In this document: positions 1 through 64,000 of the stretch, one piece after another | Layout: every line of letters begins with the position of its first letter | Numbering within the stretch: position 1 is the first letter of the stretch | NCBI RefSeq assembly: GCF_003001935.1 | Contig: NZ_PVNG01000007.1 | Coordinates: 1-64,000, forward strand | DNA length: 64,000 nucleotides | DNA from: Nonomuraea fuscirosea | Lineage (GTDB): Bacteria; Actinomycetota; Actinomycetes; Streptosporangiales; Streptosporangiaceae | Direction: 5' to 3' | The notes under the pieces: model-generated | Told to the model about the DNA's origin: nothing | The model's database searches: none | What the model saw: only the letters and a program-made list of their open reading frames with translations | Made by a program: the position numbers and the translations under genes

Positions 1-1012
1 ACGACGCCGCAACGACGCACGACAGACTGGCCGAAAACAGCACCTGTCGCCCATGTCCTGGGACTCATCCGTCAAGCATGTCCCGGGACAACACACGGGG
101 CCCTCCAAGGCGCTGTGTGATGAGTTTCCCTACTAGATCAAGCGCCCGGCCGAGCCGGGCCACCCCCGCGGGAACGATCTTGATATGGGCGATCATGGGG
201 AGGTAGCCCGCCACCCACCCCCCACACCCGCCCGCGTCACCGCCCCCATCCTTTAGGAAGACGGCAGCGGACTCACACTCTTGGGAACCCCAGGCGATCG
301 GCAGACTCGGCATCACTTCCGCCCACGCCAACGGGGAGGGGCTGCGCCCCTCCCCGGTCCCCTCCCCCAGGGGGAGGGCATTGCCCTCCCCTTGCCCCCT
401 CCCTTAGCGCATCGCTGCGCTCGCGCCAGGCCGCATTGCTCCGCGCGCGGCCAACAGCCAACCCCGCGCGGACGTGTCAGGGCATCACGAGTACTCACCG
501 CCACCCCGGTACCGGGCTCAGGCGACCGGGGTCATCGGGGACGCGCCGGCGGGCCACATCGGGACTGCGCGCGGCGCTAGGGCGCCGTGCTCGCCCTCGC
601 GGCCCGACGGCCCGCCCCTCACCCCGGCCGCCGAACCGCCCCGCACCCGCCGACGCCCAGCCGCAACCCACCACGGCGCGCGCCTTAGCCTCTCAAGGAC
701 TCGCCCACGCTCAGTGCTCCCGTGCTGTGAGCTGGCGCGTACGGCCACGACTTACCCGAGAGGGGGGCCACATCGGGCCAGGGCCGAGCGGGAGCGATCG
801 GCGTCGTTCACACCGGACCGGATCTGGACCGGGACTGCGTCCCTCTAACCAGACCCACGAGCGCCCGGCGCTCACCGACACCGACCGCTTGCCCCACTCG
901 ACCACACTTGCAGCCCGGTGACTGTCCATCCCCCAGCCGCACGCCCCCGGCCCGCACTCTAGGCGGAGCCCACCGCTCCCCACAGCGACGCCTTGCCCAC
1001 CATGGAATGACG
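1..1012. other. gene-free GC-rich stretch
   Basis: I see no convincing gene here on either strand: the open frames are low-complexity Pro/Arg/Ala-rich translations typical of non-coding GC-rich DNA and lack ribosome binding sites. It holds the hairpin cluster at 333-391 and ends at the terminator of the minus-strand operon at 1014-1044. Confidence 0.5.
333..391. repeat. cluster of overlapping GC-rich hairpins
   Basis: Three perfect inverted repeats follow one another. A 10-bp arm at 333-342 pairs with 346-355 across a 3-nt loop. A 9-bp arm at 360-368 pairs with 370-378. A 10-bp arm at 371-380 pairs with 382-391. The last two share bases, so the hairpins are mutually exclusive. Function unknown; a terminator, a protein-binding site or a remnant replication region are all possible. 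Confidence 0.6.
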
Positions 1013-1013
1013 A

Positions 1014-1044
1014 AACCCCCAAGGTCATCAGACCTCAGGGGGTT
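1014..1044 (-). terminator. terminator of the minus-strand operon
   Basis: AACCCCC (1014-1020) pairs with GGGGGTT (1038-1044), and AGGTC pairs with GACCT inside, closing on an ATCA loop. Read on the minus strand the hairpin lies about 50 bp after the stop of the last operon gene and is followed by TTTCGTC. Confidence 0.65.
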
Positions 1045-1093
1045 CATCGCACCGCAGACTGCGGGCACCCTGCGCCTCAGCTTTTTTGTACTC

Positions 1094-1363
1094 TCACCTC
1101 CGCGACGGGGGCTCACTACCTGGCATCCGCGCATACACGAACCGCGCCCTCCTCCAAGCAGGCCGGGCCCATTCCCGCCCCTCCAGGCTCACTTCTTGGC
1201 GCACCACCGCACCCTCGGACATCAGGACCCTCAGCCACTTACGCACGTAGTCGCTGGTCACCGGCCGCCACAGACGCGCCCGCACCTCACTCACCGTCAA
1301 CCCGTCCGGGGGCTCCGGCAGGCAGGCCAGCACCTCCTCACGCACATACGCTCCCCAGCGCAC
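1094..1363 (-). CDS. small winged-helix-like protein
   Basis: An 89-aa protein with no recognised name. The middle (LTVSEVRARLWRPVTSDYVRKWLRVL) looks like a winged helix-turn-helix: a short helix, a turn, then a recognition helix followed by a basic wing-like tail. The GTG start at 1363 is chosen because a GAGGAAGG Shine-Dalgarno motif precedes it; an upstream extension to 1489 would run over the neighbouring gene. It is the last gene of a five-gene minus-strand operon, 32 bp after the zinc protein and just before a terminator. A role in regulation of the accessory block is inference. Confidence 0.55.
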   Translation of the reverse strand: MRWGAYVREEVLACLPEPPDGLTVSEVRARLWRPVTSDYVRKWLRVLMSEGAVVRQEVSLEGREWARPAWRRARFVYARMPGSEPPSRR

Positions 1364-1395
1364 GGTCCGCCTTCCTCTCGTCTTACACGGCCACC

Positions 1396-1641
1396 TCACT
1401 TCCAGGCTTTGGCTCCCTTGCGCTTGCGACGCCGCTGGTACTTGGTCGCCCCCCGGAAACTGAGATGCCAGCGGTGGCAGCTTCCGCACTGGTAAACCTG
1501 CGTCGGCATGTATCCGAGCGCATGTTTCACCGGATCAGGATTCGCACGAATGCTCCGCAACTCGCGCAACGCCTCATCACGCGACACGAAACACAGCTTC
1601 CCCGACGTCTTGCACCGTGCACGCTTCTCCGGCTTACCCAC
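1396..1641 (-). CDS. small zinc-ribbon-like protein
   Basis: An 81-aa basic protein with a GTG start and a strong AGGAGAGGAG Shine-Dalgarno motif. Two Cys pairs or near-pairs (CKTSGKLC near residues 10-17 and CGSCHRWH near 53-60) suggest one zinc site, and the C-terminus is highly basic (YQRRRKRKGAKAW). Proteins of this kind are common in actinobacterial prophages and integrative elements, where their function is unknown. It lies inside the minus-strand operon after a 217-bp gap that contains a hairpin. Confidence 0.7.
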   Translation of the reverse strand: MGKPEKRARCKTSGKLCFVSRDEALRELRSIRANPDPVKHALGYMPTQVYQCGSCHRWHLSFRGATKYQRRRKRKGAKAWK

Positions 1642-1680
1642 AAATGGCTCCTCTCCTGAACTTCGCCCACTTCATAAGAG

Positions 1681-1712
1681 CGGCCCCCGCCCAGGGACAC
1701 AGACGGGGGCCG
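1681..1712. terminator. stem-loop between operon genes
   Basis: CGGCCCCCG (1681-1689) and CGGGGGCCG (1704-1712) form a perfect 9-bp stem with a 14-nt loop. It lies in the 217-bp gap between the 1859-2263 gene and the zinc protein, so it may attenuate or end transcription of the first three genes. There is no U-tract on either strand. Confidence 0.4.
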
Positions 1713-1858
1713 CTAACCCCCGGTTGCGGGCCAGCCGTCACCAATGAGCGACGGTCAACCAGGGGGAACCGACCGGCTAAAGGGCGCGCGCGGGAGAGAG
1801 GCAAACGCCCTCCAGCCGATCACCAAGAACACGCCAGCATGCGCACAGGACCCACGGC

Positions 1859-2263
1859 CTAGGTCGCCTCGATCTGCCCCGACCCGGACGACTGATCGCC
1901 GCCCGTCTCCGGCGCACCTGTCCACTCCACGCCCAAGCCCGCGAAAGTCTCACTCCGTGCAGCTCCCTCGAACCGCTTCCACACCTTCATTGGGATCTCG
2001 AACACCTTCGGACGCCACCCCACCGGAGTCACCTCCAGCCGCGCATCCGAAGGCACCTCCCACCGCTCATCGAGCGTGCACCTCACCCACCCCCGCCGCT
2101 CCGGCAGCCGTTGCGGCACGTACCGGCCATCGCAGACGTCATCCAAAAAACCCGCCCACACGTCCTGCCGCACGCTCAACAGCACATCCAGGCCATACCG
2201 GATCTGCACGAACGGGCCGCACGCATCCCGCCGCACCAGCACATACCCCGGATCCTCACTCAC
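1859..2263 (-). CDS. hypothetical protein of the methyltransferase operon
   Basis: A 134-aa soluble protein that I do not recognise. It begins VSEDPGYVLVRRDACGPFVQ, is rich in Arg, Trp and Val, and shows no membrane segment or obvious catalytic motif; the C-terminal 20 residues are low-complexity Gly/Ser/Glu. The GTG start at 2263 is preceded by GGAGG and overlaps the stop of the gene before it (GTGAGTGA), so the two are probably translationally coupled. It is the third gene of the operon led by the SAM methyltransferase. Confidence 0.6.
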   Translation of the reverse strand: MSEDPGYVLVRRDACGPFVQIRYGLDVLLSVRQDVWAGFLDDVCDGRYVPQRLPERRGWVRCTLDERWEVPSDARLEVTPVGWRPKVFEIPMKVWKRFEGAARSETFAGLGVEWTGAPETGGDQSSGSGQIEAT

Positions 2264-2564
2264 CTCCGCACCTCCGCCGGTCCTCATACAACGACGCGAT
2301 CCGCCGCCCGGCCGTCTCCACCGCCGACCCCGGACAGGCCGTGTACCGCAACCGGCCTCCGGGACCCGACGCGTCCATACCCCACCGGAATCGCCACCCG
2401 GTGTCGCTCCACTCACACCACACCGCCAGCCCGACCGACCACACCCCGACCAGCGCTATCCCCTCGCATTCCGACACCTGAGAGGCGATACCGCGCCGCC
2501 CCAGCTCCGCCGACAATGCGTGCGCCAGCTCACCAGCCGGACTCGCCACCAGCGCCCGCGCCAT
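2256..2564 (-). CDS. small hypothetical protein, paralogue of the protein at 18797-19165
   Basis: A 102-aa protein with no assigned function. Its ATG overlaps the methyltransferase stop by one base (TGATG), and its own stop overlaps the next start. The pattern (an amphipathic helix with L..EL..RGI, a V...GIALV.VWS..LAVW segment, then a Trp-rich part, a Y..P segment and a helix with AGRRIA) recurs in the 122-aa protein inside the integrative element at 18797-19165. The shared pattern suggests one family of small partners carried by accessory regions near XRE regulators; that reading is inference. Confidence 0.65.
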   Translation of the reverse strand: MARALVASPAGELAHALSAELGRRGIASQVSECEGIALVGVWSVGLAVWCEWSDTGWRFRWGMDASGPGGRLRYTACPGSAVETAGRRIASLYEDRRRCGGE

Positions 2565-3442
2565 CACGCCCGCCGCCCCACGCCGCCCAGCACATCCACC
2601 CGTTCGGCGTCCTTGCATGCAAGCTCCGGATGCATCTCCGGCCGCCACAACGGCACCCGCACCAAACCCGGCTCCACCAGCTCGGCATCCGCCGCCGCGA
2701 AAAACGCCGCGATCTCCGCCTCATCACGCAGCGCTACTGGCGCGGACGCCCCCTCATACCCGCCCACCGCCGCACGGGTACCCGCTGTCTCCAGCACATG
2801 CGACACCACCAGGTAGCTCCCCGGAACGGTGGCATCCATCAGCGTCGCGACGATCCCGTACGGATCATCCGCCGTCGTCACGAAATGAAGGCTCGCCACC
2901 AGCAGCACCGCCACCGGCTCACCGAAATCCAGCAGAACCGCCGCCTCCTGCAAGATCTTTTCCGGACGTCGCATGTCCTCACACACCACATCCGTCCGCG
3001 CATCCGTCGCCAGCAGCGCCCGCGCATGCGTCAGCACCACAGGGTCGTAGTCCACGTACACCGTGAGCGCATCCGGCGCTGCCCGCTGCGCCACCTCATG
3101 CACGTTGCTCTCAGCCGGAAACCCCGACCCGATGTCCAGGAACTGGCGGATACCCGCCCCAGCCAGGAACCGCACCACACGGCACAGGAACGCCCGATTC
3201 TCCAGCGCGCACAGCTTTGCAGCCTGATTCGACCGCAGCACCTCCGCCACCGCCGCCCGATCACACTCGTAGTTGTCCTTGCCCCCCAGCAAGAAGTCGT
3301 ACATGCGCGCCACATTCGGCACAGTCGGAACCACAACCGGACGCTGCACCCTCGCGCGATGCTCCAGAAGATCCGCATCCAACATCGGAGCGCCAACCTC
3401 GCCGGCCTCTCGCCCTGCCGGACGGGTCGTATGCTGTGCCAT
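2564..3442 (-). CDS. SAM-dependent methyltransferase, PF04672 (DUF574) type
   Basis: A 292-aa protein. The N-terminal half has the family signature NVARMYDFLLGGKDNYECDR (residues about 43-62), and a Rossmann motif I (FLDIGSGFP, about residues 101-109) follows, then the acidic motif YVDYDPVVL and a substrate-side region. The family is abundant in actinomycetes and its substrates are mostly unknown. It is the first gene of a five-gene minus-strand operon and is divergent from an XRE/TPR regulator, a very common actinobacterial pairing. The ATG is preceded by GAGG at about 9 nt. Confidence 0.85.
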   Translation of the reverse strand: MAQHTTRPAGREAGEVGAPMLDADLLEHRARVQRPVVVPTVPNVARMYDFLLGGKDNYECDRAAVAEVLRSNQAAKLCALENRAFLCRVVRFLAGAGIRQFLDIGSGFPAESNVHEVAQRAAPDALTVYVDYDPVVLTHARALLATDARTDVVCEDMRRPEKILQEAAVLLDFGEPVAVLLVASLHFVTTADDPYGIVATLMDATVPGSYLVVSHVLETAGTRAAVGGYEGASAPVALRDEAEIAAFFAAADAELVEPGLVRVPLWRPEMHPELACKDAERVDVLGGVGRRA

Positions 3443-3579
3443 GGGTCAGGACCTCGATTCCTGATCAAGGGAGCCGTACGGCGTGTCAGCGCCTGCGGCT
3501 CCCGTCTTGTTGACTGCCGTTCTTTGCCGTTCCCTTGTCTGCGGTTCAGGATGTGGGATAGATGTCGCCACACCGAGGG

Positions 3580-3598
3580 GTTGCCTCACTTAGGCAAC
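3580..3598. promoter_or_regulatory. candidate operator for the XRE regulator
   Basis: GTTGCCT (3580-3586), a 5-nt spacer and AGGCAAC (3592-3598) form a perfect inverted repeat. Half-site copies GGCAAC (3601-3606) and AGGCAAC (3613-3619) follow directly before the chosen start codon. The cluster sits in the divergent promoter region between the methyltransferase operon and the XRE gene, so autoregulation is likely. Confidence 0.5.
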
Positions 3599-3619
3599 TG
3601 GGCAACGGATAGAGGCAAC

Positions 3620-4864
3620 GTGCGATTTGGCGAAGCACTTCGTAAGTGCCGCGAGCGCCAGAAGGTATCGCTCAACGCGCTTCACGAGCTGACGTTCTTT
3701 TCGAAGAGCTACCTCAGCCGCGTTGAGCGGGGCGAACGTAACCCCGAGCGGGTACTAGCTGAGCTTGTCGATGAGGCCCTTGGCGCGAACGGACGCCTCA
3801 TCAAGGCATGGGATGGCGACTATGCGCCCAACCGGACTATCGTGGGTTCATCAGGAGGTGAGGCAACGAAACGCCGTCAATTCATCGCCAGTGCGGCACT
3901 CGTGGCCGGAGTTGGGTTCGACGACCCAGCCGGGCAGCCTGACCCTGGTACGGCCGCTGTCGCACGGCTTCGGGATGCTCTTATCCCAACTACGCCGATG
4001 TCTCATGCAGACCCACCCGTAGCATCGCTTGCCCGCTCACTCACTCGTGCCCAGCGCGACTTTGCCGCTGCTCGCTACCTACCGCTAGCAGATCAACTCG
4101 CCGCGCTTCTCCCCGTTGCCTCGGCCGCCTCAACTCCTGCTGCGATGGCCGCCGCCGCACGCATCTACCATCTCGCAACACGCACCCTGATCAAGCTCAG
4201 TGCTTCCCCCTACGCTTGGATCTCTGCCCACAGAGGTGTAGAAGCCTCGCAGGCCAGTTCCGATCTCCAAGCCATAGGAGAATGTCGGCGCGACCTGATC
4301 AGTCTCTTCCACCGCGCCGCCGAGTATCGCAAGGCACGCGACGTCGCCACCTCCGCCGCAGAATCCCTCCGGCCCCAGCTCGCTGGCGCAACACCTCAAG
4401 CGTGGGGGGCCTATGGTGCCCTTCTCTCTACCGGCGCTATCGCCGCCGCACGCCTTGAGGACCGACATTCAGCGCTCGACATGCTCACCGAAGCCGACGA
4501 GGCCGCCCGTCACGCCCCCAATCTCGCTCTGGGCTACGGTCACGTACCCATCTACAAGATGGGCGTCTCTATCGTCCTAGGAGACGCAGGCACAGCCATT
4601 GATCACGCCAAGGAAGTCGTCCCCAACCAGATCCCGACGCTAGAGCGACGAGGCAGCTACTACACCGGTATTGCTGAGGCATACACCCTCTGGGGCAAGA
4701 CCGACCGCGCAGTACGAGCCTTGCTCATCGCCGAGAAGATAGCGCCCTCTGAAGTACGGCGCTCCGGTACCCGCCAGGTCATCACTGAGCTGCTTCACCG
4801 GGATCCCCACAGCAAGCTCTCCGGCTTGCGAGGACTCGCCCGCCGCGTCGGTGTCACCCTCTAA
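3620..4864 (+). CDS. XRE-family regulator with C-terminal TPR-like domain
   Basis: A 414-aa protein. Residues about 1-60 form an XRE helix-turn-helix (FGEALRKCRERQKVSLNALHE, then SKSYLSRVERGERNPERVLAELVDEAL). The rest is an Ala-rich helical repeat region of the kind found in many actinobacterial XRE proteins. The GTG at 3620 follows AGAGG and places the HTH at the N-terminus; an ATG at 3551 in the same frame would add 23 residues and swallow the operator-like repeat. It is divergent from the methyltransferase operon and probably controls it. Confidence 0.8.
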   Translation: MRFGEALRKCRERQKVSLNALHELTFFSKSYLSRVERGERNPERVLAELVDEALGANGRLIKAWDGDYAPNRTIVGSSGGEATKRRQFIASAALVAGVGFDDPAGQPDPGTAAVARLRDALIPTTPMSHADPPVASLARSLTRAQRDFAAARYLPLADQLAALLPVASAASTPAAMAAAARIYHLATRTLIKLSASPYAWISAHRGVEASQASSDLQAIGECRRDLISLFHRAAEYRKARDVATSAAESLRPQLAGATPQAWGAYGALLSTGAIAAARLEDRHSALDMLTEADEAARHAPNLALGYGHVPIYKMGVSIVLGDAGTAIDHAKEVVPNQIPTLERRGSYYTGIAEAYTLWGKTDRAVRALLIAEKIAPSEVRRSGTRQVITELLHRDPHSKLSGLRGLARRVGVTL

Positions 4865-5062
4865 ATCCACAAACGTAAGAGCGCTTTGGGAACCCCCTCG
4901 GGCTGGCCACCACTATGCGTGCCGGAGGCCCGCTGGACTCGCCGTAGGCATGGGAAGGGCTCAAGGGCACGAAGGTCCCCGCCTCCGGCGGGGGCTCAGA
5001 CTCCGGGATGGCGTTGATCATGACCTCCCAGCGCCCTCAAGGGTTGCTGTGAGGTCCCGCCT

Positions 5063-5194
5063 CCCGTCTGTCATCGCCCACACCAAGCCGAGCATGCCGG
5101 GGTGCGGGGGTAAAGATCGTTCTTCCAGTAGGGAGCTCCATCTTTACCCCCGCACCCCGGCATGCTTCCCGGCAGGTGGGCGACGACAGACGGG
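5063..5194. repeat. long imperfect inverted repeat (hairpin)
   Basis: A perfect 26-bp arm at 5092-5117 pairs with 5140-5165 across a 22-nt loop. Outside it the arms resume after a mismatched stretch: 5063-5081 pairs with 5176-5194 with a single mismatch. The whole structure is about 132 bp and can fold into one long hairpin with an internal bulge. No gene is inside. A MITE-like insertion, a phage or plasmid origin remnant, or a structured RNA would all fit. Confidence 0.8.
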
Positions 5195-5523
5195 AAGGCG
5201 ACAGAGCGGGAAGCGCGTAGCCAGGAAAACCCCAGCTCATCAGCCCGAAAACTGGCCCGTGTATGGCCCGCGAACAGTCAGTCACAGTGAGCACCAGTGA
5301 GTCTCTACGAGACACCCCGAATCCTCCCATCCCACATATCCGCAGGTCAGACACACGGTAACCCCCTGACCAGGGACTCAACGACGTCTATCTAGAATCC
5401 ACAGGCGAGCTATGTTCTTCTGTGGATAACGGGGGTTCGGGTGTTGCGGGCGCGCCGACATAAGCCGACAGCAACCGGCATGTCGGCATATGTCCGTCCA
5501 CCGCAGCCGGTCTCCGCGCCGCT

Positions 5524-5637
5524 CTCAGGTAAGCGACCGCTCGGATGGGCGGAAGGCTTAGGTAAGCGACCGCTGGGATAGGCCGACGGCTCAGGTAAGC
5601 GACCGCCGATAGGCAGACGGCTCAGGTAAGCCGACCG
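5524..5637. repeat. tandem direct repeats, 31-33 bp, about 3.5 copies
   Basis: Copies start at 5524, 5557, 5590 and 5621 (partial), each beginning CTCAGGTAAGCGACCG or a one-base variant. Units 1 and 2 are 33 bp and unit 3 is 31 bp. They lie just beyond the stop of the FmdB-type gene. There are no spacers of unique sequence, so this is not a CRISPR array. Confidence 0.85.
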
Positions 5638-5674
5638 TACGAGCGCCCGGGGCGGGCCCCGGGCTCTGAGAGGC

Positions 5675-6010
5675 TCAGCTGGAGGTCGTCGTGGAGGCGG
5701 CGGCCGGTGCGGGGGCGGTCGACGGCGTCGAGGAACTCGACTCCGACGACGACTTGCTCTCGCCGGACTTCTCGCCGGACTTCGCGCCGGAAGAACCGGA
5801 AGAGGACGCGGCCGCGGCCGACGTGCCCGACGACGAGCGGTTGTCGGTCCGGTAGAAGCCGGAGCCCTTGAACACGATGCCGACGGCCGAGAACACCTTG
5901 CGCAGGTTGCCCTGGCAGCTCGGGCACACCGTCAACGCATCGTCGGTGAACTTCTGAACGACCTCGAGCTGCTCACCGCAGTCGTTGCAGGCGTACTGGT
6001 AGGTCGGCAC
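5675..6010 (-). CDS. FmdB-family zinc-ribbon protein
   Basis: A 111-aa protein. The N-terminus MPTYQYACNDCGEQLEVVQ with a second CPSC (residues about 33-36) is the FmdB/CxxC regulatory zinc ribbon (PF09723), followed by a GSGFYRTD motif typical of the family. The C-terminal half is a low-complexity Ser/Ala/Glu/Thr tail, common in actinobacterial members. Its exact role is unknown; the Methylophilus FmdB it is named after is a putative regulator. It is the first gene of the conserved core locus. Confidence 0.9.
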   Translation of the reverse strand: MPTYQYACNDCGEQLEVVQKFTDDALTVCPSCQGNLRKVFSAVGIVFKGSGFYRTDNRSSSGTSAAAASSSGSSGAKSGEKSGESKSSSESSSSTPSTAPAPAAASTTTSS

Positions 6011-6079
6011 GCGCTCCTCCTTACAAGCTTTGGCACTCGAGCGAGGCGACTGCTAATGGTAACCGATGGGGTCAAACAG

Positions 6080-7585
6080 CTATTCCAACCCCCGCTCGCC
6101 GTACCAGCCTGCCAGCTTCCCGCCCCGGCTCACGGCGCGCAGCCGGCGCTCCGCCTCGTCGCGGCAGGCGGCGGTGGTGACGACCAGCAGCTGGTCGTCC
6201 ACGCGCAGCCTGGTCGTGGCGGTGGGGACGAAGGACTTGCCGTCGCGTACGACGAGCGTCACCGCGGCCCCCGAGGGCAGGCGGAGCTCGAAGACCTCCA
6301 CCCCGTGCAGGCGCGATCCCGATGGCACCTTGACCTGCAGCAGGTCGGCGTTGAGCTCCTCCAGGGGAGCGGACTCGACCGAGAGATCGTGGGCCTCGCC
6401 GGGAGCGGCCACCCCGAGCAGCCGCGCGGCGTACGGCAGCGTCGGCCCCTGGAGCAGGGTGAACACGATGACGATCACGAAGACCTCGTTGAAGATACCT
6501 TTGGACCCGAGGACGCCGCCCGCCCACGGGATGGTCGCCAGGACGATCGGGACCGCGCCGCGCAGCCCGGCCCACGACAGGAACGCCTGGTCGCGCCAGC
6601 TCACCCAGCCCAGCCGCAGCGCCCAGGACAGACCGGAGCTGACCAGCACCGACAGCGGGCGGGCCAGGAGCACCAGGATGGTGCCGGTGATCAGGCCGGG
6701 GATGATCGCCGAGGCCATCTCGCCGACGTCGGCCAGCATGCCGAGCATGACGAACATGCCGATCTGCGCCAGCCAGGCCGCGCCCTCCGCGAAACCCCTG
6801 GTGGCCGCCCGGTGCGGCAGGCGCGAGTTGCCCAGGATGAGCGCCGTCAGGTAGACGGCCAGGAAGCCGGAGCCGTGCAGCAGCACCGCGCCGCCGTACG
6901 AGACGAAGGTGAGCGCCAGCACGGCGATGGGATAGAGGCCGGAGGCGGGCAGGGCGACGCGGCGCAGGGCGTAGGCGCCCGCGGGGCCGACGGCGAGCCC
7001 CACCACGGCGCCGATGAGCAGCTCCATCCCGGTCTCCAGCAGGAACGTTCCCAGGGTGGCCGAGGAGTGTGAGGCCCCGCTGAGCAGCACCACGGCGATG
7101 ACCGTGGGCGCGTCGTTGAGCCCGGACTCCGCCTCCAGTACCCCCGCCAGGCGGGGCGGCAGCGGCAGCCTGCGCAGCACGGAGAAGACGGCGGCGGCGT
7201 CGGTGGAGGCCAGGACGGCGCCGAGGATCAGCGCCGTCCTGCCGTCCATGCCGAGGAAGCCCTGGACGACCAGAGCCACCACGCCGATGCTGACGGCCAC
7301 GCCCACGGTCGCCAGGACGAGGGCGAGGGGGACGGAACGGCGTACGTGGGACCAGTTCGTCGTCAGGCCGCCCTCGGCCAGGATCACCGCCAGCGCCGAC
7401 ATGCCGATCTGCTGCGCCAGCTGAGGACTCTCGAAGGGGACGCCGAACCCCGCGGGCCCCAGGATCAGCCCGAAGCCGAGGAACACCAGGAGACTGGGCA
7501 GCCCGGAGCGATGGGCGATGCGGACGGAGGCGATCGCGGCGATGACGATGGCGGCGCCCAGGAGGAGCCAGACGTCGAGCATCAC
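6080..7585 (-). CDS. potassium/cation:proton antiporter, CPA1 family (NhaP2/CvrA-like)
   Basis: A 501-aa protein with about 12 hydrophobic segments over residues 1-390 and a C-terminal cytoplasmic RCK_C/TrkA_C-like domain (about 405-490, with SGSRLHGVEVFELRLPSGAAV and a DQLLVV strand). Motifs typical of CPA1 exchangers are visible, including ESGLNDAPTVI and SWAGLRGAVPIVLA. It should export K+ or Na+ in exchange for protons. The frame begins GTG-ATG; the ATG at 7582 has the better spacing from AGGAG. It is transcribed in the same direction as the cyclo-ligase, 21 bp before it, and as the FmdB gene. Confidence 0.88.
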   Translation of the reverse strand: MMLDVWLLLGAAIVIAAIASVRIAHRSGLPSLLVFLGFGLILGPAGFGVPFESPQLAQQIGMSALAVILAEGGLTTNWSHVRRSVPLALVLATVGVAVSIGVVALVVQGFLGMDGRTALILGAVLASTDAAAVFSVLRRLPLPPRLAGVLEAESGLNDAPTVIAVVLLSGASHSSATLGTFLLETGMELLIGAVVGLAVGPAGAYALRRVALPASGLYPIAVLALTFVSYGGAVLLHGSGFLAVYLTALILGNSRLPHRAATRGFAEGAAWLAQIGMFVMLGMLADVGEMASAIIPGLITGTILVLLARPLSVLVSSGLSWALRLGWVSWRDQAFLSWAGLRGAVPIVLATIPWAGGVLGSKGIFNEVFVIVIVFTLLQGPTLPYAARLLGVAAPGEAHDLSVESAPLEELNADLLQVKVPSGSRLHGVEVFELRLPSGAAVTLVVRDGKSFVPTATTRLRVDDQLLVVTTAACRDEAERRLRAVSRGGKLAGWYGERGLE

Positions 7586-7606
7586 TGGCTCCTCTCGTAC
7601 CGGCGG

Positions 7607-8176
7607 TCACATAAGACTAGTGAGTCCTGAAGGCGTCATCGCGTAGCGAACGCGCCGGTCATGGGGCTCGGACGGGACGTCGTCGATCAGCTCGCCGTCG
7701 TGCAGGAGGGCCACGGTGGGGACGTTCGGGCCGACCCTGGCCAGCGCCCGGTCGTAGGAGCCGCCGCCGCGTCCGAGGCGTACGCCCGTGCGCCGGTCGA
7801 CCGCCAGCGCGGGCACGATCACGAGGGCGGCCGTGCGTACAGCGTCGACGCCCCGGCGTGTGTCGACCGGCTCCATGATCCCGTGGCGGCCGGGGGCGAG
7901 GGTGTCGGGCCCGTCGTACACCGCCCAATCCAGGTCGTTGTCCTTCTGGAGCACGGGCAGGACGACGGTGGCCCCATGTTTCCAGAGAGCGAACACGAGC
8001 CCGTGCGTCTCCGGCTCCGACCCCGCTGACCAGTAGCAGGCCACCAGACCGGCCATCTGGACCCACGGCTGTTCGAGCAGCGTTTCGCGGACCTTGATGG
8101 CGTTTGCCCGTAGTTGTTCGGGGGAGAGTGAGCCGCGCGCCGCGTTCAGCTCGCGGCGCAGGTTCATCTTGTCCAC
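7607..8176 (-). CDS. 5-formyltetrahydrofolate cyclo-ligase
   Basis: About 189 aa. It converts 5-formyl-THF to 5,10-methenyl-THF with ATP. The C-terminal family motif is present (VRLGRGGGSYDRAL, an ATP/folate-binding Gly-rich loop), as are the N-terminal basic MNLRREL segment and the VPALAVDRRTG strand. GTG at 8176 is preferred because GGAGG precedes it by 5 nt; GTG at 8188 would overlap that site and ATG at 8167 is too far from it. It is divergent from galU with a promoter region of only about 25 bp. Confidence 0.9.
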   Translation of the reverse strand: MDKMNLRRELNAARGSLSPEQLRANAIKVRETLLEQPWVQMAGLVACYWSAGSEPETHGLVFALWKHGATVVLPVLQKDNDLDWAVYDGPDTLAPGRHGIMEPVDTRRGVDAVRTAALVIVPALAVDRRTGVRLGRGGGSYDRALARVGPNVPTVALLHDGELIDDVPSEPHDRRVRYAMTPSGLTSLM

Positions 8177-8200
8177 AGGTCCCTCCACTAGGGTCTACTC

Positions 8201-9103
8201 ATGGCTGACTTCGACCCTGTGACGAAAGCCGTCGTGCCCGCCGCGGGTCTGGGCACCCGGTTCCTTCCGGCGACGAAGGCGACACCCAAGGAGATGTTGC
8301 CCATCGTCGACAAGCCCGCGATCCAGTATGTCGTCGAAGAGGCGGCCTCCGCCGGTCTCCTCGACGTCCTCATGGTCACCGGCAAGAACAAGCGCTCGAT
8401 CGAGGACCACTTCGACCGGGCGTTCGAGCTGGAGGAAGCCCTTGAGGCCAAGGGCGACGAGCAGCGGCTGTCCCAGGTCCGCGAGCCGGCCTCGCTGGCG
8501 ACTCTGCACTACGTACGCCAGGGCGAGCCCAAGGGGCTCGGGCACGCGGTGCTCTGCGCCAAGCAGCACGTGGGCGAGCACCCCTTCGCCTGCCTGCTCG
8601 GCGACGACCTGATCGACCACCGCGACCACCTGCTGCGGCGCATGATCGAGGTGCGCGACACGTTCGGGGGGAGCGTGATCGCCCTGATGGAGGTGCCTAA
8701 AGAGCAGGTCTCGCTCTACGGTGTCGCCACCATCGAGGCCACCGCGGAAGAGGACGTCGTACGCGTGACGGACCTCGTCGAGAAGCCGCCGGCCGACGAG
8801 GCGCCGTCCAACTGGGCCATCATCGGGCGTTATGTGATCGATCCAGCGGTGTTCGAGGTGCTGGAGCAGACGCCGCCGGGGCGCGGTGGCGAGATCCAGC
8901 TCACCGACGCGCTGCGCACGCTCGCCTCGCGCGGCCGCGACGAGGGCGGGCCCGTGCACGGCGTGCTGTTCAGGGGACGGCGCTACGACACTGGCGACAA
9001 ACTCGACTATCTACGCACTGTGGTGAAGTTCGCGGCGGACCGGGACGACCTGGCGCCGGATTTCGTGCCGTGGCTGCGGGAGTTCCTCGATGAAATCAGT
9101 TGA
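8201..9103 (+). CDS. galU: UTP--glucose-1-phosphate uridylyltransferase
   Basis: A 300-aa nucleotidyltransferase that makes UDP-glucose for cell-envelope and trehalose/glycan synthesis. The N-terminal signature VVPAAGLGTRFLPATKATPKE, with the following EMLPIVDKP, is diagnostic. GDDLID carries the metal/UTP-binding Asp, and EKP and GGEIQLTDAL are the usual sugar-phosphate motifs. It overlaps the moeA/glp start by 14 bp, so the genes are co-transcribed. The galU-glp-rimJ-glpR order is widely conserved in actinobacteria. Confidence 0.95.
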   Translation: MADFDPVTKAVVPAAGLGTRFLPATKATPKEMLPIVDKPAIQYVVEEAASAGLLDVLMVTGKNKRSIEDHFDRAFELEEALEAKGDEQRLSQVREPASLATLHYVRQGEPKGLGHAVLCAKQHVGEHPFACLLGDDLIDHRDHLLRRMIEVRDTFGGSVIALMEVPKEQVSLYGVATIEATAEEDVVRVTDLVEKPPADEAPSNWAIIGRYVIDPAVFEVLEQTPPGRGGEIQLTDALRTLASRGRDEGGPVHGVLFRGRRYDTGDKLDYLRTVVKFAADRDDLAPDFVPWLREFLDEIS

Positions 9104-10277
9104 CGCGCATCTGGCCGGGATCCTGGCCACTGTACGTCCGCTGGCCCCCCTGGAGCTGGAGCTGGAGCAGACGCTCGGCACGACGCTGGCCGAGGACGTG
9201 ACCTCGCCGGTGCCGCTGCCGCCGTTCGACAACTCGGCCATGGACGGGTACGCGGTCAGGGCCGAGGACCTGGCGGAGCTTCCGGTCACGCTGCCGGTGA
9301 TCGACGACGTGGCGGCCGGCTCCGTCGAACTGCGTGCCGTGGGGCCCGGCCACACCGTACGCATCATGACCGGCGCTCCCATGCCGGCCGGGGCCGACGC
9401 CGTGGTGCCGGTCGAGTGGACGGACGGGGGCACGGTCTCCGTACGCATCGACCGTCGCGCCGAGGCGGGCAACGCGGTCCGGCGGGCCGGGGAGGACGTC
9501 CAGGCCGGAGAGGTCGTGCTCAAGGCGGGCATCGTGATCGGGCCCGCGCAGCTCGGGATCATCGCCGGGGTGGGGCGGCGGCGCGTGCTGGCGCGGCCGC
9601 GTCCGCGCGTCGTGGTCGTCTCCACCGGCGCCGAGCTCGTCGAGCCCGGCGGCACGCTCGCGCCCGGCCAGATCTGGGAGTCCAACAGCTACACCCTGGC
9701 GGCGGCGGTACGCGAGGCGGGGGCCGAGGGGTTCCGCGCCGGATCTGTCGGCGACGATCCCGCGGTGCTGCTCGACCGGCTGGACACGCATCTCGTCCGG
9801 GCCGATGCGATCATCACCACAGGCGGGGTGTCGATGGGGGCGTACGAGCCGGTCAAGGAGGCGCTGTCGCCGCTCGGCACCGTCCGGTTCGAGAAGGTGG
9901 CGATGCAGCCGGGGATGCCGCAGGGCTTCGGCGTGCTGGGTGAGGACGAGGTGCCGATCTTCGCGCTGCCCGGCAATCCGGTCTCGTCGTTCGTGTCGTT
10001 CATGCTGTTCGTACGTCCCGCGCTCGACCGGATGCGCGGGCTGCCCGGCGGCCTGCCGGAGACGGTCACCGCGACGGTCACCGGGCCGCTGCGCTCGCCG
10101 CCCGGCCGGCGCTCCTACCTGCGCGGCGTGCTGGCCCCGGACGGCACGGTGACGCCGGTGCACGGGCAGGGCTCCCATCAGCTCGCCGCCCTGGCCCTGG
10201 CCAACGCGCTGATCGTGGTGCCGGAGGATGTGACCGAGGTGGAGAGCGGGTCCGCCATGGAGGTGGTCCGGCTGTGA
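9090..10277 (+). CDS. glp: molybdopterin molybdotransferase / gephyrin-like protein (MoeA/Glp)
   Basis: A 395-aa MoeA-family protein: an N-terminal lid region (PPFDNSAMDGYAVRAEDL and TGAPMPAGADAVVPVE), a central MoCF-binding domain (TGAELVEPG..., TTGGVSMGAYEPVK, LPGNPVSSFVSF) and a C-terminal beta-barrel. MoeA inserts molybdate into the pterin cofactor. In Corynebacterium the paralogue encoded in this locus, Glp, instead binds FtsZ and the membrane receptor GlpR. Because a GlpR/SepX homologue lies 1.8 kb downstream, a divisome role is at least as likely here; moaC and mogA next door keep the enzymatic role open. Confidence 0.9.
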   Translation: MKSVDAHLAGILATVRPLAPLELELEQTLGTTLAEDVTSPVPLPPFDNSAMDGYAVRAEDLAELPVTLPVIDDVAAGSVELRAVGPGHTVRIMTGAPMPAGADAVVPVEWTDGGTVSVRIDRRAEAGNAVRRAGEDVQAGEVVLKAGIVIGPAQLGIIAGVGRRRVLARPRPRVVVVSTGAELVEPGGTLAPGQIWESNSYTLAAAVREAGAEGFRAGSVGDDPAVLLDRLDTHLVRADAIITTGGVSMGAYEPVKEALSPLGTVRFEKVAMQPGMPQGFGVLGEDEVPIFALPGNPVSSFVSFMLFVRPALDRMRGLPGGLPETVTATVTGPLRSPPGRRSYLRGVLAPDGTVTPVHGQGSHQLAALALANALIVVPEDVTEVESGSAMEVVRL

Positions 10278-10298
10278 GCCGACTGGAGGGTGCCGCCC

Positions 10299-10775
10299 GT
10301 GGGTGAACTGACCCATATCGACGAGACCGGCGCCGCGCGCATGGTGGACGTGTCGGCCAAGGACGTCTCGGCCCGCACCGCCACCGCCACCGGCCGGGTG
10401 CTGCTGTCGGCCGAGGTGGTCGCGCTGCTGCGTTCGGGCGAGGTGCCGAAGGGCGACGCGCTGGGGGTGGCGCGGATCGCGGGGATCATGGGGGCGAAAC
10501 GTACGCCCGATCTGATCCCGCTCTGTCATCCGATCGCCCTGCACGGGGTGAAGGTCACGCTCGACGTCGAGGACTGGGGCGTGGCGATCACGTGCCGGGT
10601 GAAGACGGCCGACCGGACCGGGGTGGAGATGGAGGCGCTGACGGCCGTCTCGGTGGCGGCGCTGGCGCTCATCGACATGGTCAAGGCGGTCGATCCGGGC
10701 GCGGTGATCACCGATGTGCGGGTGGAGGAGAAGCTGGGTGGCAAGACCGGCCGGTGGACGCGGGAGCAGGGCTGA
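10299..10775 (+). CDS. moaC: cyclic pyranopterin monophosphate synthase MoaC
   Basis: About 158 aa. It catalyses the second step of molybdenum-cofactor synthesis, rearranging the GTP-derived intermediate to cPMP. The N-terminus LTHIDETGAARMVDVS, the middle LIPLCHPIALHGVKV and the C-terminal MEALTAVSVAALALIDMVKAVD with EKLGGKTG are family hallmarks. GTG at 10299 lies 9 nt from GGAGG; GTG at 10290 overlaps that site. Its TGA overlaps the mogA ATG. Confidence 0.93.
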   Translation: MGELTHIDETGAARMVDVSAKDVSARTATATGRVLLSAEVVALLRSGEVPKGDALGVARIAGIMGAKRTPDLIPLCHPIALHGVKVTLDVEDWGVAITCRVKTADRTGVEMEALTAVSVAALALIDMVKAVDPGAVITDVRVEEKLGGKTGRWTREQG

Positions 10776-11251
10776 TGCGCGCGCTGGTGATCACGGTGTC
10801 GAACCGAGCTTCTGCCGGGATTTATGCGGATAAATCCGGGCCGTTGCTGGCTGATCTGCTGCGGCAAGAGGCCGGATGCGAGGTCGAAGGGCCCGTGGTG
10901 GTGCCCGACGGCGAGGCGGTCGAGCGGGCGCTCAGGGAGGGGGTGGCGGGCGGGTACGAGGTCATCGTCACCACCGGGGGCACTGGGCTGACACCGCTGG
11001 ATCTGACGCCGGAGATGACGTCCAGGGTGATTTCTCGGGAAATTCCTGGCATCGCGGAGGCAATTCGGCTGGCGAATCGGGAGAAGGTGCCTACGTCCGT
11101 ATTGTCGCGAGGACTGGCCGGACAGGCTGGTGACACCCTGATCGTGAATCTGCCCGGATCGTCCGGCGGTGTACGGGATGGCGTCGCCGTACTCGCTCCC
11201 ATCCTGCGGCACGCGGTCGACCAGATCCGGGGCGGCGATCACCCGCGCTGA
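10775..11251 (+). CDS. mogA: molybdopterin adenylyltransferase-type protein, MogA/MoaB family
   Basis: A 158-aa single-domain MoCF-binding protein that adenylates molybdopterin before metal insertion. Visible motifs: ITVSNRASAGIYADKSGP at the N-terminus, VTTGGTGLTPLDLTPE in the middle (the molybdopterin-binding GGTG loop) and NLPGSSGGVRDG near the C-terminus. The start overlaps the moaC stop (TGATG), giving translational coupling. MoaB and MogA cannot be separated with certainty by eye. Confidence 0.9.
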   Translation: MRALVITVSNRASAGIYADKSGPLLADLLRQEAGCEVEGPVVVPDGEAVERALREGVAGGYEVIVTTGGTGLTPLDLTPEMTSRVISREIPGIAEAIRLANREKVPTSVLSRGLAGQAGDTLIVNLPGSSGGVRDGVAVLAPILRHAVDQIRGGDHPR

Positions 11252-11328
11252 GAGCGGCCGGTGATCGCGCCGGGGATCGGCGTCCTGGGGGCGAATCGCA
11301 GCTCCGGTCACTGATCCGTGGCGCCATC

Positions 11329-12000
11329 GTGCCCGATCGGGGGATGATGAGGGGTGTGGATCGACTTCGTGGCTGGCCGGCGACCCTGAACGAAGGCCCC
11401 GTGGGCCTGCGGCCGCTGCGGCTGGGCGACGTACGCGTGTGGCGCGAGACCAGGCTGCGCAACGCCGACTGGCTGCGGCCCTGGGAACCGAGCAACCCCG
11501 AGACGCCGCTGTTCCGGACCGGGCTCGGCCCGTACATCTCCATGGTGGGCACCCTGCGCCGCGAGGCCAGGCAGGGGCTGGCGCTGCCGTGGGTGATGAC
11601 GTACAACGGCCGCTTCGCGGGCCAGCTGACCGTGGGCGCCATCGTGTGGGGATCTGCCCGTTCTGCCCAGGTCGGATACTGGATCGACGGCGCCGTGGCG
11701 GGCAACGGGGTCACCCCGACCGCGCTCGCGATGGCCGTTGACCACTGCTTCTTCACCACCGGATTGCATCGGCTGGAGGCGAACATCCGCCCCGAGAACC
11801 AAGCCAGCCGTAGAGTGGTTGAGAAGCTCGGTTTCAGGGAAGAAGGCATTCGGCGTCGCCAACTCCACATCGACGGAGCCTGGCGCGACCACATCTGTTA
11901 CGCGTTGACCGTCGAGGACGTACCTGGCGGGCTGCTCGTGCAGTGGCGTCGCGCGCGTGAGTCAGCGGCTCACGGGGGGTCCTCCGTCGAAGAGGTTTGA
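11329..12000 (+). CDS. GNAT acetyltransferase, RimJ-like
   Basis: About 215-223 aa. It is a GNAT-fold acetyltransferase of the RimJ/RimL type, which acetylates protein N-termini such as ribosomal S5. The region GPVGLRPLRLGDVRVWRETRLRNADWLRPW, the acetyl-CoA-binding part (VGYWIDGAVAGNGVTPTALAMAVD) and the C-terminal LEANIRPENQASRRVVEKLGFREEG are typical. The start is uncertain: GTG 11329, ATG 11344/11347 and GTG 11356 are all in frame. It occupies the rimJ position of the conserved galU-glp-rimJ-glpR locus. Confidence 0.88.
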   Translation: MPDRGMMRGVDRLRGWPATLNEGPVGLRPLRLGDVRVWRETRLRNADWLRPWEPSNPETPLFRTGLGPYISMVGTLRREARQGLALPWVMTYNGRFAGQLTVGAIVWGSARSAQVGYWIDGAVAGNGVTPTALAMAVDHCFFTTGLHRLEANIRPENQASRRVVEKLGFREEGIRRRQLHIDGAWRDHICYALTVEDVPGGLLVQWRRARESAAHGGSSVEEV

Positions 12001-12124
12001 CGATCTCGCGACACACCGCACCGAATGCTCGTCAATTAGTGACACGCGGTCTTACGGTGCGTGACGTGAGCACATTCAAGGCGCGACGAGCACATCCGCG
12101 TCTTTGTGCTGCCCGGAGGTGGCC

Positions 12125-12706
12125 GTGAGTCCTGTCCTCCTCTACATGGCCATCGTCGTTATGTGGCTCTGTGTCCTGATTCCCATGTGGCTGCGTCGGG
12201 ACAAGACGAACCTCGCCGAACTGGCCGAGCTCGAAGAGTATTACACCGGCGAGCACCAACTGCCCGATCTCGACAATCTCGCCCCCGATTCCGAGGACTA
12301 CGACGGGGCGACGCTCGCCGAGATCGAGAAGGTCGACGTCCGCCAGTTCCGGTTCCGGCGCCGCGCCATCATCGTCGCCCGCCGGCGCCGCCTGCTCTTC
12401 TTCACCGCCCTGCTCGTCCTGGCTTCCGTGGTGACCGCCTCGGTCGAGATGATGCCGTGGTGGGGCGTCGCGCCCTCGATCGTCGTCATGCTGACGTACA
12501 TGGCGTTCCTGCGCATCGCCGTACAGGTCGACAGAGAACGCCGCGAACGCGCCCGCCAGGCGCGCGCTGAGCGCCTGCGACGGCAGCGCGAGCAGCAGCG
12601 GGCCGCTGTCGAGGCGGAGGCCGAGGTGATCGATCTCACGGCGCTGAACGGGGACGTCCTGTTCGATCAGTACGCCGAACCGCCTCGGCGCGCGGTGGGG
12701 GACTGA
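12125..12706 (+). CDS. SepX/GlpR-type divisome membrane protein
   Basis: A 193-aa protein with one N-terminal membrane segment (residues about 3-23, VLLYMAIVVMWLCVLIPMW), a cytoplasmic acidic region (about 28-75), two closely spaced membrane segments (about 90-107 and 113-133) and a charged coiled-coil-like tail. This topology and its place after glp and rimJ match SepX of Streptomyces and GlpR of Corynebacterium, which anchor or modulate FtsZ assembly. The GTG at 12125 follows GGAGG; an upstream start at 12104 would place charged residues before the membrane segment. The assignment rests on context and topology. Confidence 0.75.
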   Translation: MSPVLLYMAIVVMWLCVLIPMWLRRDKTNLAELAELEEYYTGEHQLPDLDNLAPDSEDYDGATLAEIEKVDVRQFRFRRRAIIVARRRRLLFFTALLVLASVVTASVEMMPWWGVAPSIVVMLTYMAFLRIAVQVDRERRERARQARAERLRRQREQQRAAVEAEAEVIDLTALNGDVLFDQYAEPPRRAVGD

Positions 12707-12755
12707 AACGGTGGCGCGAGGACCCTCTGGAGTTTGCTAATCTGGTCGAGTCCTT

Positions 12756-12832
12756 GGGGATGTAGCGCAGTCCGGTAGCGCACTTCGTTCGCATCGAAGG
12801 GGTCAGGGGTTCGAATCCCCTCATCTCCACCA
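12756..12832 (+). tRNA. tRNA-Ala (CGC)
   Basis: A complete cloverleaf. The acceptor GGGGATG pairs with CATCTCC at 12822-12828 with one G-T wobble, a TTCGAAT loop lies in the T arm, and the anticodon arm CTTCG-TTCGCAT-CGAAG gives anticodon CGC. The CCA end (12830-12832) is encoded. It is the integration site of the adjacent element, whose left end begins inside its 3' half. Confidence 0.95.
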
Positions 12833-12834
12833 GG
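12788..12834 (+). repeat. left attachment repeat (tRNA side)
   Basis: 47 bp from the anticodon loop of tRNA-Ala through CCAGG, identical to 24949-24995. Integration restores an intact tRNA on this side. Confidence 0.93.
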
Positions 12835-12850
12835 AAGATGCAGGTGAGAA

Positions 12851-12880
12851 GGGTCTTTGGAGCAATCCAGAGGCCCTTTT
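12851..12880 (+). terminator. terminator supplied by the element after tRNA-Ala
   Basis: GGGTCTTTGGA (12851-12861) pairs with TCCAGAGGCCC (12866-12876) through a GCAA tetraloop, followed by TTTTCT. The stem has 11 pairs with two G-T wobbles. It lies 19 bp inside the element, so the element provides a new terminator for the tRNA it entered. A second copy is at 31063-31092. Confidence 0.8.
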
Positions 12881-12934
12881 CTCATGTCTGGAAGTCGATG
12901 GGAGCCAATCGGGGAGCCATCTCACTCGGACTCT

Positions 12935-14116
12935 CTACCCGTGTCGGCTGTCGCCGAAGATGGTGTTCATCGTGTGGGCACCCTTGGTGATCACTGGCCG
13001 TAGCTGGTGGCGGTAGACCGCTTCCGTGACGCTGGTGCCCGCGTGCCCGACGAGATCGGCGATGGTCTCGATGGGTACGCCTTGGTCACTCATGATGGAG
13101 ACGAACGAGTGACGTAGTTCTCGGGGACTCCAGGTGGTTCCGAGTCCCGCGTCTTTCGTGATCTTTCGGAACGCCCGTCGTACGTTCGAGGCGTCCAGTG
13201 GGGTGCCGACGCTCGTGCAGAACACCAGGTTGTGATCCTGCCATGCCTCGCCGGCCTTGAGCTTGTCGGCGGCTTGGTTGACGTGGTGCTGGCGGAGGGC
13301 CTGAGCTGCCAGCTTGGGCAGTTCCAGCGTGCGCCGGGACTTGCGGGTCTTGGTGTCTCCTCCTTCGCGTTCGGAGCGCCATACGTAGATGGCGAACTTC
13401 GTGTGCTTGAACCCCACCTCGGTCACCGGGTGCCAGGACTTGAGTTTGGGAACCCACGCGACAACGTGATCCCAGCGCAGTGCCCGAGCCTCCTCGGTGC
13501 GGATGCCTGTGGTGAGGCTGATCACCACGTAGGCGTGGAGTTCGGACGACTCGGCTGCTTTGAGCACCGCTTCGGCTTGTTGCCGGGTGAGTGCCTTGCT
13601 GGGTCGTCCGTCCGTGCCCTTGGGTGTGGTGACCAGGTCGGCAACGTTCCTGAGCACCATGTCGCGTGCCTGAGCTTGCCGGATGGCCCTCTTCAAGACG
13701 CTATGGATCTCTCGGAGGGTGGTTGTGGCCAGCTTCTTCGCGAGCGCGTCAAGCCACTCGTCCACGTGATCCGCGCGTAGTTGCTGGAGCTTGATCTTCC
13801 CCAGTCCGGGGATGACGTGCGTCTTTGCGAGGATGCGTAGCTTGGTGACGGTGTTCTCGGATCGGCCCTTGAGGCCCTTGCTGAGCCAGTCGTTGACGGC
13901 GTCGCGCACGGTGTAGGTCTCCGATGCGGTGACGCCGGACTCAAGCGCTTTGACGGCCTTGATCAGCTTGTCCTTGACGACGGCCTTGGTCTTGCCCTTG
14001 CGCTTGAGGCGCTGGCGCTTGCCGTCGGGGCCGAACCCGAGGGAGATAGCTCCGGTGTAGCCGTCCCCCTCGAGATAGATGGTCGCTTCGTACTTGCCGA
14101 TCAGGATCTTGGCCAA
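12935..14116 (-). CDS. int: tyrosine recombinase (integrase)
   Basis: A 393-aa phage-type integrase. It has an N-terminal AP2-like/arm-binding part (about 1-60), a SAM-like core-binding domain (about 68-165) and a catalytic domain with Arg206 (TTGIRTEEAR), Lys259, RELRHSF with Arg335, His358 (VGHAG) and the nucleophile Tyr368. The TTG at 14116 is the start, 5 bp after the stop of the ribbon-helix-helix gene and preceded by AGAAGGGG. It lies beside the left attachment site and directs site-specific recombination at tRNA-Ala. Confidence 0.95.
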   Translation of the reverse strand: MAKILIGKYEATIYLEGDGYTGAISLGFGPDGKRQRLKRKGKTKAVVKDKLIKAVKALESGVTASETYTVRDAVNDWLSKGLKGRSENTVTKLRILAKTHVIPGLGKIKLQQLRADHVDEWLDALAKKLATTTLREIHSVLKRAIRQAQARDMVLRNVADLVTTPKGTDGRPSKALTRQQAEAVLKAAESSELHAYVVISLTTGIRTEEARALRWDHVVAWVPKLKSWHPVTEVGFKHTKFAIYVWRSEREGGDTKTRKSRRTLELPKLAAQALRQHHVNQAADKLKAGEAWQDHNLVFCTSVGTPLDASNVRRAFRKITKDAGLGTTWSPRELRHSFVSIMSDQGVPIETIADLVGHAGTSVTEAVYRHQLRPVITKGAHTMNTIFGDSRHG

Positions 14117-14120
14117 GGGA

Positions 14121-14273
14121 TCACCCCTTCTCGTGACGGTTGAGGTACTCCTCGATCGCCTTCCTGATCACCCACGACACATCGCGTTCCTGCGACTCGG
14201 CGTACTTGCGGAGACGGTCTTTCAGTTCCGTGTCCACGCGTACGGGAGGCAGGGTCGTTCGGTCGCTCGTCAT
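14121..14273 (-). CDS. ribbon-helix-helix protein
   Basis: A 50-aa protein. The sequence TLPPVRVDTELKDRLRKYAE, then SQERDVSWVIRKAIEEYL, is a textbook CopG/Arc-type ribbon-helix-helix: a short beta strand, a helix, a turn and a second helix. ATG at 14273 follows GGAAG. It is transcribed just before the integrase and may regulate it or assist excision. It could instead be an orphan antitoxin, but no toxin is adjacent. Confidence 0.8.
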   Translation of the reverse strand: MTSDRTTLPPVRVDTELKDRLRKYAESQERDVSWVIRKAIEEYLNRHEKG

Positions 14274-14374
14274 AGACGGCTTCCTTTCGTGTCATGCAGT
14301 TATCAAGAGGCGCTTGCCGGGTTGTGCGGTGGTGCCGCACAACCCGGCTCTGTAGAACGTTGTAGCACGATGCT

Positions 14375-14551
14375 CTACGCCTCGTCCATGGCTTCCAGTG
14401 AAGAGACGAACTCGGCAAGGTGGCGATCGGTGATCCGGCGGAGCTTGCCGATCTTGATGCTCTTGAGCTGACCGGTACGGAGAAGGAAGTAGACCTTGTC
14501 ACGTCCGACGCTCAGCATCTCCGCGACTTGTTCGACGGTGTATGCCTGCAT
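14375..14551 (-). CDS. xis: excisionase / MerR-like HTH protein
   Basis: A 58-aa helix-turn-helix protein of the excisionase (HTH_17) type: AYTVEQVAEMLSVGRDKVYFLLRTGQLKSIKIGKLRRIT. ATG at 14551 has AGGGGG at the right distance; ATG at 14557 sits directly against it. Such proteins bend DNA at attachment sites and tip integrase toward excision. It lies between the transfer ATPase and the integrase, the usual place in AICEs. Confidence 0.88.
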   Translation of the reverse strand: MQAYTVEQVAEMLSVGRDKVYFLLRTGQLKSIKIGKLRRITDRHLAEFVSSLEAMDEA

Positions 14552-14700
14552 GTGCATCCCCCTCTCGGTCGTCGGGGTGTGCGGCTCCCTCGCGGTCATC
14601 GGTAACGGAGTGTGATTGTCCGTCTGTTCGTCCGTCCGCGTCTGTTGCGCCCTCTACACGCGCAGACGCGCGGACGGATGCGGACGGCGGACGCGGACGA

Positions 14701-16530
14701 TTACGGATCGTGTACCTCTGGGAGTGCGCGCCAGCGTCCCCTAGAGACCTGTTCGACCTGACGGGCACGGCTCAGGTCCTGGAGGCGTTGGTAGACCCAT
14801 GTGCGGCGCATGCCGGTCTCGCGCATGAGGTCGCCGATGCTCACGCCGTCGCTCGGGGCGCGCTTCAACGTGGCTGTCAAGGTCTCCTCAGCCGTCCGTA
14901 CGGTGCTGCTGTCGCGCGCGTGTCTGGGCGATGGTCGGGCGGTGGGCTGGGCGGGTATGGCGGGCATCTCAGCCGCGCGTTCCAGGGCTTGGGCCGATAC
15001 CTCGTCGAGGGGTGGGCGGTACTGCGCGTGCTGTTCGGCGGTGGCCTGTACGCCCTCGTCGTCGAGGAGGTAGCTGCGGGCGCGGCGGGGGATGTCGTGC
15101 TCTGGTGAGCTGATCAGGAACTTGCCGGGAGCATCCAGCTTGTGCGGGTGCCATCCGGCCTTGACCATGCCCTGTCCCAGGACGAGATCGCCGTCGCGGG
15201 CTTCCCGGACGCGGAAGCACAGCCGGACGTCCATCTGGGAGCGGACTGCGCTCTTGCCCATCGCGTCCTTGGAGGGGCGTTGGGTGGCGGCGATCAGGTT
15301 GACCGCCGGCGCGCGGCCACGCCGGGCGATGGAGTCGGCGTAGTCGATCGCGCGTGGGGCTTCGCTGGCCAGTTCGGCGTATTCGTCGATGACGATGATC
15401 AGTGCCGGTCTGTCCGGTGATGGCTCCCACACGCGTTCGCCGCGCTTGGTGAGGTCGTCGGCGCGGCCGTCGAGGATGACCACGGCATCGGCGAGCAGGG
15501 TCTCTGCCTCTTGTGGGGTGGTGGCTATGCGGCCGATGCACGATGCCCAGGGCAGTAGCTCCATGCCGCGCTTGAGGTCGACGGCCCAGAGGATCACGTC
15601 CTGGCAGGCGGTCAGGTCGCCGAGCAGGACGTTGACGCCACCGGACTTGCCGGCTCCCGACATGCCCGCGAACAGTGCATGTCGTCGGAGCAGGGGGACG
15701 CGGACGGGTGCGCCGTCCTCGAACAGCCCGAGCTTGGCCGGTTGCGTGATGGAGGTGATGGATGGGCCTGGCCAGGTGATGGCGTTGGCGTGCGGGTCGG
15801 TTTCGATCACCCGGACGTCGGCGCGGTTGGCTTTCTTGCTGGCCACGGGTTGGACGCGGATGCCGCCGCGTGTGGTGCCGAGCGCTGATTCCAGGCGGGG
15901 GACGGCGTTGATGGCGTCTTCGACGGTCTGGCCGACTCCCAGTCCGAGGCGGAAGCGGTAGCCCCACAGGTCCACCATGGCCGATTGGATGCGGGATCCG
16001 GCCAGGCCGACGGCTTGGGCGATGTCCGGCCAGGCGGCCAGCGTGCGCTCTACCTGTACGCGGGCACGCCTGCGGCGGTGTGCCCACCAGGGCACGGCCA
16101 GCATGATTGTGCCGATGCCCAGCACGGCGGGCAGGGGGTTGGTGAACGGCCCGAAGTGGGTTGCCAGGGTGAGCCAGGTTCCGGCGAACGCCGTGGTGAC
16201 GGCGGCGTAGCCGCGTTCGATCGGGCGTGGCAGGTTGACCCACCGGCCCCAGGTGGCCAGCGCGCCCGCCGCGATGACGGTGGCGATGATCAGGGTGGGC
16301 CACCCTTCGGGGAACCAGTGCCGCATGGCGAGGCTTCCGGCCAGGACGGACGCGACCACGGTGAGCGGGGCCAGTTCGGACCGGTACCGCCAGGCCAGAC
16401 GGGCGATACCGGCGATGGCCAGGGGCGCGAACTCCAGGTCCTCGATCCCGGCAACGGGTTGGATGCCGTAGCGCCGCATCCGGCGTGCGTTGCGGCGGAT
16501 CTCGTGGCGTGAGGCGCGGTGCCGGCTCAT
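14701..16530 (-). CDS. tra: FtsK/SpoIIIE-type DNA transfer ATPase
   Basis: A 609-aa protein. Hydrophobic segments at about 55-70, 78-95, 105-125 and 130-150 anchor it in the membrane. The FtsK ATPase follows with Walker A GMSGAGKS (289-296) and Walker B LIIVIDEYAE (377-386), plus the LIAATQRPS segment. The last about 70 residues form a winged helix, resembling the FtsK gamma or TraB recognition domain. In AICEs such a hexameric pump alone moves double-stranded DNA between hyphae. Its start overlaps the upstream gene by 4 bp. Confidence 0.93.
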   Translation of the reverse strand: MSRHRASRHEIRRNARRMRRYGIQPVAGIEDLEFAPLAIAGIARLAWRYRSELAPLTVVASVLAGSLAMRHWFPEGWPTLIIATVIAAGALATWGRWVNLPRPIERGYAAVTTAFAGTWLTLATHFGPFTNPLPAVLGIGTIMLAVPWWAHRRRRARVQVERTLAAWPDIAQAVGLAGSRIQSAMVDLWGYRFRLGLGVGQTVEDAINAVPRLESALGTTRGGIRVQPVASKKANRADVRVIETDPHANAITWPGPSITSITQPAKLGLFEDGAPVRVPLLRRHALFAGMSGAGKSGGVNVLLGDLTACQDVILWAVDLKRGMELLPWASCIGRIATTPQEAETLLADAVVILDGRADDLTKRGERVWEPSPDRPALIIVIDEYAELASEAPRAIDYADSIARRGRAPAVNLIAATQRPSKDAMGKSAVRSQMDVRLCFRVREARDGDLVLGQGMVKAGWHPHKLDAPGKFLISSPEHDIPRRARSYLLDDEGVQATAEQHAQYRPPLDEVSAQALERAAEMPAIPAQPTARPSPRHARDSSTVRTAEETLTATLKRAPSDGVSIGDLMRETGMRRTWVYQRLQDLSRARQVEQVSRGRWRALPEVHDP

Positions 16531-16865
16531 CGGCTCTCACCGGCCGTCTGGTCGGGGTGGGTCTGGGCGTGCAGCTCGTCGCGCACGTAGTACAGGGGGT
16601 CGTCGTCGCCGTCGTGGTCAGCCGCCAGGGTGGCGCGGATGGCGGCGAGCAGGTTGGCGCGCTGGTAGCGGATGCTGGTCAGCTCGGCGCGCAGGCCGGT
16701 GACCTCGTCGATCAGGGTCTCGATGTCGCCGAGCGCCGCGATCACGTACGCCCGGACGGAGGGCAGGGAGGTCGGGGTGAGTGCCGCCAGGAGTTGGACG
16801 GCGGTGGTGTTGCGGTGGGCAACCTCCTGAAGATCGGTGTGTGGGTAGGGGTGGCGATGGGTCAT
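16527..16865 (-). CDS. small hypothetical protein of the transfer operon
   Basis: A 112-aa soluble, mostly helical protein, acidic toward the C-terminus (DHDGDDDPLYYVRDEL). The middle (YVIAALGDIETLIDEVTGLRAELTSI) is predicted to be coiled-coil-like by its heptad spacing. It overlaps the FtsK start by 4 bp, so it is translationally coupled to transfer. I do not recognise a family; proteins of this size commonly precede tra in AICEs. Confidence 0.7.
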   Translation of the reverse strand: MTHRHPYPHTDLQEVAHRNTTAVQLLAALTPTSLPSVRAYVIAALGDIETLIDEVTGLRAELTSIRYQRANLLAAIRATLAADHDGDDDPLYYVRDELHAQTHPDQTAGESR

Positions 16866-16897
16866 CAGGCATCACGTCCTTCGGTCGGGAACGGGGG

Positions 16898-17086
16898 TCA
16901 GTGGCTGGTGAGCCAGCTCAATGCGGCGCGCATGACGGCGCGAATGTCGGGTGCGAGCGTGGTGGCGGCCAGCAGGAAGCCGAACAGCAGCGTGATCAGC
17001 GCGTGCCACCAGCGCAGCCCCAGGTAACGCCAGGCGATGAACACCAGCGTTCCGAACACGAACACCAGCGGGACAGTGACGGTCAT
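16898..17086 (-). CDS. small membrane protein (two segments)
   Basis: A 62-aa protein with hydrophobic stretches at about residues 3-19 (VTVPLVFVFGTLVFIAW) and 24-45 (WHALITLLFGFLLAATTLAP), then an amphipathic tail. ATG at 17086 is preceded by GGAGGTGAAGCCC, the same leader as before the zinc protein at 17271. It is probably an Spd-like helper of DNA spread between hyphae; this is inference from position and topology. Confidence 0.65.
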   Translation of the reverse strand: MTVTVPLVFVFGTLVFIAWRYLGLRWWHALITLLFGFLLAATTLAPDIRAVMRAALSWLTSH

Positions 17087-17139
17087 GGGCTTCACCTCCT
17101 CTCGCGGACGGGTTCGACGGTCGATGGGGGACGGGTGGG

Positions 17140-17271
17140 TCAGATGCCGTCGTGGCGGGACTTGCGGCGGTGCCAGCGCCAGCGGGCGCGGCACTTGCGG
17201 CACCGCTGGTTGCCGGGCGTTGCGGGGGCGCCGCACGGGCACCGGCCAGGCATGAACGGGAACGTGCGCAT
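17140..17271 (-). CDS. 43-aa zinc-ribbon protein
   Basis: The 43-aa product has CPCG (residues about 11-14) and CRKC (about 24-27) in an Arg-rich setting, a minimal zinc ribbon. ATG at 17271 is preceded by GGAGGTGAAGCCCTG. The gene is closely packed in the transfer operon. Function unknown; a DNA-binding helper is plausible. Confidence 0.6.
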   Translation of the reverse strand: MRTFPFMPGRCPCGAPATPGNQRCRKCRARWRWHRRKSRHDGI

Positions 17272-17278
17272 CAGGGCT

Positions 17279-17470
17279 TCACCTCCTCCCGGCATAGGCG
17301 GTCGGCCGGCCGCGGTGGGCGTAGGTGCCCAGCAGGCGGCGGCTCAGGGCTCCGGTGGGGGTGTGGCGGCGGTCCTCGGCACGGATCACAGCAACCGCCA
17401 CCACGAACAGCGCCAGCGTGGCGACCGACAGGGCCAGGGCCAGGAACACGACGAACAGTCCGATGTCCAC
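17279..17470 (-). CDS. small single-pass membrane protein
   Basis: A 63-aa protein with a strong hydrophobic segment over residues about 4-29 (IGLFVVFLALALSVATLALF and on) and a basic cytoplasmic tail. GTG at 17470 starts 3 bp after the stop of the previous gene. It fits the group of small membrane proteins (Spd-like) usually found beside tra in actinomycete elements. Confidence 0.6.
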   Translation of the reverse strand: MDIGLFVVFLALALSVATLALFVVAVAVIRAEDRRHTPTGALSRRLLGTYAHRGRPTAYAGRR

Positions 17471-17473
17471 TGC

Positions 17474-17833
17474 TCACGCCCCCTCGATCTCGTTGAGGGC
17501 GATCACGTCGCGGTAGGAGTCCCGCGCGGCGCGGCGTTCCATCGCTGCTTGGGTGACCAGGATGGCTTCGTAGCGGACGCTGCCGAAGGCGATACCGGCG
17601 ATGTGGTGCCCGTTCTCAGCGATGGGCGTAGTGCCCAGCAGGGCGGCAATGCGCCCGACTTCGGTGATTGCCTCAGCCTCGGTGGAGGCGTCGGTGTCGT
17701 AGTTGGTGTGGACCGACACCCGGACGGGTCCGTACCTGGGAACGGGCACCTGCGGGTGGCTGTCCAGGAACGCTGCGAGGGCACGCAGCCCGCTGATCAG
17801 TTCGCGGCGGTGGTGGTGCTGAGCTGGGCTCAT
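17474..17833 (-). CDS. hypothetical protein heading the transfer operon
   Basis: A 119-aa soluble protein that I do not recognise. It starts with helix RRELISGLRALAAFLDSHP, followed by strands (VPRYGPVRVSVHTNYD) and a mixed C-terminus. There is no signal peptide or membrane segment. It is the first of six genes in a row with gaps of at most 55 bp ending with the FtsK gene. Confidence 0.6.
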   Translation of the reverse strand: MSPAQHHHRRELISGLRALAAFLDSHPQVPVPRYGPVRVSVHTNYDTDASTEAEAITEVGRIAALLGTTPIAENGHHIAGIAFGSVRYEAILVTQAAMERRAARDSYRDVIALNEIEGA

Positions 17834-18006
17834 CTAGATCACATCCCTTCCGTTTCCGGTGACCTACGAGGTGAAGGTAGGTTCCGGGGAAGGGGTGAAC
17901 CCATCGCGCGATGTGAGCATGCAGTGAGATCAAAAACATCCGGCGATGAGATGGATCAAATCCCGTGGTGAGATAACTCCCAGCTCACGACATGCGCCAT
18001 GAAGGA

Positions 18007-18065
18007 CCCCCGACAGAGCCCTTGGGAACTGGCGCTCGCGTGAGCGCAGAGGACTCTGCCGGGGG
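18007..18065. other. double stem-loop in the 313-bp gap upstream of the transfer operon
   Basis: CCCCCGACAGAG (18007-18018) pairs with CTCTGCCGGGGG (18054-18065) with one mismatch, and inside it GCGCTC (18032-18037) pairs with GAGCGC (18042-18047). No U-tract follows on either strand. The gap (17834-18146) has no gene. It may be a terminator for the upstream genes, a transfer locus (clt) or a replication site. Confidence 0.5.
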
Positions 18066-18146
18066 CGTTGACGCGACGATGCGGGACACGGTGGCAAGGT
18101 GTGAGCGAGCCAGTCAACCGCACCGTCGCGCGTCTATGGGCCTTCC

Positions 18147-18800
18147 TCAGGGTTGATTGAGTACGGCCTGCATCCCGTGCAGCTCGACTACCTGAGCGGT
18201 GGCGAGCGCGTAGGGGTGGTGCTGGAAGTCGTCCCAGGCAACGAACACGTTGTGAGCCGTGGGCATGACGGTGTCGAACAGGCCGGGACGGTACAGGTCC
18301 GCCAGCACGCCGACGCTGCGGGCGGCGGTCACGGTGAAGACGGTGAAGTCCTCACGCAGCATGGGGCACTCTTCCAACGCCTTGGGAATGCACCGCCAGC
18401 ACGTCGGCGGGGCGTTGGTGCGTCCGCTGTGCAGTCCAGTGGGCTCGAATACCGTCTTGGTCAGCGGCCACGGGATCAGCCCCGACGCGGAATCGGTCGC
18501 TGGGGTGCCGCACACCTGGCACAGCAGCTTGTCCATGCACCTCCACTGCCTGCGCGTGTTCAGCTTGCGCATGCGCTCTGTGCCGCGCGTGGCCGGATGG
18601 TCGCGAAGGTCGCGGATGCGGGCACGCAAGATGCCGCCCTTGCTGCGTACCTTGGCCGCATGCAGGCTCACCCAGTCGCCGGGCCGCGATGGCAGATAGG
18701 CCAGCCGCAACCTGCCCGCATACGGTACGAACCCGATCGGGTCGTTCACCAGCTCATTGGCGAACGCGATGGTGTACGGGATCGTCGAGTAGCCGGTCAC
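18147..18800 (-). CDS. hypothetical Cys-rich zinc-binding protein
   Basis: A 217-aa protein with Cys88, CQVC (94-97), CWRC (134-137) and Cys145, which would make one or two zinc sites. A Trp/Pro-rich core (SGLIPWPLTKTVFEP) lies between them and a mixed C-terminal domain follows. GTG at 18800 overlaps the stop of the previous gene (GTGA). I do not know a family; it and the preceding gene form a two-gene unit divergent from the XRE regulator. Confidence 0.65.
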   Translation of the reverse strand: MTGYSTIPYTIAFANELVNDPIGFVPYAGRLRLAYLPSRPGDWVSLHAAKVRSKGGILRARIRDLRDHPATRGTERMRKLNTRRQWRCMDKLLCQVCGTPATDSASGLIPWPLTKTVFEPTGLHSGRTNAPPTCWRCIPKALEECPMLREDFTVFTVTAARSVGVLADLYRPGLFDTVMPTAHNVFVAWDDFQHHPYALATAQVVELHGMQAVLNQP

Positions 18801-19165
18801 GCCGGACCGCCCTTCCGGAGCGGCGTCTCGTTGGGCGGAGCCGGTGTGGGCTGGGGATGCTTGGGCGTGGCCGATCGCAGGTCTCCGACGCGCGCGGCGA
18901 TACGCCGCGCCGCTCGCTGCGGATCCGCCGATGGGTGCCAGGCATAGACGGGCCGGTCTCGTCGATCGTTCCAGCCCGAACACCACCAGAAGAGATCACC
19001 GTTCGTCCACACGACCAGACCGCGTGACACCGACACCACGGCCAACCCGTAGCCGTCGTTCACATCGGTTGTGATCCCATGGGTGGCCAGCTCTCGTTGC
19101 AGCCGGTCAGCCACGGCAACGGCGGTAATGGGAGCGAGACGAGTCGTCTCTTGCTCCGGAGTCAT
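18797..19165 (-). CDS. small hypothetical protein, paralogue of the protein at 2256-2564
   Basis: A 122-aa protein. Its first 90 residues follow the pattern of the 102-aa protein at 2256-2564: a helix with DRLQRELATHGI, strands GLAVVSVSRGLVVW, a Trp-rich middle and a final PQRAARRIAARVGDL helix; a Pro/Lys-rich tail is added. ATG at 19165 follows GGGAGG. It is divergent from the element's XRE regulator, just as the other copy lies in an operon divergent from an XRE regulator. Confidence 0.7.
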   Translation of the reverse strand: MTPEQETTRLAPITAVAVADRLQRELATHGITTDVNDGYGLAVVSVSRGLVVWTNGDLFWWCSGWNDRRDRPVYAWHPSADPQRAARRIAARVGDLRSATPKHPQPTPAPPNETPLRKGGPA

Positions 19166-19307
19166 GTGCCGGCCTCCCGCAATCCGCTCACCGAGCAATG
19201 GATGGCGAAAGCCAGACAAATGCGGATCTTCGAAACCTCTCAGATCAGCTCTGACCTGCGCCACGGACTGATGTGAGGTTTCCAAGCGAAGCGGTTCCGC
19301 ATAATCT

Positions 19308-19327
19308 CACCGTGATATCTCACGGTG
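19308..19327. promoter_or_regulatory. operator in the divergent XRE promoter of the element
   Basis: CACCGTGA (19308-19315), spacer TATC, TCACGGTG (19320-19327): a perfect 8-bp inverted repeat in the intergenic region between the 18797-19165 gene and the XRE regulator. The surrounding ATCTCAC also occurs twice as a direct repeat. It is a likely autoregulatory site controlling excision and transfer. Confidence 0.6.
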
Positions 19328-19391
19328 TGATGGACTGGAACAGCTCCACTACTCCCGAAAGGCTGCGCTACCAGGGGAACGGAACGCCGCC

Positions 19392-20819
19392 ATGACGATG
19401 GACCAAGAGCGAGTTCGCCATGTCCTTGAGACTGTTTTCGCACGTCAGGATGTGGAAGATGTCTGCAAACAGCGTGACCTCGGCGGCGTTATCCGCATCC
19501 TGACCAAGTACGGCATCACCCAGGGCCAGATCGCGAACCTCACCGGGATCCCTCAAGGGCGCGTCAGCGAGTACAAGAGCGGCAAGCGCGTCCCGACCGC
19601 AAAGCATACATTTGAGTCGTTTGCTGACGGTTTGGGCATGCCCGGCCACTTGCGACGCCATCTGGGCTTGGCGTCCTCCGGTGGCGGGGGCGGTGTGCGA
19701 GTCGTCAGCGATGGGGTCCAGATCCCCACGGACACATTCGACTTGCAGCTCTTTGCTGAAGCGATCGGGAAAAGGGGCGAGCCGTTGAAGCGCCGCGAAC
19801 TACTGGCCATGGTCGGACAACTTGGTGCCCAGTCAGCTCTAGCTCAAAGTGAGGCATGGGAGAAAGTAGCCTTCGCCCTGTCCAGGCCCAGCGCCATTGA
19901 CGAAGCAGTGGTCCGGGAGATGGAGGCTAGAGCCGCCGGCTTTCACCGCCTCGAAGAGATGCTTCCTGCCCATACGATCTTCAGGGGCCTGGCCGCCCAC
20001 CTGAACGAGGTCGGAACCATCCTGAACGGCACAGCCACGGATCCCAAAGACGAGCTTCGCAGACGCTTGATCGTGGTTGCTGGCGAAAGCAGCGTGCTTG
20101 CTGGATGGATCGCGACAGACCTCGGCAATATCTCTGCGGCACGGAACTTCTACGACACCGCTGAGAAAGCTTCGAAAGAAGCAGATGACCCGGCCATCAT
20201 CGCGTGTGCGTTCGGATATAGAAGCTACATACCGAGCGGTAAGGGTAACCACGGTAGAGCCCGAGCCCTCCTGACAACCGCTCTACAGCACTTGCCCAAG
20301 GACACCTCCCCTGGAACTACATCGTGGCTTGCCGCTAGACATGCGGAAGAGAGCGCAGCCCTCGGCGAAAGCGAAGCAGCTCTTCAGTCATGGGAGGAGG
20401 CACGCGAAGCGTTCAACATCGCCGATCCGGAGGAGGACCGCGTATGGACACGATTCCTTGACCGGGATCGTTTCGACTCCTTCGCCATCTCCACCTACGC
20501 CCAGATCGGCCGACTAAACGAAGCCGAAGCGGTCGCACACGCGGTCATATCACGCCTGTCCGAGGTGGAAAGGAAGCGGGCAGGCATCATCCTCGGCGAC
20601 ATCGCTACAGCCCATATCGTGCATGGCTCAGTTCAAGAAGCAGCCAGAGCGGCCAGAGAAGGCCTCGCTGTCATTCGCGAGACGGAATCCGGAATCTGGC
20701 TGCCACGATTCATCGTTCTCGGAGAAGCGCTCAGGCGCTGGCAAACTCAACCACCAGTCCGCGCCTTTCTAGAAGAATTGGCCGTTACGAAGCGTCAGTT
20801 CTCTGCGTCTCCGCGCTAA
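19392..20819 (+). CDS. XRE-family regulator with TPR-like C-terminus
   Basis: A 475-aa protein. The HTH lies at about residues 38-82 (YGITQGQIANLTGIPQGRVSEYKSGKR). A Gly-rich linker (SGGGGG) leads to a long helical region of TPR-like repeats (about 130-460) that probably senses a small molecule or peptide. ATG at 19392 is the first codon with a reasonable upstream purine tract. It is the only clear transcription factor of the element besides the small HTH proteins, and probably its master regulator. Its 3' end overlaps that of the convergent CutA-like gene by 35 bp. Confidence 0.82.
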   Translation: MTMDQERVRHVLETVFARQDVEDVCKQRDLGGVIRILTKYGITQGQIANLTGIPQGRVSEYKSGKRVPTAKHTFESFADGLGMPGHLRRHLGLASSGGGGGVRVVSDGVQIPTDTFDLQLFAEAIGKRGEPLKRRELLAMVGQLGAQSALAQSEAWEKVAFALSRPSAIDEAVVREMEARAAGFHRLEEMLPAHTIFRGLAAHLNEVGTILNGTATDPKDELRRRLIVVAGESSVLAGWIATDLGNISAARNFYDTAEKASKEADDPAIIACAFGYRSYIPSGKGNHGRARALLTTALQHLPKDTSPGTTSWLAARHAEESAALGESEAALQSWEEAREAFNIADPEEDRVWTRFLDRDRFDSFAISTYAQIGRLNEAEAVAHAVISRLSEVERKRAGIILGDIATAHIVHGSVQEAARAAREGLAVIRETESGIWLPRFIVLGEALRRWQTQPPVRAFLEELAVTKRQFSASPR

Positions 20820-21114
20820 TCCAGCTAAGGTAGTCATCGCTTCCTGTAGCAATTTCAGTTGCGATGATTTCTGGTATCTCATAACTGTGGTTGGCTTTGA
20901 TGTGGTTCTCAAGCGCGTCGAGCAGGGCGCGCGTCGTCTTGATGACCAACTGCCATTCCTGCTCGTCACGCAATGAGCCTCGCCACCAGTACAAAGACTG
21001 AATCGGTCCGATGATCTGTACGCCAGCGGCGAGACGTTGCGAAGTGATGCTACGTGCCAGAGTAGCGCCCTCGTCAGCGCTCGACACAGTGGTCAGGACT
21101 TGTATGTATTCCAT
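20785..21114 (-). CDS. CutA1-like protein
   Basis: A 109-aa protein with the CutA1 fold signature: LARSITSQRLAAGVQII, SLYWWRGSL, EWQLVIKTT and HSYEIPEIIATEIATGSDDYLSWI. CutA1 trimers resemble PII signalling proteins; the copper-tolerance role is disputed. The usual Cys of the AACVN motif is replaced (AAGVQ), so copper binding there is unlikely. ATG at 21114 follows GAGGA. It is the first cargo-side gene, downstream of the membrane protein and ATPase on the same strand, an unusual location for a normally chromosomal housekeeping family. Confidence 0.85.
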   Translation of the reverse strand: MEYIQVLTTVSSADEGATLARSITSQRLAAGVQIIGPIQSLYWWRGSLRDEQEWQLVIKTTRALLDALENHIKANHSYEIPEIIATEIATGSDDYLSWISAETQRTDAS

Positions 21115-21232
21115 TCCTCGCCCTCTCCTGACTGCAGTGCTATAGCCTGGAGTTCCACGTGAATGTACCAAAGTAACTGCCTGCAGCCACGACATCAAGT
21201 GACCACACGTAAGCCCAGCAGCCTTGCACGAC

Positions 21233-21709
21233 TTAGCTAGATAAGACCTCATTACCTATGAAGAGGATAACAAAGATCGCCCCGTACACGCCAGGAACAA
21301 TTCTTTCTACTACACCAAGACGCAAATAGCGAGGACGCTTCTTTGATTGACTTCCAGAGCTTGAGTGAAGAATATTCCATTCATCCATAAAGGGATGTAC
21401 AGGTAGCGATTCCTCGATAGAATTTATCACTGCGAACTTAGCGCTGGATAAACGCCTGTAGCTACCCAGCAGCATCCACCATGAGACAGAAAGGACTAAT
21501 CCTGCAATAGAAATCGCTACGTTCGCCCACCAATCATCTTCAGGACCATAGGCGCCTATTAGGCCTGATACCGAAACCAGTGTAGTTTCTGCTGTGAGAA
21601 AATATGAGTTAGCGGTTGCTCGTCGCGCGGATACACGATCAGCCATTTCTACCGCCAGTTTATACAATTCAACTGCCACATTTACATCGGCCGCATTATT
21701 GCCCGACAT
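21233..21709 (-). CDS. small membrane protein, RipA/SLATT-like
   Basis: A 158-aa protein. An N-terminal amphipathic helix (VELYKLAVEMADRVSARRATAN) leads to membrane segments at about 36-54, 64-82 and 136-153; the loop after the second has SYRRLSSAKFAVINSIEESLPVHPF. This pattern is that of the small integral membrane proteins annotated as RipA-like and resembles SLATT effectors, predicted pore-formers of nucleotide-signalling defence systems. The family call is by eye. ATG at 21709 lies downstream of GGAGG; the gene is 48 bp after the TIR-like ATPase on the same strand. Confidence 0.65.
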   Translation of the reverse strand: MSGNNAADVNVAVELYKLAVEMADRVSARRATANSYFLTAETTLVSVSGLIGAYGPEDDWWANVAISIAGLVLSVSWWMLLGSYRRLSSAKFAVINSIEESLPVHPFMDEWNILHSSSGSQSKKRPRYLRLGVVERIVPGVYGAIFVILFIGNEVLSS

Positions 21710-21757
21710 GCAACCCAAACCTCCACTTGCAAGTAAAGGGCGGAATAGTCTCTATAG

Positions 21758-24139
21758 TCAGGACATCGGCTCGCCGGCATCCGTTATCTCCAGATAGCTT
21801 CTGTAGGCAGGGTGTACTTCATACCTAGCTGAGCGGTCCGATGATTTTTCGAATTTGCGTCTTCTTACGTCCGCGCGCTTTATCTCGCCCTCAGTGCCGC
21901 CGTAATCAAACTCGCCCTCGCCAACTTCTACGCCTAGGAAGCCAAGTTTCCTCAGCACGTCGACAGCTCGATTACGTTCAGCTTCGGAAGCGCACGCCTC
22001 CGCAACTAGTGAATTAAGTCGCTCCGAGTCAATAATCGACTCCTCTCCAGCGAATTCAATAAGGACGTCAGCAAGGTTTATAGAGCTAGCAACACCTTCA
22101 ACGAGAATCGCCTCGTAAGCGAACTGGCTGTAATCGCGTTCGGCATCCAGGATATCGGTCTCGCTCACTACTGAATGCCGTGCGTTACTCGCCCTTTCGA
22201 CCGCAGCGTTGGCAAAGAAGACGAGATCTCGCGGACGTGGCTGTACACGGGAGAGCATATAGTTCCGCGTCTCCAGACCCCTGACTGTAGGGGTGAAATA
22301 GTTTGTCCACAGCTCATCTGCTGGACTTTTCCCATCGCGAGCTGCAACGAATCTGTCTTCAATTACCCTTGCTAGGAGAACTCTATCTCGCCATTCAATT
22401 TCGGTGACTGCGATCTTATCGGGCTCGCGCGCTCTATCTCTAACAAATGCAAAAATATCACTTCGCAGGAACACTGTTAGAGTGACGTTCACGCTTGCTT
22501 TTCGCGGATTTTCACGATGGAACTCATCAACGACGCGCCCGACGACAGTGAGCAGCCCCAAGATGATACGCGACATTAGTTCGAGATCGGCACCCCGCTC
22601 CCACGCTTTGTCGAGGTTGTCTACCAGCACAGCCACTCTATTTCGGGCTGCAAGGGACTGGCCGATGAGACTTCGCAATTCTCCAAGCGTAGTCCCGTAA
22701 AGTGCGGCGCTTATCTTCTTACGGGCTTGCTCGATCTGCTCTTGCTCGATCTCCGTGTCGGTGCTTATCAATTCTTGCAACGAACCAACGAGCCGTTCCA
22801 GGCGAGAAGACAGGCTGGCACTTACACCCAGATGTTTTTCGTCGAGGCAATTTCTGAGGGAGTCCAAAGGAGATCCAGTCGCAATTCCTGCAGGTCTGTC
22901 CTCTGCCTCTTCCACGGCACGTGACGCGATCTCTGTATAGAGTAGATACTTCCAGAGCCCTTCAATCAAATACTGACTAAGATGCCGTGAGTCAATTCTT
23001 TGCAAGACCTCAAGAAGGCCTTCGATCTCGTAACTCGCCGGCTTCATCGCACATACGAGGTTTCTTGCATCGCTCCTCAGTGCCTCTGCGGCAAACTGCA
23101 TATTCGCTGTTTTTCCAGTTCCTTTCTTTCCTGTGAAAATGACAGCAGTACCGTCAAGAATATCTCGATAGTCGCGAGTTTCGACGAAATATCTTTTAAG
23201 GCCAACTTTATCGCTTTCTGCCACAGGACTACCGAAACGCAAGGCGGCAAGCTCGATGGATATGGCCCTCTTCGTTGGCTTAGTGCGTGTAGAAGTTGGC
23301 GCATGGAGGCTCTCCATCCACTTGGTCATGCGCGTTTCCAAATGCGCCGCGTTGCGATACTTAATGGCTAGGTCGCGATAGTCGATAGGCGTTTCGTCGT
23401 TCTCCTCCATGAGGAGAACTATTTCGCGCCCTAGCCCTCGGGCTATTCCAGCCAAAAGAGCCACGCGGGGGTTGGCTAGATCAGACAAGTACGCACGCGA
23501 AGGTGTGAAGTGGAAAATTGCGTATTTTGCCTGATAGATCGCCTGCGTGTACCACGCCAAAGGTGAATTGGCATAGTCGTCGAAGGCGACAGTATCGATC
23601 TCGAACTTCCCGAACCTGTCTAGCGTTCGCGAGAGACGACGGCTGGCATCGTCCTCCTTCAGACTCGGTATGTAAAGAACTCGAGTCTCATCAACCGGTA
23701 CTTCTATACCCTTGAGCAGATCCTCCCATAGCGAGACTGGCGGGCTAGCAACGACACTAGCTATTCGCGCCTTTAGGTGGTCTGCATTACGGTATCCAGT
23801 CCAACCGGTGGTGCTCAAGAGTGAGAAATCTTTCCACCTTTTTCTTGCGTCCTTGTCTTGCTCGTCAAGGAGAGGAACGACACGTTTCTCTTGAGCGATT
23901 GCGTAACCGAGTTCATATAGAACATTGGAGCTAAGTGTTGTTAGCTCGAATAGTCCTATCGTGCTCTGCCGTATCACGGCCTCGACCTCATTAATGATGA
24001 GACGGCCGTCTACCTGCAATTCTTCCCATGATACCGAGCTGACGACACCGGGTATGGTTGTTGAGTCGCTGGCCGCCCTATAGAGAGTTTCTCTTAGTAC
24101 TTCGGGGTTAGCGCTGTAACCAAAGAAAAGGCTGTGCAT
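21758..24139 (-). CDS. P-loop ATPase with N-terminal TIR/nucleotide-hydrolase-like domains
   Basis: A 793-aa protein. Residues about 1-130 look like a TIR- or nucleoside-deoxyribosyltransferase-like domain (FFGYSANPEVLRETLY, IGLFELTTLSSNVLYELGYAIAQEKRVVPLLD; Glu76 in the NVLYELG motif is the probable catalytic residue). Residues about 150-270 look like a second, degenerate copy (VLYIPSLKEDD..., ANPRVALLAGIARGLGREIVLLM). The ATPase follows: Walker A GKKGTGKT (337-344), Walker B VAVLVDNLDKAW (502-513) and a sensor-like TVFLRSD. The C-terminal 200 residues are helical. The closest known group is the Sll1717-type P-loop ATPases. It is AT-richer than its surroundings, pointing to recent acquisition. 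Confidence 0.75.
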   Translation of the reverse strand: MHSLFFGYSANPEVLRETLYRAASDSTTIPGVVSSVSWEELQVDGRLIINEVEAVIRQSTIGLFELTTLSSNVLYELGYAIAQEKRVVPLLDEQDKDARKRWKDFSLLSTTGWTGYRNADHLKARIASVVASPPVSLWEDLLKGIEVPVDETRVLYIPSLKEDDASRRLSRTLDRFGKFEIDTVAFDDYANSPLAWYTQAIYQAKYAIFHFTPSRAYLSDLANPRVALLAGIARGLGREIVLLMEENDETPIDYRDLAIKYRNAAHLETRMTKWMESLHAPTSTRTKPTKRAISIELAALRFGSPVAESDKVGLKRYFVETRDYRDILDGTAVIFTGKKGTGKTANMQFAAEALRSDARNLVCAMKPASYEIEGLLEVLQRIDSRHLSQYLIEGLWKYLLYTEIASRAVEEAEDRPAGIATGSPLDSLRNCLDEKHLGVSASLSSRLERLVGSLQELISTDTEIEQEQIEQARKKISAALYGTTLGELRSLIGQSLAARNRVAVLVDNLDKAWERGADLELMSRIILGLLTVVGRVVDEFHRENPRKASVNVTLTVFLRSDIFAFVRDRAREPDKIAVTEIEWRDRVLLARVIEDRFVAARDGKSPADELWTNYFTPTVRGLETRNYMLSRVQPRPRDLVFFANAAVERASNARHSVVSETDILDAERDYSQFAYEAILVEGVASSINLADVLIEFAGEESIIDSERLNSLVAEACASEAERNRAVDVLRKLGFLGVEVGEGEFDYGGTEGEIKRADVRRRKFEKSSDRSARYEVHPAYRSYLEITDAGEPMS

Positions 24140-24948
24140 CGTCCCGCTTGTCCTCTCTAGCCTAAGTCGCCAATCTTACGCTCAATGTCGTGCGCGAGGC
24201 AGGGTTTAGTTGCAAGTTGCCCTGCATGCGGCGGACGGGTGAACAACCTCCGGCAGGAGCCCGTTACGACGTCATTCGCCCGCCTTCTGCCTGGTTGTTA
24301 GCTAACAAGAAGCCCCAGCGCACCTGCCTGCCTTATCCATCGGCAAGCAACGCTTTTTGTTACATCTCATGCCGCGTCTTGCGGGGCGAGACTGTTGGTA
24401 TGCCAGGTCGGCCGGCCGGCTGGTGGTTGCCGTCGCAGGTGGGCGACGGCGGGCTGGTGACGCGAGGTCAGCCGTGCTCTACATCGTTTCGCACACATTG
24501 CCACACGTGCGTGCTGACGGGGCGAATCTCGGTTGCGTCGCGGAAGCACGCAGGGTAGGGCAGGTTCTCTGTGGCATCGCCGTTCGGCACGCTGGAGTCA
24601 GGGATGGCTAGAGCGGCACCTCTACAGCGACCCGCCATTCGTCGGGCACCGCACTGTTCCAGGGCGGTGCCCGGTAGCCATGGCCACGAATCCCGATCGT
24701 CGTACTGGTCGTCGTGCAGGGGGTACCTGACGAGAACGGGTGGCCTCGGGGGAACGCCTAGCGTTGTCGTCGGGAAGGTACGCGTTGATCATGGGTTCCT
24801 CTCCCGCTCCGGGAAGAGTCGCGGGAGCCAATTTGGGAGCCACCGCCTTGCGGCCCTCTCAGACTTCCCGCGTCCTCCCCGGAGTGTTCGGCAAGGTGAG
24901 AGGCACCCGATCGACTCGGATCGACATTCTCAGACTCTCTGATGTTCC
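24140..24948. other. gene-poor right end of the element
   Basis: I see no supported gene. The stretch holds a perfect 14-bp palindrome TTGTTAGCTAACAA (24295-24308). Near the right attachment site, from about 24828, it has a GGGAGCCAATTTGGGAGCCA motif matching the GGGAGCCAATCGGGGAGCCA found inside the left end near 12899. These may be integrase arm-type sites. Confidence 0.45.
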
Positions 24949-24995
24949 TTCGCATCGAAGGGGTCAGGGGTTCGAATCCCCTCATCTCCACCAGG
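24949..24995 (+). repeat. right attachment repeat
   Basis: 47 bp identical to 12788-12834, carrying the 3' half of tRNA-Ala including CCA. It is not a functional tRNA because the 5' half is absent. Confidence 0.93.
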
Positions 24996-25030
24996 GGCCG
25001 TTCTTGAAACGGCTGGACTGAAGTTGACGG

Positions 25031-25063
25031 GATCCCGTCTGATCATCGCGATCAGACGGGATC
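25031..25063. terminator. perfect hairpin beyond the right attachment site
   Basis: GATCCCGTCTGATC (25031-25044) and GATCAGACGGGATC (25050-25063) form a perfect 14-bp stem with a 5-nt loop. It lies 36 bp after the displaced tRNA 3' end and was probably the original terminator of tRNA-Ala before the element inserted. Confidence 0.7.
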
Positions 25064-25499
25064 TTGGCGTTTCAGGGGTTCCCGAGTTTGGGATCCGAGG
25101 GTCGGCGAGATGAGTGGGCTCGGGTGCTGTCACGCGGTCGTGTGGGTGTGGTGAATGGCCTGGTGGGCATGGCGTAGCCCTCGGCCGGGACGGTGTTGGA
25201 TGTCGATGACCCGAATTGTGGCTTAAGGGTCTGGTGGGGGTTTCCCGGCTTTGGTGGGCGGGATGCTCGGATGTCCATCATCGGGGACGTCGTCATGATG
25301 GACGGCGGGGCCGGGGTCGTGCTGGTGACGCCAGGCGTCGAGGAAGTGGTCGTTGGCGACGGTGACGATGGGAGCGACCAGAAGGGTTTGGGCGACGCGG
25401 CCGTGGGCGAGCCGGTTCTTGGGGTCGCCGAGGTGGTTGAGCCAGCCGAGGGGCGGAATCGGGTTGCAGTTGCGGCCGCCGGGCCGGGAGAGTGCCACG
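25064..25499. other. gene-free stretch with a coding remnant
   Basis: No intact gene. On the minus strand, about 25385-25425, a fragment encodes PKNRLAHGRVAQTLLVA. A close copy of this segment (PKNRLAHGRAAQTILVA) lies on the minus strand at about 33105-33150. Both look like pieces of one unidentified gene family. Confidence 0.4.
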
Positions 25500-26186
25500 A
25501 TGACGGAGATTCTTCTGTTGCCCGGTGGGGGGCGGAGGTCCACGGACTGGCGGCTCGCTGCGCCGCTGCTGGAGGCAGCAGGGTTGCGCACCGTGGCGAT
25601 CGACTTGCCGGATCTGGGCTCGTGGTCTTGGGCCGGAGCCGTCGAGTCCGTGGGTGAGGCGATCAACGACCATGGCATGGAGCATCCGGCAGTGGCCGGG
25701 CACTCGCTGGGCGGCATCGTCGCGGCCCTGTGGGCCTCAGAGCATCCCGAGTGCCCGCTCGCGGTCAATCTGGACGGGCATACCAATCCCACCGGGCCCT
25801 TCGACGGAGTCGACCCGGTCGGCGCCGAGCACACGATGCGCGCGTTCCTCGCCGAACAGACTGCGGGCGATACGGAGATGACCCACTTCATCGCGCAGAT
25901 GGACGCGCTCGACCTCATCGCCGTCTACCGGGCTGCCCGCTGTCCCCTTCTAGTCGTCTCCTCCAGCGGCTCGGACCTGAGTGCGATGTTGCCCCCGGCC
26001 GTCTCGGTGGCCTTTGACGCCTACGTCCGCGGCTTTGCTCGCGAACTAAAGACAGCCGCCGCGCATACTCCGCTGCTCTCCCTCGCCGACCTGACTACCG
26101 GCCACGACATGCACCTGGAGGCTCCGCACGAAGTGGCGCGCCTCATCCTCGGCCACCTGAGCTCCGGCCACCGTCCGACCCCGTAA
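25500..26186 (+). CDS. alpha/beta hydrolase
   Basis: A 228-aa protein. It opens with a strand and oxyanion loop (ILLLPGGGRRSTDWRL), and the nucleophile elbow GHSLGG (Ser near residue 69) is present. The acid (possibly in LVVSSSGSD) and a C-terminal GHDMHLEAP with the catalytic His complete the triad. It is at the short end for the family and lacks a signal peptide. The substrate is unknown. A terminator follows at 26223-26260. Confidence 0.8.
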   Translation: MTEILLLPGGGRRSTDWRLAAPLLEAAGLRTVAIDLPDLGSWSWAGAVESVGEAINDHGMEHPAVAGHSLGGIVAALWASEHPECPLAVNLDGHTNPTGPFDGVDPVGAEHTMRAFLAEQTAGDTEMTHFIAQMDALDLIAVYRAARCPLLVVSSSGSDLSAMLPPAVSVAFDAYVRGFARELKTAAAHTPLLSLADLTTGHDMHLEAPHEVARLILGHLSSGHRPTP

Positions 26187-26222
26187 TCGTCGGCTCCCTC
26201 CCACCACGGGTGAAGACCATCC

Positions 26223-26260
26223 AGCGCCCGCTTCCGCGTGATCACGGCGGAGCGGGCGCT
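26223..26260 (+). terminator. terminator after the hydrolase
   Basis: AGCGCCCGCT (26223-26232) pairs perfectly with AGCGGGCGCT (26251-26260), with partial pairing inside, followed by GTCATTTCTC. It is 37 bp after the stop codon. Confidence 0.7.
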
Positions 26261-26421
26261 GTCATTTCTCACCAACATTTCGCCTCGTGTTGATCTTTAA
26301 CCGCTGTCAGAACTCACCTACAAGCGCTGCCCGTTGAGACCAACAAAATCGACCGGGCCTCCTCTGGCAGCGGGAGACCGCAGTTCGCGCACCTCCGGAC
26401 CACCGCACGCGGGTTCACGCC

Positions 26422-26972
26422 CCGATTGTCGCAAGCCCGCGACGGACGCGCCGACCCGGCAAGGCATGAAGACTGTTACCAGAAACGCTTTTCGTCATCT
26501 CATCTTCATGAAAAGGCGAGTTCGCCGCCTTTGCGTGACAACTGGAAGCCAGAGCACAGAAGCCGCCAGACCGTGAACGCAACCGAGGGCTGACCCTCCA
26601 CCTGGACGTTCCTCACCCACCACGCCCGCGTGCTGATCGAGATCGCCCGCGGCCCCGGGACGCGGACCCGTGACATCGCTGTCCGCATCGGCATCACCGA
26701 ACGCGCGGTGCACGGCATCGTCGCGGACCTGCACCAGGCCGGCTACCTGACCCGGGAACGGATCGGCCGCCGCAACCGCTACACCCTCGACCTGGACCAG
26801 CCCTTCCGTCACCGGAGTGAGGCTGGCCTGCCCATCGGCCGGTTGATCGCCCTCTTCACCGACCACGACCTGCACCGCCAGGCCGAATGACCGCTGGGAA
26901 CGGCGTGGGCGTCCGAAAACATCGTGTGACTCGCGCATCCAGACGCCCACGTCCCACCGATTGTCGCAAGCC
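26422..26972. repeat. 16-bp direct repeats flanking the broken regulator
   Basis: CCGATTGTCGCAAGCC occurs at 26422-26437 and again at 26957-26972, 535 bp apart, enclosing the wHTH pseudogene at 26573-26890. It could mark the ends of a small insertion or be a duplication made by recombination. The first repeat lies in a gene-free stretch of about 310 bp (26261-26572). Confidence 0.6.
26573..26890 (+). pseudogene. winged-helix regulator with an in-frame stop
   Basis: The frame from GTG 26573 reads VNATEG, then TGA at 26591-26593, then PSTWTFLTHHARVLIEIARG, with a wHTH (TRDIAVRIGITERAVHGIVADLHQAGYLTRERIGRRNRYTL) and a short tail. The part after the stop matches a common actinobacterial winged-helix family from its first residues, so the stop is a nonsense change. 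A shorter product from GTG 26630 would lose the first helix and lacks a ribosome site. Confidence 0.6.
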
Positions 26973-27074
26973 GACAGCGAAACACAGCCCTACATCGAGC
27001 GGACGCAGTGCCTGGCACCGGAGGGTCGCGCGGGGCCGCGTTAGGGACAATAGTCCTAGGTCAGAGGGTCATTC

Positions 27075-28448
27075 ATGAAGTGTTTGTCGGGGCCGGTACG
27101 AAGGCGGTGCGCGCTCATTGCCGGCGCGGCCGCAGTGGCGGTCAGCATTCTGTTCGCGGCACTTCTGATGATCCTTTTCCACCGGCTGAGCAGCGACCGC
27201 GTGCATTACATGGTGGATCGCGCGGCGGATACCCTCGCCCTGCGCGTGGAACGCGGGCAGGTACGCAACCCCATCGACTGCTGCTCCATCAACCAGCTGC
27301 AGGTCGTCGGACCCACCGGGCAGGTGGAGGCGGCGAGCCGCCAGCTGCAGGGCGAGCCCGCGTTGTCGCGGCTGGTGCCCCTCCTCAGCAATGAGAGCAC
27401 GGCCACCGAGGTGGTCTGCGGTCAGGTCATCCCCGGCCCACGGCCGTGCAGCCATGTCGTTAGACACCAGGTATACCGGGATGAGCAGCGCTGGTACGTT
27501 TTCGCCGCCGCCCCGGCCATCCCGTTCTATGTCCATCCCAGCCTGGTGGCGACCTTCATCGCCGGTGTGCTGTGTATCAGCGGGGCGGTCGCCTACAGCG
27601 CCCGCAGGATCGTCGGCGCATCCCTTGCCCCTGTCGGAATCATCCGCTCCAGCCTGGATGAGATCAACGCCACCAACCTCAGCCGCAGGGTCCCGGTTCC
27701 CGCGCCTCACGACGAGATCCATGACGTCGCCGAGAGCATCAACTACACGCTGGGCCGGTTGGAGAACGCGATCGAGCAGCAGCGCTGCTTCGCCTCCGAC
27801 GCCTCCCACGACCTTCGCAACCCGATCACCGCCATGCGAGCCGAGGTGGAAGATGCCATGCTGGACCCGGATCAGCCGGCCGTCTCCGTCCTGGGCGACA
27901 CTCTGCTGACGCATCTGGACCGGATGCACGGGATCTGCGCCGATCTGCTAATCATCGCCAGGCTGGAGACCGAAATCCCCGGACGGCGGGATCGAGTCGA
28001 TTTGGGCGACCTGGTCGCCGCCGAACATGCCAGACGTCATTCCGCCAAGCAGGTCAACATCGACACCGAGCCTGGCGTGATCGTAGCGAGCGATCGGCTG
28101 CTCCTGGCCAGGCTCGTGGGCAACCTCCTCGACAACGCGGAACGGCACGCCGAAACCACCATCACTATCACGATCCACCGGACAATGGACGTATCACCCG
28201 AAAGCCCTCACGGCAGCGCTGTACTCGAAGTGCTGGACGACGGAGCGGGCATCCCCCCGGACAAACGCGAGATGGTCTTCCAGCGATTCGTACGCCTGGA
28301 CGAAAGCCGGCAGCGCGATCCGGCCGGCACCGGCCTCGGCCTGGCGATCTCCCGGCAGATCGCCGAAGCCGGCGGCGGCACCCTCACAATCGCCGACAGC
28401 CCAGGCGGCGCCCGCTTCGTCCTGCGGCTTCCCGCAGTTCCACCCTGA
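27075..28448 (+). CDS. orphan sensor histidine kinase
   Basis: A 457-aa membrane kinase. Membrane segments at about 14-35 and 155-178 enclose an extracytoplasmic domain. Then come HAMP (about 178-230), the H-box FASDASHDLRNPITAMRAE with the phospho-His near residue 246, the N-box NLLDNAERHA and the ATP-binding G-box (DDGAGIPPDKREMVFQRFVR...GTGLGLAI). It is complete, but no response regulator is adjacent. ATG at 27075 follows AGAGG. The missing partner was probably lost in the surrounding rearrangements. Confidence 0.9.
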   Translation: MKCLSGPVRRRCALIAGAAAVAVSILFAALLMILFHRLSSDRVHYMVDRAADTLALRVERGQVRNPIDCCSINQLQVVGPTGQVEAASRQLQGEPALSRLVPLLSNESTATEVVCGQVIPGPRPCSHVVRHQVYRDEQRWYVFAAAPAIPFYVHPSLVATFIAGVLCISGAVAYSARRIVGASLAPVGIIRSSLDEINATNLSRRVPVPAPHDEIHDVAESINYTLGRLENAIEQQRCFASDASHDLRNPITAMRAEVEDAMLDPDQPAVSVLGDTLLTHLDRMHGICADLLIIARLETEIPGRRDRVDLGDLVAAEHARRHSAKQVNIDTEPGVIVASDRLLLARLVGNLLDNAERHAETTITITIHRTMDVSPESPHGSAVLEVLDDGAGIPPDKREMVFQRFVRLDESRQRDPAGTGLGLAISRQIAEAGGGTLTIADSPGGARFVLRLPAVPP

Positions 28449-28777
28449 GCGGCACATCGACGCCCCAGGGCTGACAACGTCCATCTTCTTGCCGGACGCA
28501 AGCAGGACCTCATTCATCTAGGGTGCCGGATGGCCATCTTTCATGTGCGCCACGTGGGTTGGCGACCTCGCGGACAGATCTCCAGGGGTTCTTCCGTCAT
28601 GTAGTCCACGTACGCCACGTACTGTTCAAAGGCCGGTCGCGATCGGCCCCCTGAACAGATCATGGAGGCGTCGCCGCGCCGGCGGTGGGTGCCAGGGGGT
28701 TCCGTACGGTTCCTCGGTTGGTTCAGGGCGGCTGTGGCAGCCGGGAACTTTCAGGAATCAGTTCGGCACGGAGACTC

Positions 28778-29039
28778 ATGTCAGAGACCGGCTACGGGTT
28801 CGACTTCCTGCGACTGCGTGCCGCTCCGTGAGGCCTGGGGGCTGACCGTGACGCAGATCGCTACCGCTGCCGGGCTGTCGGAGCGGGCGGTGCGCTTCTA
28901 CCTGGCCGGTGCTCGTCATCCGAGGGCGACCACCCTTCCGCGGCTGGCGCGTGCGGTCGGGCTGGTTGCAACCCCGGAGAATGGTGGAACGGTCGGATAC
29001 CCGGTTGTGATCTTCCCTTGTCAGGCTTCGGCGTCATGA
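28778..29039 (+). pseudogene. frameshifted XRE helix-turn-helix gene
   Basis: ATG 28778 with an upstream CGGAGA reads SETGYGFDFLRLRA and then hits a TGA. In the neighbouring frame the protein continues PLREAWGLTVTQIATAAGLSERAVRFYLAGARHPRATTLPRLARAVGL to a stop at 29037-29039 that overlaps the next start (ATGA). One extra G near 28823 explains the break. The two halves together make a normal small XRE protein, so this is a recent frameshift, a sequencing error, or programmed shifting. Confidence 0.65.
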
Positions 29040-29842
29040 AGCGCATCCTCGCCCTCATTCCCCTGGCCGCAGCCCTGGTGTGTGCTCCGGCCCAGGCCGC
29101 CGTCACCGACCTGGTGGCGGCGATGAAGAAGCAGTTCGTGCCCGGCCAGGGGGTCATGTTCCGCGAGACCACGCGCGTGCACTTCGACGGCACCTACATG
29201 TTCGGGAACAAGACCGAAGGCAAGATCGAGCTGGGCACCAAGGGTGTCGTGGCCGCCGAGTCGACGCGTACGCCCACGGTCAGCGCCGAGCTGGTGGAGG
29301 AGATGAAGGAGCTCGCTGACTCCCAGCAGATGGAAACCGAGCTCGAACGGGTCTACACGGTCAGCGTCGGCGACAGGCTGTACGTCAACGGCGGGACCGC
29401 GACCAAGGGACTGCCCGCCGCCAAGCTCTGGGCGCCCAGCCGCGGCCTGCCTGCCGAGGCCGCCTTCGAGAACCAGGCGGTCAACATCTTCGAACCGGCC
29501 ACGCTGAAGAAGCTGCTCGCCACCAGCAAGAGGACCGGCGTCGAGTATCGCGGCTCTCTCGCCTTCAAGGCCCTGTCGAACGTGTCTCCGACCGTCCGCT
29601 GGCACCGCCCCGGAGCCGAGTACGGCATAGACGGCGAGGTACGGGTGCACTGGCGGCTCTGGCTGGACGAGCGCGATCTCGTCAAACGGCTGCTCACCAT
29701 GTGGACGGTTCGGACCAATGACGACATCCTGATGACCACGCGCACGGACTCTCGGTACTTCGACTGGGGAACCGGCCTGCACATCACACCGCCGCCGGCG
29801 GAGAACGTCGCTACCTGGAAGGAGATCCAGGACGCGGCGTAG
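29036..29842 (+). CDS. secreted protein of unknown function
   Basis: A 268-aa protein. The N-terminus is a classical signal peptide (MKRILALIPLAAALVCAPAQA, cleavage after AQA at about residue 21). The mature part is beta-rich with no Cys, reminiscent of LolA/LppX-type lipid-binding folds, but I cannot confirm that. ATG overlaps the stop of the frameshifted XRE gene, so the two were once one transcription unit. Confidence 0.75.
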   Translation: MKRILALIPLAAALVCAPAQAAVTDLVAAMKKQFVPGQGVMFRETTRVHFDGTYMFGNKTEGKIELGTKGVVAAESTRTPTVSAELVEEMKELADSQQMETELERVYTVSVGDRLYVNGGTATKGLPAAKLWAPSRGLPAEAAFENQAVNIFEPATLKKLLATSKRTGVEYRGSLAFKALSNVSPTVRWHRPGAEYGIDGEVRVHWRLWLDERDLVKRLLTMWTVRTNDDILMTTRTDSRYFDWGTGLHITPPPAENVATWKEIQDAA

Positions 29843-29958
29843 AACAGGCGCTGCCTGAAGCGGGCAGCGCGCCTTCGAGCAGGTAGCGGTGCACGACAGC
29901 TCATGTGCCTTACGTGCCTGACAAGATCACATCTTCCTGACCTGCAAGAAGGCATCAA

Positions 29959-30300
29959 TAACCCAAGATAACCATCGATCTCCCGTGTCCGCATCGGCTC
30001 ATCGGCCGTAGCCGGCAGCGCCACCACCTGCTGTCGGAACCCCCGCAGCGGCGGTAGCTGTGCGTGCTTGACTTCAGGATCGAGGCGGGCAGAGGCGTGC
30101 GGTTCCTCCTCGACGACCACGCCGTCATCTTCGTCCATGTCGGCGTGGCTGAGGTGGTCGCCGGTGAACTCTGTCAGTGTCTCGCGCGTGATGGCCAGGC
30201 GCTGCAGTCGTTCCTCGACCGCGGCCAGTTGTGCCCGCAAGTCCTCGGCCTGCCGTAGCGCAGCCGTCTCGGCCTGGGCTACGCGTTCCAACAGTGACAC
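29959..30300 (-). pseudogene. truncated coiled-coil/wHTH protein remnant
   Basis: From GTG 30300 the frame encodes SLLERVAQAETAALRQAEDL and on, a coiled coil ending RLAITRETL, then an acidic linker and LPPLRGFRQQVVALPATADE, the start of a winged helix. Related actinobacterial proteins, as far as I recognise them, continue for another about 50 residues of wHTH; here the frame turns into non-coding sequence after LGL. The gap 29843-29958 has nothing else. Confidence 0.45.
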
Positions 30301-30493
30301 CTGCCATCGCCTTCCCCAGGAGAAGCAGCCGTACCCGTCTGCCGCATTCACGCCATGCAGCCCACCAACTCCAAACTGTAAACGGCTAAGTACTGGCAGT
30401 CACTACCGGGCTGAAGATCGTTGATGCTCAGCGGCTGTCAGTACCGATGGGCACATCGCCACCTCAGATCCGGCGCCGAGGCAGTGCCGGCCT

Positions 30494-30910
30494 TCAGTGC
30501 CAGGCCTTGATCTCCTCGGCCAGCCCCGCGAGAGACTCGACCGGATGCTCGACCTCGGTCCACGGCGGCGTGAGGTCGGTGGGCTCGAAGCGGGGGACCA
30601 CGTGGAGGTGGAAGTGGAAGACGCTCTGCCAGGCCGTCTCGCCGCTGGCGTGCCAGAGATTCACGCCAGCAGCCCCGAGCGCGCCGGCCAGCCGCCGGGA
30701 CACCTCGACCGCGGCCCGCATGACCTGCGCCGCCGTCTCCACCGGAATCTCCCCTAAGTCCCGGTAGTGCACTCTTGGCACGACCAGCGCATGCCCCCTC
30801 GTCGCCTGGGCGATGTTGAGGAAGGCGATGGTGTGCTCGTCCTCGTGGACGGTCTGCGAGGGCTCGGTGCCGGCGACGATGCGACAGAAGGTGCAGTCCA
30901 TGAGCGGCAT
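30494..30910 (-). CDS. HIT-family hydrolase
   Basis: A 138-aa protein. CTFCRIVAG at the N-terminus has a zinc-binding CxxC, as in many HIT proteins, and the family motif HFHLHVV (about residues 97-103) supplies the catalytic His. HIT proteins hydrolyse nucleotide phosphoramidates or diadenosine polyphosphates. ATG at 30910 and ATG at 30901 are both possible; neither has a strong ribosome site. Confidence 0.9.
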   Translation of the reverse strand: MPLMDCTFCRIVAGTEPSQTVHEDEHTIAFLNIAQATRGHALVVPRVHYRDLGEIPVETAAQVMRAAVEVSRRLAGALGAAGVNLWHASGETAWQSVFHFHLHVVPRFEPTDLTPPWTEVEHPVESLAGLAEEIKAWH

Positions 30911-31043
30911 GGTCACAGCGCGTTCGGTCAGCACGCAAAGGCGTTTCAGATGATGATCACTGCCCACCGCAGACAGTAGCCAGGGAAGCGATTTTCAGGG
31001 CTCAAGCTTCGGTCAGGTCAGGCCCACTCGTGAACACCCCACT

Positions 31044-31147
31044 AGGAAGATGCAGGTGAGAAGGGTCTTTGGAGCAATCCAGAGGCCCTTTTCTCATGTC
31101 TGGAAGTCGATGAAAGCCAATCGGGGAGCCATCTCACTCGGACTCTC
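31044..31147 (+). repeat. second copy of the element's left-end sequence
   Basis: 104 bp matching 12832-12935 with two adjacent mismatches (GG to AA at 12893-12894). It includes the terminator hairpin (31063-31092) and the GAGCCAATCGGGGAGCCA motif, and stops exactly where the integrase stop codon begins. The 47-bp core is absent; only ACTAGG precedes it. Confidence 0.9.
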
Positions 31148-31373
31148 GACGATCCAGGAGGAGCGCAGCCGGAACGCCGACAGGGCGGGCAGACCGCTGG
31201 TCGAGGTGTGGCGCGCCGTCCAGGAGCTGAACCGGTCCTTGGCGTGCCGGGCGATGCGCTGGGGCCGGAACATGAACCGGTCGCCAGGCTGGTCGGCGGC
31301 ATTGGCCAGGACGTCCTTCCAGGTGGTGCGGGAGCCTGGTGCTGAGGACGAACGGGTGAGGCTGGCTCCGTTG

Positions 31374-31967
31374 TCATGCCCGCGAGGTGAGAGTTGGCCG
31401 CGTCCAGAGGGTGAGGTCGCTGCTGGTGGCAACGGCAAGGGTGAGGCCTGAGGGCGAGAATCCGGCGGCGCGGAAGGTGGAGTAGTTGGCGTGGAAGATG
31501 TGCCACCAGCCTTGTCCCGGCGGGTCTTTGAAGATGTCGCCATCGGCGGAGAGCAGGACGCGGTCGTTGGGCCATTCGGGGCTGACGACGTCGAGACCCC
31601 AGCCGTCCGGAGTGGTGCTGTGCAGGCCGCCGCCGAAGAGGCCGGCAATGTGCACCCGGGTGCCCGCGACAGGCCCAAGTCCGGGGCAGGTGAGGTCTGG
31701 GGAGACGTCAGGGGTGCTGGTGTCGGGGTCGGGATCACGATCTCGGGCGATCTTCTCGCCGGTGACCGCGTCGAAGAGCCCATGGCCGTCGTGGGAGACG
31801 ACCATGACCAGATCTCTTCTGCTCTCTGGATGGACGGCGAAGCCGATGCCGAGCAGGCCCCCGATGGGGGTTCTGTTGTCCAGCACCGGTCGCCAGGGTG
31901 CTGGGGCCTGAACGACGGAAGCAGCCAGAAAGTGGTGGCGCAGCCGTTGCTGATAGTCCGAGATCAA
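31374..31967 (-). CDS. hypothetical protein
   Basis: A 197-aa soluble protein, rich in Gly/Asp/Pro with many short strands (HPESRRDLVMVVSHDGHGLFDAVTGEKI, then NDRVLLSADGDIF), suggesting a beta-propeller-like or SMI1/WD-type fold. I do not recognise a family. The TTG at 31967 is preceded by AGGGAGA at suitable spacing; no ATG start gives a similar length. It is isolated from neighbours. Confidence 0.6.
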   Translation of the reverse strand: MISDYQQRLRHHFLAASVVQAPAPWRPVLDNRTPIGGLLGIGFAVHPESRRDLVMVVSHDGHGLFDAVTGEKIARDRDPDPDTSTPDVSPDLTCPGLGPVAGTRVHIAGLFGGGLHSTTPDGWGLDVVSPEWPNDRVLLSADGDIFKDPPGQGWWHIFHANYSTFRAAGFSPSGLTLAVATSSDLTLWTRPTLTSRA

Positions 31968-32089
31968 CGCATCTCCCTGTGTGGTCGTGCTCCGTGATCA
32001 AGTACGAACCCGCCATGAAACTTGGGGATATCCGCCAACTGAAGTTTGTCGCTCTCTAGAATGGTGAGCTCAAACCTTCCCTCAGCCGT

Positions 32090-32369
32090 CATATATCGAC
32101 CAAGGCGGCCGTCGCCGACCTGGTGCGCGGGCTGGCCAGGGATCTCGGGCCACGCGGCATCACCGTGAACAACGTGCAGCCCGGCCCCACGGCCAACGAC
32201 AGCATGAGCGCCGACGGTCCCGCCGCCCAGGCCATGATCAAATGGCTGGCTCTGCCTCGGATCGGCACGCCGGAAGAGGTCTCCGCCCTGGTCTCTCATC
32301 TCGTCGGACCCGGAGGGCGCCTTCATCACCGGCGCCACCCTCGCCATCGATGGCGGCTTCACCGCTTAG
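32090..32369 (+). pseudogene. C-terminal fragment of an SDR oxidoreductase, frameshifted
   Basis: The frame starting ISTKAAVADLVRGLARDLG and continuing PRGITVNNVQPGPT is the C-terminal half of a short-chain dehydrogenase (from just after the active-site Tyr, with its Lys in STKAA). After LVSHLVGP one extra C (about 32309) shifts the frame, and EGAFITGATLAIDGGFTA plus a stop follow. The N-terminal 150 residues, including the NAD-binding site, are absent. Confidence 0.8.
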
Positions 32370-32467
32370 TCGGTGCGGAACGTACCGTGTGCCTGCTCTG
32401 GATTTTCCGGATGGATGACCTCGCTCCTCTCGATCCTGGTACGGAGCGCGGTGGCGACCGTGGCGTG

Positions 32468-33046
32468 TCAGCAATTGAGCGCGGTAGTGGACTGGGGTCG
32501 GCCCGAGGCGGGGTCCAAGGCTATGGGGAACGTTCGTCCGTCGGTCACCCGGATCTCCACGGAGCCCGGCCCCGTCCACTTGACCGAGTCGAAGGCGTCG
32601 TCGGGGTCGTCGTCGTTGATGCAGCCGAGGTCCCACTCCTTGCTGAGCAACCCGTCGTCTCTGCGGAGGCTGAGCCGCATCACGGAGTCCGGCCCGAAAC
32701 CCGCCGGTGACTGCTGGAGCCGGATCCGGTACGGGGCGGGCCCGTCGACGAAGCCGGCCTCCTCGGTGGCGGTGAACGAAAGGGCGACCAATGCCACGAA
32801 CAGCGCACCGCTCGCGCCCAGCCCGGCAAGGACGGCGATCAGGACGCGTAGCCATCCCCACCGCAGCCCGAGGGCGGCGCATGCCGTCAGGAGACAGGCC
32901 AGCGCGCCGAACGCGAACGGATGGTTCAGATGCTCCCTCAAGAGCACCAGGTCGGAGTCGTGGAAGTACGGCAGGACTGCGAGGCCACCCGCGCAGAGTG
33001 AGGCGGCCACCAGGACGAGTGAGCGAGGAGGCATGGTGGATCCCAT
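32468..33046 (-). CDS. membrane protein of unknown function
   Basis: About 192 aa with three hydrophobic segments (about residues 8-25, 45-62, 66-88) and an extracytoplasmic C-terminal domain of about 100 residues rich in Asp and Pro. No family recognised. ATG 33046 and ATG 33034 are both possible. It is isolated among remnants; the upstream region (33047-33239) carries the second PKNRLAHGR-type remnant. Confidence 0.6.
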   Translation of the reverse strand: MGSTMPPRSLVLVAASLCAGGLAVLPYFHDSDLVLLREHLNHPFAFGALACLLTACAALGLRWGWLRVLIAVLAGLGASGALFVALVALSFTATEEAGFVDGPAPYRIRLQQSPAGFGPDSVMRLSLRRDDGLLSKEWDLGCINDDDPDDAFDSVKWTGPGSVEIRVTDGRTFPIALDPASGRPQSTTALNC

Positions 33047-33239
33047 CGGTGAGGTGCCACCGAGATCATGACAGGACCGTGGTGCCGTAACCCCCAAGTA
33101 CGACGCGACCAGGATGGTCTGGGCGGCGCGTCCGTGGGCGAGTCGGTTCTTGGGATGGCGGGCGCTGGAGGCGTGCGGGTTGGGCCGACGCCCTCCGCGT
33201 CCTCGCGGAGCGTACGTGCGCGGACGGTGAGCGCGCCGA

Positions 33240-33785
33240 TCAAGGGGTGGTGTGCTCGCCCGCCAGGCTCTCGAAGCAGAGACGCAGAAGCTCGATGATG
33301 TCGTCGGCGGAGGCGTCGGCGAGTGCGCTCAGCTTGAGAAGGTGACGGTCGATGACCAACGCCGGTGATGATGGCCGTGACCAGGCCCGCCCGTAGGTCC
33401 GCGTCCTGGTGCGGGATGGACTCGCCGACCCGGGACAGCCGGGCCCGCCCGCTGTCGCGGTAGTCGTCGCCGGCGCCGGCGTGGGTGAGCACGGAACGCA
33501 ACAGTGCCAGCGACGCCGCCGGTTCGTCGTCGAGGCGGCTGCGCAGCATCGCGAGCAGCGCTTCGGCGGGCTCGCCGGGCGGCAGTTCGGGGGTATCGAC
33601 CGGGACGGCCCGCGCGAAGAGCTGTTCCTTATTGCCGAAGTAGTGCATCACCAGGCCGGCATTGACCCCGGCCGCGGCGGCGACGGCGCGAATGGTGGTG
33701 TGGTCGTAACCCAGTTCGGCGAAGGACTGCCGGGCCGCGGCGAGGATGCGTTGCTGGGTGTCGATGCGCTGCTGAGCGCGCGTAC
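33240..33785 (-). pseudogene. TetR regulator, 5'-truncated and frameshifted
   Basis: The frame reads TRAQQRIDTQQRILAAARQS, then FAELGYDHTTIRAVAAAAGVNAGLVMHYFGNKEQLF, a complete TetR DNA-binding domain, but no start codon precedes it: the sequence before is the tail of a SnoaL-like gene on the other strand. After AGLVTAIITGV an extra G shifts the frame; the true C-terminus (VIDRHLLKLSALADASADDI, ending GEHTTP and a stop) is at 33240. Two independent breaks make it non-functional. Confidence 0.8.
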
Positions 33786-33881
33786 GGGTGTTCCGGGTCC
33801 GCGACGGGCAGGTGGTGTCCTTACCGGGACTACATCAACCCGCTCCCGCTCATGAAGGCGCTGGAGGCCCATGGCGCGTGA
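33786..33881 (+). pseudogene. SnoaL/NTF2-like C-terminal tail
   Basis: VFRVRDGQVVS, then after one extra T, YRDYINPLPLMKALEAHGA and a stop. This is the end of a SnoaL-like (NTF2-fold) protein. The rest of the gene is missing and is replaced by the broken TetR gene, so a deletion junction lies near 33786. Confidence 0.65.
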
Positions 33882-33982
33882 GCGCCGCGGCGGCTCGTGC
33901 GGGGCGTCATAGCTCCCTCTATGGGGTGATATGTCGGAAAGTATTCTTCCCCTTCGACACTGGTCGACGGGGAGAACGTGAC

Positions 33983-34864
33983 ATGGACGAACAGCAGTGG
34001 CTGGCGGATCGGTTCGCCGAGCATCGCTCGCACCTGCGCGCGGTGGCCTTTCGGATGCTCGGTTCGCTGAGCGAGGCCGACGACGCGCTGCAGGACGCCT
34101 GGCTGCGGGCCAGCCGCGCCGACGTCGGCCAGGTGGACAACCTGGCCGGATGGCTGACCACGATCGTGGCCCGGGTGTGCCTGAACATGCTGCGCTCGCG
34201 CGGTCGGCGCCGCGACGAACCGCTGGACATCCAGACGGCCGATCCGCTGCTCGGTCCCGCGTCGGCGGGTGATCCAGAACACGAGGTGGTGATGGCCGAC
34301 TCGGTGGGGGTGGCGCTGCTGGTGGTGCTGGACACCCTGAGCCCGGCCGAGCGGCTCGCCTTCGTGCTGCACGATCTGTTCGCCGTACCGTTCGAGGAGA
34401 TCGCCCCCATACTGGAGCGATCACCGGAGGCGACCCGGCAACTGGCCAGCCGTGCGCGTCGCCGGGTCAGGGGCGCCGCGCCTGCTCCGCACGCCGATCT
34501 GACTCGCCGGCGGAAGGTCGTCGAGGCGTTCCTGTCGGCCACGCGCGGCCAGGATTTCCGGGCGCTGATCACACTGCTCCACCCCGAGGTCACGCTCCGC
34601 GCCGACAGGGCCGTCATGCTGACCGCCGAACCCGTGACGGTGGCCGGAGCCGAGCCCGTCGCCAAGGGCGCGATGGCCGCCATGCGACGGGCCCGGTTCA
34701 CCGGACCCGCCCTCCTGGACGGCGCCGTCGGCCTGGTGATGGCTCCGCACGGCCGCCTGCGGGTGGCACTCGCCTTCACGATCGCCGGCGACCTCATCAC
34801 CGCCATCGACGTCATCGCCGAACCCGATCGGCTCGATCGACTCCAGCTGGCGGTCCTCGACTGA
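33983..34864 (+). CDS. ECF sigma factor, SigJ/ECF41 type
   Basis: A 293-aa protein. Sigma region 2 (FAEHRSHLRAVAFRMLGSLSEADDALQDAWLRAS) and region 4 (LAFVLHDLFAVPFEEIAPIL and on) are followed by an about 110-residue SnoaL-like C-terminal domain (from RRKVVEAFLSATRGQDF), the fused regulatory extension that defines ECF41 and SigJ proteins. There is no separate anti-sigma gene. ATG at 33983 lies downstream of GGGGAG. A DoxX-family gene follows at 35083; ECF41 loci usually carry a small target gene of this sort. Confidence 0.88.
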   Translation: MDEQQWLADRFAEHRSHLRAVAFRMLGSLSEADDALQDAWLRASRADVGQVDNLAGWLTTIVARVCLNMLRSRGRRRDEPLDIQTADPLLGPASAGDPEHEVVMADSVGVALLVVLDTLSPAERLAFVLHDLFAVPFEEIAPILERSPEATRQLASRARRRVRGAAPAPHADLTRRRKVVEAFLSATRGQDFRALITLLHPEVTLRADRAVMLTAEPVTVAGAEPVAKGAMAAMRRARFTGPALLDGAVGLVMAPHGRLRVALAFTIAGDLITAIDVIAEPDRLDRLQLAVLD

Positions 34865-35082
34865 CGGTAATGAACTCCTGCCCGCCAGGGGTTTGCCCCG
34901 TCGACTGACAGAGGCGGGCAGGCGGGTCGTCGCGATCCATCTGTACGCCGGCTTGTCTATGACGCACGTCACAGCCGCCGTCGGTCACATCGCCGTACGG
35001 CGGCGGGTCAAGGCGGTGACGGACTCACCGATCACCGCCGCTGCGGCACCCGCCCAGCGTCATCCAAGCAAGGGGAAACCCC

Positions 35083-35424
35083 ATGATGCAGCTCATCGTC
35101 ACCGTTCTGGCCGCCGCCTGGGTGGGCTTCTCCGCCTACGCCATCCTCACCCGCGCCGCGTGGGTCATCGAGCCGCTGCAGTCGTACGGTGTCCCCGCCT
35201 CCTGGTGGCCCTGGCTCGGCGCCGCCAAGGCCGCAGGGGCGGCGGGCCTGCTGGCCGGCCTGGTCCTGCCCGTGGTCGGCGTGCTGGCCGGGATCGGCCT
35301 GGTGGTGTACTTCGCCGGGGCCGTCGTGACCGTGCTCCGCGCCCGCTCGTACAAGACCGTCGCCTACCCGATCATGTACCTCGTCCCGGTCACCGCTGCC
35401 CTCCTGCTGGGAGCCGCCGCCTGA
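35083..35424 (+). CDS. DoxX-like membrane protein
   Basis: A 113-aa protein with four hydrophobic segments (about 3-22, 45-62, 66-86, 96-112) and the family pattern of a short N-terminal helix, a KAAGAAGLLAGL Gly-rich segment and a charged loop (LRARSYKTVAYP). DoxX-like proteins are small four-helix membrane proteins with a suggested link to redox or thiol stress. The ATG is preceded by AAGGGG. It lies 218 bp after the ECF41-type sigma gene on the same strand, with a CGTCACA motif (34967-34973) in the gap. Confidence 0.8.
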   Translation: MMQLIVTVLAAAWVGFSAYAILTRAAWVIEPLQSYGVPASWWPWLGAAKAAGAAGLLAGLVLPVVGVLAGIGLVVYFAGAVVTVLRARSYKTVAYPIMYLVPVTAALLLGAAA

Positions 35425-35488
35425 GCACCCGGCCGGAGCCAGGGCCGATCGTGCCTCCAGAACCCGCCGCCGGATGGCTCGACAGGCG

Positions 35489-36808
35489 TCACAACGTTCC
35501 GCCGCGGAGCAGGAAGACCGCGACGAGGACGATGGCCAGGGCGGTGGGGGCCCAGAACGTGGTGATCAGGCCGCGGCGCAGCGTTCGGCGAGCCCCGGCC
35601 AGGGCCAGTTCCGGGGGAGTGGCCGGCGATGGCGAGGCGGTCTGCTGGGCGTGCACGGGCAGGCGGGCGGTGAGCGTGAAGCCGTCGCCGTCGGGGCCGG
35701 CGCGTAACGTGCCGCAGGCCAGGCGGACGCGTTCGTCCAGGCCGACCAGGCCGTATCCGGAGCCGGCCGGGTCGGCCGGACCCTGGCGCCGGCCGTCTGC
35801 TCGCCCGTTGGCGACGGTCACCTCCAGACGGTCGCCGGTACGGCGTAAGCTCACGCGAACCATGGACCCGGGGGCGTGTTTGGCCGCGTTGGTCAGTCCT
35901 TCCTGGACGACGCGGACGGCGGCCCGGGCGGTCGGGTCGGGCAGGCCGGTCTCCGCCTCGGCATCGGCCTCCAGGTGTACGTCCACGCCGGAGGCCGCGG
36001 CCCGCTGCACCAGGGCGGTCACGGAGCCGCCGAGCGGGTCGAGCAGGGCGTGCTCATCGTGCTGACGGAGCATCCGGATGATCTGGCGCAGCCGGTCGGT
36101 GGCCGTGGCGGCCGATTCGCGCAGCTCGGCCGCGTTCTGTCGTAACACCGGGGTGGTGCCGGTGGTGACCTGCAGGGCGGAGGCTCGTACGGCCAGGAGG
36201 CTGAGCTCGTGGCCCAGGGAGTCGTGCATGTCCGCGGCGATGCGGGTGCGCTCGCGCAGCCGTTCCTGCCTGATGGCCCGTACGTGCTCGCGCTCGAGAC
36301 GGGCGGCGAGCTCGAACCCGGCGGTGGCCAGGTCGGCCTGCAGGCGCAGGTACTGGCCCACTGCCCACGGCACCACGACCATGAGCAGCAGCGTCGAGGC
36401 GGTGGAGAACCAGTCCGGGCCGGTCTCGTGCGCGGGCGCGAAAAGCAGCGCGACGGCGGCGACCGCGATCAGGACGGCGATCTGCTTTCCCGCGGAACGG
36501 CCGACGGTGCGCCGCCCCAGCAGGAAGGCGAAGAGGACGACGGCCGGCATGAGCTGCGAGACGTAGACGTCCCCCGCGACGACCGTGCCCAGGACCAGGG
36601 GGAGAGCGGCGGCCAGAAGCGGCATTCCGCGCCAGGTCGCCGCGGCGACGCACAGGAGCACGGCAGCCGACACCCGCAGCGTCGCCAGGCCGGTCCAGGC
36701 GTGCTCGGGCAGCGGGTCGTCCGACAGCCACAGTGACGCGACGGCCAGGACCCCCAGCAGCAGGTCAAGGCCGGCCCGGCGGCCACGCGACGACGTCAGA
36801 ACGCTCAC
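35489..36808 (-). CDS. NarL-type sensor histidine kinase
   Basis: A 439-aa protein. An N-terminal membrane domain of five to six segments (about 12-155) leads to a HisKA_3 dimerisation domain (ERTRIAADMHDSLGHELSLLAVR, His near residue 202) and a HATPase (EGLTNAAKHA, GYGLVGLDERV). The last about 25 residues form one further membrane segment (TTFWAPTALAIVLVAVFLL). It should phosphorylate the NarL-type regulator at 38590-39249; the ABC transporter genes lie between them on the opposite strand. Confidence 0.9.
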   Translation of the reverse strand: MSVLTSSRGRRAGLDLLLGVLAVASLWLSDDPLPEHAWTGLATLRVSAAVLLCVAAATWRGMPLLAAALPLVLGTVVAGDVYVSQLMPAVVLFAFLLGRRTVGRSAGKQIAVLIAVAAVALLFAPAHETGPDWFSTASTLLLMVVVPWAVGQYLRLQADLATAGFELAARLEREHVRAIRQERLRERTRIAADMHDSLGHELSLLAVRASALQVTTGTTPVLRQNAAELRESAATATDRLRQIIRMLRQHDEHALLDPLGGSVTALVQRAAASGVDVHLEADAEAETGLPDPTARAAVRVVQEGLTNAAKHAPGSMVRVSLRRTGDRLEVTVANGRADGRRQGPADPAGSGYGLVGLDERVRLACGTLRAGPDGDGFTLTARLPVHAQQTASPSPATPPELALAGARRTLRRGLITTFWAPTALAIVLVAVFLLRGGTL

Positions 36809-36917
36809 GAGGCAACGCTACGGGCAGATCCCCTCGCCGACCCCCGACGAAAGTCAGGGGTGACCCCTGGCGATGGACGCGTTCGTCAGGGCACGCCTGG
36901 TTCATAGCGTCCGACGC

Positions 36918-37823
36918 ATGATCCGACTGACCGAACTGACCAAACGCTACGGTCCTACGACGGCCGTGGACGGCCTGAGCCTTGAGCTGCGGCCGGGCCA
37001 CGTGACCGGGTTCCTCGGCCCGAACGGTGCGGGCAAGTCCACCACGATGCGCGTGATCCTGGGCCTGGACGCCCCCACCAGCGGCACCGCCCTGATCGGC
37101 GGCGTACCGTATGCCCGGCTGAGTCACCCTCTGCGCACGATCGGCGCCCTGCTGGACGCCAAGGCCGTGCATCCAGGCCGCACCGGCCGCGACCACCTGC
37201 GCGTGCTGGCCCGCTCCCAGCGCCTCCCCGCCGCCCGGGTGGCGGAGGTCCTGGAGTCGGTCGGCATGACGAGCGCCGCGGACCGGCGGGCGGGCACGTA
37301 CTCCCTGGGCATGGGCCAGCGCCTGGGCATCGCGGCCGCGCTGCTCGGCGACCCCCAGATCCTCATGCTCGACGAACCCGTCAACGGCCTGGATCCCGAC
37401 GGGGTGCGCTGGATCCGCACCCTGCTGCGGTCGCTGGCCGCCGAGGGGCGCACCGTGTTCGTCTCCTCGCACCTGATGAGCGAGATGGAACTGACCGCCG
37501 ACCGCGTGGTCGTGATGGGCCGCGGCCGCCTGATCGCCGACACGTCCATGGCCGATCTGCTCGCGTCCGCGGGGGCGGGCAGTCGCGTGCGCGGTCCGGC
37601 GCTGCGGCCTCTCGCCGGCGCCTTCGAGGGGGCCCGCTTCGACGACGACGGCTCCCTGCTCGTGCCCGGTGCGCCGCCGCGGCAGGTGGGGGCCAGAGCC
37701 TTCGCGCTCGGGCTCGAACTCCACGGCCTGGAGGCCATCGGGTCCTCGCTGGAGGACACCTACCTGCGGTTGACCGGCGACGAGGTGCAGTTCCCCGCTG
37801 CCGCGAAGGAGGTCGGCCGATGA
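36918..37823 (+). CDS. ABC transporter ATP-binding protein
   Basis: A 301-aa protein: Walker A GPNGAGKST (about 35-43), signature YSLGMGQRLGIAAALLG, Walker B ILMLDEPVNGLDPDG and switch His (SSHLMSEM). The C-terminal 80 residues resemble the DrrA/BcrA extension. It should power the permease that overlaps it (ATGA). ATG 36918 places the first strand at MIRLTELTKRYG; the ATG 45 bp upstream lacks a ribosome site. Confidence 0.93.
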   Translation: MIRLTELTKRYGPTTAVDGLSLELRPGHVTGFLGPNGAGKSTTMRVILGLDAPTSGTALIGGVPYARLSHPLRTIGALLDAKAVHPGRTGRDHLRVLARSQRLPAARVAEVLESVGMTSAADRRAGTYSLGMGQRLGIAAALLGDPQILMLDEPVNGLDPDGVRWIRTLLRSLAAEGRTVFVSSHLMSEMELTADRVVVMGRGRLIADTSMADLLASAGAGSRVRGPALRPLAGAFEGARFDDDGSLLVPGAPPRQVGARAFALGLELHGLEAIGSSLEDTYLRLTGDEVQFPAAAKEVGR

Positions 37824-38575
37824 CCGCCGCACCCGTACGTGATCATCTCCGGCCGCTCGGCCTGCGCGACGCCGTCGCCGCCGAGCTGATCAAGTTGCTC
37901 ACCGTGCGTTCCACCTGGTGGTTCGCCGGCGGTCTGGCGGGCCTGCTGCTCCTCATGGCCGTCCTGGACAGCGGCGGCGGTACGGCGTCGGCGCGGTCAC
38001 TGACGGTGGGGCTGACGGCGGTGAGCTACTTCGGGCAGTACGTCGTGGCCGCGTTCGGCCTTCTGGTGATCACGAGTGAGCTGGCCACCCGGTCCGTCAC
38101 GGTCACGTTCGCCGCCACTCCGTCGCGCGGGCGGGTGATGATCGCCAAGGCCGTCGTCACCGGCGTCGCGGGTCTGGTGCTCGGTGCGGCCGCCACCGCC
38201 TTAGGGGTCGGTACGGCCGCGGTCCGCCACGGCGAGCTGCCCCGCGTCCTCGGGGCCGCGGCCGAGCAGGTGGCCGCCACCGGGGTCTACCTCGGTCTGC
38301 TGGCGGTCGTGTCCCTGGGTGTGGGAGCCCTGGTACGCCGTTCCGCCGGCGCGCTCACCTGCATGGTCCTGCTGCTGCTGGTCGTGCCGGAGGTGCTGCA
38401 CCTGGCCGCCGAGCGGCTCGACGCGCCGTTCCTGGACACCTTCGCCGGCTGGACCCCGGCACAGGCCGGCTGGCGGCTGATGAGCGGCGAATGGGAGTAT
38501 GCCCTGGTTCTGGGCGGGTGGGCGGTCGCGGCGGTGGGCGCGGGCATCGGGGTGCTGCGGAGCCGAGACGCCTGA
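37820..38575 (+). CDS. ABC transporter permease
   Basis: A 251-aa protein with six hydrophobic segments (about 29-47, 67-90, 110-138, 153-176, 183-200, 226-246), typical of the ABC-2 class. It overlaps the ATPase gene by 4 bp and has no adjacent substrate-binding protein, so it is an exporter. With the flanking kinase and regulator it looks like an antibiotic- or envelope-stress-responsive efflux system. Confidence 0.88.
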   Translation: MTAAPVRDHLRPLGLRDAVAAELIKLLTVRSTWWFAGGLAGLLLLMAVLDSGGGTASARSLTVGLTAVSYFGQYVVAAFGLLVITSELATRSVTVTFAATPSRGRVMIAKAVVTGVAGLVLGAAATALGVGTAAVRHGELPRVLGAAAEQVAATGVYLGLLAVVSLGVGALVRRSAGALTCMVLLLLVVPEVLHLAAERLDAPFLDTFAGWTPAQAGWRLMSGEWEYALVLGGWAVAAVGAGIGVLRSRDA

Positions 38576-38589
38576 CCTTCTGATACCGG

Positions 38590-39249
38590 TCAGTCGTCCT
38601 CGGCGAGGAGGCCCGCCTCGTGCGCGACGATGGCGGCCTGGACACGATTGCGTACGCCCAGGCGGGTCATCAGCGCCGAGACGTGCGCCTTGACGGTCCC
38701 CTCCACCAGGAAGAGGCGGCGCCCGATCTCGGCATTGCTCAACCCCGCGCCGAGCAGCGCCAGCACGTCCCGCTCCCGCGGGGTCAGCACCGCGACCTTC
38801 GCGCGGGCGGCCTGCCGGCGGGCCGGCAGCTCACCGGAGAGCTGGGCGATGACCTGGCGGGCGACCCGCGGCGACAGGAACGCCGCCCCCTCGTGCGCCG
38901 CGCGCACCGCCGCCATCAGCTCGTACGGGTCGCCGGACTTGAGCAGGAACCCCGACACCCCCGCCTCCAGGGCGGCGGCCACGTACTCGTCCTCGCCGAA
39001 CGTCGTCAGCATCACCACCGCCGTCGCCGGCGCCACCCGCCGCAGCTCCGCCGCGGCGCTCAATCCGTCCAGCACCGGCATCTGGATGTCCAGCAGGACC
39101 ACGTCGGGACGGTACGCACGGGTCTGCTCGACGGCCTGGTGACCGTCCGCCGCTTCGGCGACCACCTCCACGTCCGGGGCCGCGCCCAGGATCGCCCGCA
39201 CCCCGGTGCGGATCAACGCCTCGTCGTCGGCCAGCAGCACCCGGATCAC
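38590..39249 (-). CDS. NarL/FixJ-family response regulator
   Basis: A 219-aa protein: receiver domain (IRVLLADDEALIRTGVRAIL, phospho-Asp in VLLDIQMPVLDG, conserved Thr in MLTTFGEDEYV, Lys in LLKSG) and a C-terminal LuxR-type HTH (LTPRERDVLALLGAGLSNAEIGRRLFLVEGTVKAHVSALMTRLG). GTG at 39249 gives the usual N-terminus of the family. It is convergent with the permease gene and is the likely partner of the kinase at 35489-36808. Confidence 0.93.
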   Translation of the reverse strand: MIRVLLADDEALIRTGVRAILGAAPDVEVVAEAADGHQAVEQTRAYRPDVVLLDIQMPVLDGLSAAAELRRVAPATAVVMLTTFGEDEYVAAALEAGVSGFLLKSGDPYELMAAVRAAHEGAAFLSPRVARQVIAQLSGELPARRQAARAKVAVLTPRERDVLALLGAGLSNAEIGRRLFLVEGTVKAHVSALMTRLGVRNRVQAAIVAHEAGLLAEDD

Positions 39250-39371
39250 AGCACACACCGTACTCGGCGCGGCGCCGTCAGCCGCGCCGCGATGACGTGG
39301 TTCCGGCACCCAGCTCCCGCCAGGCCCGTCAGGACATCCTCGGCACCGTCCGGGTGCGTCGCCGCGGTCGC

Positions 39372-39491
39372 TCAAACGCTCACGTCGACGAGGGGAGAGC
39401 GCCCTCGTCTCCTCCGAAGAACGATCAGACTGGCCACGACCCCGATGACCACCCCAGCCGCTACTCCGGCGAGGACAGGCAGCAGCGCCAC
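39372..39491 (-). CDS. possible small single-pass membrane protein
   Basis: From GTG 39491 a 39-aa product has one hydrophobic segment (LLPVLAGVAAGVVIGVVASLIV) followed by RRRRGRS, a positive-inside anchor. No ribosome site is evident and the frame follows directly after the 36-aa Cys protein. It may be a real small protein or the C-terminal end of a lost gene. Confidence 0.3.
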   Translation of the reverse strand: MALLPVLAGVAAGVVIGVVASLIVLRRRRGRSPLVDVSV

Positions 39492-39501
39492 GAAACCCGC
39501 G

Positions 39502-39612
39502 TCAGCGGTCGGTGGTGCGGCGGCGGTGGGCCTTCTGGCGGCAGGCGGAGCCGCAGAACCGGGCCGGGCGCCCGGTGCGTGGCGTCCCGGCCCGATCCCG
39601 CCCCCGCATCAT
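39502..39612 (-). CDS. 36-aa zinc-finger-like peptide or gene fragment
   Basis: The product ends GRPARFCGSACRQKAHRRRT. This CxxxC plus basic tail is the terminal motif of many actinobacterial proteins that carry a small zinc-knuckle at the end. The ATG at 39612 overlaps the stop region of the alcohol dehydrogenase gene, so it may be translated by coupling, or it may be a leftover of a longer gene. Confidence 0.35.
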   Translation of the reverse strand: MMRGRDRAGTPRTGRPARFCGSACRQKAHRRRTTDR

Positions 39613-39617
39613 CTCGG

Positions 39618-40652
39618 TCAGGGCTTGACGAGGACCTTGAGGCTCTTGCGGGCGGCCATGTCCTGGTAAGCGACAGGGACGGCGTCGAGGCCGATCGTGG
39701 TGTCGAAGACCTTGCCCGGCTCGATGGAGCCGTTCAGGATGTCCGGCATCAGCTCTTCGATGTACGCCCGGACCGGCGCCGGTCCGCCGGCCAGGCGGAT
39801 GTTGCGGAGGAAGAGGCTGCCGAAGCCGATGGGCGCGTCCTCGTACTGCGGGATGCCGACGCGGCTGATGACGCCGCCCGGGCGGACGACGCCGAGGGCC
39901 TGCCGGTAGGCCGGCATGGTGCCGACGGCCTCCACGACCACGTGGGTGCCGTGCCCGCCGGTGAGCTCGCGTACCGCCTCGATGCCCTCCTCGCCGCGGG
40001 CGGAGACGACGTCGGTGGCGCCGAACTCGCGGCCGAGGTCGGTGCGGGCCTTGTGGCGTCCCATCAGGATGATCCGCTCGGCGCCCAGACGCCTGGCCGC
40101 AAGGACCGCCAGCAGGCCGACGGCGCCGTCGCCGATCACGGTGACGCGGGTGCGCGGGCTGACGCCGCCGGTCAGGGCCGCGTGGTGGCCGGTGCCGAAC
40201 ACGTCCGCGAGCGTCAGCAGGGACGGTACGAGCGCCGAGTCCGCCTCGACGGGCAGCTTGACCAGGGTGCCGTCGGCGAGCGGGACGCGGATCGCCTCGG
40301 CCTGGCCGCTCGCGTTCGTCCAGAAGCCGGCCTGCGGGTCGGCGCAGGAGGTGTGCAGGCCCTCGCGGCAGAACACGCACGTGCCGTCGGAGACGGCGAA
40401 CGGCGCCACGACCAGGTCGCCCCTGGCGAGGGTGGTCACCTCCGGGCCGGCGTCCTCGACGACGCCGATGAACTCGTGCCCCATCAGAGTGGGGCCGCCC
40501 TCCGGTTTCATCGAGGCGTACGGCCACAGGTCGCTGCCGCAGACGCAGGACGCGGTGATGCGGACCAGCGCGTCGGTGGGCCGCTCGATGACCGGGTCCG
40601 GCACCTGCTCGACGCGGACGTCGCCGGCGCCGTACATCAGGGTTGCGCGCAT
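39618..40652 (-). CDS. zinc-dependent alcohol dehydrogenase (MDR family)
   Basis: A 344-aa protein. The catalytic zinc site is visible (CVCGSDLW, GHEFIGVVE). The structural-zinc lobe is partial (CVFCREGLHTSC). The Rossmann motif is VIGDGAVGLLAVLAARRLGAE, and the C-terminus has VRPGGVISRVG. NAD(P)-dependent oxidation of alcohols is expected; the substrate is unknown. ATG 40652 follows GGAGAA. It is divergent from an XRE/MmyB-type regulator, the usual arrangement when the regulator represses the enzyme. Confidence 0.9.
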   Translation of the reverse strand: MRATLMYGAGDVRVEQVPDPVIERPTDALVRITASCVCGSDLWPYASMKPEGGPTLMGHEFIGVVEDAGPEVTTLARGDLVVAPFAVSDGTCVFCREGLHTSCADPQAGFWTNASGQAEAIRVPLADGTLVKLPVEADSALVPSLLTLADVFGTGHHAALTGGVSPRTRVTVIGDGAVGLLAVLAARRLGAERIILMGRHKARTDLGREFGATDVVSARGEEGIEAVRELTGGHGTHVVVEAVGTMPAYRQALGVVRPGGVISRVGIPQYEDAPIGFGSLFLRNIRLAGGPAPVRAYIEELMPDILNGSIEPGKVFDTTIGLDAVPVAYQDMAARKSLKVLVKP

Positions 40653-40779
40653 CGGAGTTCTCCGTTCGTTTCGGGTCGTGTCCAGAAAACCCGTCCGGGC
40701 GCGGGCGAGGCAGAGCGCGTTCATCGGGGGTACAGGCTCAACCCCCTTAGCGCGGCCGGCCGCGGTTACCGTGGAAGGC

Positions 40780-41673
40780 ATGGAGCACCGCGCGGAGATC
40801 AGGGACTTCCTCGTCACCCGGCGCGCCAGGCTCGCCCCGGAGCAGGTCGGGCTGCCCGCCGGCGGCCGCCGCCGGGTGCCGGGGCTGCGGCGGGAAGAGG
40901 TCGCGGTGCTGGCCGGGGTGAGCACCGAGTGGTACACCCGGCTGGAGAAAGGCCACATCAGCGGCGTATCGGACGACGTGCTCGACGCGGTGGCCCGGGC
41001 GCTGCGGCTGGACCAGGACGAACGCGCCTATCTGTTCACGCTGGCGCACGCCGCCCGCCCCGCCCGTCGCGCGCCCGCGCGCCGTTCGGATGCCCAGGTG
41101 CCGCCGCGCGTTCAGTGGATGCTGGATGCCATGACGATGGCGGCGGCGTTCGTACGCAACGGGCGTCAGGACATCGTCGCCTGCAACGCGCTGACCCGGG
41201 CCCTGCACGCGCCGATCTTCGACAGCCCAGCCACCGTCCGGCACGACCGCCCCAACATCGCCCGCTACATCTTCCTCGACCCCGGCTCGCGGCGGTTCTT
41301 CGCCGACTGGGACGATGCCGCCGTCATCGCCGCCGCGCTGCTGCGCGCCCAGGCCGGCCGCGCGCCTCATGACCGCGCCCTGCGCGACCTCATCGGCGAA
41401 CTGTCCACGCTCAGCACCGACTTCCGCGGCCGGTGGGCCGACCATGACGTACGCCTCCGCCACGACGGCGGCAAGCGGCTGTGGCATCCGCAGGTCGGCG
41501 AGCTGGAGCTGACCTACCAGTCGCTCGGCCTGCCCCTGTCCGGCCGGGCGGCGTACGACCTCACCATCTACACCGCCGAACCGGGCAGCACCTCCGAGGA
41601 ACGGCTCAAGCTGCTGGCCAGCCTCGCGGCCACTCCGCCGCCCGGCCGCGCGAACTCACGTCAGCCGAGCTGA
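40780..41673 (+). CDS. XRE regulator with MmyB-like ligand domain
   Basis: A 297-aa protein. The HTH_31 domain (REEVAVLAGVSTEWYTRLEKGH) is followed by the MmyB-like PAS-type domain (about 105-285, with NARRYIFLDP-type and LTYQSLGLP segments), which in related proteins binds fatty-acid-like ligands. ATG 40780 begins MEHRAEIRDFL. It is divergent from the zinc dehydrogenase across 127 bp and is its probable regulator. Confidence 0.9.
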   Translation: MEHRAEIRDFLVTRRARLAPEQVGLPAGGRRRVPGLRREEVAVLAGVSTEWYTRLEKGHISGVSDDVLDAVARALRLDQDERAYLFTLAHAARPARRAPARRSDAQVPPRVQWMLDAMTMAAAFVRNGRQDIVACNALTRALHAPIFDSPATVRHDRPNIARYIFLDPGSRRFFADWDDAAVIAAALLRAQAGRAPHDRALRDLIGELSTLSTDFRGRWADHDVRLRHDGGKRLWHPQVGELELTYQSLGLPLSGRAAYDLTIYTAEPGSTSEERLKLLASLAATPPPGRANSRQPS

Positions 41674-41683
41674 ACCGCCCCGA

Positions 41684-42037
41684 TCACCCGTCGACCCATG
41701 GAAAGCCGTCGGGGTCGGCCGCCGATCGGGCCTGCACCACCGCGACGTCGTGTCCGCGCACGTCGTTGAGGAACGGGAACTCCTCGGGCCGCACCCGGAT
41801 CTTGGCCACCGGTTCAGCCGGCCCCAGTTTGGCCACCTGGCGCTGGCGAGCACCTCGAATCGGAGGCTGATGCTCGAACCCCTCGGCGGACAGGAGGTAA
41901 ATCGTTCCTTCCTGCCAGGGGCCGAGGTCGAGTACCGGCCGGCTGATGGAGAAATAGTAAAAGGTCTCGCCGGCGATGTCGCTGCACGAATTGACCGGGG
42001 ACAGCGGACGATCGCGGTTGAGAATCGCGTCGAACAT
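41684..42037 (-). CDS. hypothetical protein
   Basis: A 117-aa soluble protein with a central beta-rich part (FYYFSISRPVLDLGPWQEGTIYLLS) and a C-terminal PEEFPFLNDVRGHD segment. I do not recognise a named family. Its 3' end is 11 bp from the convergent XRE stop. The first residues look like the middle of a domain, so the true start may have been lost. Confidence 0.55.
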   Translation of the reverse strand: MFDAILNRDRPLSPVNSCSDIAGETFYYFSISRPVLDLGPWQEGTIYLLSAEGFEHQPPIRGARQRQVAKLGPAEPVAKIRVRPEEFPFLNDVRGHDVAVVQARSAADPDGFPWVDG

Positions 42038-42086
42038 CGGCCAGATGCCGTCATCGCCACTTCGGCGCGGACCGGCTACCAGGTGA

Positions 42087-42572
42087 CTACTGCAAGGGCG
42101 TCATGTCTATAAGCACGTACGCGTCTGCTCTCGGTGACTCCATGACCGAATCGGGCACGTCGGCGCCCCAGCCCGCGAGGTCTTGGATGGGTGCGATGCT
42201 CAAGGAAGTGAAGGCCCATTCAGGCGATTCCATGGAGATGTGATCGGTGATCGGCTCAGCCGACTTCACCCAGCCATGTCTTTCCAGAGCAGTTCGAGCT
42301 GTGGCAGAAGCTTCTTTGAAGGATGAAGCGCCGACGTCCATGATCAGAATATTGCTGACCTGGACGGTGCGCTCGTAGAAGGGATCCACTGTCGTCTGCG
42401 CCACGACCGTACCGATGCTGCTGACCTCGCGAACTGCGTCAGGTTCGACTTCGAGGGTCTCCAAGGGCAGAAGTCCCTCGCCGAAGGCGACGCGCTGGAC
42501 CGCTGCCGCACCACTCACGAGGAGATAGAGGGATCCCGCCGCGAGGAGCACGATGGCCCATAACCTCAACAT
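42087..42572 (-). CDS. membrane-anchored hypothetical protein
   Basis: A 161-aa protein. Residues 4-24 form one membrane segment or uncleaved signal (LWAIVLLAAGSLYLLVSGAAA). The rest is an extracytoplasmic alpha/beta domain with no Cys. ATG 42572 follows GGGGAGA. It is 49 bp from the preceding 117-aa gene on the same strand. Function unknown. Confidence 0.65.
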   Translation of the reverse strand: MLRLWAIVLLAAGSLYLLVSGAAAVQRVAFGEGLLPLETLEVEPDAVREVSSIGTVVAQTTVDPFYERTVQVSNILIMDVGASSFKEASATARTALERHGWVKSAEPITDHISMESPEWAFTSLSIAPIQDLAGWGADVPDSVMESPRADAYVLIDMTPLQ

Positions 42573-42764
42573 GGATATCTCCCCGCATGGGCCGTCGCTG
42601 ATCATCGACTGACGCTGATCATAGGCCTCTCTCCTCTTCCGGAGGGGAGCCATTTACGGAAGCCACCGTGTCGTGGGTGTGACGGGCTCGGTTAGCTGGT
42701 GACGGTTGTCATGATCGCTTGTAGGGTGGGGCGTTCGTTCCCATCGCTTCCGAACCCCCCCAGG

Positions 42765-43577
42765 ATGCGTCTCGTGTTATCTCGCCATCGTTCGGCCCTG
42801 CCTGCCCTGATCCTCACGAGTCTGTACGGCGCCGCGCTGGCGGTCGCCCTCGTCGTCACCTTGGTCTCCGGAGACCTCGGTCCGTTGTGGTGGGTGACGC
42901 TGTTCGTGCCCGTGGCCGAAGGGGCCGTGGTGACGCCGCAGAGTCTGCTCGTCCCGGTTCTGGCCGGGATGGCCTGGGCGTGGGCGATCTGGCAGAGCCT
43001 GCGCGGGCCGTCGGCGGGGTCGGCGGCCGAGCAGGATCAGGACATCGTGCGGTTGCGCATCACGCTTTACGTCGCGGCGGCGGCGACGTGGTTGTTCCAC
43101 GTCACTGCGTCGTTGAGCTGGGAAGTCGGGATAGTGATCAGTTCCGCCGCGATGTGGGTGGTCGTGCTGCGGTTCGCGCGGGTGCTGGACGGCGACCAGA
43201 TGTTCACGCGGGGCCTGGGGGTGCTGGGGTACGGCGGTTTCACCGTCATCGGCCTGTTCGACCTCGTCGGCGTGCCTGCCCTGGACCGGGCGGCAACGTT
43301 CTGCGGCTTGGCCAGCCTGATCTGGTTGGCGCTGGTCCTGCGGGACCAATGGGGCGATGACCGCTGGGGGAGGGCGACCTTCGCGTACGGTACGGCCTCC
43401 CTGGTTGCGCCGATTCTGCTGACACTGGCCGCGATGCCGTTCTCGGGCGTGGCGGACGTCGTCGAGGTGCCCAGTGTGGTCGGGAACGTGCTGCTCATGA
43501 TCTGGCTGGCCCGCACCGCTCACGACCTGGCCGTTCCGCGCCACGAACCGGCCGCCCAGACCGCGCTGGAGGCGTGA
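42765..43577 (+). CDS. multi-pass membrane protein of unknown function
   Basis: About 270 aa with eight hydrophobic segments spread along the whole length (for example ALILTSLYGAALAVALVVTL and ITLYVAAAATWLFHVTASLSW). There is no transporter signature and no charged pore residue pattern that I recognise. The start is uncertain: ATG 42765 or GTG 42774; the longer frame to 42699 lacks hydrophobic residues. It is convergent with the MerR gene. Confidence 0.6.
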   Translation: MRLVLSRHRSALPALILTSLYGAALAVALVVTLVSGDLGPLWWVTLFVPVAEGAVVTPQSLLVPVLAGMAWAWAIWQSLRGPSAGSAAEQDQDIVRLRITLYVAAAATWLFHVTASLSWEVGIVISSAAMWVVVLRFARVLDGDQMFTRGLGVLGYGGFTVIGLFDLVGVPALDRAATFCGLASLIWLALVLRDQWGDDRWGRATFAYGTASLVAPILLTLAAMPFSGVADVVEVPSVVGNVLLMIWLARTAHDLAVPRHEPAAQTALEA

Positions 43578-43593
43578 GCCGACCAGAGATCGC

Positions 43594-44001
43594 TCAGGCG
43601 GGGACGGGCTCCTGGCAGGCATGGTCGAAGGGCGGGTAGTCGTCGCCGGCCATGCGGTCGGCCGCGTCGATGTAGTCGGCGAGAGCGTCGCGGGATCGTG
43701 CGAGTCTGTCCAGCTGATCGTCCAGCCGCCGCAGCCGGGACCGCATTGCGGTCAGCAGTTCGGGGCAGCCGAGCAGTTCCGGGGCCTCGCCGACCGCGCA
43801 GGGCAGCAGGTACGCGATGTCCTCCGAGGACAGACCGGCGCCGAGCAGCTGCCGGATCTGCTTGACCCGCAGTACGGCGCTGTCGTCGTACTCGCGGTAG
43901 CCGTTCGCGCCGCGTTCCGCGTCCAGCAGACCCTGGGCCTCGTAGTAACGCAACTGATGGGCGTTCACGCCCGTCCGGCGGCTCAGTTCCCCGATCAGCA
44001 T
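43594..44001 (-). CDS. MerR-family regulator
   Basis: A 135-aa protein: MerR HTH (LIGELSRRTGVNAHQLRYYEAQGLLDAERGANGYREYDDSAVLRV) and a dimerisation helix. One Cys pair region (PCAVGEAPELLGCPE) could bind a metal or ligand, but the SoxR Cys cluster is absent. It is divergent from the imine-reductase-like gene with 49 bp between starts, so it is the probable regulator of that gene. Confidence 0.9.
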   Translation of the reverse strand: MLIGELSRRTGVNAHQLRYYEAQGLLDAERGANGYREYDDSAVLRVKQIRQLLGAGLSSEDIAYLLPCAVGEAPELLGCPELLTAMRSRLRRLDDQLDRLARSRDALADYIDAADRMAGDDYPPFDHACQEPVPA

Positions 44002-44012
44002 CGAACCCTCAC

Positions 44013-44043
44013 TTGACCTTCACACCGGTATCAACGTTGACGA
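44013..44043 (+). promoter_or_regulatory. MerR-type promoter of the imine reductase gene
   Basis: TTGACC at 44013-44018 and TGACGA at 44038-44043 are separated by 19 bp, the long spacer typical of MerR-activated promoters; a CACACCGGTATC segment lies in the spacer, centred on ACCGGT. The start codon is 8 bp downstream, so the transcript would be almost leaderless. Confidence 0.4.
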
Positions 44044-44050
44044 TGCTGCC

Positions 44051-44935
44051 ATGAACAGCAGAACCGATACACCCGTGACCGTCATCGGACTCGGACTGAT
44101 GGGCCGGGCGCTCGCCGGCGCGTTCCTGAAAGCAGGGCATCCCACGACCGTGTGGAACCGTACGCCGGCCAAGGCCGGGCCGTTGGTGGACCGGGGCGCG
44201 CGACCGGCGCCGACGGTCGGCGAGGCGATCAGGGCGAGCTCTCTGACGATCATCTGCGTCACCGACTACCAGGCCGTGTACGAGCTGCTCGGCGCGGATG
44301 AAACCGAGCTGGACGGCACGACGTTGATCAACCTGACCTCGGGCGACTCGGCCCAGGCCAGGCAGGCCGCCCGCTGGGCCGAGCAGCGCGGCGCCCGCTA
44401 CCTTGACGGCGCCGTCATGGCCGTCCCCCCGGCGATCGGCACCCCCGAGGCGGTGATCCTGCACAGCGGGCCGCAGCCGGACTTCGACGCGCACAGGCCG
44501 GCGCTCGACGCGCTCGGCACCGTCACCTACCTGGGGGCGGACCATGGACTGGCGTCCCTGTACGACGTGGCCGGCCTCGCCATGATGTGGAGCATGCTGA
44601 ACGCCTGGCTGCAGGGCACGGCCCTGCTCGGAACGGCCGGGGTCGACGCCGTCACGTTCGCGCCGTTCGCGCGGCAGCTGGCCGCCGTCGTGGCCGACTG
44701 GCTGCCCGGGTACGCCGAGCAGATCGACCGGGGCTCCTTCCCGGCCGAGGTGTCGGCCCTGGAGACCGACGTGCGGGCGATGTCCCATCTGATCGAGGAG
44801 AGCGAGGCGGTGGGGGTCAACGCCGAGCTGCCGAAGCTGATCAAGGCGATGGCCGACCGCTCGATCGCGGCCGGGCATGGTGGCGAGCAGTATCCGGTGC
44901 TGATCGAGGAGTTCCGTACGCCCCGAAACGATTGA
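44051..44935 (+). CDS. imine-reductase-like NADP-dependent oxidoreductase
   Basis: A 294-aa protein of the 6-phosphogluconate/beta-hydroxyacid dehydrogenase superfamily. The Rossmann motif VIGLGLMGRALAGAFLKAGH continues into TTVWNRTPAKA, the NADPH-binding WNRT signature of imine reductases; ASLYDVAGL places Asp172 where the catalytic Asp of many imine reductases lies. The C-terminal helical domain starts near residue 165. It should reduce cyclic imines or a related C=N or C=O substrate. It is divergent from a MerR regulator. Confidence 0.85.
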   Translation: MNSRTDTPVTVIGLGLMGRALAGAFLKAGHPTTVWNRTPAKAGPLVDRGARPAPTVGEAIRASSLTIICVTDYQAVYELLGADETELDGTTLINLTSGDSAQARQAARWAEQRGARYLDGAVMAVPPAIGTPEAVILHSGPQPDFDAHRPALDALGTVTYLGADHGLASLYDVAGLAMMWSMLNAWLQGTALLGTAGVDAVTFAPFARQLAAVVADWLPGYAEQIDRGSFPAEVSALETDVRAMSHLIEESEAVGVNAELPKLIKAMADRSIAAGHGGEQYPVLIEEFRTPRND

Positions 44936-44952
44936 GCGCGCCAGAGCCGATG

Positions 44953-44980
44953 AGGCCCGTCCGAGCTGCCGGACGGGCCT
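44953..44980. terminator. bidirectional terminator
   Basis: AGGCCCGTCCG (44953-44963) and CGGACGGGCCT (44970-44980) form a perfect 11-bp stem with a 6-nt loop between convergent genes. Confidence 0.85.
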
Positions 44981-45001
44981 TCGTGCTGTCCGGCGGCGTG
45001 G

Positions 45002-45382
45002 TCACTTCTGCTCTTCCACCTGGTGTCCCGCTTCCCGCAGCGCCATGACGGCCTGCTCCCTCTGCTGCCGTGGAACGAGCACCAGATCGGCGTGCACGGT
45101 CGAGGCGACGAACACCGGAACGGCCGCCTCCGCCAGGGGTTTGACGATCGCCGCCAGCATCCCGGGGACGTCCAGGTCGTGGGCGGTGGCTCCGCCGTAG
45201 AAGGCGATCCACCGTTCCTCATCGGGCGGTCCGGCGGGAGGGGCCTCGCGCACGACGGTCAGCCCTTCGGGCGCGCGGACGAGCACCTGCCAGCCGTCTC
45301 CCGGAGACGCGTCGTGCGGCAACTGCTCGATGACGAACGCGGGAGCGAGGATCCGCAGGTGCTGGGACGTGAGCGAGGTCAT
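45002..45382 (-). CDS. ACT-domain protein
   Basis: A 126-aa protein of the ACT_3-like type: a first half with the GDGWQVLVRAPEGLTVVRE strand region and a second ACT repeat (DVPGMLAAIVKPLAEAAVPVFVASTVHADLVLVP). Such proteins bind small ligands, often amino acids. ATG 45382 starts MTSLTSQH; upstream sequence in frame is non-coding-like. It stands alone, divergent from the ECF sigma gene. Confidence 0.85.
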   Translation of the reverse strand: MTSLTSQHLRILAPAFVIEQLPHDASPGDGWQVLVRAPEGLTVVREAPPAGPPDEERWIAFYGGATAHDLDVPGMLAAIVKPLAEAAVPVFVASTVHADLVLVPRQQREQAVMALREAGHQVEEQK

Positions 45383-45449
45383 GGGCGTGTGTCTACCAGA
45401 CCGGTGACGCCCGTCCGTGAACACCTGAGCCTCTCGCGACAAGACACAG

Positions 45450-46079
45450 GTGACATCTCGAAGGGAGTCCAGTGACGAAAGCAGATCAGCCGTGGTGACG
45501 GACACGTCGCCGCTGGTGGTGGACGCCGAGATCATCACGCGTTCCCTCGATGATCCGGAGCAGTTCTCCGCCCTGTTCGACCGCTACGCCGCGACGCTCT
45601 ACCGGTACGTCTCCTTCCGGCTCGGCCGGGAACTCGCCGAAGATCTTGTCGGAGAGACGTTCCTGATCGCGTTCCGCCGGCGGCACACGTACGACATCGC
45701 CTACCGCGACGCCCGGCCCTGGCTGCTGGGCATCGCGACGAAACTCGTCACCGGCCACCGCCGGAGCGAGGTCAGCCGCTACCGCGCGCTGGAACGGCAG
45801 AGCCCGGCCCAGCCCGTGGAGGGGCCGGAAGAGGCGATCGCCCGCGATATGACCGCGCGAGGGTCGCGGACCGCCCTGCTGGACGCGCTCGCGAAGCTGT
45901 CGCGGGGCGATCGGGACGTTCTGCTCATGGTCGCCTGGAGCGACATGACGTACGAAGAAGCGGCCCGCGCGCTCGGCATCCCGGTCGGCACGGTCAAGTC
46001 ACGGCTCAATCGCGCCCGGCGCAAGGTGCGCCACGCGCTGGGCGGAATCAACCCGTTGGAGGAGCACGGTCATGGATGA
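45450..46079 (+). CDS. ECF sigma factor
   Basis: About 194-209 aa. Region 2 (FDRYAATLYRYVSFRLGRELAEDLVGETFLIAFRRRHTYD) and region 4 (LLMVAWSDMTYEEAARALGIPVGTVKSRLNRARRKVRHAL) are complete, without the SnoaL extension of SigJ. The start is GTG 45450 or GTG 45495. It overlaps the next gene by 8 bp, whose product is a membrane protein of the kind paired with ECF sigma factors in actinomycetes. Confidence 0.9.
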   Translation: MTSRRESSDESRSAVVTDTSPLVVDAEIITRSLDDPEQFSALFDRYAATLYRYVSFRLGRELAEDLVGETFLIAFRRRHTYDIAYRDARPWLLGIATKLVTGHRRSEVSRYRALERQSPAQPVEGPEEAIARDMTARGSRTALLDALAKLSRGDRDVLLMVAWSDMTYEEAARALGIPVGTVKSRLNRARRKVRHALGGINPLEEHGHG

Positions 46080-46794
46080 ACTGAAGACGCTCATCGGAGA
46101 GCTGGAGCACGAGCCGCCCGGGTCCCTGGCCCGGCAGCGACTCCGCCTCGTGCAGGAGGCGACGGAGACATCGCCTGGTCGAGGCCGGAGGAGGCCGCTT
46201 CCGCTCCTGGGCGCGCGGCGGCTCGCGGTGGGCGCGGCCGTGGCGGCGGCCGTCGCGGTGGGTGTGGCCGTGCCCTCCCTGCTCGGTTCCGCCGAGCCGG
46301 CCTACGCCCTGACGAAGAACCAGGACGGGTCGATCAACCTCAAGATCTACGACTTCAGGGAGCCCGCGCAGGTCGAGAGGGAGCTCAAGGATTGGGGGGT
46401 GACGGCCGACATCACCTATCTGCCTCTCGGCCGGCGCTGCGGGAACGCCAGGGCGCCCTTCCTCAAGGAGGACCAGGTCGACGTGAGCAAGGAGGAACTG
46501 GCGAGCGACGATGCCGCCGTGCGGGCCAGGGTTCGGGAGAGACTGGGCCGGACGCCCTCTGCCCAGGCGATTCGCCCGCGAGACGGCATCACCATCTACC
46601 CCCGCCACATCCGGCCGGGCCAGATCGCGATGATCGAGGTCATGGAGAATCCGGTCGCGCCCACGGTGGAGCGTCCCGGGGTCGCCTGGCAGTTCAGCGG
46701 GCGGCTGACGACCGGGCCCGTCGCGCCGTGCGAGGTCGTGGCGGACCCGTCGGCCGATGAGATCGGCGACGCCACGCCACCGCCCGGCAGCTGA
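46072..46794 (+). CDS. membrane partner of the ECF sigma factor (anti-sigma-like)
   Basis: A 240-aa protein with a cytoplasmic N-terminus of about 45 residues (MDELKTLIGELEHEPPGSLA and on), one membrane segment (about 51-72, RRLAVGAAVAAAVAVGVAVPSLL) and a 165-residue extracytoplasmic domain. The layout fits the CU044_5270-type proteins encoded with ECF factors, which may sense envelope signals. No zinc-binding HxxxCxxC motif is present, so it is not a ZAS anti-sigma factor. Confidence 0.7.
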   Translation: MDELKTLIGELEHEPPGSLARQRLRLVQEATETSPGRGRRRPLPLLGARRLAVGAAVAAAVAVGVAVPSLLGSAEPAYALTKNQDGSINLKIYDFREPAQVERELKDWGVTADITYLPLGRRCGNARAPFLKEDQVDVSKEELASDDAAVRARVRERLGRTPSAQAIRPRDGITIYPRHIRPGQIAMIEVMENPVAPTVERPGVAWQFSGRLTTGPVAPCEVVADPSADEIGDATPPPGS

Positions 46795-46846
46795 CCGCCC
46801 GGCCACCTACGGCTTGGCACCTGACGGCTTGGCGACTGATCGGTCG

Positions 46847-49744
46847 TCAGCGGCGGTGACGGAAGGCGTCGGCGGCGGACCGGTCGATGATCGCCAGCTG
46901 GGTGTGGATCTGATCGGTGGCGGCGGAGTCGCGGTCGCCGAGCAGCGTGTGGGCGTGACGCCAGTGCTCGTGGGCGGCCGGGTGGTCGCCGGCGAGGTGA
47001 TGACAGGCGCCCAGGTGGGCGAGGGTGCTGGCCTCGGCGTACGGGTCGCCGAACTCGCGGAACAGACCCAGGGCACGGCGGTAGCAGGGGACGGCCCCGG
47101 CCGGGTCGCCCAGCTGGAGCCGGGTGTCGGCCAGGCACGACCAGGTGTGGGCCTCATGGGGGCGGTTGCCCAGCCGCTGGTGCAGGAGCAGGGCCCGCTC
47201 GCACAATTCCAGGGCCCGGGCGTGCTGCCCCAGGCGGCCGTGGTGGAAGCCGAGATCGGTGAGCGCGATGGCCCGGCCCGCCTGGTGGTCCAGCCGCTCG
47301 AACAGGTCGTGGGCGCGCCGGGCGGCGTCGAGCGCGTCGGCCTGCCTGCCCTGGAGGGCGTACACGATGTCGCGGTGGTAGTGCGTCCACGCCTGACCGG
47401 CGAGGTCGTCACGCGCTCGGTGCAGGGCGGCGTCGAGGTTGCGGTGGGCGTCGCCGAAGCGGCCCAGGTCGGCCAGCGCGAAGGCCAGGTTGCGGTACGC
47501 GCGGGACTCCTCCACCGGGTCGCCCAGCCGCGCGGCGGCGGCCACGGCGGCCTGCTGGGTCTCGGCCCGGTCGTGCCAGAAGCCCTGTCCGTGCAGGAAG
47601 ACGAACATCGCCCGCGCCAGGTGGCAGACCTGCCGGTCCAGGCCCAGGTCTGCGGCCGGCTCCAGGACGGCGAGCAGGGCGGGGCGCTCGGCCGCGAACC
47701 AGGCCGCCGCCGCGTCCCGTCCACCCAGGTCGGTGACACACACGCCCGTCGCCGGCGCGGCGGCGCCGACGGTCTCGACGTCCTCCTGCGCTCCTCCCTC
47801 CGTGTCCCCTTCCGCGTCGCCGCCGAGCAACCGATGGGCGGTGTACGCGGTACGGGCGTAGTGGTCGATGAGGCGGCGCCGCGCGGCGTCCCGGTCCGCG
47901 TCGTGGGCCTGGCAGAGCTCGGAGGCGTAGGCGCGCAGCAGATCGTGGCAGGACCAGCGGCCGGGAACGGGTTCGGTGAGCAGGTTGGCGCGGGTCAGTT
48001 CGGCGAGGGGCGCCCGTACCTCGGAGATCGGAAGGCCCGCCAGGCTGGCGGCGGCGGCGGTCGTGCTGTCCGGGCCCGGATGCAGCCCGGCGACCAGCCG
48101 GAACAGCCGTGCCGCCGGGTCGCCGAGCGAGTCGTACGACCACGAGAAGATCGCCCGTACGCCGGCGACGCGGTCCAAGGCCCCGAGGGTGTCCCGGAGC
48201 TCGGTGGCGAGCGCGTCGAGCGGGTGCGCGGGGTGGATCGCGGCGCGGGCGGCGACGATCGCGAGCGCCAGCGGCAGCCCGGCGCAGCGGCGGACGATCT
48301 CCTCGACGGCGTCAGGTCGGGCGGTGATCCGCTCCTGGCCGAGCCGGGCGGACAGCAGCCGCCTCGCCTCGTCCGGCGGCAGCAGGCCGAGGGGGAGCGG
48401 ACGCGCGCCGTACGTCATGACCAGCTCGGTGAGGTGATCGCGGCTGGTGACCAGCACCAGGCAGCCGGGCGCCCCGGGGAGCAGCGGGGTGACCTGGCCG
48501 GCGTCGCGGGCGTTGTCCAGCAGGACCAGCATGCGCCGTCCGGCCAGCAGGCTGCGGTAGAGACCGGCCTGCGCGTCCAGGCCGTCCGGGATCCGGTGCG
48601 GCGGCACCTCCAGCGCGTCCAGTAACGCGCGGACAGCCGTCGCCGGTCGTACCGCCTCCCCAGAGGGGTCGTATCCGCGCAGATCGACATGGAGCCGGCC
48701 GTCCGGGAACCGGTCGGCGACCCGGTGTGCCCAGTGCACCGCGAGCGTGGTCTTCCCGATCCCCGCCGGGCCGGAGATGACCGTGATCGACGGCGCCGGG
48801 GACCGTGTCTCCTCCGGCGACCCGAGCAGCGCGTCCAGCGCCGCCAGCTCGGCCTCCCGCCCGGCGAACCCGACGACGGCGGCGGGTAACTGACTGGGCA
48901 CCGTGCTCCCGGCCCCCGAGGCGTCGGCGGCGGGCAGTCGACTGGGTACCTTGCGCCCGTCCACCGGGGCGCCTGCGGCGGGCGTTGGGTCGGCCATCGT
49001 GCGCCTGGCTGCCGGGGCGCCTGCGGTGAGCAGGTCGGCATGGACCTGCCGCAGCTCGGGGCTGGGGTCCACGCCCAGTTCGGCGGCGAGCCGGCGCCGG
49101 ATCGTCTCGTACCGCTCCAGCGCCTCGGCGGGACGGCCGGACGACTCCAGCACCCGCAGCAGCCGCGCCCACAACGATTCGCGCAGCGGATGCCGGTCGG
49201 CGGCCCTGGCCAGCGGGTCCGGGTCCGGCCGCGTTCCGTGGGCCAGGTCCAGATCGACCCGGCGCTCCAGCGCGCTCAGGTACCGATCGTGCAGCGCGGG
49301 GGCCGCGAAGTGCTCCAGCCAGTCCGATCGGATCCCGTCGAAGGGGGCGCCGCGCCACAGCGCCAGCGCCTCGGCCAGCCGGGACCGCTCGGCCGCCGGA
49401 TCGGATGCCGCCGCGGCCTCGTCGATCAGATGGCCGAAGCGCAGCGCGTCCACCTGATCGGGCTCGGCCGCCAGCAGGTAGCCGCCCGGCCGGGCCGCGA
49501 TCAGTTCGGCGGTGCCCAGCGCGCGGCGTACGCGCTTGACGGTGGTACGGAGATTGGCCCGCGGGTCGCCGCGCGGATCGGCGCCCCACACCGCGCTCAC
49601 CAGTCTTTCCGCCGGTACGGCCCGGCCCACCGACATCGCCAGCACCGCCAGCAACGCGCGCTGCCGCCCCGGGGGCAGCTCGACCGGCAGCCCGGACACG
49701 GAAACGCGCAGCGGCCCCAGCAGCTCGACGGCCAGCACGCGCAT
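46847..49744 (-). CDS. AfsR/SARP-type regulator with NB-ARC and TPR domains
   Basis: A 965-aa protein: an OmpR-type wHTH (about 1-95), a BTAD bacterial activator domain (about 96-240), an NB-ARC/STAND ATPase (Walker A GPAGIGKTTLAVHW near 320, Walker B MLVLLDNARDA) and C-terminal TPR repeats (about 680-950). The architecture is that of AfsR, a pleiotropic activator of secondary metabolism. ATG 49744 has AGGAG at a proper distance; GTG 49747 is too close. No biosynthetic cluster is adjacent, so its targets are elsewhere or it is global. Confidence 0.9.
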   Translation of the reverse strand: MRVLAVELLGPLRVSVSGLPVELPPGRQRALLAVLAMSVGRAVPAERLVSAVWGADPRGDPRANLRTTVKRVRRALGTAELIAARPGGYLLAAEPDQVDALRFGHLIDEAAAASDPAAERSRLAEALALWRGAPFDGIRSDWLEHFAAPALHDRYLSALERRVDLDLAHGTRPDPDPLARAADRHPLRESLWARLLRVLESSGRPAEALERYETIRRRLAAELGVDPSPELRQVHADLLTAGAPAARRTMADPTPAAGAPVDGRKVPSRLPAADASGAGSTVPSQLPAAVVGFAGREAELAALDALLGSPEETRSPAPSITVISGPAGIGKTTLAVHWAHRVADRFPDGRLHVDLRGYDPSGEAVRPATAVRALLDALEVPPHRIPDGLDAQAGLYRSLLAGRRMLVLLDNARDAGQVTPLLPGAPGCLVLVTSRDHLTELVMTYGARPLPLGLLPPDEARRLLSARLGQERITARPDAVEEIVRRCAGLPLALAIVAARAAIHPAHPLDALATELRDTLGALDRVAGVRAIFSWSYDSLGDPAARLFRLVAGLHPGPDSTTAAAASLAGLPISEVRAPLAELTRANLLTEPVPGRWSCHDLLRAYASELCQAHDADRDAARRRLIDHYARTAYTAHRLLGGDAEGDTEGGAQEDVETVGAAAPATGVCVTDLGGRDAAAAWFAAERPALLAVLEPAADLGLDRQVCHLARAMFVFLHGQGFWHDRAETQQAAVAAAARLGDPVEESRAYRNLAFALADLGRFGDAHRNLDAALHRARDDLAGQAWTHYHRDIVYALQGRQADALDAARRAHDLFERLDHQAGRAIALTDLGFHHGRLGQHARALELCERALLLHQRLGNRPHEAHTWSCLADTRLQLGDPAGAVPCYRRALGLFREFGDPYAEASTLAHLGACHHLAGDHPAAHEHWRHAHTLLGDRDSAATDQIHTQLAIIDRSAADAFRHRR

Positions 49745-49881
49745 CACTCTCCTTCACACGCCCGGTCCAAAGGTGAGTGTCACTGGGCTGACACCACTCT
49801 GTCACCCCGGGTCCGCCACGATGGCGATCGCGCGAGCGTGATCCACCGGGAGATCCCGGATCGAGACCGCAGGAGGTCACA

Positions 49882-50436
49882 GTGTCCATATCCGTGCTCG
49901 ACATGTCGGTGTCCCTCGACGGGTACATCGCCGATCCCGACGATTTCCTCGGCGGCGACGACGGCGAGCGGTTGCACCGATGGGCGGACGCGAAGGGTGA
50001 GCCGGGCGAAAGGTTCGCGGAGGAATGGCGGGCCGCCGGGGCGGTGGTCGCGGGGCGGCGGACGGCCGAGCTCATGGACCACTGGGGTGGTGATCACAAC
50101 GGTCTGCCGATCTTCGTGCCCAGTCACCGGCCGCCGGGCCCGGCCGCCCGCTGGAACTATCCGCTGGTGACGTACGTGACCGACGGGATCGAGAGCACGA
50201 TGGCGCAGGCGAAGGCCGCCGCCGGGGGCCGGGACGTGCAGGTGCGGGGCGCGTACACGGGGCAACGGGCGATCGAGGCCGGGGTGCTGGACGAGGTGCA
50301 GATCCACCTGGTCCCGGTGCTGCTCGGCCGTGGCCGCCGGCTGTTCGACATCCTGCCGGCGGAGGTCGAGCTGGAGATCGTCCGCGTGATCGACACACCG
50401 AAGGCCACCCACATCCGCTACCGCGTCCGCCGCTGA
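49882..50436 (+). CDS. dihydrofolate-reductase-family protein (RibD C-terminal domain)
   Basis: A 184-aa protein. The N-terminus ISVLDMSVSLDGYIADPDDF and the C-terminus LVPVLLGRGRRLFDIL are the hallmarks of the RibD_C/YyaP-YwjB type. Such proteins are NADPH-dependent reductases of unclear substrate, not the essential DHFR. GTG 49882 follows AGGAGG. It is divergent from the SARP regulator. Confidence 0.9.
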   Translation: MSISVLDMSVSLDGYIADPDDFLGGDDGERLHRWADAKGEPGERFAEEWRAAGAVVAGRRTAELMDHWGGDHNGLPIFVPSHRPPGPAARWNYPLVTYVTDGIESTMAQAKAAAGGRDVQVRGAYTGQRAIEAGVLDEVQIHLVPVLLGRGRRLFDILPAEVELEIVRVIDTPKATHIRYRVRR

Positions 50437-50485
50437 GCCGCGGCGGACGTGGTTGCCGGAGCGGCCGGACCCGGCCGCGAGGCGG

Positions 50486-50543
50486 GCCGGCGTTGACGAG
50501 GATCCGAGCCCGTAGCCGGCGTTGACGAGGATCCGCGCCCGTA
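50486..50543. repeat. tandem 29-bp duplication
   Basis: Two adjacent 29-bp units (50486-50514 and 50515-50543), differing by one base, each containing GCCGGCGTTGACGAGGATCC. They lie between the convergent DHFR-like and ArsR genes. Confidence 0.85.
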
Positions 50544-50559
50544 GCCGGTAGCGGCGCCG

Positions 50560-51129
50560 TCAACGCGTCGGTGGCTCTGGGCTCCGTGCGCCGGGGGCCG
50601 GTACGTCTTCGGGGGGCAGACGGGGGATGTCGGCCCGGTAGAGGCTGAGGAGCAGGCCGTAGGGCTCGGTCGCGAGGTCCGCGGCCTCGTGGTGATCAGG
50701 GCGCAGCGTCTCCAATCGCTCGGCCAGGGCTCGGGCCTGGCCGGGAGTGAGCCAGAGGTGGCGCAGCACGGTGTGGCCGGGGTCTGCTGCCGGGGCAGGC
50801 GACATCTCCGCCAGGGCCGCGTCGAAGAGGAACGCGGCGCCGCCGGCCTCGTCCAGGCGAAAACCGGTGCTGACCAGCTCGAAGCGATGTTCGGTGCCGC
50901 CGCGCACCTGCCTGGTGCTCGCGAGGCGGGCGAGCCCGGCCTCGCGCAGGACGCGTACGTGGTAGCCGACCGTCCCCTTGGTCGAGCCGAGCGCCGTGGT
51001 CAGTTCGCCCAGGGTGGCGGGGCGTTGGCGGAGCAGGTTGACCATGCGATGGCGGAGCGGATGGCCCAGCGCCTTGAACTGCGCCGATGAGCGCAAGATC
51101 AGCGGCTGCTTGTCGTCGTCCACGGACAT
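50560..51129 (-). CDS. ArsR-type winged-helix regulator
   Basis: A 189-aa protein. The N-terminal wHTH (FKALGHPLRHRMVNLLRQRPATLGELTTALGSTKGTVGYHVRVLREAGL) is ArsR-like and carries no metal-binding CxC motif, so it is probably a non-metal sensor. The C-terminal half (about 90-189) is an unassigned helical domain. It is divergent from the DUF2218-methyltransferase gene and has an operator-like palindrome just before its start. Confidence 0.9.
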   Translation of the reverse strand: MSVDDDKQPLILRSSAQFKALGHPLRHRMVNLLRQRPATLGELTTALGSTKGTVGYHVRVLREAGLARLASTRQVRGGTEHRFELVSTGFRLDEAGGAAFLFDAALAEMSPAPAADPGHTVLRHLWLTPGQARALAERLETLRPDHHEAADLATEPYGLLLSLYRADIPRLPPEDVPAPGARSPEPPTR

Positions 51130-51130
51130 G

Positions 51131-51152
51131 AGTGTCTAAGAATTTAGACGCT
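51131..51152. promoter_or_regulatory. operator of the ArsR/methyltransferase pair
   Basis: GTCTAA (51134-51139), GAAT, TTAGAC (51144-51149), extended to 9-bp arms with one mismatch. A degenerate second copy (GTCTAAGAAGCTAGATG) is at 51198-51214, directly before the methyltransferase. The first site lies against the arsR start codon. Confidence 0.65.
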
Positions 51153-51239
51153 TTGACAAACCGCGGGCGGCGACGGCACGCTGTCCCGGACAAAAGCGTC
51201 TAAGAAGCTAGATGTTTTAGCTTAGGGGGAAGGACCCGT

Positions 51240-52187
51240 ATGCCCCTGTCCACCGCACATGTCGTCACCGACCGCCCGGCGCATTACGTCGGGCAACTGA
51301 TCTCGCAACTGGCCCACCAGGCCACCGCGGAGCTGACCGGAGCCGGCCGGGGCGCCGTCACCTTCCGGCAGGGCACATGCTCGCTGACCTCCTCCGGGGA
51401 CGAACTGGTCCTGATCGTCGCCGCCCCGGAGCTGGACGCCCTGGTCGCCGTGCAGGACGTCGTCACCTGGCAGCTGTCGCGCCTCGTCGGCCAGGAGGAG
51501 CTGCGCGTCGAATGGTCCGGCCCGCGCTCCGGCGACACCCTGGAGATCGTCGCTCCGGCCGTCGGCGACTACCTGCTGACGCACTGCACCCCGGCCGGCC
51601 CGTTGCTGACCGAGCTGGCCGAGGTGACCCGGGAGACGACCGGCTCGGCCGCCGGCATGCAGATCTCTCCCGACGAGGGCGCTCTGCTGGAGCTGCTGGT
51701 ACGGCTCTCCGGCGCCCGTACGGCCATCGAGATCGGCGTGTTCACCGGCTACTCGGCCCTGTGCATCGCCCGCGCGCTGCCCGCCGGCGGCCGCCTGCTC
51801 GCCTGCGACGTGAGCCGGGAGTGGACGGACATCGCCAGGCCCTTCTGGGAACGCGCGGGAGTCCACGACCGCATCGACCTCAGGATCGGCCCGGCACTCG
51901 AAACGCTCCGCGCGCTGCCCGCGGAGCCGGCCTTCGACTTCGCCTTCATCGACGCGGACAAGGTCAACTACCCCGCCTACTACGAGGAGGTCGTCCCGCG
52001 GCTCAACCCCGGCGGGCTGCTCGTCCTCGACAACGTCTTCCTTGGCGGCCGTGTGCTCGACCCGGCCTTCCAGGAGGACCATCACCGGGCGATGCGACGG
52101 GTGAACGAGGCCCTGGCCCGTGACGACCGGCTGGACAGTGTGATGCTGCCGGTCCGCGACGGCGTCACGCTGGCCAGGAGACGGTGA
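51240..52187 (+). CDS. DUF2218 domain fused to a class I O-methyltransferase
   Basis: A 315-aa protein. Residues about 1-95 match the DUF2218 pattern (TDRPAHYVGQLISQLAHQA, TFRQGTCSLTSSGDELVLIVAA, LDALVAVQDVVTWQLSRLV). Residues about 110-315 are a CCoAOMT-type SAM-dependent methyltransferase: motif I AIEIGVFTGYSAL, DFAFIDADKVNY, LNPGGLLVLDNVFLGG. The methyltransferase metal site (Asp of FIDAD and DN of VLDN) is present. DUF2218 is normally a stand-alone domain of unknown function. ATG follows GGGGGAAGGA. Confidence 0.85.
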   Translation: MPLSTAHVVTDRPAHYVGQLISQLAHQATAELTGAGRGAVTFRQGTCSLTSSGDELVLIVAAPELDALVAVQDVVTWQLSRLVGQEELRVEWSGPRSGDTLEIVAPAVGDYLLTHCTPAGPLLTELAEVTRETTGSAAGMQISPDEGALLELLVRLSGARTAIEIGVFTGYSALCIARALPAGGRLLACDVSREWTDIARPFWERAGVHDRIDLRIGPALETLRALPAEPAFDFAFIDADKVNYPAYYEEVVPRLNPGGLLVLDNVFLGGRVLDPAFQEDHHRAMRRVNEALARDDRLDSVMLPVRDGVTLARRR

Positions 52188-52201
52188 ACCGCCGCAGGAC
52201 C

Positions 52202-52465
52202 TCAGCCTGACCGGCGCCGGCAGAGCAGGGTCGTGTCGCGTGGTCCCCAGACCCAGACGATCTCCGGCGCGTGCTGGGCGTACACCTCGCCGAACGCCGC
52301 GGCCACCGGCTCCTCCACGTGCGAGGAGTTCCAGAACCAGGCCATGAGACCGCCGGGGGCCAGCACCCGTGCGGCCTTCGCGGTGCCGGCCTCGGGGTCG
52401 ATCCAGTGCCAGGCGTCGCCGCAGGTGATGAGATCGAAACGGCGGCCCGCGTCGTCCCAGGTCAT
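52202..52465 (-). pseudogene. C-terminal fragment of a SAM methyltransferase
   Basis: 87 aa, starting MTWDDAGRRFDLITCGDAWHWIDPEAGTAKAARVLAPGGLMAWFWN: the second half of a class I methyltransferase, without the SAM-binding motif I and the N-terminal 80 residues. No upstream extension is possible because the MerR promoter begins there. It lies 14 bp after the fusion gene, convergent with it. Confidence 0.7.
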
Positions 52466-52508
52466 GATCCGACCCTACGAGAGCCCGCCTGTACCGGTTC
52501 GATGGGGC

Positions 52509-52539
52509 TTGAACCTCAAGCGGCTTGAGATCCGATAGT
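52509..52539 (+). promoter_or_regulatory. MerR-type promoter and operator
   Basis: TTGAAC (-35, 52509-52514) and GATAGT (-10, 52534-52539) are separated by 19 bp, and a perfect CTCAAG-CGG-CTTGAG palindrome (52515-52529) fills the spacer. This is the classic MerR arrangement and sits just before the MerR gene, so it is probably self-regulated. Confidence 0.65.
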
Positions 52540-52545
52540 GACGGT

Positions 52546-53538
52546 ATGGACGACAACGAGCTGTATTCGATCGGGGATGTGGCCCGCCGCACCGGTCTGA
52601 ACGTCAGCGCCATCCGGTATTACTCCGACGTCGACATCGTCGCGCCGACCCGCGTGACCGACGCCGGCCACCGCCTGTACGACGTCCGCGCCGTCGCGCG
52701 GCTTGAGCTCATCCGCACCCTCAGGGACCTGGACGCGGGCCTGGACGACATCCGCCGGCTGCTCGACGGTGAGACGTCGCTGCACGACCTCCTCGTGGCG
52801 CACCTGGAGATCGTCGAACGTCAGGAACGCGGCCTGCGGGCCAGGCGGGCCGTGCTGCGGACCCTGGTCAAGCAGGGCGGCACCGCCGATCAGGCGGCGC
52901 TGATGCGCAAGCTCGTCTCGATGCCGGACGAGGAGCGCGAGCGGCTCGTGGACGACTTCTGGAACGACGTCGCCGAAGGACTCGACGTGCCGGCCGGTTT
53001 CGTGGACCGGTTGCGGACGATGCGGCCGCGCCTGCCGGAGGATCCGACGCTCGTCCAGCTCGAAGCCTGGATCGAGCTGGCCGACCTGGTCCAGGGCGCG
53101 GAGTTCAGGAACAAGGTCCGCTCCTACCTCCAGGACACCTACTCCACCTCTCCCGGGCGGGAGCTGGCCGCCGCGCCCGTACAGGACTTCATCTACGAGA
53201 CGGGGACGGCGATCATGGAGGAGGTCATGGCGGCGTTCCGTTCCGGCCTGCGGGCGGACTCGCCACAGGCGCAGGACCTGGTCGTACGGATGGCGGCGGC
53301 GGCCGCCGAGGCCGTCGGCACGCGGTCCACGGCCGAGTCGCGCGCCCGCATGGCCACGGGGTTCCTCATGGCCGAGCAGTTCGAACGGGAGGAGCCCGAG
53401 GAGTCGCATCGGTACGACGCGAGTCATGGCAGGTACGTGTCCCTGGTGGCCGTGATCAACGACCTCCCGCCTGACACGGGCGAGTTCGCGTCGTTCGCGG
53501 GGTGGCTGGCGGCGGCTCTCGGGGCTTCGAGTCGGTAG
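52546..53538 (+). CDS. MerR-family regulator with large C-terminal domain
   Basis: A 330-aa protein. The MerR HTH (LYSIGDVARRTGLNVSAIRYYSDVDIVAPTRVTDAGHRLYDVRAVARLELIRTL) leads to a coiled-coil helix and a C-terminal domain of about 220 helical residues, resembling the effector-binding part of TipAL-like regulators. No metal-binding Cys are seen. ATG 52546 starts MDDNELYSIG. The histidine phosphatase gene follows 10 bp later. Confidence 0.88.
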   Translation: MDDNELYSIGDVARRTGLNVSAIRYYSDVDIVAPTRVTDAGHRLYDVRAVARLELIRTLRDLDAGLDDIRRLLDGETSLHDLLVAHLEIVERQERGLRARRAVLRTLVKQGGTADQAALMRKLVSMPDEERERLVDDFWNDVAEGLDVPAGFVDRLRTMRPRLPEDPTLVQLEAWIELADLVQGAEFRNKVRSYLQDTYSTSPGRELAAAPVQDFIYETGTAIMEEVMAAFRSGLRADSPQAQDLVVRMAAAAAEAVGTRSTAESRARMATGFLMAEQFEREEPEESHRYDASHGRYVSLVAVINDLPPDTGEFASFAGWLAAALGASSR

Positions 53539-53548
53539 GGTTCCTCGG

Positions 53549-54061
53549 GTGCTGCTCCTGGTCCGCCATGCCATGCCCGCCTACGGCCCGGACGTACCGC
53601 CGCACGCGTGGACGCTCAGCGCCGAGGGATGGCAGGCGGCCCGCCGGCTGGTCGGCCGGCTGCCCGGCGACGCCCGGCTCGTCTCCAGCGACGAGGTGAA
53701 GGCGTGGCAGACCCTGGGCGGCGACGACGCGGTCACGCGTGATCGACGGTTCGGCGAGGTCGCCCGCGTGGAGCCGTGGGAAGGCGGCTATCGCGAGCTG
53801 CGGCGCGCCTACGTGGACGGCGCGGACCACCCGGGCTGGGAGGCCCGGGCCGAGGTCGCCGGACGCTTCGACGCCGGGATCACCGAGCAGCTTGCCCTGG
53901 CCGGCGGGCGGCCGCTCGTGGTGGCGACGCACGGCATGGCGATGACCGTCTGGGTGACGGCGCGGCTGGGCCTGGACCGCCCCGGCGCCTTCTGGGCGGA
54001 CCTCCGCTTCCCTGACGCGCACCTCGTCGACCTGGCGTCGGGCACCGTCGAGCGAGCCTGA
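53549..54061 (+). CDS. histidine phosphatase family protein
   Basis: A 170-aa protein of the phosphoglycerate mutase-like superfamily: LLLVRHAMPAYGPD carries RHG-type catalytic Arg-His (RHA here), the second catalytic His is in VATHGMAM, and the acid is in the RVEPWEGGY region. The Gly of the RHG motif is replaced by Ala. It is probably a general phosphatase with unknown substrate. GTG start, 10 bp after the MerR gene. Confidence 0.88.
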   Translation: MLLLVRHAMPAYGPDVPPHAWTLSAEGWQAARRLVGRLPGDARLVSSDEVKAWQTLGGDDAVTRDRRFGEVARVEPWEGGYRELRRAYVDGADHPGWEARAEVAGRFDAGITEQLALAGGRPLVVATHGMAMTVWVTARLGLDRPGAFWADLRFPDAHLVDLASGTVERA

Positions 54062-54100
54062 GCCCGGCGTCCGTGCCGATGACGATCCTCAGATCACTCC

Positions 54101-54200
54101 CCGATTGAGCCTGCCGTTCGGGTCGCTTTTCGACCATAACGGCCTTTCCGATTGAGCCTGCATTTCGGGTCACTCCTCGGCCAGCACGGCCTCCCCGACC
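54101..54200. repeat. 47-bp tandem repeat at the 3' end of the MarR gene
   Basis: CCGATTGAGCCTGC occurs at 54101 and again at 54148, and the related CCGACC at 54195 lies inside the marR coding end, a period of 47 bp. Each unit repeats the region encoding the C-terminal residues of MarR. This looks like recent duplication outward from the gene end. Confidence 0.65.
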
Positions 54201-54631
54201 GAGGCGCGGAGTCTGTCGTTGGCCTGCTCCAGGGCGTGCAGCACGATCGCGCGCTGCTCCGCGCCCACCTCGCCCAGCGCCTCCTCGGCCAGCTCCGCCC
54301 ACGCCCGCTCGATCTCCGGCACCAGCGCGTGGCCGGCGTCGGTGACCACGACGCGCACCTGACGGCGATCGGTGGCGACCGGCTCGCGCCGGAACCAGCC
54401 GCCGGTCTCCAGGCGGGCGAGGCTGCGGGTGGCGGTCGGCTGCTCGACGCCGAGCCGGGCGGCCAGCTGCGAGACCGTCATGCCGTCGCGTTCCTGCGCC
54501 AGCACCCACAGGAGCACGTCCTGGCCGGGATGCAGGCCGAGCGCCGCGAGCTTGCGGGCCTTGGCGGCGCGGTAGAGCTTGCTCATCTTGTTCAGCGCTC
54601 GATTGACGCGCATCCCCTCACTTGCCTCCAT
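54170..54631 (-). CDS. MarR-family regulator
   Basis: A 153-aa protein with the MarR wHTH: DVLLWVLAQERDGMTVSQLAARLGVEQPTATRSLARLETGGWFRREPVATDRRQVRVVVTDAG, with the DxRxxx wing. It is divergent from an SDR gene with a perfect 12-bp palindrome between them. ATG 54631 and ATG 54613 are both possible. Confidence 0.93.
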   Translation of the reverse strand: MEASEGMRVNRALNKMSKLYRAAKARKLAALGLHPGQDVLLWVLAQERDGMTVSQLAARLGVEQPTATRSLARLETGGWFRREPVATDRRQVRVVVTDAGHALVPEIERAWAELAEEALGEVGAEQRAIVLHALEQANDRLRASVGEAVLAEE

Positions 54632-54653
54632 GGCCCTCAGTCTATCGTGGTAT

Positions 54654-54680
54654 ATAGTCGGCTATTAGATAGCCGACTAT
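54654..54680. promoter_or_regulatory. MarR operator
   Basis: ATAGTCGGCTAT (54654-54665), TAG, ATAGCCGACTAT (54669-54680): perfect 12-bp arms. It sits between the divergent marR and SDR start codons, ending 14 bp before the SDR start. Confidence 0.85.
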
Positions 54681-54693
54681 GCATGGAGGAGAG

Positions 54694-55452
54694 ATGGACC
54701 TCGGACTGCACGGACGCGTCGCGCTGGTCACGGGGGCGTCGGGCGACATCGGCGGCGCCATCGCGATGACCTTGGCACAGGAGGGAGCCTCGGTCGCCGT
54801 CACCTGGTACAGCGGCGAAGAACGGGCCCACGGCCTCGTCGGCACGATCACGGCGGCGGGCGGCAGGGCGATCGCGGTCCGGCTCGACCAGCGTGACCGG
54901 GAGTCGATCCGGGCGGCCGTCCGTCAGGTGGAGCAGGAGCTGGGCGGCATCGCGGTCCTGGTCGCCAACGCCGTCTCCTGGCCGGCCCGGGCCCCCGAGA
55001 CCTGGGAGAGCCTGACCGGCGACTTCACCGCGAACGTGACCGGGACGCTGACCGTGATCGACGCCGCGCTGCCCGGCATGCGGGCGGCCGGTTGGGGCCG
55101 CGTGGTCGTGCTCTCGTCGGACGTGGTCGCCCAGCCCATGCCGGCCGGAGTGGCGTATCCGGCCGCGAAGGGCGCGCTGGAGACGGCCGCGAGGGTGTAC
55201 GCATCCCGTGAGGCCCCGTACGGCATCCTCACCAACGTCGTCAGACCAGGATTCACCCTCACCGAACGGGCACTGAACACTCCGGGCTTCGGGCAGGAGG
55301 TCGTCGACGCCGAGGCCGCCATGACACCCACCCGCCGCATCTGCACCCCCGAGGACGTCGCCTCCACCGTCGCCTATCTCGGCTCGGCCGCGAACGGGCA
55401 CGTCAACGGAGAGATCGTCTCCGTCGCGGGCGGACGCCACCTCACCCGGTGA
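54694..55452 (+). CDS. short-chain dehydrogenase/reductase
   Basis: A 252-aa SDR. The cofactor motif is TGASGDIGGAIA (about residues 13-24), followed by NAV in place of the usual NAG, the catalytic Ser (VVVLSSDVV), Tyr (GVAYPAAKGALE with YxxxK) and C-terminal GG loop (AGGRH). A classical SDR, probably FabG-like, with unknown substrate. ATG 54694 follows GGAGGAGAG; an upstream ATG would overlap the operator. Probably repressed by the adjacent MarR. Confidence 0.93.
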   Translation: MDLGLHGRVALVTGASGDIGGAIAMTLAQEGASVAVTWYSGEERAHGLVGTITAAGGRAIAVRLDQRDRESIRAAVRQVEQELGGIAVLVANAVSWPARAPETWESLTGDFTANVTGTLTVIDAALPGMRAAGWGRVVVLSSDVVAQPMPAGVAYPAAKGALETAARVYASREAPYGILTNVVRPGFTLTERALNTPGFGQEVVDAEAAMTPTRRICTPEDVASTVAYLGSAANGHVNGEIVSVAGGRHLTR

Positions 55453-55655
55453 CCGCCGGCACCGTAACGGTGCTCGTCTTCAGGTTCCCGGCCGGGCGCC
55501 AGGGGGTGTCCACGCTCCCGGTAGCACCCATGGCCGCGACCATCGGGACCGCCGGCATCATGCTCGTCCTCGGCGCCTGCGCCGTCGCGTACACGATCGG
55601 CTGGTCGGTCGTCGTGCCGGTGACCAGCCCGCCGAGGGGCGCGGGGCCCAGCTGA
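55449..55655 (+). CDS. small hypothetical membrane protein
   Basis: A 68-aa product of uncertain reality. GTG 55449 overlaps the SDR stop by 4 bp. One hydrophobic segment (about 30-58, ATIGTAGIMLVLGACAVAYTIGWSVVVPV) is flanked by basic residues. It may be a small membrane protein co-translated with the SDR or a chance open frame. Confidence 0.3.
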   Translation: MTAGTVTVLVFRFPAGRQGVSTLPVAPMAATIGTAGIMLVLGACAVAYTIGWSVVVPVTSPPRGAGPS

Positions 55656-55675
55656 CGGGCCGGTCCCGTTCATCC

Positions 55676-55849
55676 CTACGGGCAGGCGGGCGTGAGCACC
55701 TTCCAGGGCGAGCAGTTGTCGGCGGAGGACGAGCAGCACAGCCGCCTGCTCCACCCGCCCGAGCGGCACTGGTACTGGTATCCGCACACGGCCGCCGCCT
55801 TCACCTCGGGAAGTACCAGCGCCAGAGCCCGGTCGATGAGCGTTCTCAC
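55676..55849 (-). CDS. Cys-rich small peptide with leader-like N-terminus
   Basis: A 57-aa product. The first 20 residues (VRTLIDRALALVLPEVKAAA) form an amphipathic leader-like segment; the last 37 have six Cys (VCGYQYQCRSGGWSRRLCC, then SSSADNC and PAC). The GTG at 55849 follows GGAGG at 7 nt, which supports translation; the longer frame from 55864 overlaps that site. Similar actinobacterial peptides exist but have no assigned function that I know. It could be a disulfide-rich secreted peptide or a RiPP precursor. The transglutaminase-like gene is 98 bp beyond its 5' end on the same strand. Confidence 0.6.
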   Translation of the reverse strand: MRTLIDRALALVLPEVKAAAVCGYQYQCRSGGWSRRLCCSSSADNCSPWKVLTPACP

Positions 55850-55947
55850 GTTCTGCCTCCTCATATCCCTTTACCGACTGACGTATCGGCGATTATCGGG
55901 ACGGGCACTGGCGGGCCGTTAGCGCGGCGATAGCGCGGTCAGCAAGG

Positions 55948-56640
55948 TCAGGCCGCCCGGCGGCGCATGACCAGATCCGCGGGGACGCGCACGGGCGCGC
56001 ACAGGGTCTGGCCGTGCTCGTCGAACAGGTCGTCGCGGGAGTCGAAGAAGCCCAGGTCGGCGCGGACGTGACCGGAGAGGTCGCAGGCGGGGCAGGTGGC
56101 GCCGTCCCAGTCCACGGCGGTGCGCGCGACCGCGTCGAAGAGCGTCTCCCCGGCCGTGTTCGTGAACCGGCCTCCTGCTCGCAGGGCGTCGAGGTCGCCG
56201 TACAGCTCGGAGACGGACACCCACCGGTCGCCGAGGAGGAACTCCGGCCAGGCGAGGATCACGTGCCGGGGGATCAGCACGCGCAGCCGGGGGAGGCGCG
56301 CATGCCAGAAACGCCCGTCGAGCAGCAGACCCCTCACCCGCGTGGGGATCCCGCGACCCCGGGCCAGGCCCTCCAGCAGAGCCAGTCGCTGACTGCAGGA
56401 CCCCTGACCCAGCCGCAGGGTCGTGGAGACGGGACGCCGTTCGTTCATCGCGTAGACCGGGCGGACGCGGGCCGCGACGAGCCGGTGGGCCGCGATCAGG
56501 AACGCCCGCCCGTCGAGGTCCCGTGCTTCGTCCAGCAACTCCAGCACCCGAGGATGCCGCCAGTCGAGGATGGGCGTGGCCGCTGTGCCGCCCGTGGCGG
56601 TCGGGCGACGCTGCGGCGATCGTAAGCGTCCGAAGATCAC
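55948..56640 (-). CDS. transglutaminase-like protein
   Basis: A 230-aa protein. GQGSCSQRLALLEGLARGRGIPTRVRGLLLDG carries the putative nucleophile Cys and the following helix of the transglutaminase-like fold, and RHVILAWPEFLLGDRWVSVSELYG supplies the His; an Asp would follow. A CPAC zinc-knuckle-like pair lies near the C-terminus (about 200). GTG 56640 is the best start, though without a strong ribosome site. It may act as a cysteine protease or acyltransferase; no partner is obvious except the upstream-oriented Cys-rich peptide. Confidence 0.7.
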   Translation of the reverse strand: MIFGRLRSPQRRPTATGGTAATPILDWRHPRVLELLDEARDLDGRAFLIAAHRLVAARVRPVYAMNERRPVSTTLRLGQGSCSQRLALLEGLARGRGIPTRVRGLLLDGRFWHARLPRLRVLIPRHVILAWPEFLLGDRWVSVSELYGDLDALRAGGRFTNTAGETLFDAVARTAVDWDGATCPACDLSGHVRADLGFFDSRDDLFDEHGQTLCAPVRVPADLVMRRRAA

Positions 56641-56684
56641 CCGGCGATCGTAACCATCGGGGGATGGACGCTGGTCGGCGTCGG

Positions 56685-59600
56685 TTACTTGAAGGTCAGG
56701 GTCTGCCAGGTTTTCACCTCGTCGGCGGAGAGGGCTCTGGCGAGGATGGCGGCTCGGTCCACGGCGCCGGTCAGGCGTTGGCCGCCGTTCTGGTCGGCGG
56801 CGAAGCGCAGGGGGCGGGCGGTGCAGCCGGTGATGCCGTCGGTGCCGGTCTGGGCGGTGGCCCTGAGTTCGCCGTCCACGTACGCGGTGAGCGTGCCGGT
56901 GCGGTCGAGGGTGACCACCACGTCGATCCAGCGGCCGGTCGGCAGGGTGGCGTTCAACGCGGTGTTGGCGCCGGCGCCGATGAAGCGCAGCGTGTTGTCC
57001 GGGGTGACGTCGATGAGCACGCCGTCGGTGCCGGGGTCGCCGGACACCTGCGAGTCGAACAGGCGGCGGTAACCGGAGCCGGCGATCTTGACCTCGGCCG
57101 CGAACGTGGCCTCCCGGACCAGGCCGAGGGTGGTCGCGCCCGTCGTCAGGTAGGTGTCGCCGTCGAGGACGAGGCCGCTGCCGGTGGGTGCGGTGGGGTC
57201 GTAGGCGGGGGTGCCGGTGACGGTGGCGTCGCGGCTGTTGCCGGAGGTGTCGGCGACGGTGCCGCCCTCCTGCGGGTCCCAGGCGACCAGAAGAGAGCCG
57301 GGTTCGGGCGGCGGGCAGGGGTCGAGCCCGAGTACGGCGGTCGCCGAGCCCCGCCACGACCCGGTGACCGAGCCGGTGAGCACGGCGCGTCGGGAGCCGT
57401 CCGCCGGGCCGGGGGTGACGGTGAAGACGGCGGTGCGCGTGCGGCCGGGGCCGGTGGCGGGCAGGTGGCGGGTGGCCGGCTCGACGGTCCAGCCCGCGGG
57501 CGCGGTGAGGGCGACGTCGGCGGCCGGTACGGCGCGCCGCCGGGTGGCGGTCACCGTGACCCGCGCCTCGAACGGTGTGCCCGGCACGGCCGTGGCGGGC
57601 GCCTCCAGGGCGATGGCGGCCTCGTTCTGGATGGTGTACGCCTGACCGGCGCGGGCGTTCCAGATGAGGGTGTCGCCGTCGCGGCGCGGCTCGACCACGC
57701 GGCCCCGCTCGTCCAGGACGCGGTAACGGCCGGCGATGAACGGCGACCGGACCTTGAGCGGGCCGGACCTGCCGGGCCGTACGGTGACGGTGTCGGCCGC
57801 GCCGCCCTTCCAGGTGGCGTCCACGGTGACGTTCCCGCGGGCGCGCAGCCCGGTCACGGAGCCGTTCTTCCAGGTGGAGGGCAGGGCGGGCAGGACGTGG
57901 ACGACGTCGTGCTGACTCTGCACGAGCATCTCGGCCATCCCCGAGGTGGCCCCGAAGTTGCCGTCGATCTGGAACGGCGGATGGGTGTCCCAGAGGTTGT
58001 CCAGGGTGGAGCTCTTGAGCTGCTCGGCGAGCATCTTGTGGGCGTGGTCGCCGTCCAGCAGCCGCGCCCAGAAGTTGATCTTCCACGCCTTGGACCAGCC
58101 GGTGCCGCCGTCGCCGCGCGCGGTCAGCGTGACCTTGGCCGCCTCGGCCTCCGGCGTGCCCGCGGCGATCTGGTTGGCCGGGTGCAGGGCGTACAGGTGG
58201 GAGACGTGCCGGTGGGTGTCGGACCTTGCGTCCCAGTCGCTCTTCCACTCCTGCAGCTGGCCCCACGAGCCGACGCGCAGGCCGGGGTCGAGCTTGGCCA
58301 GGGCGGCGCGCACCTCGGCGCGGAAGCCGGCGTCCACGTTCAGCTTGTCGGCCGTGGCCAGGGCGTTGGTGAGCACCTCGCGGACGATCTGCTGCGACAT
58401 CGACGCGCCGGCCGAGAAGTCGCCGTGCTCGGGGGAGTAGCTGGGCGAGGCGACCAGCCTGCCGTCACGCGGGTCGGTGTGCAGGAAGTCGAGCCAGAAC
58501 TCCGCCGCGCCCTTGATCACCGGGTACGCGGTGTCGCGCAGATAGCCGGTGTCGCCGGTGAAGCGGTAGCTGTCGTACAGGTGCTGGGTGGTCCAGGCGG
58601 CGGCCTCGGGGAACCAGAAGGCGGTGGCCCAGTCGTGCATGCCGGTGAACCCGTAGGGGTTGGTCTCGTTGTTGACCACCCAGCCGCGCGCGCCGTACAA
58701 GTCCCGCGCAGTCTTGCGGCCTGGGGCGACCAGGGCGGAGATGTAGCGGTCGTACGGAGTGGTCGTCTCGTGCAGGTTGGTCTGCTCGGCGAGCCAGTAG
58801 TTCATCTGCAGGTTGATGTTGACGTGGTAGTCGGCCGACCAGGGCGGGCTGGTGGAGTGGTTCCAGACGCCCTGGAGGTTGGCCGGCAGCAGGTCGTTCT
58901 CACGGGAGGAGGAGATGAGCAGGTAGCGGCCGTAGGCGAAGAACAGCTCCTCCAGCGCCCGGTCCTCGCCGGCGGCGCCGCCGGTGTAGTCCTCGCGCAG
59001 CCGGTCGGTGGGGACGGCGGGCGTCGTGCCGCCGAGGTCCAGCTTCACCCGGTCGAACAGCTCGCGGTAGTCGGCGGTGTGCGCCCGGCGCAGCTGCTCG
59101 TAGCTCCTGGACGCGGCGGCGTCCACGGCCGCGGTGACCTTGGCGTGCGGGTCCGCGCCCCGGTAGGCCGGGTAGGCGCCGGCGTAGTCGGTGCCGGCCG
59201 ACAGCACGAACACGGCGCTGTCGGCGCCGGTGACGGTGATCTCGTCCCCCGCGTCCGTACGGGTGCCGCCCTGCGCGATCACCTGCACCTGCGCCTCGAA
59301 CCGCAGCTGGTTGTCGCTGAGCCGCCCGCGGATGGTGAGCCGGCCGCCGGCGGCGGTGACCGTCTTGTCGTCGCGCGGCGAGCTGTGGCGCAGCGTGAAC
59401 GACACTTTGCCGGGCCGGTCGGCCGACAGCCGGCCGACGATCACGTTGCCCGGGTTGCTGGCGAAGTACTCGCGCGAGTAGCGGACGCCGCCCGCGGTGT
59501 AGCCGACCCGGGCCACGGCCTCGCGCAGGCTCAGCTCGCGCCGGTAGGCGGAGGCGTCGGCGGGCGCGCCGGGAAGATCGAGATGCAGGTCGCCGAACGT

Positions 59601-60017
59601 CTGGTACGCCCCGAAGCCCGTCTTGGGCTGGCCCAGTTTGGCGGCGACGTCCTCGGGGCTCATCCGGCCGTCGCGGTCGATCTGGCGCCGCACGTCATCG
59701 ATGGCGCCGGGGCGCGGCGTCCTCCAGTTGCCGAAGTCGTAGCCGGGGGAGCCGGGGCCGCCGGTCCACAACGTCTTCTCGTTGAACTGGATCCGCTCGG
59801 ACCCGACCCCACCGAAGATCATCGCACCCAGCGGGCCGTTGCCGATGGGCAGCGCCTGGGTCTCCCAGTCGGTGGCGGGCTGGTCGTACCAGAGGGCCAA
59901 GTCATCGGGTGTCTGGCGGTCGTCGGCGACGGCCGGGGCGGAGGCGGGCAGACCGGTGGCGAGCAGCAGCGCGGCGAGCAGGACGGAGTCGAGGCGGCGT
60001 CGTGGGGGGTGGGCCAC
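56685..60017 (-). CDS. secreted GH95 glycosidase (alpha-L-fucosidase type) with LamG domain
   Basis: A 1110-aa protein. A signal peptide (about 1-31, ending APAVA) is followed by the GH95 N-terminal beta domain (ALPIGNGPLGAMIFGGVGSERIQFNEKTLWTGGP) and the (alpha/alpha)6 barrel (YHVNINLQMNYWLAEQTN, GMHDWATAFWFPEAAAWTTQHLYDSYRFTGD, QIDGNFGATSGMAEML), where the Asn/Asp/Glu residues that catalyse inverting fucosidase reactions lie. A beta-sandwich part and a C-terminal LamG domain (about 905-1105) complete it. It probably cleaves terminal alpha-L-fucose or galactose from plant polysaccharides such as xyloglucan. Confidence 0.9.
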   Translation of the reverse strand: MAHPPRRRLDSVLLAALLLATGLPASAPAVADDRQTPDDLALWYDQPATDWETQALPIGNGPLGAMIFGGVGSERIQFNEKTLWTGGPGSPGYDFGNWRTPRPGAIDDVRRQIDRDGRMSPEDVAAKLGQPKTGFGAYQTFGDLHLDLPGAPADASAYRRELSLREAVARVGYTAGGVRYSREYFASNPGNVIVGRLSADRPGKVSFTLRHSSPRDDKTVTAAGGRLTIRGRLSDNQLRFEAQVQVIAQGGTRTDAGDEITVTGADSAVFVLSAGTDYAGAYPAYRGADPHAKVTAAVDAAASRSYEQLRRAHTADYRELFDRVKLDLGGTTPAVPTDRLREDYTGGAAGEDRALEELFFAYGRYLLISSSRENDLLPANLQGVWNHSTSPPWSADYHVNINLQMNYWLAEQTNLHETTTPYDRYISALVAPGRKTARDLYGARGWVVNNETNPYGFTGMHDWATAFWFPEAAAWTTQHLYDSYRFTGDTGYLRDTAYPVIKGAAEFWLDFLHTDPRDGRLVASPSYSPEHGDFSAGASMSQQIVREVLTNALATADKLNVDAGFRAEVRAALAKLDPGLRVGSWGQLQEWKSDWDARSDTHRHVSHLYALHPANQIAAGTPEAEAAKVTLTARGDGGTGWSKAWKINFWARLLDGDHAHKMLAEQLKSSTLDNLWDTHPPFQIDGNFGATSGMAEMLVQSQHDVVHVLPALPSTWKNGSVTGLRARGNVTVDATWKGGAADTVTVRPGRSGPLKVRSPFIAGRYRVLDERGRVVEPRRDGDTLIWNARAGQAYTIQNEAAIALEAPATAVPGTPFEARVTVTATRRRAVPAADVALTAPAGWTVEPATRHLPATGPGRTRTAVFTVTPGPADGSRRAVLTGSVTGSWRGSATAVLGLDPCPPPEPGSLLVAWDPQEGGTVADTSGNSRDATVTGTPAYDPTAPTGSGLVLDGDTYLTTGATTLGLVREATFAAEVKIAGSGYRRLFDSQVSGDPGTDGVLIDVTPDNTLRFIGAGANTALNATLPTGRWIDVVVTLDRTGTLTAYVDGELRATAQTGTDGITGCTARPLRFAADQNGGQRLTGAVDRAAILARALSADEVKTWQTLTFK

Positions 60018-60217
60018 GGATCTCTCCGATCACACGGAAACCTTGACCTTAGGAGATAGCACCGAAACCTGCCCTTAACAAGAGTTGACATCCGATGTAT
60101 GCGTCGCGGGTGCCGCCCTGCTCGTCCGGATGCGGGCGCCGGCGGGAGGTCCGATGACTGTAGGGACGTCAGTTTGCGGATAATCCGGTCCGGAACCACT
60201 TGGGTAGGCTGAAGGGC

Positions 60218-60706
60218 ATGACCGCGATGGCCCCCGCCCGTACCGAGACCGATCTGTCGTTCCTGCTCGACCACACCAGCCACGTGCTGCGGACGCGTAT
60301 GGCCGCGGCGCTGGCCGAGATCGGCCTGACCGCGCGCATGCACTGCGTGCTGGTGCACGCGCTGGAGGAGGAGCGTACCCAGATCCAGCTCGCCGAGCTC
60401 GGCGACATGGACAAGACCACGATGGTGGTGACCGTGGACGCGCTGGAGAAGGCCGGCTACGCCGTGCGCCGTCCCTCCAGTGTCGATCGGCGCGCCCGGA
60501 TCATCGCGGTCACCGACAAGGGCGCGGAGGTCGCCGCGCGCAGCCAGGAGGTTGTGGACGGCGTGCACCGCGACGCGCTCGCGTCCCTGCCTGACGACGA
60601 GCGCGAGGTGCTGGTCCGGTCGCTGAACCGGCTGGTCGGCGGGCACCTGGCCACCCCGGTGGAGAGCCCGCAGGTGGCCCGCAGGGCCCGCGAGCGGCAG
60701 CGGTGA
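60218..60706 (+). CDS. MarR-family regulator
   Basis: A 162-aa protein with the MarR wHTH: LVHALEEERTQIQLAELGDMDKTTMVVTVDALEKAGYAVRRPSSVDRRARIIAVTDKG, including the DRR wing. ATG 60218 follows GAAGGG. It lies 118 bp before an EmrB/QacA-type efflux gene on the same strand, and is the probable repressor of it. Confidence 0.93.
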   Translation: MTAMAPARTETDLSFLLDHTSHVLRTRMAAALAEIGLTARMHCVLVHALEEERTQIQLAELGDMDKTTMVVTVDALEKAGYAVRRPSSVDRRARIIAVTDKGAEVAARSQEVVDGVHRDALASLPDDEREVLVRSLNRLVGGHLATPVESPQVARRARERQR

Positions 60707-60748
60707 CTCCGAAGGTGCGCGAAAACTAGGTCCGAAAAATATCGTCTG

Positions 60749-60766
60749 TAACGGAACTATCTGTTA
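60749..60766. promoter_or_regulatory. operator before the efflux gene
   Basis: TAACGGA (60749-60755), ACTA, TCTGTTA (60760-60766): a 7-bp inverted repeat with one mismatch, embedded in two direct repeats (CTGTAACGG, CTGTTACGG). It lies in the gap between marR and the MFS gene, about 60 bp before the MFS start. Confidence 0.5.
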
Positions 60767-60824
60767 CGGTCTCTCCTGTCGATGTCGCCGGCGTCGACGT
60801 GCCGAACCTTGATCGGGAGAGACC

Positions 60825-62303
60825 GTGCCGTATTCGCCTGACTCGCGCTGGACCGCATTGGGCGTGCTGTCCGCCACCGGATTGATGACCATCCTCGACG
60901 GCAGCATCGTGACCGTCGCGCTGCCCACGATCCAGCGGGATCTGGGCTTCACGCCCGCCGGGCTGAGCTGGATGGTCAACGCCTACCTGATCGCCTTCGG
61001 CGGGTTGCTGCTGCTGTCGGGCCGGCTGGGGGACCTGATCGGCCGCCGGACGATGTTCATGGCCGGGAACGTGATCTTCACGGCCGCGTCGTTGCTGGCC
61101 GGCGTGGCGGGCGGCCCGGGGATGCTGATCACGGCCCGGTTCCTGCAAGGAGTGGGCAGCGCGATGGCCTCGGCGGTCGTGCTGGGCATCCTCGTGACGC
61201 TGTTCACCGAGGCGCGGGAACGGGCGAAGGCCATCGCGATCTTCAGCTCCACCGGGGCCGCCGGCGCCTCCCTGGGCCAGGTCCTGGGCGGCGTGCTCAC
61301 CGACGCCTTCGACTGGCCGTGGATCTTCTTCATCAACGTGCCGATCGGCGTGCTGACCATCGCGCTGGCCGTCCGCGCGCTGCCCGCCGACCGCGGGATC
61401 GGCCTGTCGGCCGGCGCCGACATCGCAGGCGCCGTGCTGATCACCTCCGGGCTGATGCTGGGCATCTACACCGTGGTCAAGGTGGAGGAGTACGGCTGGC
61501 TCGCCGCCCACACCCTCGGCCTGGGCGCGCTGGCGCTGGCCCTGATCGCCGGGTTCGTGGTGCGGCAGGCCACCGCCAGGACCCCGCTCATGCCGCTGCG
61601 CATCCTGCGTTCGCGCAACGTGGTCGGCGCCAACGTCGCCCAGATGTTGTCCCTGTCGGGCATGTTCGCCTTCCAGGTGCTCTTCGTGCTCTTCATCCAG
61701 CAGGTCCTCGGCTACGGCGCCCTGGAGAGCGGGCTGGCCCTGCTCCCGGCCGCGGTCGGCATCGGGTCGATCTCGCTGTTCGCCTCCGCCCGGCTGAGCG
61801 CCCGGTTCGGGGTGAAGGTCGTGCTGCTGGGCGGGCTGGCCATGCTCACGGCCGCCATGCTGCTGCTGACCCGGATCCCCACGGACGCCGGGTACCTCAC
61901 CCACCTGCTGCCGGTGATGCTGCTGATCTGGGGCGGCGGGCTGGTGCTGCCGGCGCTGGCCACGCTGGGCATGTCCGGGGCGCGGGAGAGCGACGCTGGC
62001 CTGACCTCGGGGCTGTTCAACACCACCCAGCAGGTGGGCATGGCGATCGGCGTGGCGGTGCTGAGCACGATGGCCGCCGGACGCACCGAGGGGCTGCTGG
62101 CCGCCGGGCAGGACCGGGCGGCGGCGCTGACCGGCGGCTACCAGCTGGCTTTCGGCATCTCGGCCGGGCTGCTGCTCACGGCCCTCGTCGTGGCCGCCGT
62201 CGTCCTGCGCGGGCCGTCGCGCCGCTCCGGCGGCGAGGGGAGCGCGGTGACCGGGGCCACCGCGACCGCCGAGCCGGCGGCCGAGGACGCGACGACCTCC
62301 TGA
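60825..62303 (+). CDS. MFS efflux transporter, EmrB/QacA (DHA2) type
   Basis: A 492-aa protein with 14 hydrophobic segments. Motif A (GRLGDLIGRRTMFMAGN), the N-terminal DGSIVTVALPTIQRDL and motif C in segment 5 (STGAAGASLGQVLGGVLTD) are typical of the 14-TMS drug:H+ antiporters. GTG 60825 follows GGGAGAGACC. It is preceded by a MarR regulator and ends in a strong bidirectional terminator. Confidence 0.93.
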   Translation: MPYSPDSRWTALGVLSATGLMTILDGSIVTVALPTIQRDLGFTPAGLSWMVNAYLIAFGGLLLLSGRLGDLIGRRTMFMAGNVIFTAASLLAGVAGGPGMLITARFLQGVGSAMASAVVLGILVTLFTEARERAKAIAIFSSTGAAGASLGQVLGGVLTDAFDWPWIFFINVPIGVLTIALAVRALPADRGIGLSAGADIAGAVLITSGLMLGIYTVVKVEEYGWLAAHTLGLGALALALIAGFVVRQATARTPLMPLRILRSRNVVGANVAQMLSLSGMFAFQVLFVLFIQQVLGYGALESGLALLPAAVGIGSISLFASARLSARFGVKVVLLGGLAMLTAAMLLLTRIPTDAGYLTHLLPVMLLIWGGGLVLPALATLGMSGARESDAGLTSGLFNTTQQVGMAIGVAVLSTMAAGRTEGLLAAGQDRAAALTGGYQLAFGISAGLLLTALVVAAVVLRGPSRRSGGEGSAVTGATATAEPAAEDATTS

Positions 62304-62313
62304 GGTGGGGCGT

Positions 62314-62348
62314 GGAAGGCGCGGTGGCCGGGGGCCGCCGCGCCTTCC
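62314..62348. terminator. bidirectional terminator
   Basis: A 16-bp stem (62314-62329 with 62333-62348, one G-T wobble) around a GGG loop, between the convergent MFS and PL11 genes. Confidence 0.9.
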
Positions 62349-62359
62349 GTCGTTCTGGG

Positions 62360-64000
62360 TCAGCGTACGTAGATGTCGGGCCTGGCCGGCGTGGGCATGC
62401 GGTCGCCGAGGAAGAAGCCGGTGTGCGGCGGCTGGTTGTAGGCCGTGTTCTGCCAGGCCACCGAGACCCGGTAGAGCGGGTCGTGCATGAGGGTGAAGAT
62501 GCGCCGGTCCGTCGGGATCGGCGTGGAGTAGATGCGCAGCGCGCGGTTGTCGGAGGTGGGCCAGACGACCTCCTCGCGCCAGTCGCCGAACAGGTCGGCC
62601 GACAGCGACGGCGTCGCCTTCGTGCCGTTGTTGGAGTGCACGCCCGAGGCGGTCAGCAGGCGGGTGTCGGAGCCGGTGCCGTACTTGTCGATCCTGGTCT
62701 GGTCCAGCAGTTCCCTGACGGGGTCGCCGTCCCACCAGGCCAGGAAGTTGACCGAGGACGGCTTGCGGCCGGCGTTGTTGCCGGTGACGCTGCGCAGGTT
62801 GCCGTCGGCGGCCGACCAGAACTCGCCGGCGACCCGGACCGTGGAGATGTCCCCGGCCACGCCGCGCCCGTTGTCGGAGCCCGAGGCGGTGGACCAGAGG
62901 ATCGAGCCGTTGCCCGGGTCGATGTAGAGCGAGCCCGGCTGGGAGGTGGACTCGCTGACCTTGAAGTACTCCAGCCCGGCCCTGGCGGGGTCGAAGTCGC
63001 CGAGGTGCTGGGCGTCGCCGTGGCCGGTGCGGGTGCTCCACATGCCGCTGCCGTTGTCGTTCACGGCCATCGCGCCGTAGACGATCTCGTCGCGGCCGTC
63101 GCGGTCGATGTCGCCGACCGACAGGCTGTGGCTGCCCTGGCCGGCGTACTGGGAGCCGGCCGAGTTGCTGTCGAACGTCCACCGCTTGGTCAGCGAGCCG
63201 TTGCGGAAGTCCCAGGCGGCGATGACGCTGCGGGTGTAGTAGCCGCGGGCCATGATGAGCGAAGGACGCTCGCCGTCCAGGTACGCCGTCCCGGCCAGGA
63301 AGCGGTCCACCCGGTTGCCGTAGTTGTCGCCCCAGGAGCTGACCGTGCCGCGCGGCGGGTCGTAGGCGACCGTGGACAGCGCGGCGCCGGTCTGGCCGCT
63401 GAACATGGTCAGGTATTCGGGGCCGCTGAGCACGTACCCGCTGGAGTTGCGGTGATCGGCGCTCGAACTGCCGATCACGGCGCCGCGGCCGTCCCTGGTG
63501 CCGTCGGCGGTCTTCATCGCCACCTCGGCCCGGCCGTCGCCGTCGTAGTCGTACACCTGGAACTGGGTGTAGTGGGCGCCGGCCCGGATGTTGCGGCCCA
63601 GGTCGATGCGCCACAGGCGGGTGCCGTCGAGGCGGTAGGCGTCCACGAACACGTTGCCGGTGTAGCCGGACTGGGAGTTGTCCTTGGCGTTGGACGGGTC
63701 CCACTTGAGCACGAGTTCGTACGTGCCGTCGCCGTCCATGTCGCCCACGCTCGCGTCGTTGGCGCTGTAGGTGTAGCCGACGCCGTCCGGGGTGGTGCCT
63801 CCTTGCGGGGGCTGGATGGGGACGTCCAGGTAGGCGCCGCCGGTGAAGCGGCGCGAGGCGGGGGAGGCGGGCTGCTCGGTGCCGCCGGTCACCGCCCTGA
63901 CCGTGTACGAGGAGTCGGCGGCGGCGCCGTCGTCGAGATAGCTGGTGGAGGTGGCGAGGCCGGAGGCGATCCTGGCCGAGCCCCGGTAGAGGTTGAAGGT
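62360..64000 (-). CDS. rhamnogalacturonan lyase, PL11 family (5' end outside window)
   Basis: 547 residues of the C-terminal part; the frame runs off the end of the window. The beta-propeller core shows repeated calcium-binding loops (DMDGDGTYELVLKWDPSNAKD, DYDGDGRAEVAMKTADGT, DIDRDGRDEIVYGAM) and the family end HDPLYRVSVAWQNTAYNQPPHTGFFLGD. PL11 enzymes cleave the rhamnogalacturonan I backbone of pectin by beta-elimination. The upstream residues (TFNLYRGSARIASGLATSTSYLDD) are the end of a fibronectin-like domain. With the GH95 enzyme it suggests plant polysaccharide use. Confidence 0.92.
   Translation of the reverse strand, partial: TFNLYRGSARIASGLATSTSYLDDGAAADSSYTVRAVTGGTEQPASPASRRFTGGAYLDVPIQPPQGGTTPDGVGYTYSANDASVGDMDGDGTYELVLKWDPSNAKDNSQSGYTGNVFVDAYRLDGTRLWRIDLGRNIRAGAHYTQFQVYDYDGDGRAEVAMKTADGTRDGRGAVIGSSSADHRNSSGYVLSGPEYLTMFSGQTGAALSTVAYDPPRGTVSSWGDNYGNRVDRFLAGTAYLDGERPSLIMARGYYTRSVIAAWDFRNGSLTKRWTFDSNSAGSQYAGQGSHSLSVGDIDRDGRDEIVYGAMAVNDNGSGMWSTRTGHGDAQHLGDFDPARAGLEYFKVSESTSQPGSLYIDPGNGSILWSTASGSDNGRGVAGDISTVRVAGEFWSAADGNLRSVTGNNAGRKPSSVNFLAWWDGDPVRELLDQTRIDKYGTGSDTRLLTASGVHSNNGTKATPSLSADLFGDWREEVVWPTSDNRALRIYSTPIPTDRRIFTLMHDPLYRVSVAWQNTAYNQPPHTGFFLGDRMPTPARPDIYVR

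What the first reader, a model, noticed from the sequence alone, without database searches (positions are those of the whole stretch)
55676..56640. Cys-rich peptide with leader-like segment beside a transglutaminase-like protein
A 57-aa product with six Cys in its last 37 residues, a leader-like N-terminus and a strong ribosome site, lying downstream of a gene for a transglutaminase/cysteine-protease-like protein on the same strand. Small Cys-rich peptides of this form are widespread in actinomycetes but undescribed; the neighbour could process or modify it.
Basis: inference. Interest (0 to 1): 0.6.

Follow-up and report, generated by a model that had tools for sequence, protein, structure and literature searches.

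The report
Lone member of exported disulfide-rich peptide family
A small gene in a soil actinomycete encodes a short leader followed by a cysteine-rich core, and most of the relatives examined sit beside genes for an exporter, a leader-cutting protease and disulfide-making proteins, which points to a large, little-described arsenal of secreted, disulfide-stabilised peptides.

Summary
The gene is real: a 57-aa GTG-start product (55676-55849, minus), six Cys, all after a leader ending in A-x-A, with an AGGAGG site. It belongs to a hypervariable peptide family: 127 of 341 genomes of its taxonomic family hold a match at E<=1e-3; closest named orthologues are Nonomuraea. 117 distinct relatives share the leader xxLxDRxLxxxVPxxxAxA; the core varies except for Cys, and 114 of 117 have an even Cys number. 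In 80 loci (window included), a MauD-like thioredoxin lies within 8 kb of the peptide in 64, a dedicated ABC exporter in 59, an S26 signal peptidase in 58, MauE in 46; all four in 37; none in 11. The window peptide is one of those 11: a solo precursor with its own conserved upstream block. The transglutaminase-like neighbour is incidental: absent from 102 fetched peptide or cassette stretches. Best reading: ABC export, S26 cut after AxA, MauE/MauD oxidation, in trans for the solo copies; product probably bacteriocin-like or a signal. Function of the mature peptide is untested. Nearest print found: three predicted MauE candidate RiPP families of Streptomyces (PMC7794033).

The parts
55676..55849 (-). 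57-aa precursor peptide gene, GTG start at 55849; leader residues 1-20, core residues 21-57 with six Cys
   Evidence: family consensus and AxA at the leader end
55856..55861 (-). AGGAGG ribosome binding site
   Evidence: the same or nearly the same in the solo orthologues
55891..55897 (-). GATAATC, conserved -10-like element (inferred)
   Evidence: conserved or nearly so in solo orthologues; the sigma-70 consensus scan found no site
55917..55938 (-). two direct repeats CCGCGCTATCG / CCGCGCTAACG, 11-bp period, SARP-operator-like (inferred)
   Evidence: the only GCGCTA-N5-GCGCTA in the own genome (the pattern read backwards, a control, occurs twice)
55948..56640 (-). transglutaminase-like protein (PF01841), neighbour, judged not part of the system

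Best explanation
The gene encodes a solo precursor of a secreted disulfide-rich mini-protein. Shown by sequence: a leader with conserved L-x-D-R-x-L...P...A-x-A and no Cys, a variable core with, nearly always, an even number of Cys, and, for most relatives examined, an adjacent cassette of ABC exporter, S26 signal peptidase, MauD-like thioredoxin and MauE. Inferred: the leader guides the reduced precursor to the ABC exporter (the one scanned has no C39 peptidase domain); the S26 enzyme cuts after A-x-A on the outer face; MauE and MauD oxidise the six Cys to three disulfides; the folded peptide is released. The window copy has no cassette beside it and would be made in trans by one of the three cassette-type exporters elsewhere in its genome, from its own promoter. 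The role of the product (bacteriocin-like weapon first, signal or inhibitor second) is a guess from fast core change, tandem copies and SARP-type regulators near many relatives.
For: 80 loci, window included, gathered by peptide similarity (three are own-genome paralogues): MauD 64, ABC 59, S26 58, MauE 46 within 8 kb; all four in 37, two or more in 66, one in 3, none in 11. With a second peptide profile, slightly lower thresholds and the whole fetched stretch: 64, 60, 58, 51; none in 10; median gap to the nearest cassette gene 90 bp, same strand in 66 of 70. The 59 loci not used to build the cassette profiles: MauD 51, S26 47, ABC 46, MauE 42, none in 4. MauE occurs 323 times in 579 Mb of 53 genus genomes, so about 0.9% of 16-kb stretches should hold one. 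Nine further loci that I chose: all four genes in 9 of 9, at still lower thresholds; a tenth stretch in that batch, L222, a weak hit without a leader, had none. Reverse direction: of 10 stretches chosen through the ABC gene alone, 8 hold a family peptide, one of these weak and partial (15 bits); three more stretches of that batch were already peptide hits. Even Cys count in 114 of 117; Cys within the first 19 matched residues in 1 of 117; A at -3 in 61 of 69 and at -1 in 69 of 69 nonredundant peptides. Catalytic motifs: S[MT]xP in 71 of 72 S26 hits, CxxC in 78 of 79 MauD, CxCF in 58 of 65 MauE. Pfam names from two to three members of each (ABC one). All 7 genomes carrying a solo copy or its ortholog hold cassette-type ABC genes, the own genome three. 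An ABC at least 70% identical to that of L068, where a window-like peptide sits inside a cassette, is in 4 of 5 solo-carrying genus genomes and 5 of 47 others. Model: leader disordered (pLDDT about 45), core a small beta sheet at pLDDT 77-86.
Against: The window genome is the exception in the last test: its nearest cassette ABC is only 63% identical, so the exporter of this very peptide is uncertain. A strict pattern of mine for the S26 lysine region matched only 33 of 72. MauE is missing near the peptide in 34 of 80 loci. No mass, activity or transcript is known. Core dN is about equal to dS (short sequences, large error). The neighbour clustering showed no conserved candidate immunity gene (top 22 clusters), which is weak evidence against a bacteriocin. 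One of three solo copies in a Streptosporangium genome (L153) has lost its frame after the second Cys. Loci are related by descent, so the counts are not independent.
Confidence: 0.66

Rival explanations
1. The transglutaminase-like protein processes or crosslinks the peptide.
For: Adjacent on the same strand; PF01841 domain with a Cys in GSC.
Against: No peptide near its five closest relatives and no shared synteny beyond the gene; not in any of 102 fetched peptide or cassette stretches; the peptide has its own conserved upstream block that starts about at the transglutaminase stop codon.
Confidence: 0.04
2. The solo peptide is a relic: a precursor that lost its cassette and is no longer matured in this strain.
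For: No cassette gene in the fetched 20 kb around it; the best matching exporter type is missing from the own genome; a decayed solo copy exists elsewhere (L153).
Against: Open frame, ribosome site, upstream block and all six Cys are kept across six species or strains; three other cassette-type exporters are in the genome.
Confidence: 0.2
3. The peptides are intracellular or membrane redox or metal proteins, or small subunits matured as in methylamine dehydrogenase, not secreted effectors.
For: MauE and MauD are known for maturing a Cys-rich subunit (PMC7794033, section 7 read).
Against: Hypervariable cores, tandem arrays, an ABC exporter and an S26 peptidase in the same cassette; no Pfam match to such a subunit among 36 members.
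Confidence: 0.1

Closest known systems
decRiPPter MauE/MauD candidate RiPP families of Streptomyces (PMC7794033; section 7 and passages read)
   Same: Cys-rich predicted precursor next to mauE, in one family also mauD, in clusters filtered for transporter, peptidase and regulator; actinobacteria
   Different: Those precursors have at least 8 Cys and were left as predictions; whether they share this leader could not be tested; the window gene has 6 Cys and no cassette beside it
Actifensins, defensin-like bacteriocins of Actinomyces (PMC6989792; passages read)
   Same: Leader plus 37-aa core, six Cys, ABC genes, several copies per genome, some without the operon
   Different: Cys spacing C-X5-12-C-X3-C-X9-10-C-X4-5-C-X-C, GA cut motif, subtilisin-like protease and LuxR-type regulator; no MauE or S26 in the passages read
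TMcin (PMC13252029; outline and first part of Results read)
   Same: Leader removed by a membrane protease, disulfide made by a cluster-encoded oxidoreductase, ABC release
   Different: Single disulfide, transmembrane helix in precursor and product, S2P-type protease, DsbA-type enzyme
Methylamine dehydrogenase maturation by MauE/MauD (as told in PMC7794033)
   Same: MauE and MauD-type redox proteins for a Cys-rich substrate
   Different: Here the substrate is a small hypervariable peptide with an ABC exporter and S26 peptidase; other mau genes were not searched for

Membership tests
decRiPPter MauE candidate families | mauE (in one family also mauD) in the precursor's gene cluster | tested here: not met
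   Not at the window locus; for the wider peptide family MauE is near 46 and MauD near 64 of 80 loci
decRiPPter MauE candidate families | precursor with at least 8 Cys | tested here: not met
   Window peptide has 6; 21 of 117 relatives have 8 or 10
decRiPPter MauE candidate families | same precursor sequence family | not testable with these tools
Actifensin / defensin-like bacteriocins | Cys spacing C-X5-12-C-X3-C-X9-10-C-X4-5-C-X-C | tested here: not met
   Window C-x5-C-x9-CC-x6-C-x9-C; spacing from PMC6989792
Actifensin / defensin-like bacteriocins | antimicrobial activity | not testable with these tools
   needs an assay
C39-type (double-glycine) ABC bacteriocins | double-glycine-type cut site and C39 peptidase domain on the exporter (definition recalled) | tested here: not met
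   Leader ends A-x-A; no peptidase domain in the one ABC protein scanned
RiPP in general (leader plus enzyme-modified core) | conserved leader, variable core, cluster-encoded modifying enzymes | tested here: inconclusive
   Leader columns conserved and core mostly not; redox proteins in the cassettes of most relatives but not beside the window gene; modification itself not tested
A known Pfam or NCBIfam family | profile match | tested here: not met
   36 family members: no NCBIfam match; two single Pfam matches, CBM_14 (5e-4) and Defensin_RK-1 (6e-3), one member each

The most novel reading that the evidence does not exclude
A separate export-and-folding route of actinomycetes: one ABC exporter, a free-standing S26 signal peptidase and a MauE/MauD relay serve a hypervariable set of disulfide-rich mini-proteins through a shared A-x-A leader, and dispersed solo precursors such as the window gene, switched on by SARP-type regulators, feed the same machinery in trans, giving each strain a modular arsenal.
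Probability: 0.35. Interest if true: 0.78.

Novelty: new variant of a known kind. Interest (0 to 1): 0.62.

Why it matters
The shared leader gives a handle to find many disulfide-rich peptides that have no family model, names the proteins likely to make them, and shows that precursors can sit far from the likely machinery, where cluster-based mining would overlook them. If the leader really addresses any core to the exporter, the system would also be a means to make disulfide-rich peptides in Gram-positive hosts.

Tried and rejected
Transglutaminase as partner: rejected. Plasmid collection with one relative's peptide: no match. PHROGs: nothing for the peptide. Solved structures with the family profile: none. 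Fold search: best PDB match E 2.0, no Z of 2 or more among 63 chains, so the predicted core names no relative. Rfam on 55400-56700: none. Sigma-70 and terminator scan of 55450-56000: none. The 11-bp repeat idea: 8 of 8 solo upstream regions against about 1 of 8 in shuffles, but these eight are homologous; for 110 other peptides 32 against 13.6, with periods 9, 15 and 21 raised too, so it is weak outside the solo clade. The repeat pattern occurs once in the own genome, its backward control twice, so no shared regulon was found. Phylum-wide search with the first profile: 8 of 396 genomes, the own included; the seven others weak (E 1.7e-4 to 7e-3), and the best of them (L222) was fetched and judged chance. 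Some weak hits (L012, L014) are not family members on reading. One search read some loci on the wrong strand for the peptide; redone. One duplicate stretch (L133, overlapping L080) was left out of the counts. The cassette profiles were built from 4 to 6 members within the first 20 loci; one search counts the 59 others apart. One search failed in its transglutaminase search (file missing) and was redone.

Full report
Observation. The peptide, its six Cys, its ribosome site and the neighbouring transglutaminase-like gene are as described. The start is the GTG at 55849; most close orthologues keep a GTG there, two have ATG.

Family. The first search gave matches in 15 of 54 genus genomes at E<=0.01, a few of them spurious; a 13-row profile matched in 127 of 341 genomes of the taxonomic family, and a 36-row profile in 20 of 394 genomes drawn across the class, three of them outside the taxonomic family. 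Pfam and NCBIfam hold no family for it, apart from two single weak Pfam matches among 36 members.

Anatomy. In 69 nonredundant peptides the leader columns L4, D6, R7, L9, P14, A18 and A20 stand out (D6 67 of 69, A18 61, A20 69) and the core keeps little but Cys, one R and some G. Of 117 distinct peptides 85 have six Cys, 20 eight, 7 four, one ten, one two, and three an odd number. The first profile was trained on 13 relatives with mostly six Cys, so the figure six is biased; the even counts of the others are less so. AlphaFold2 with six sequences leaves the leader unfolded and gives the core strands 22-29, 32-39 and 50-53.

Cassette. Neighbour clustering, Pfam and profile mapping show an ABC exporter, a MauD-like thioredoxin, MauE (PF07291) and an S26 signal peptidase (PF10502) beside most relatives fetched. 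Counts: MauD 64, ABC 59, S26 58, MauE 46 of 80 loci within 8 kb; 11 have none. Those figures include the loci the cassette profiles came from; the 59 others give 51, 46, 47 and 42, with none in 4. The chance of a MauE in a 16-kb stretch is about 0.9%. The five transglutaminase loci, a small control, have none of the four. Nine further loci taken have all four each; a tenth stretch, L222, has none and its hit lacks the leader. From the other side, 8 of 10 stretches chosen through the ABC gene alone hold a family peptide, one weakly. Motifs: S[MT]xP in 71 of 72 S26 hits, CxxC in 78 of 79 MauD, CxCF in 58 of 65 MauE; a strict pattern for the S26 lysine region fitted 33 of 72. SARP-type (BTAD) regulators, found by clustering, lie within 1 kb of a peptide in 29 of 91 loci; seven proteins, the window's own at 46847-49747 among them, were scanned and all carry PF03704; the own genome has 51 such hits in 12.2 Mb.

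The window copy. It and its closest relatives L064-L067, L069, L101 and L153 have no cassette gene within 8 kb. They share about 100 bp upstream and the gene; the window's wider flanks match none of them, while L064, L065 and L069 share up to about 470 bp. The block holds direct repeats of 11 bp and a GATAATC-like element; the classical SARP site is an 11-bp unit of heptamer plus four-base spacer (PMC5930380, passages read), so SARP control is a fair guess, no more. dN/dS is lower in the leader than in the core in 5 of 6 pairs (the sixth has no silent change in the leader), and core dN is near dS; the sequences are short. In one relative, L068, a window-like peptide sits inside a full cassette; exporters of that type (70% identity or more) are in 4 of 5 solo-carrying genus genomes and 5 of 47 others, L068's own genome set aside, uncorrected for kinship (one-sided p 0.002), and in the Streptosporangium (87%). 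The window genome lacks it; its best is 63%, on contig C3.

Mechanism. Leader-guided ABC export, a cut after A-x-A by S26 and oxidation by MauE/MauD fit all parts; each step is inferred from protein family membership. For the window copy these acts would be in trans.

Known work. Nine answered searches of the held papers, eight of them on such peptides or cassettes, gave one match of substance: PMC7794033, which lists three Streptomyces candidate families with mauE, one also with mauD, and precursors of at least 8 Cys. In those listings and passages I saw no report of the A-x-A leader family, the S26 partner or solo precursors; most subscription papers and all supplements were out of reach.

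Noticed in passing
L078 8588-14456: Seven different family peptides in tandem around one cassette; L074 has three. Suggests diversification by duplication.
   Followed up: partly
L153 around 8263 (relative of the Streptosporangium genome G711): A solo copy whose frame leaves the family after its second Cys, in a genome with two intact solo copies.
   Followed up: partly
window 46847-49747: AfsR/SARP-type regulator with BTAD, NB-ARC and TPR domains, about 6 kb from the peptide; a link is not shown.
   Followed up: partly
window 56685-60017: Glycoside hydrolase family 95 protein with a Laminin_G_3 domain, next to the transglutaminase-like gene.
   Followed up: no
L173 and L174 (own genome C10 and C18): MauE genes without the other three cassette genes or a family peptide in the 16 kb fetched.
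   Followed up: no
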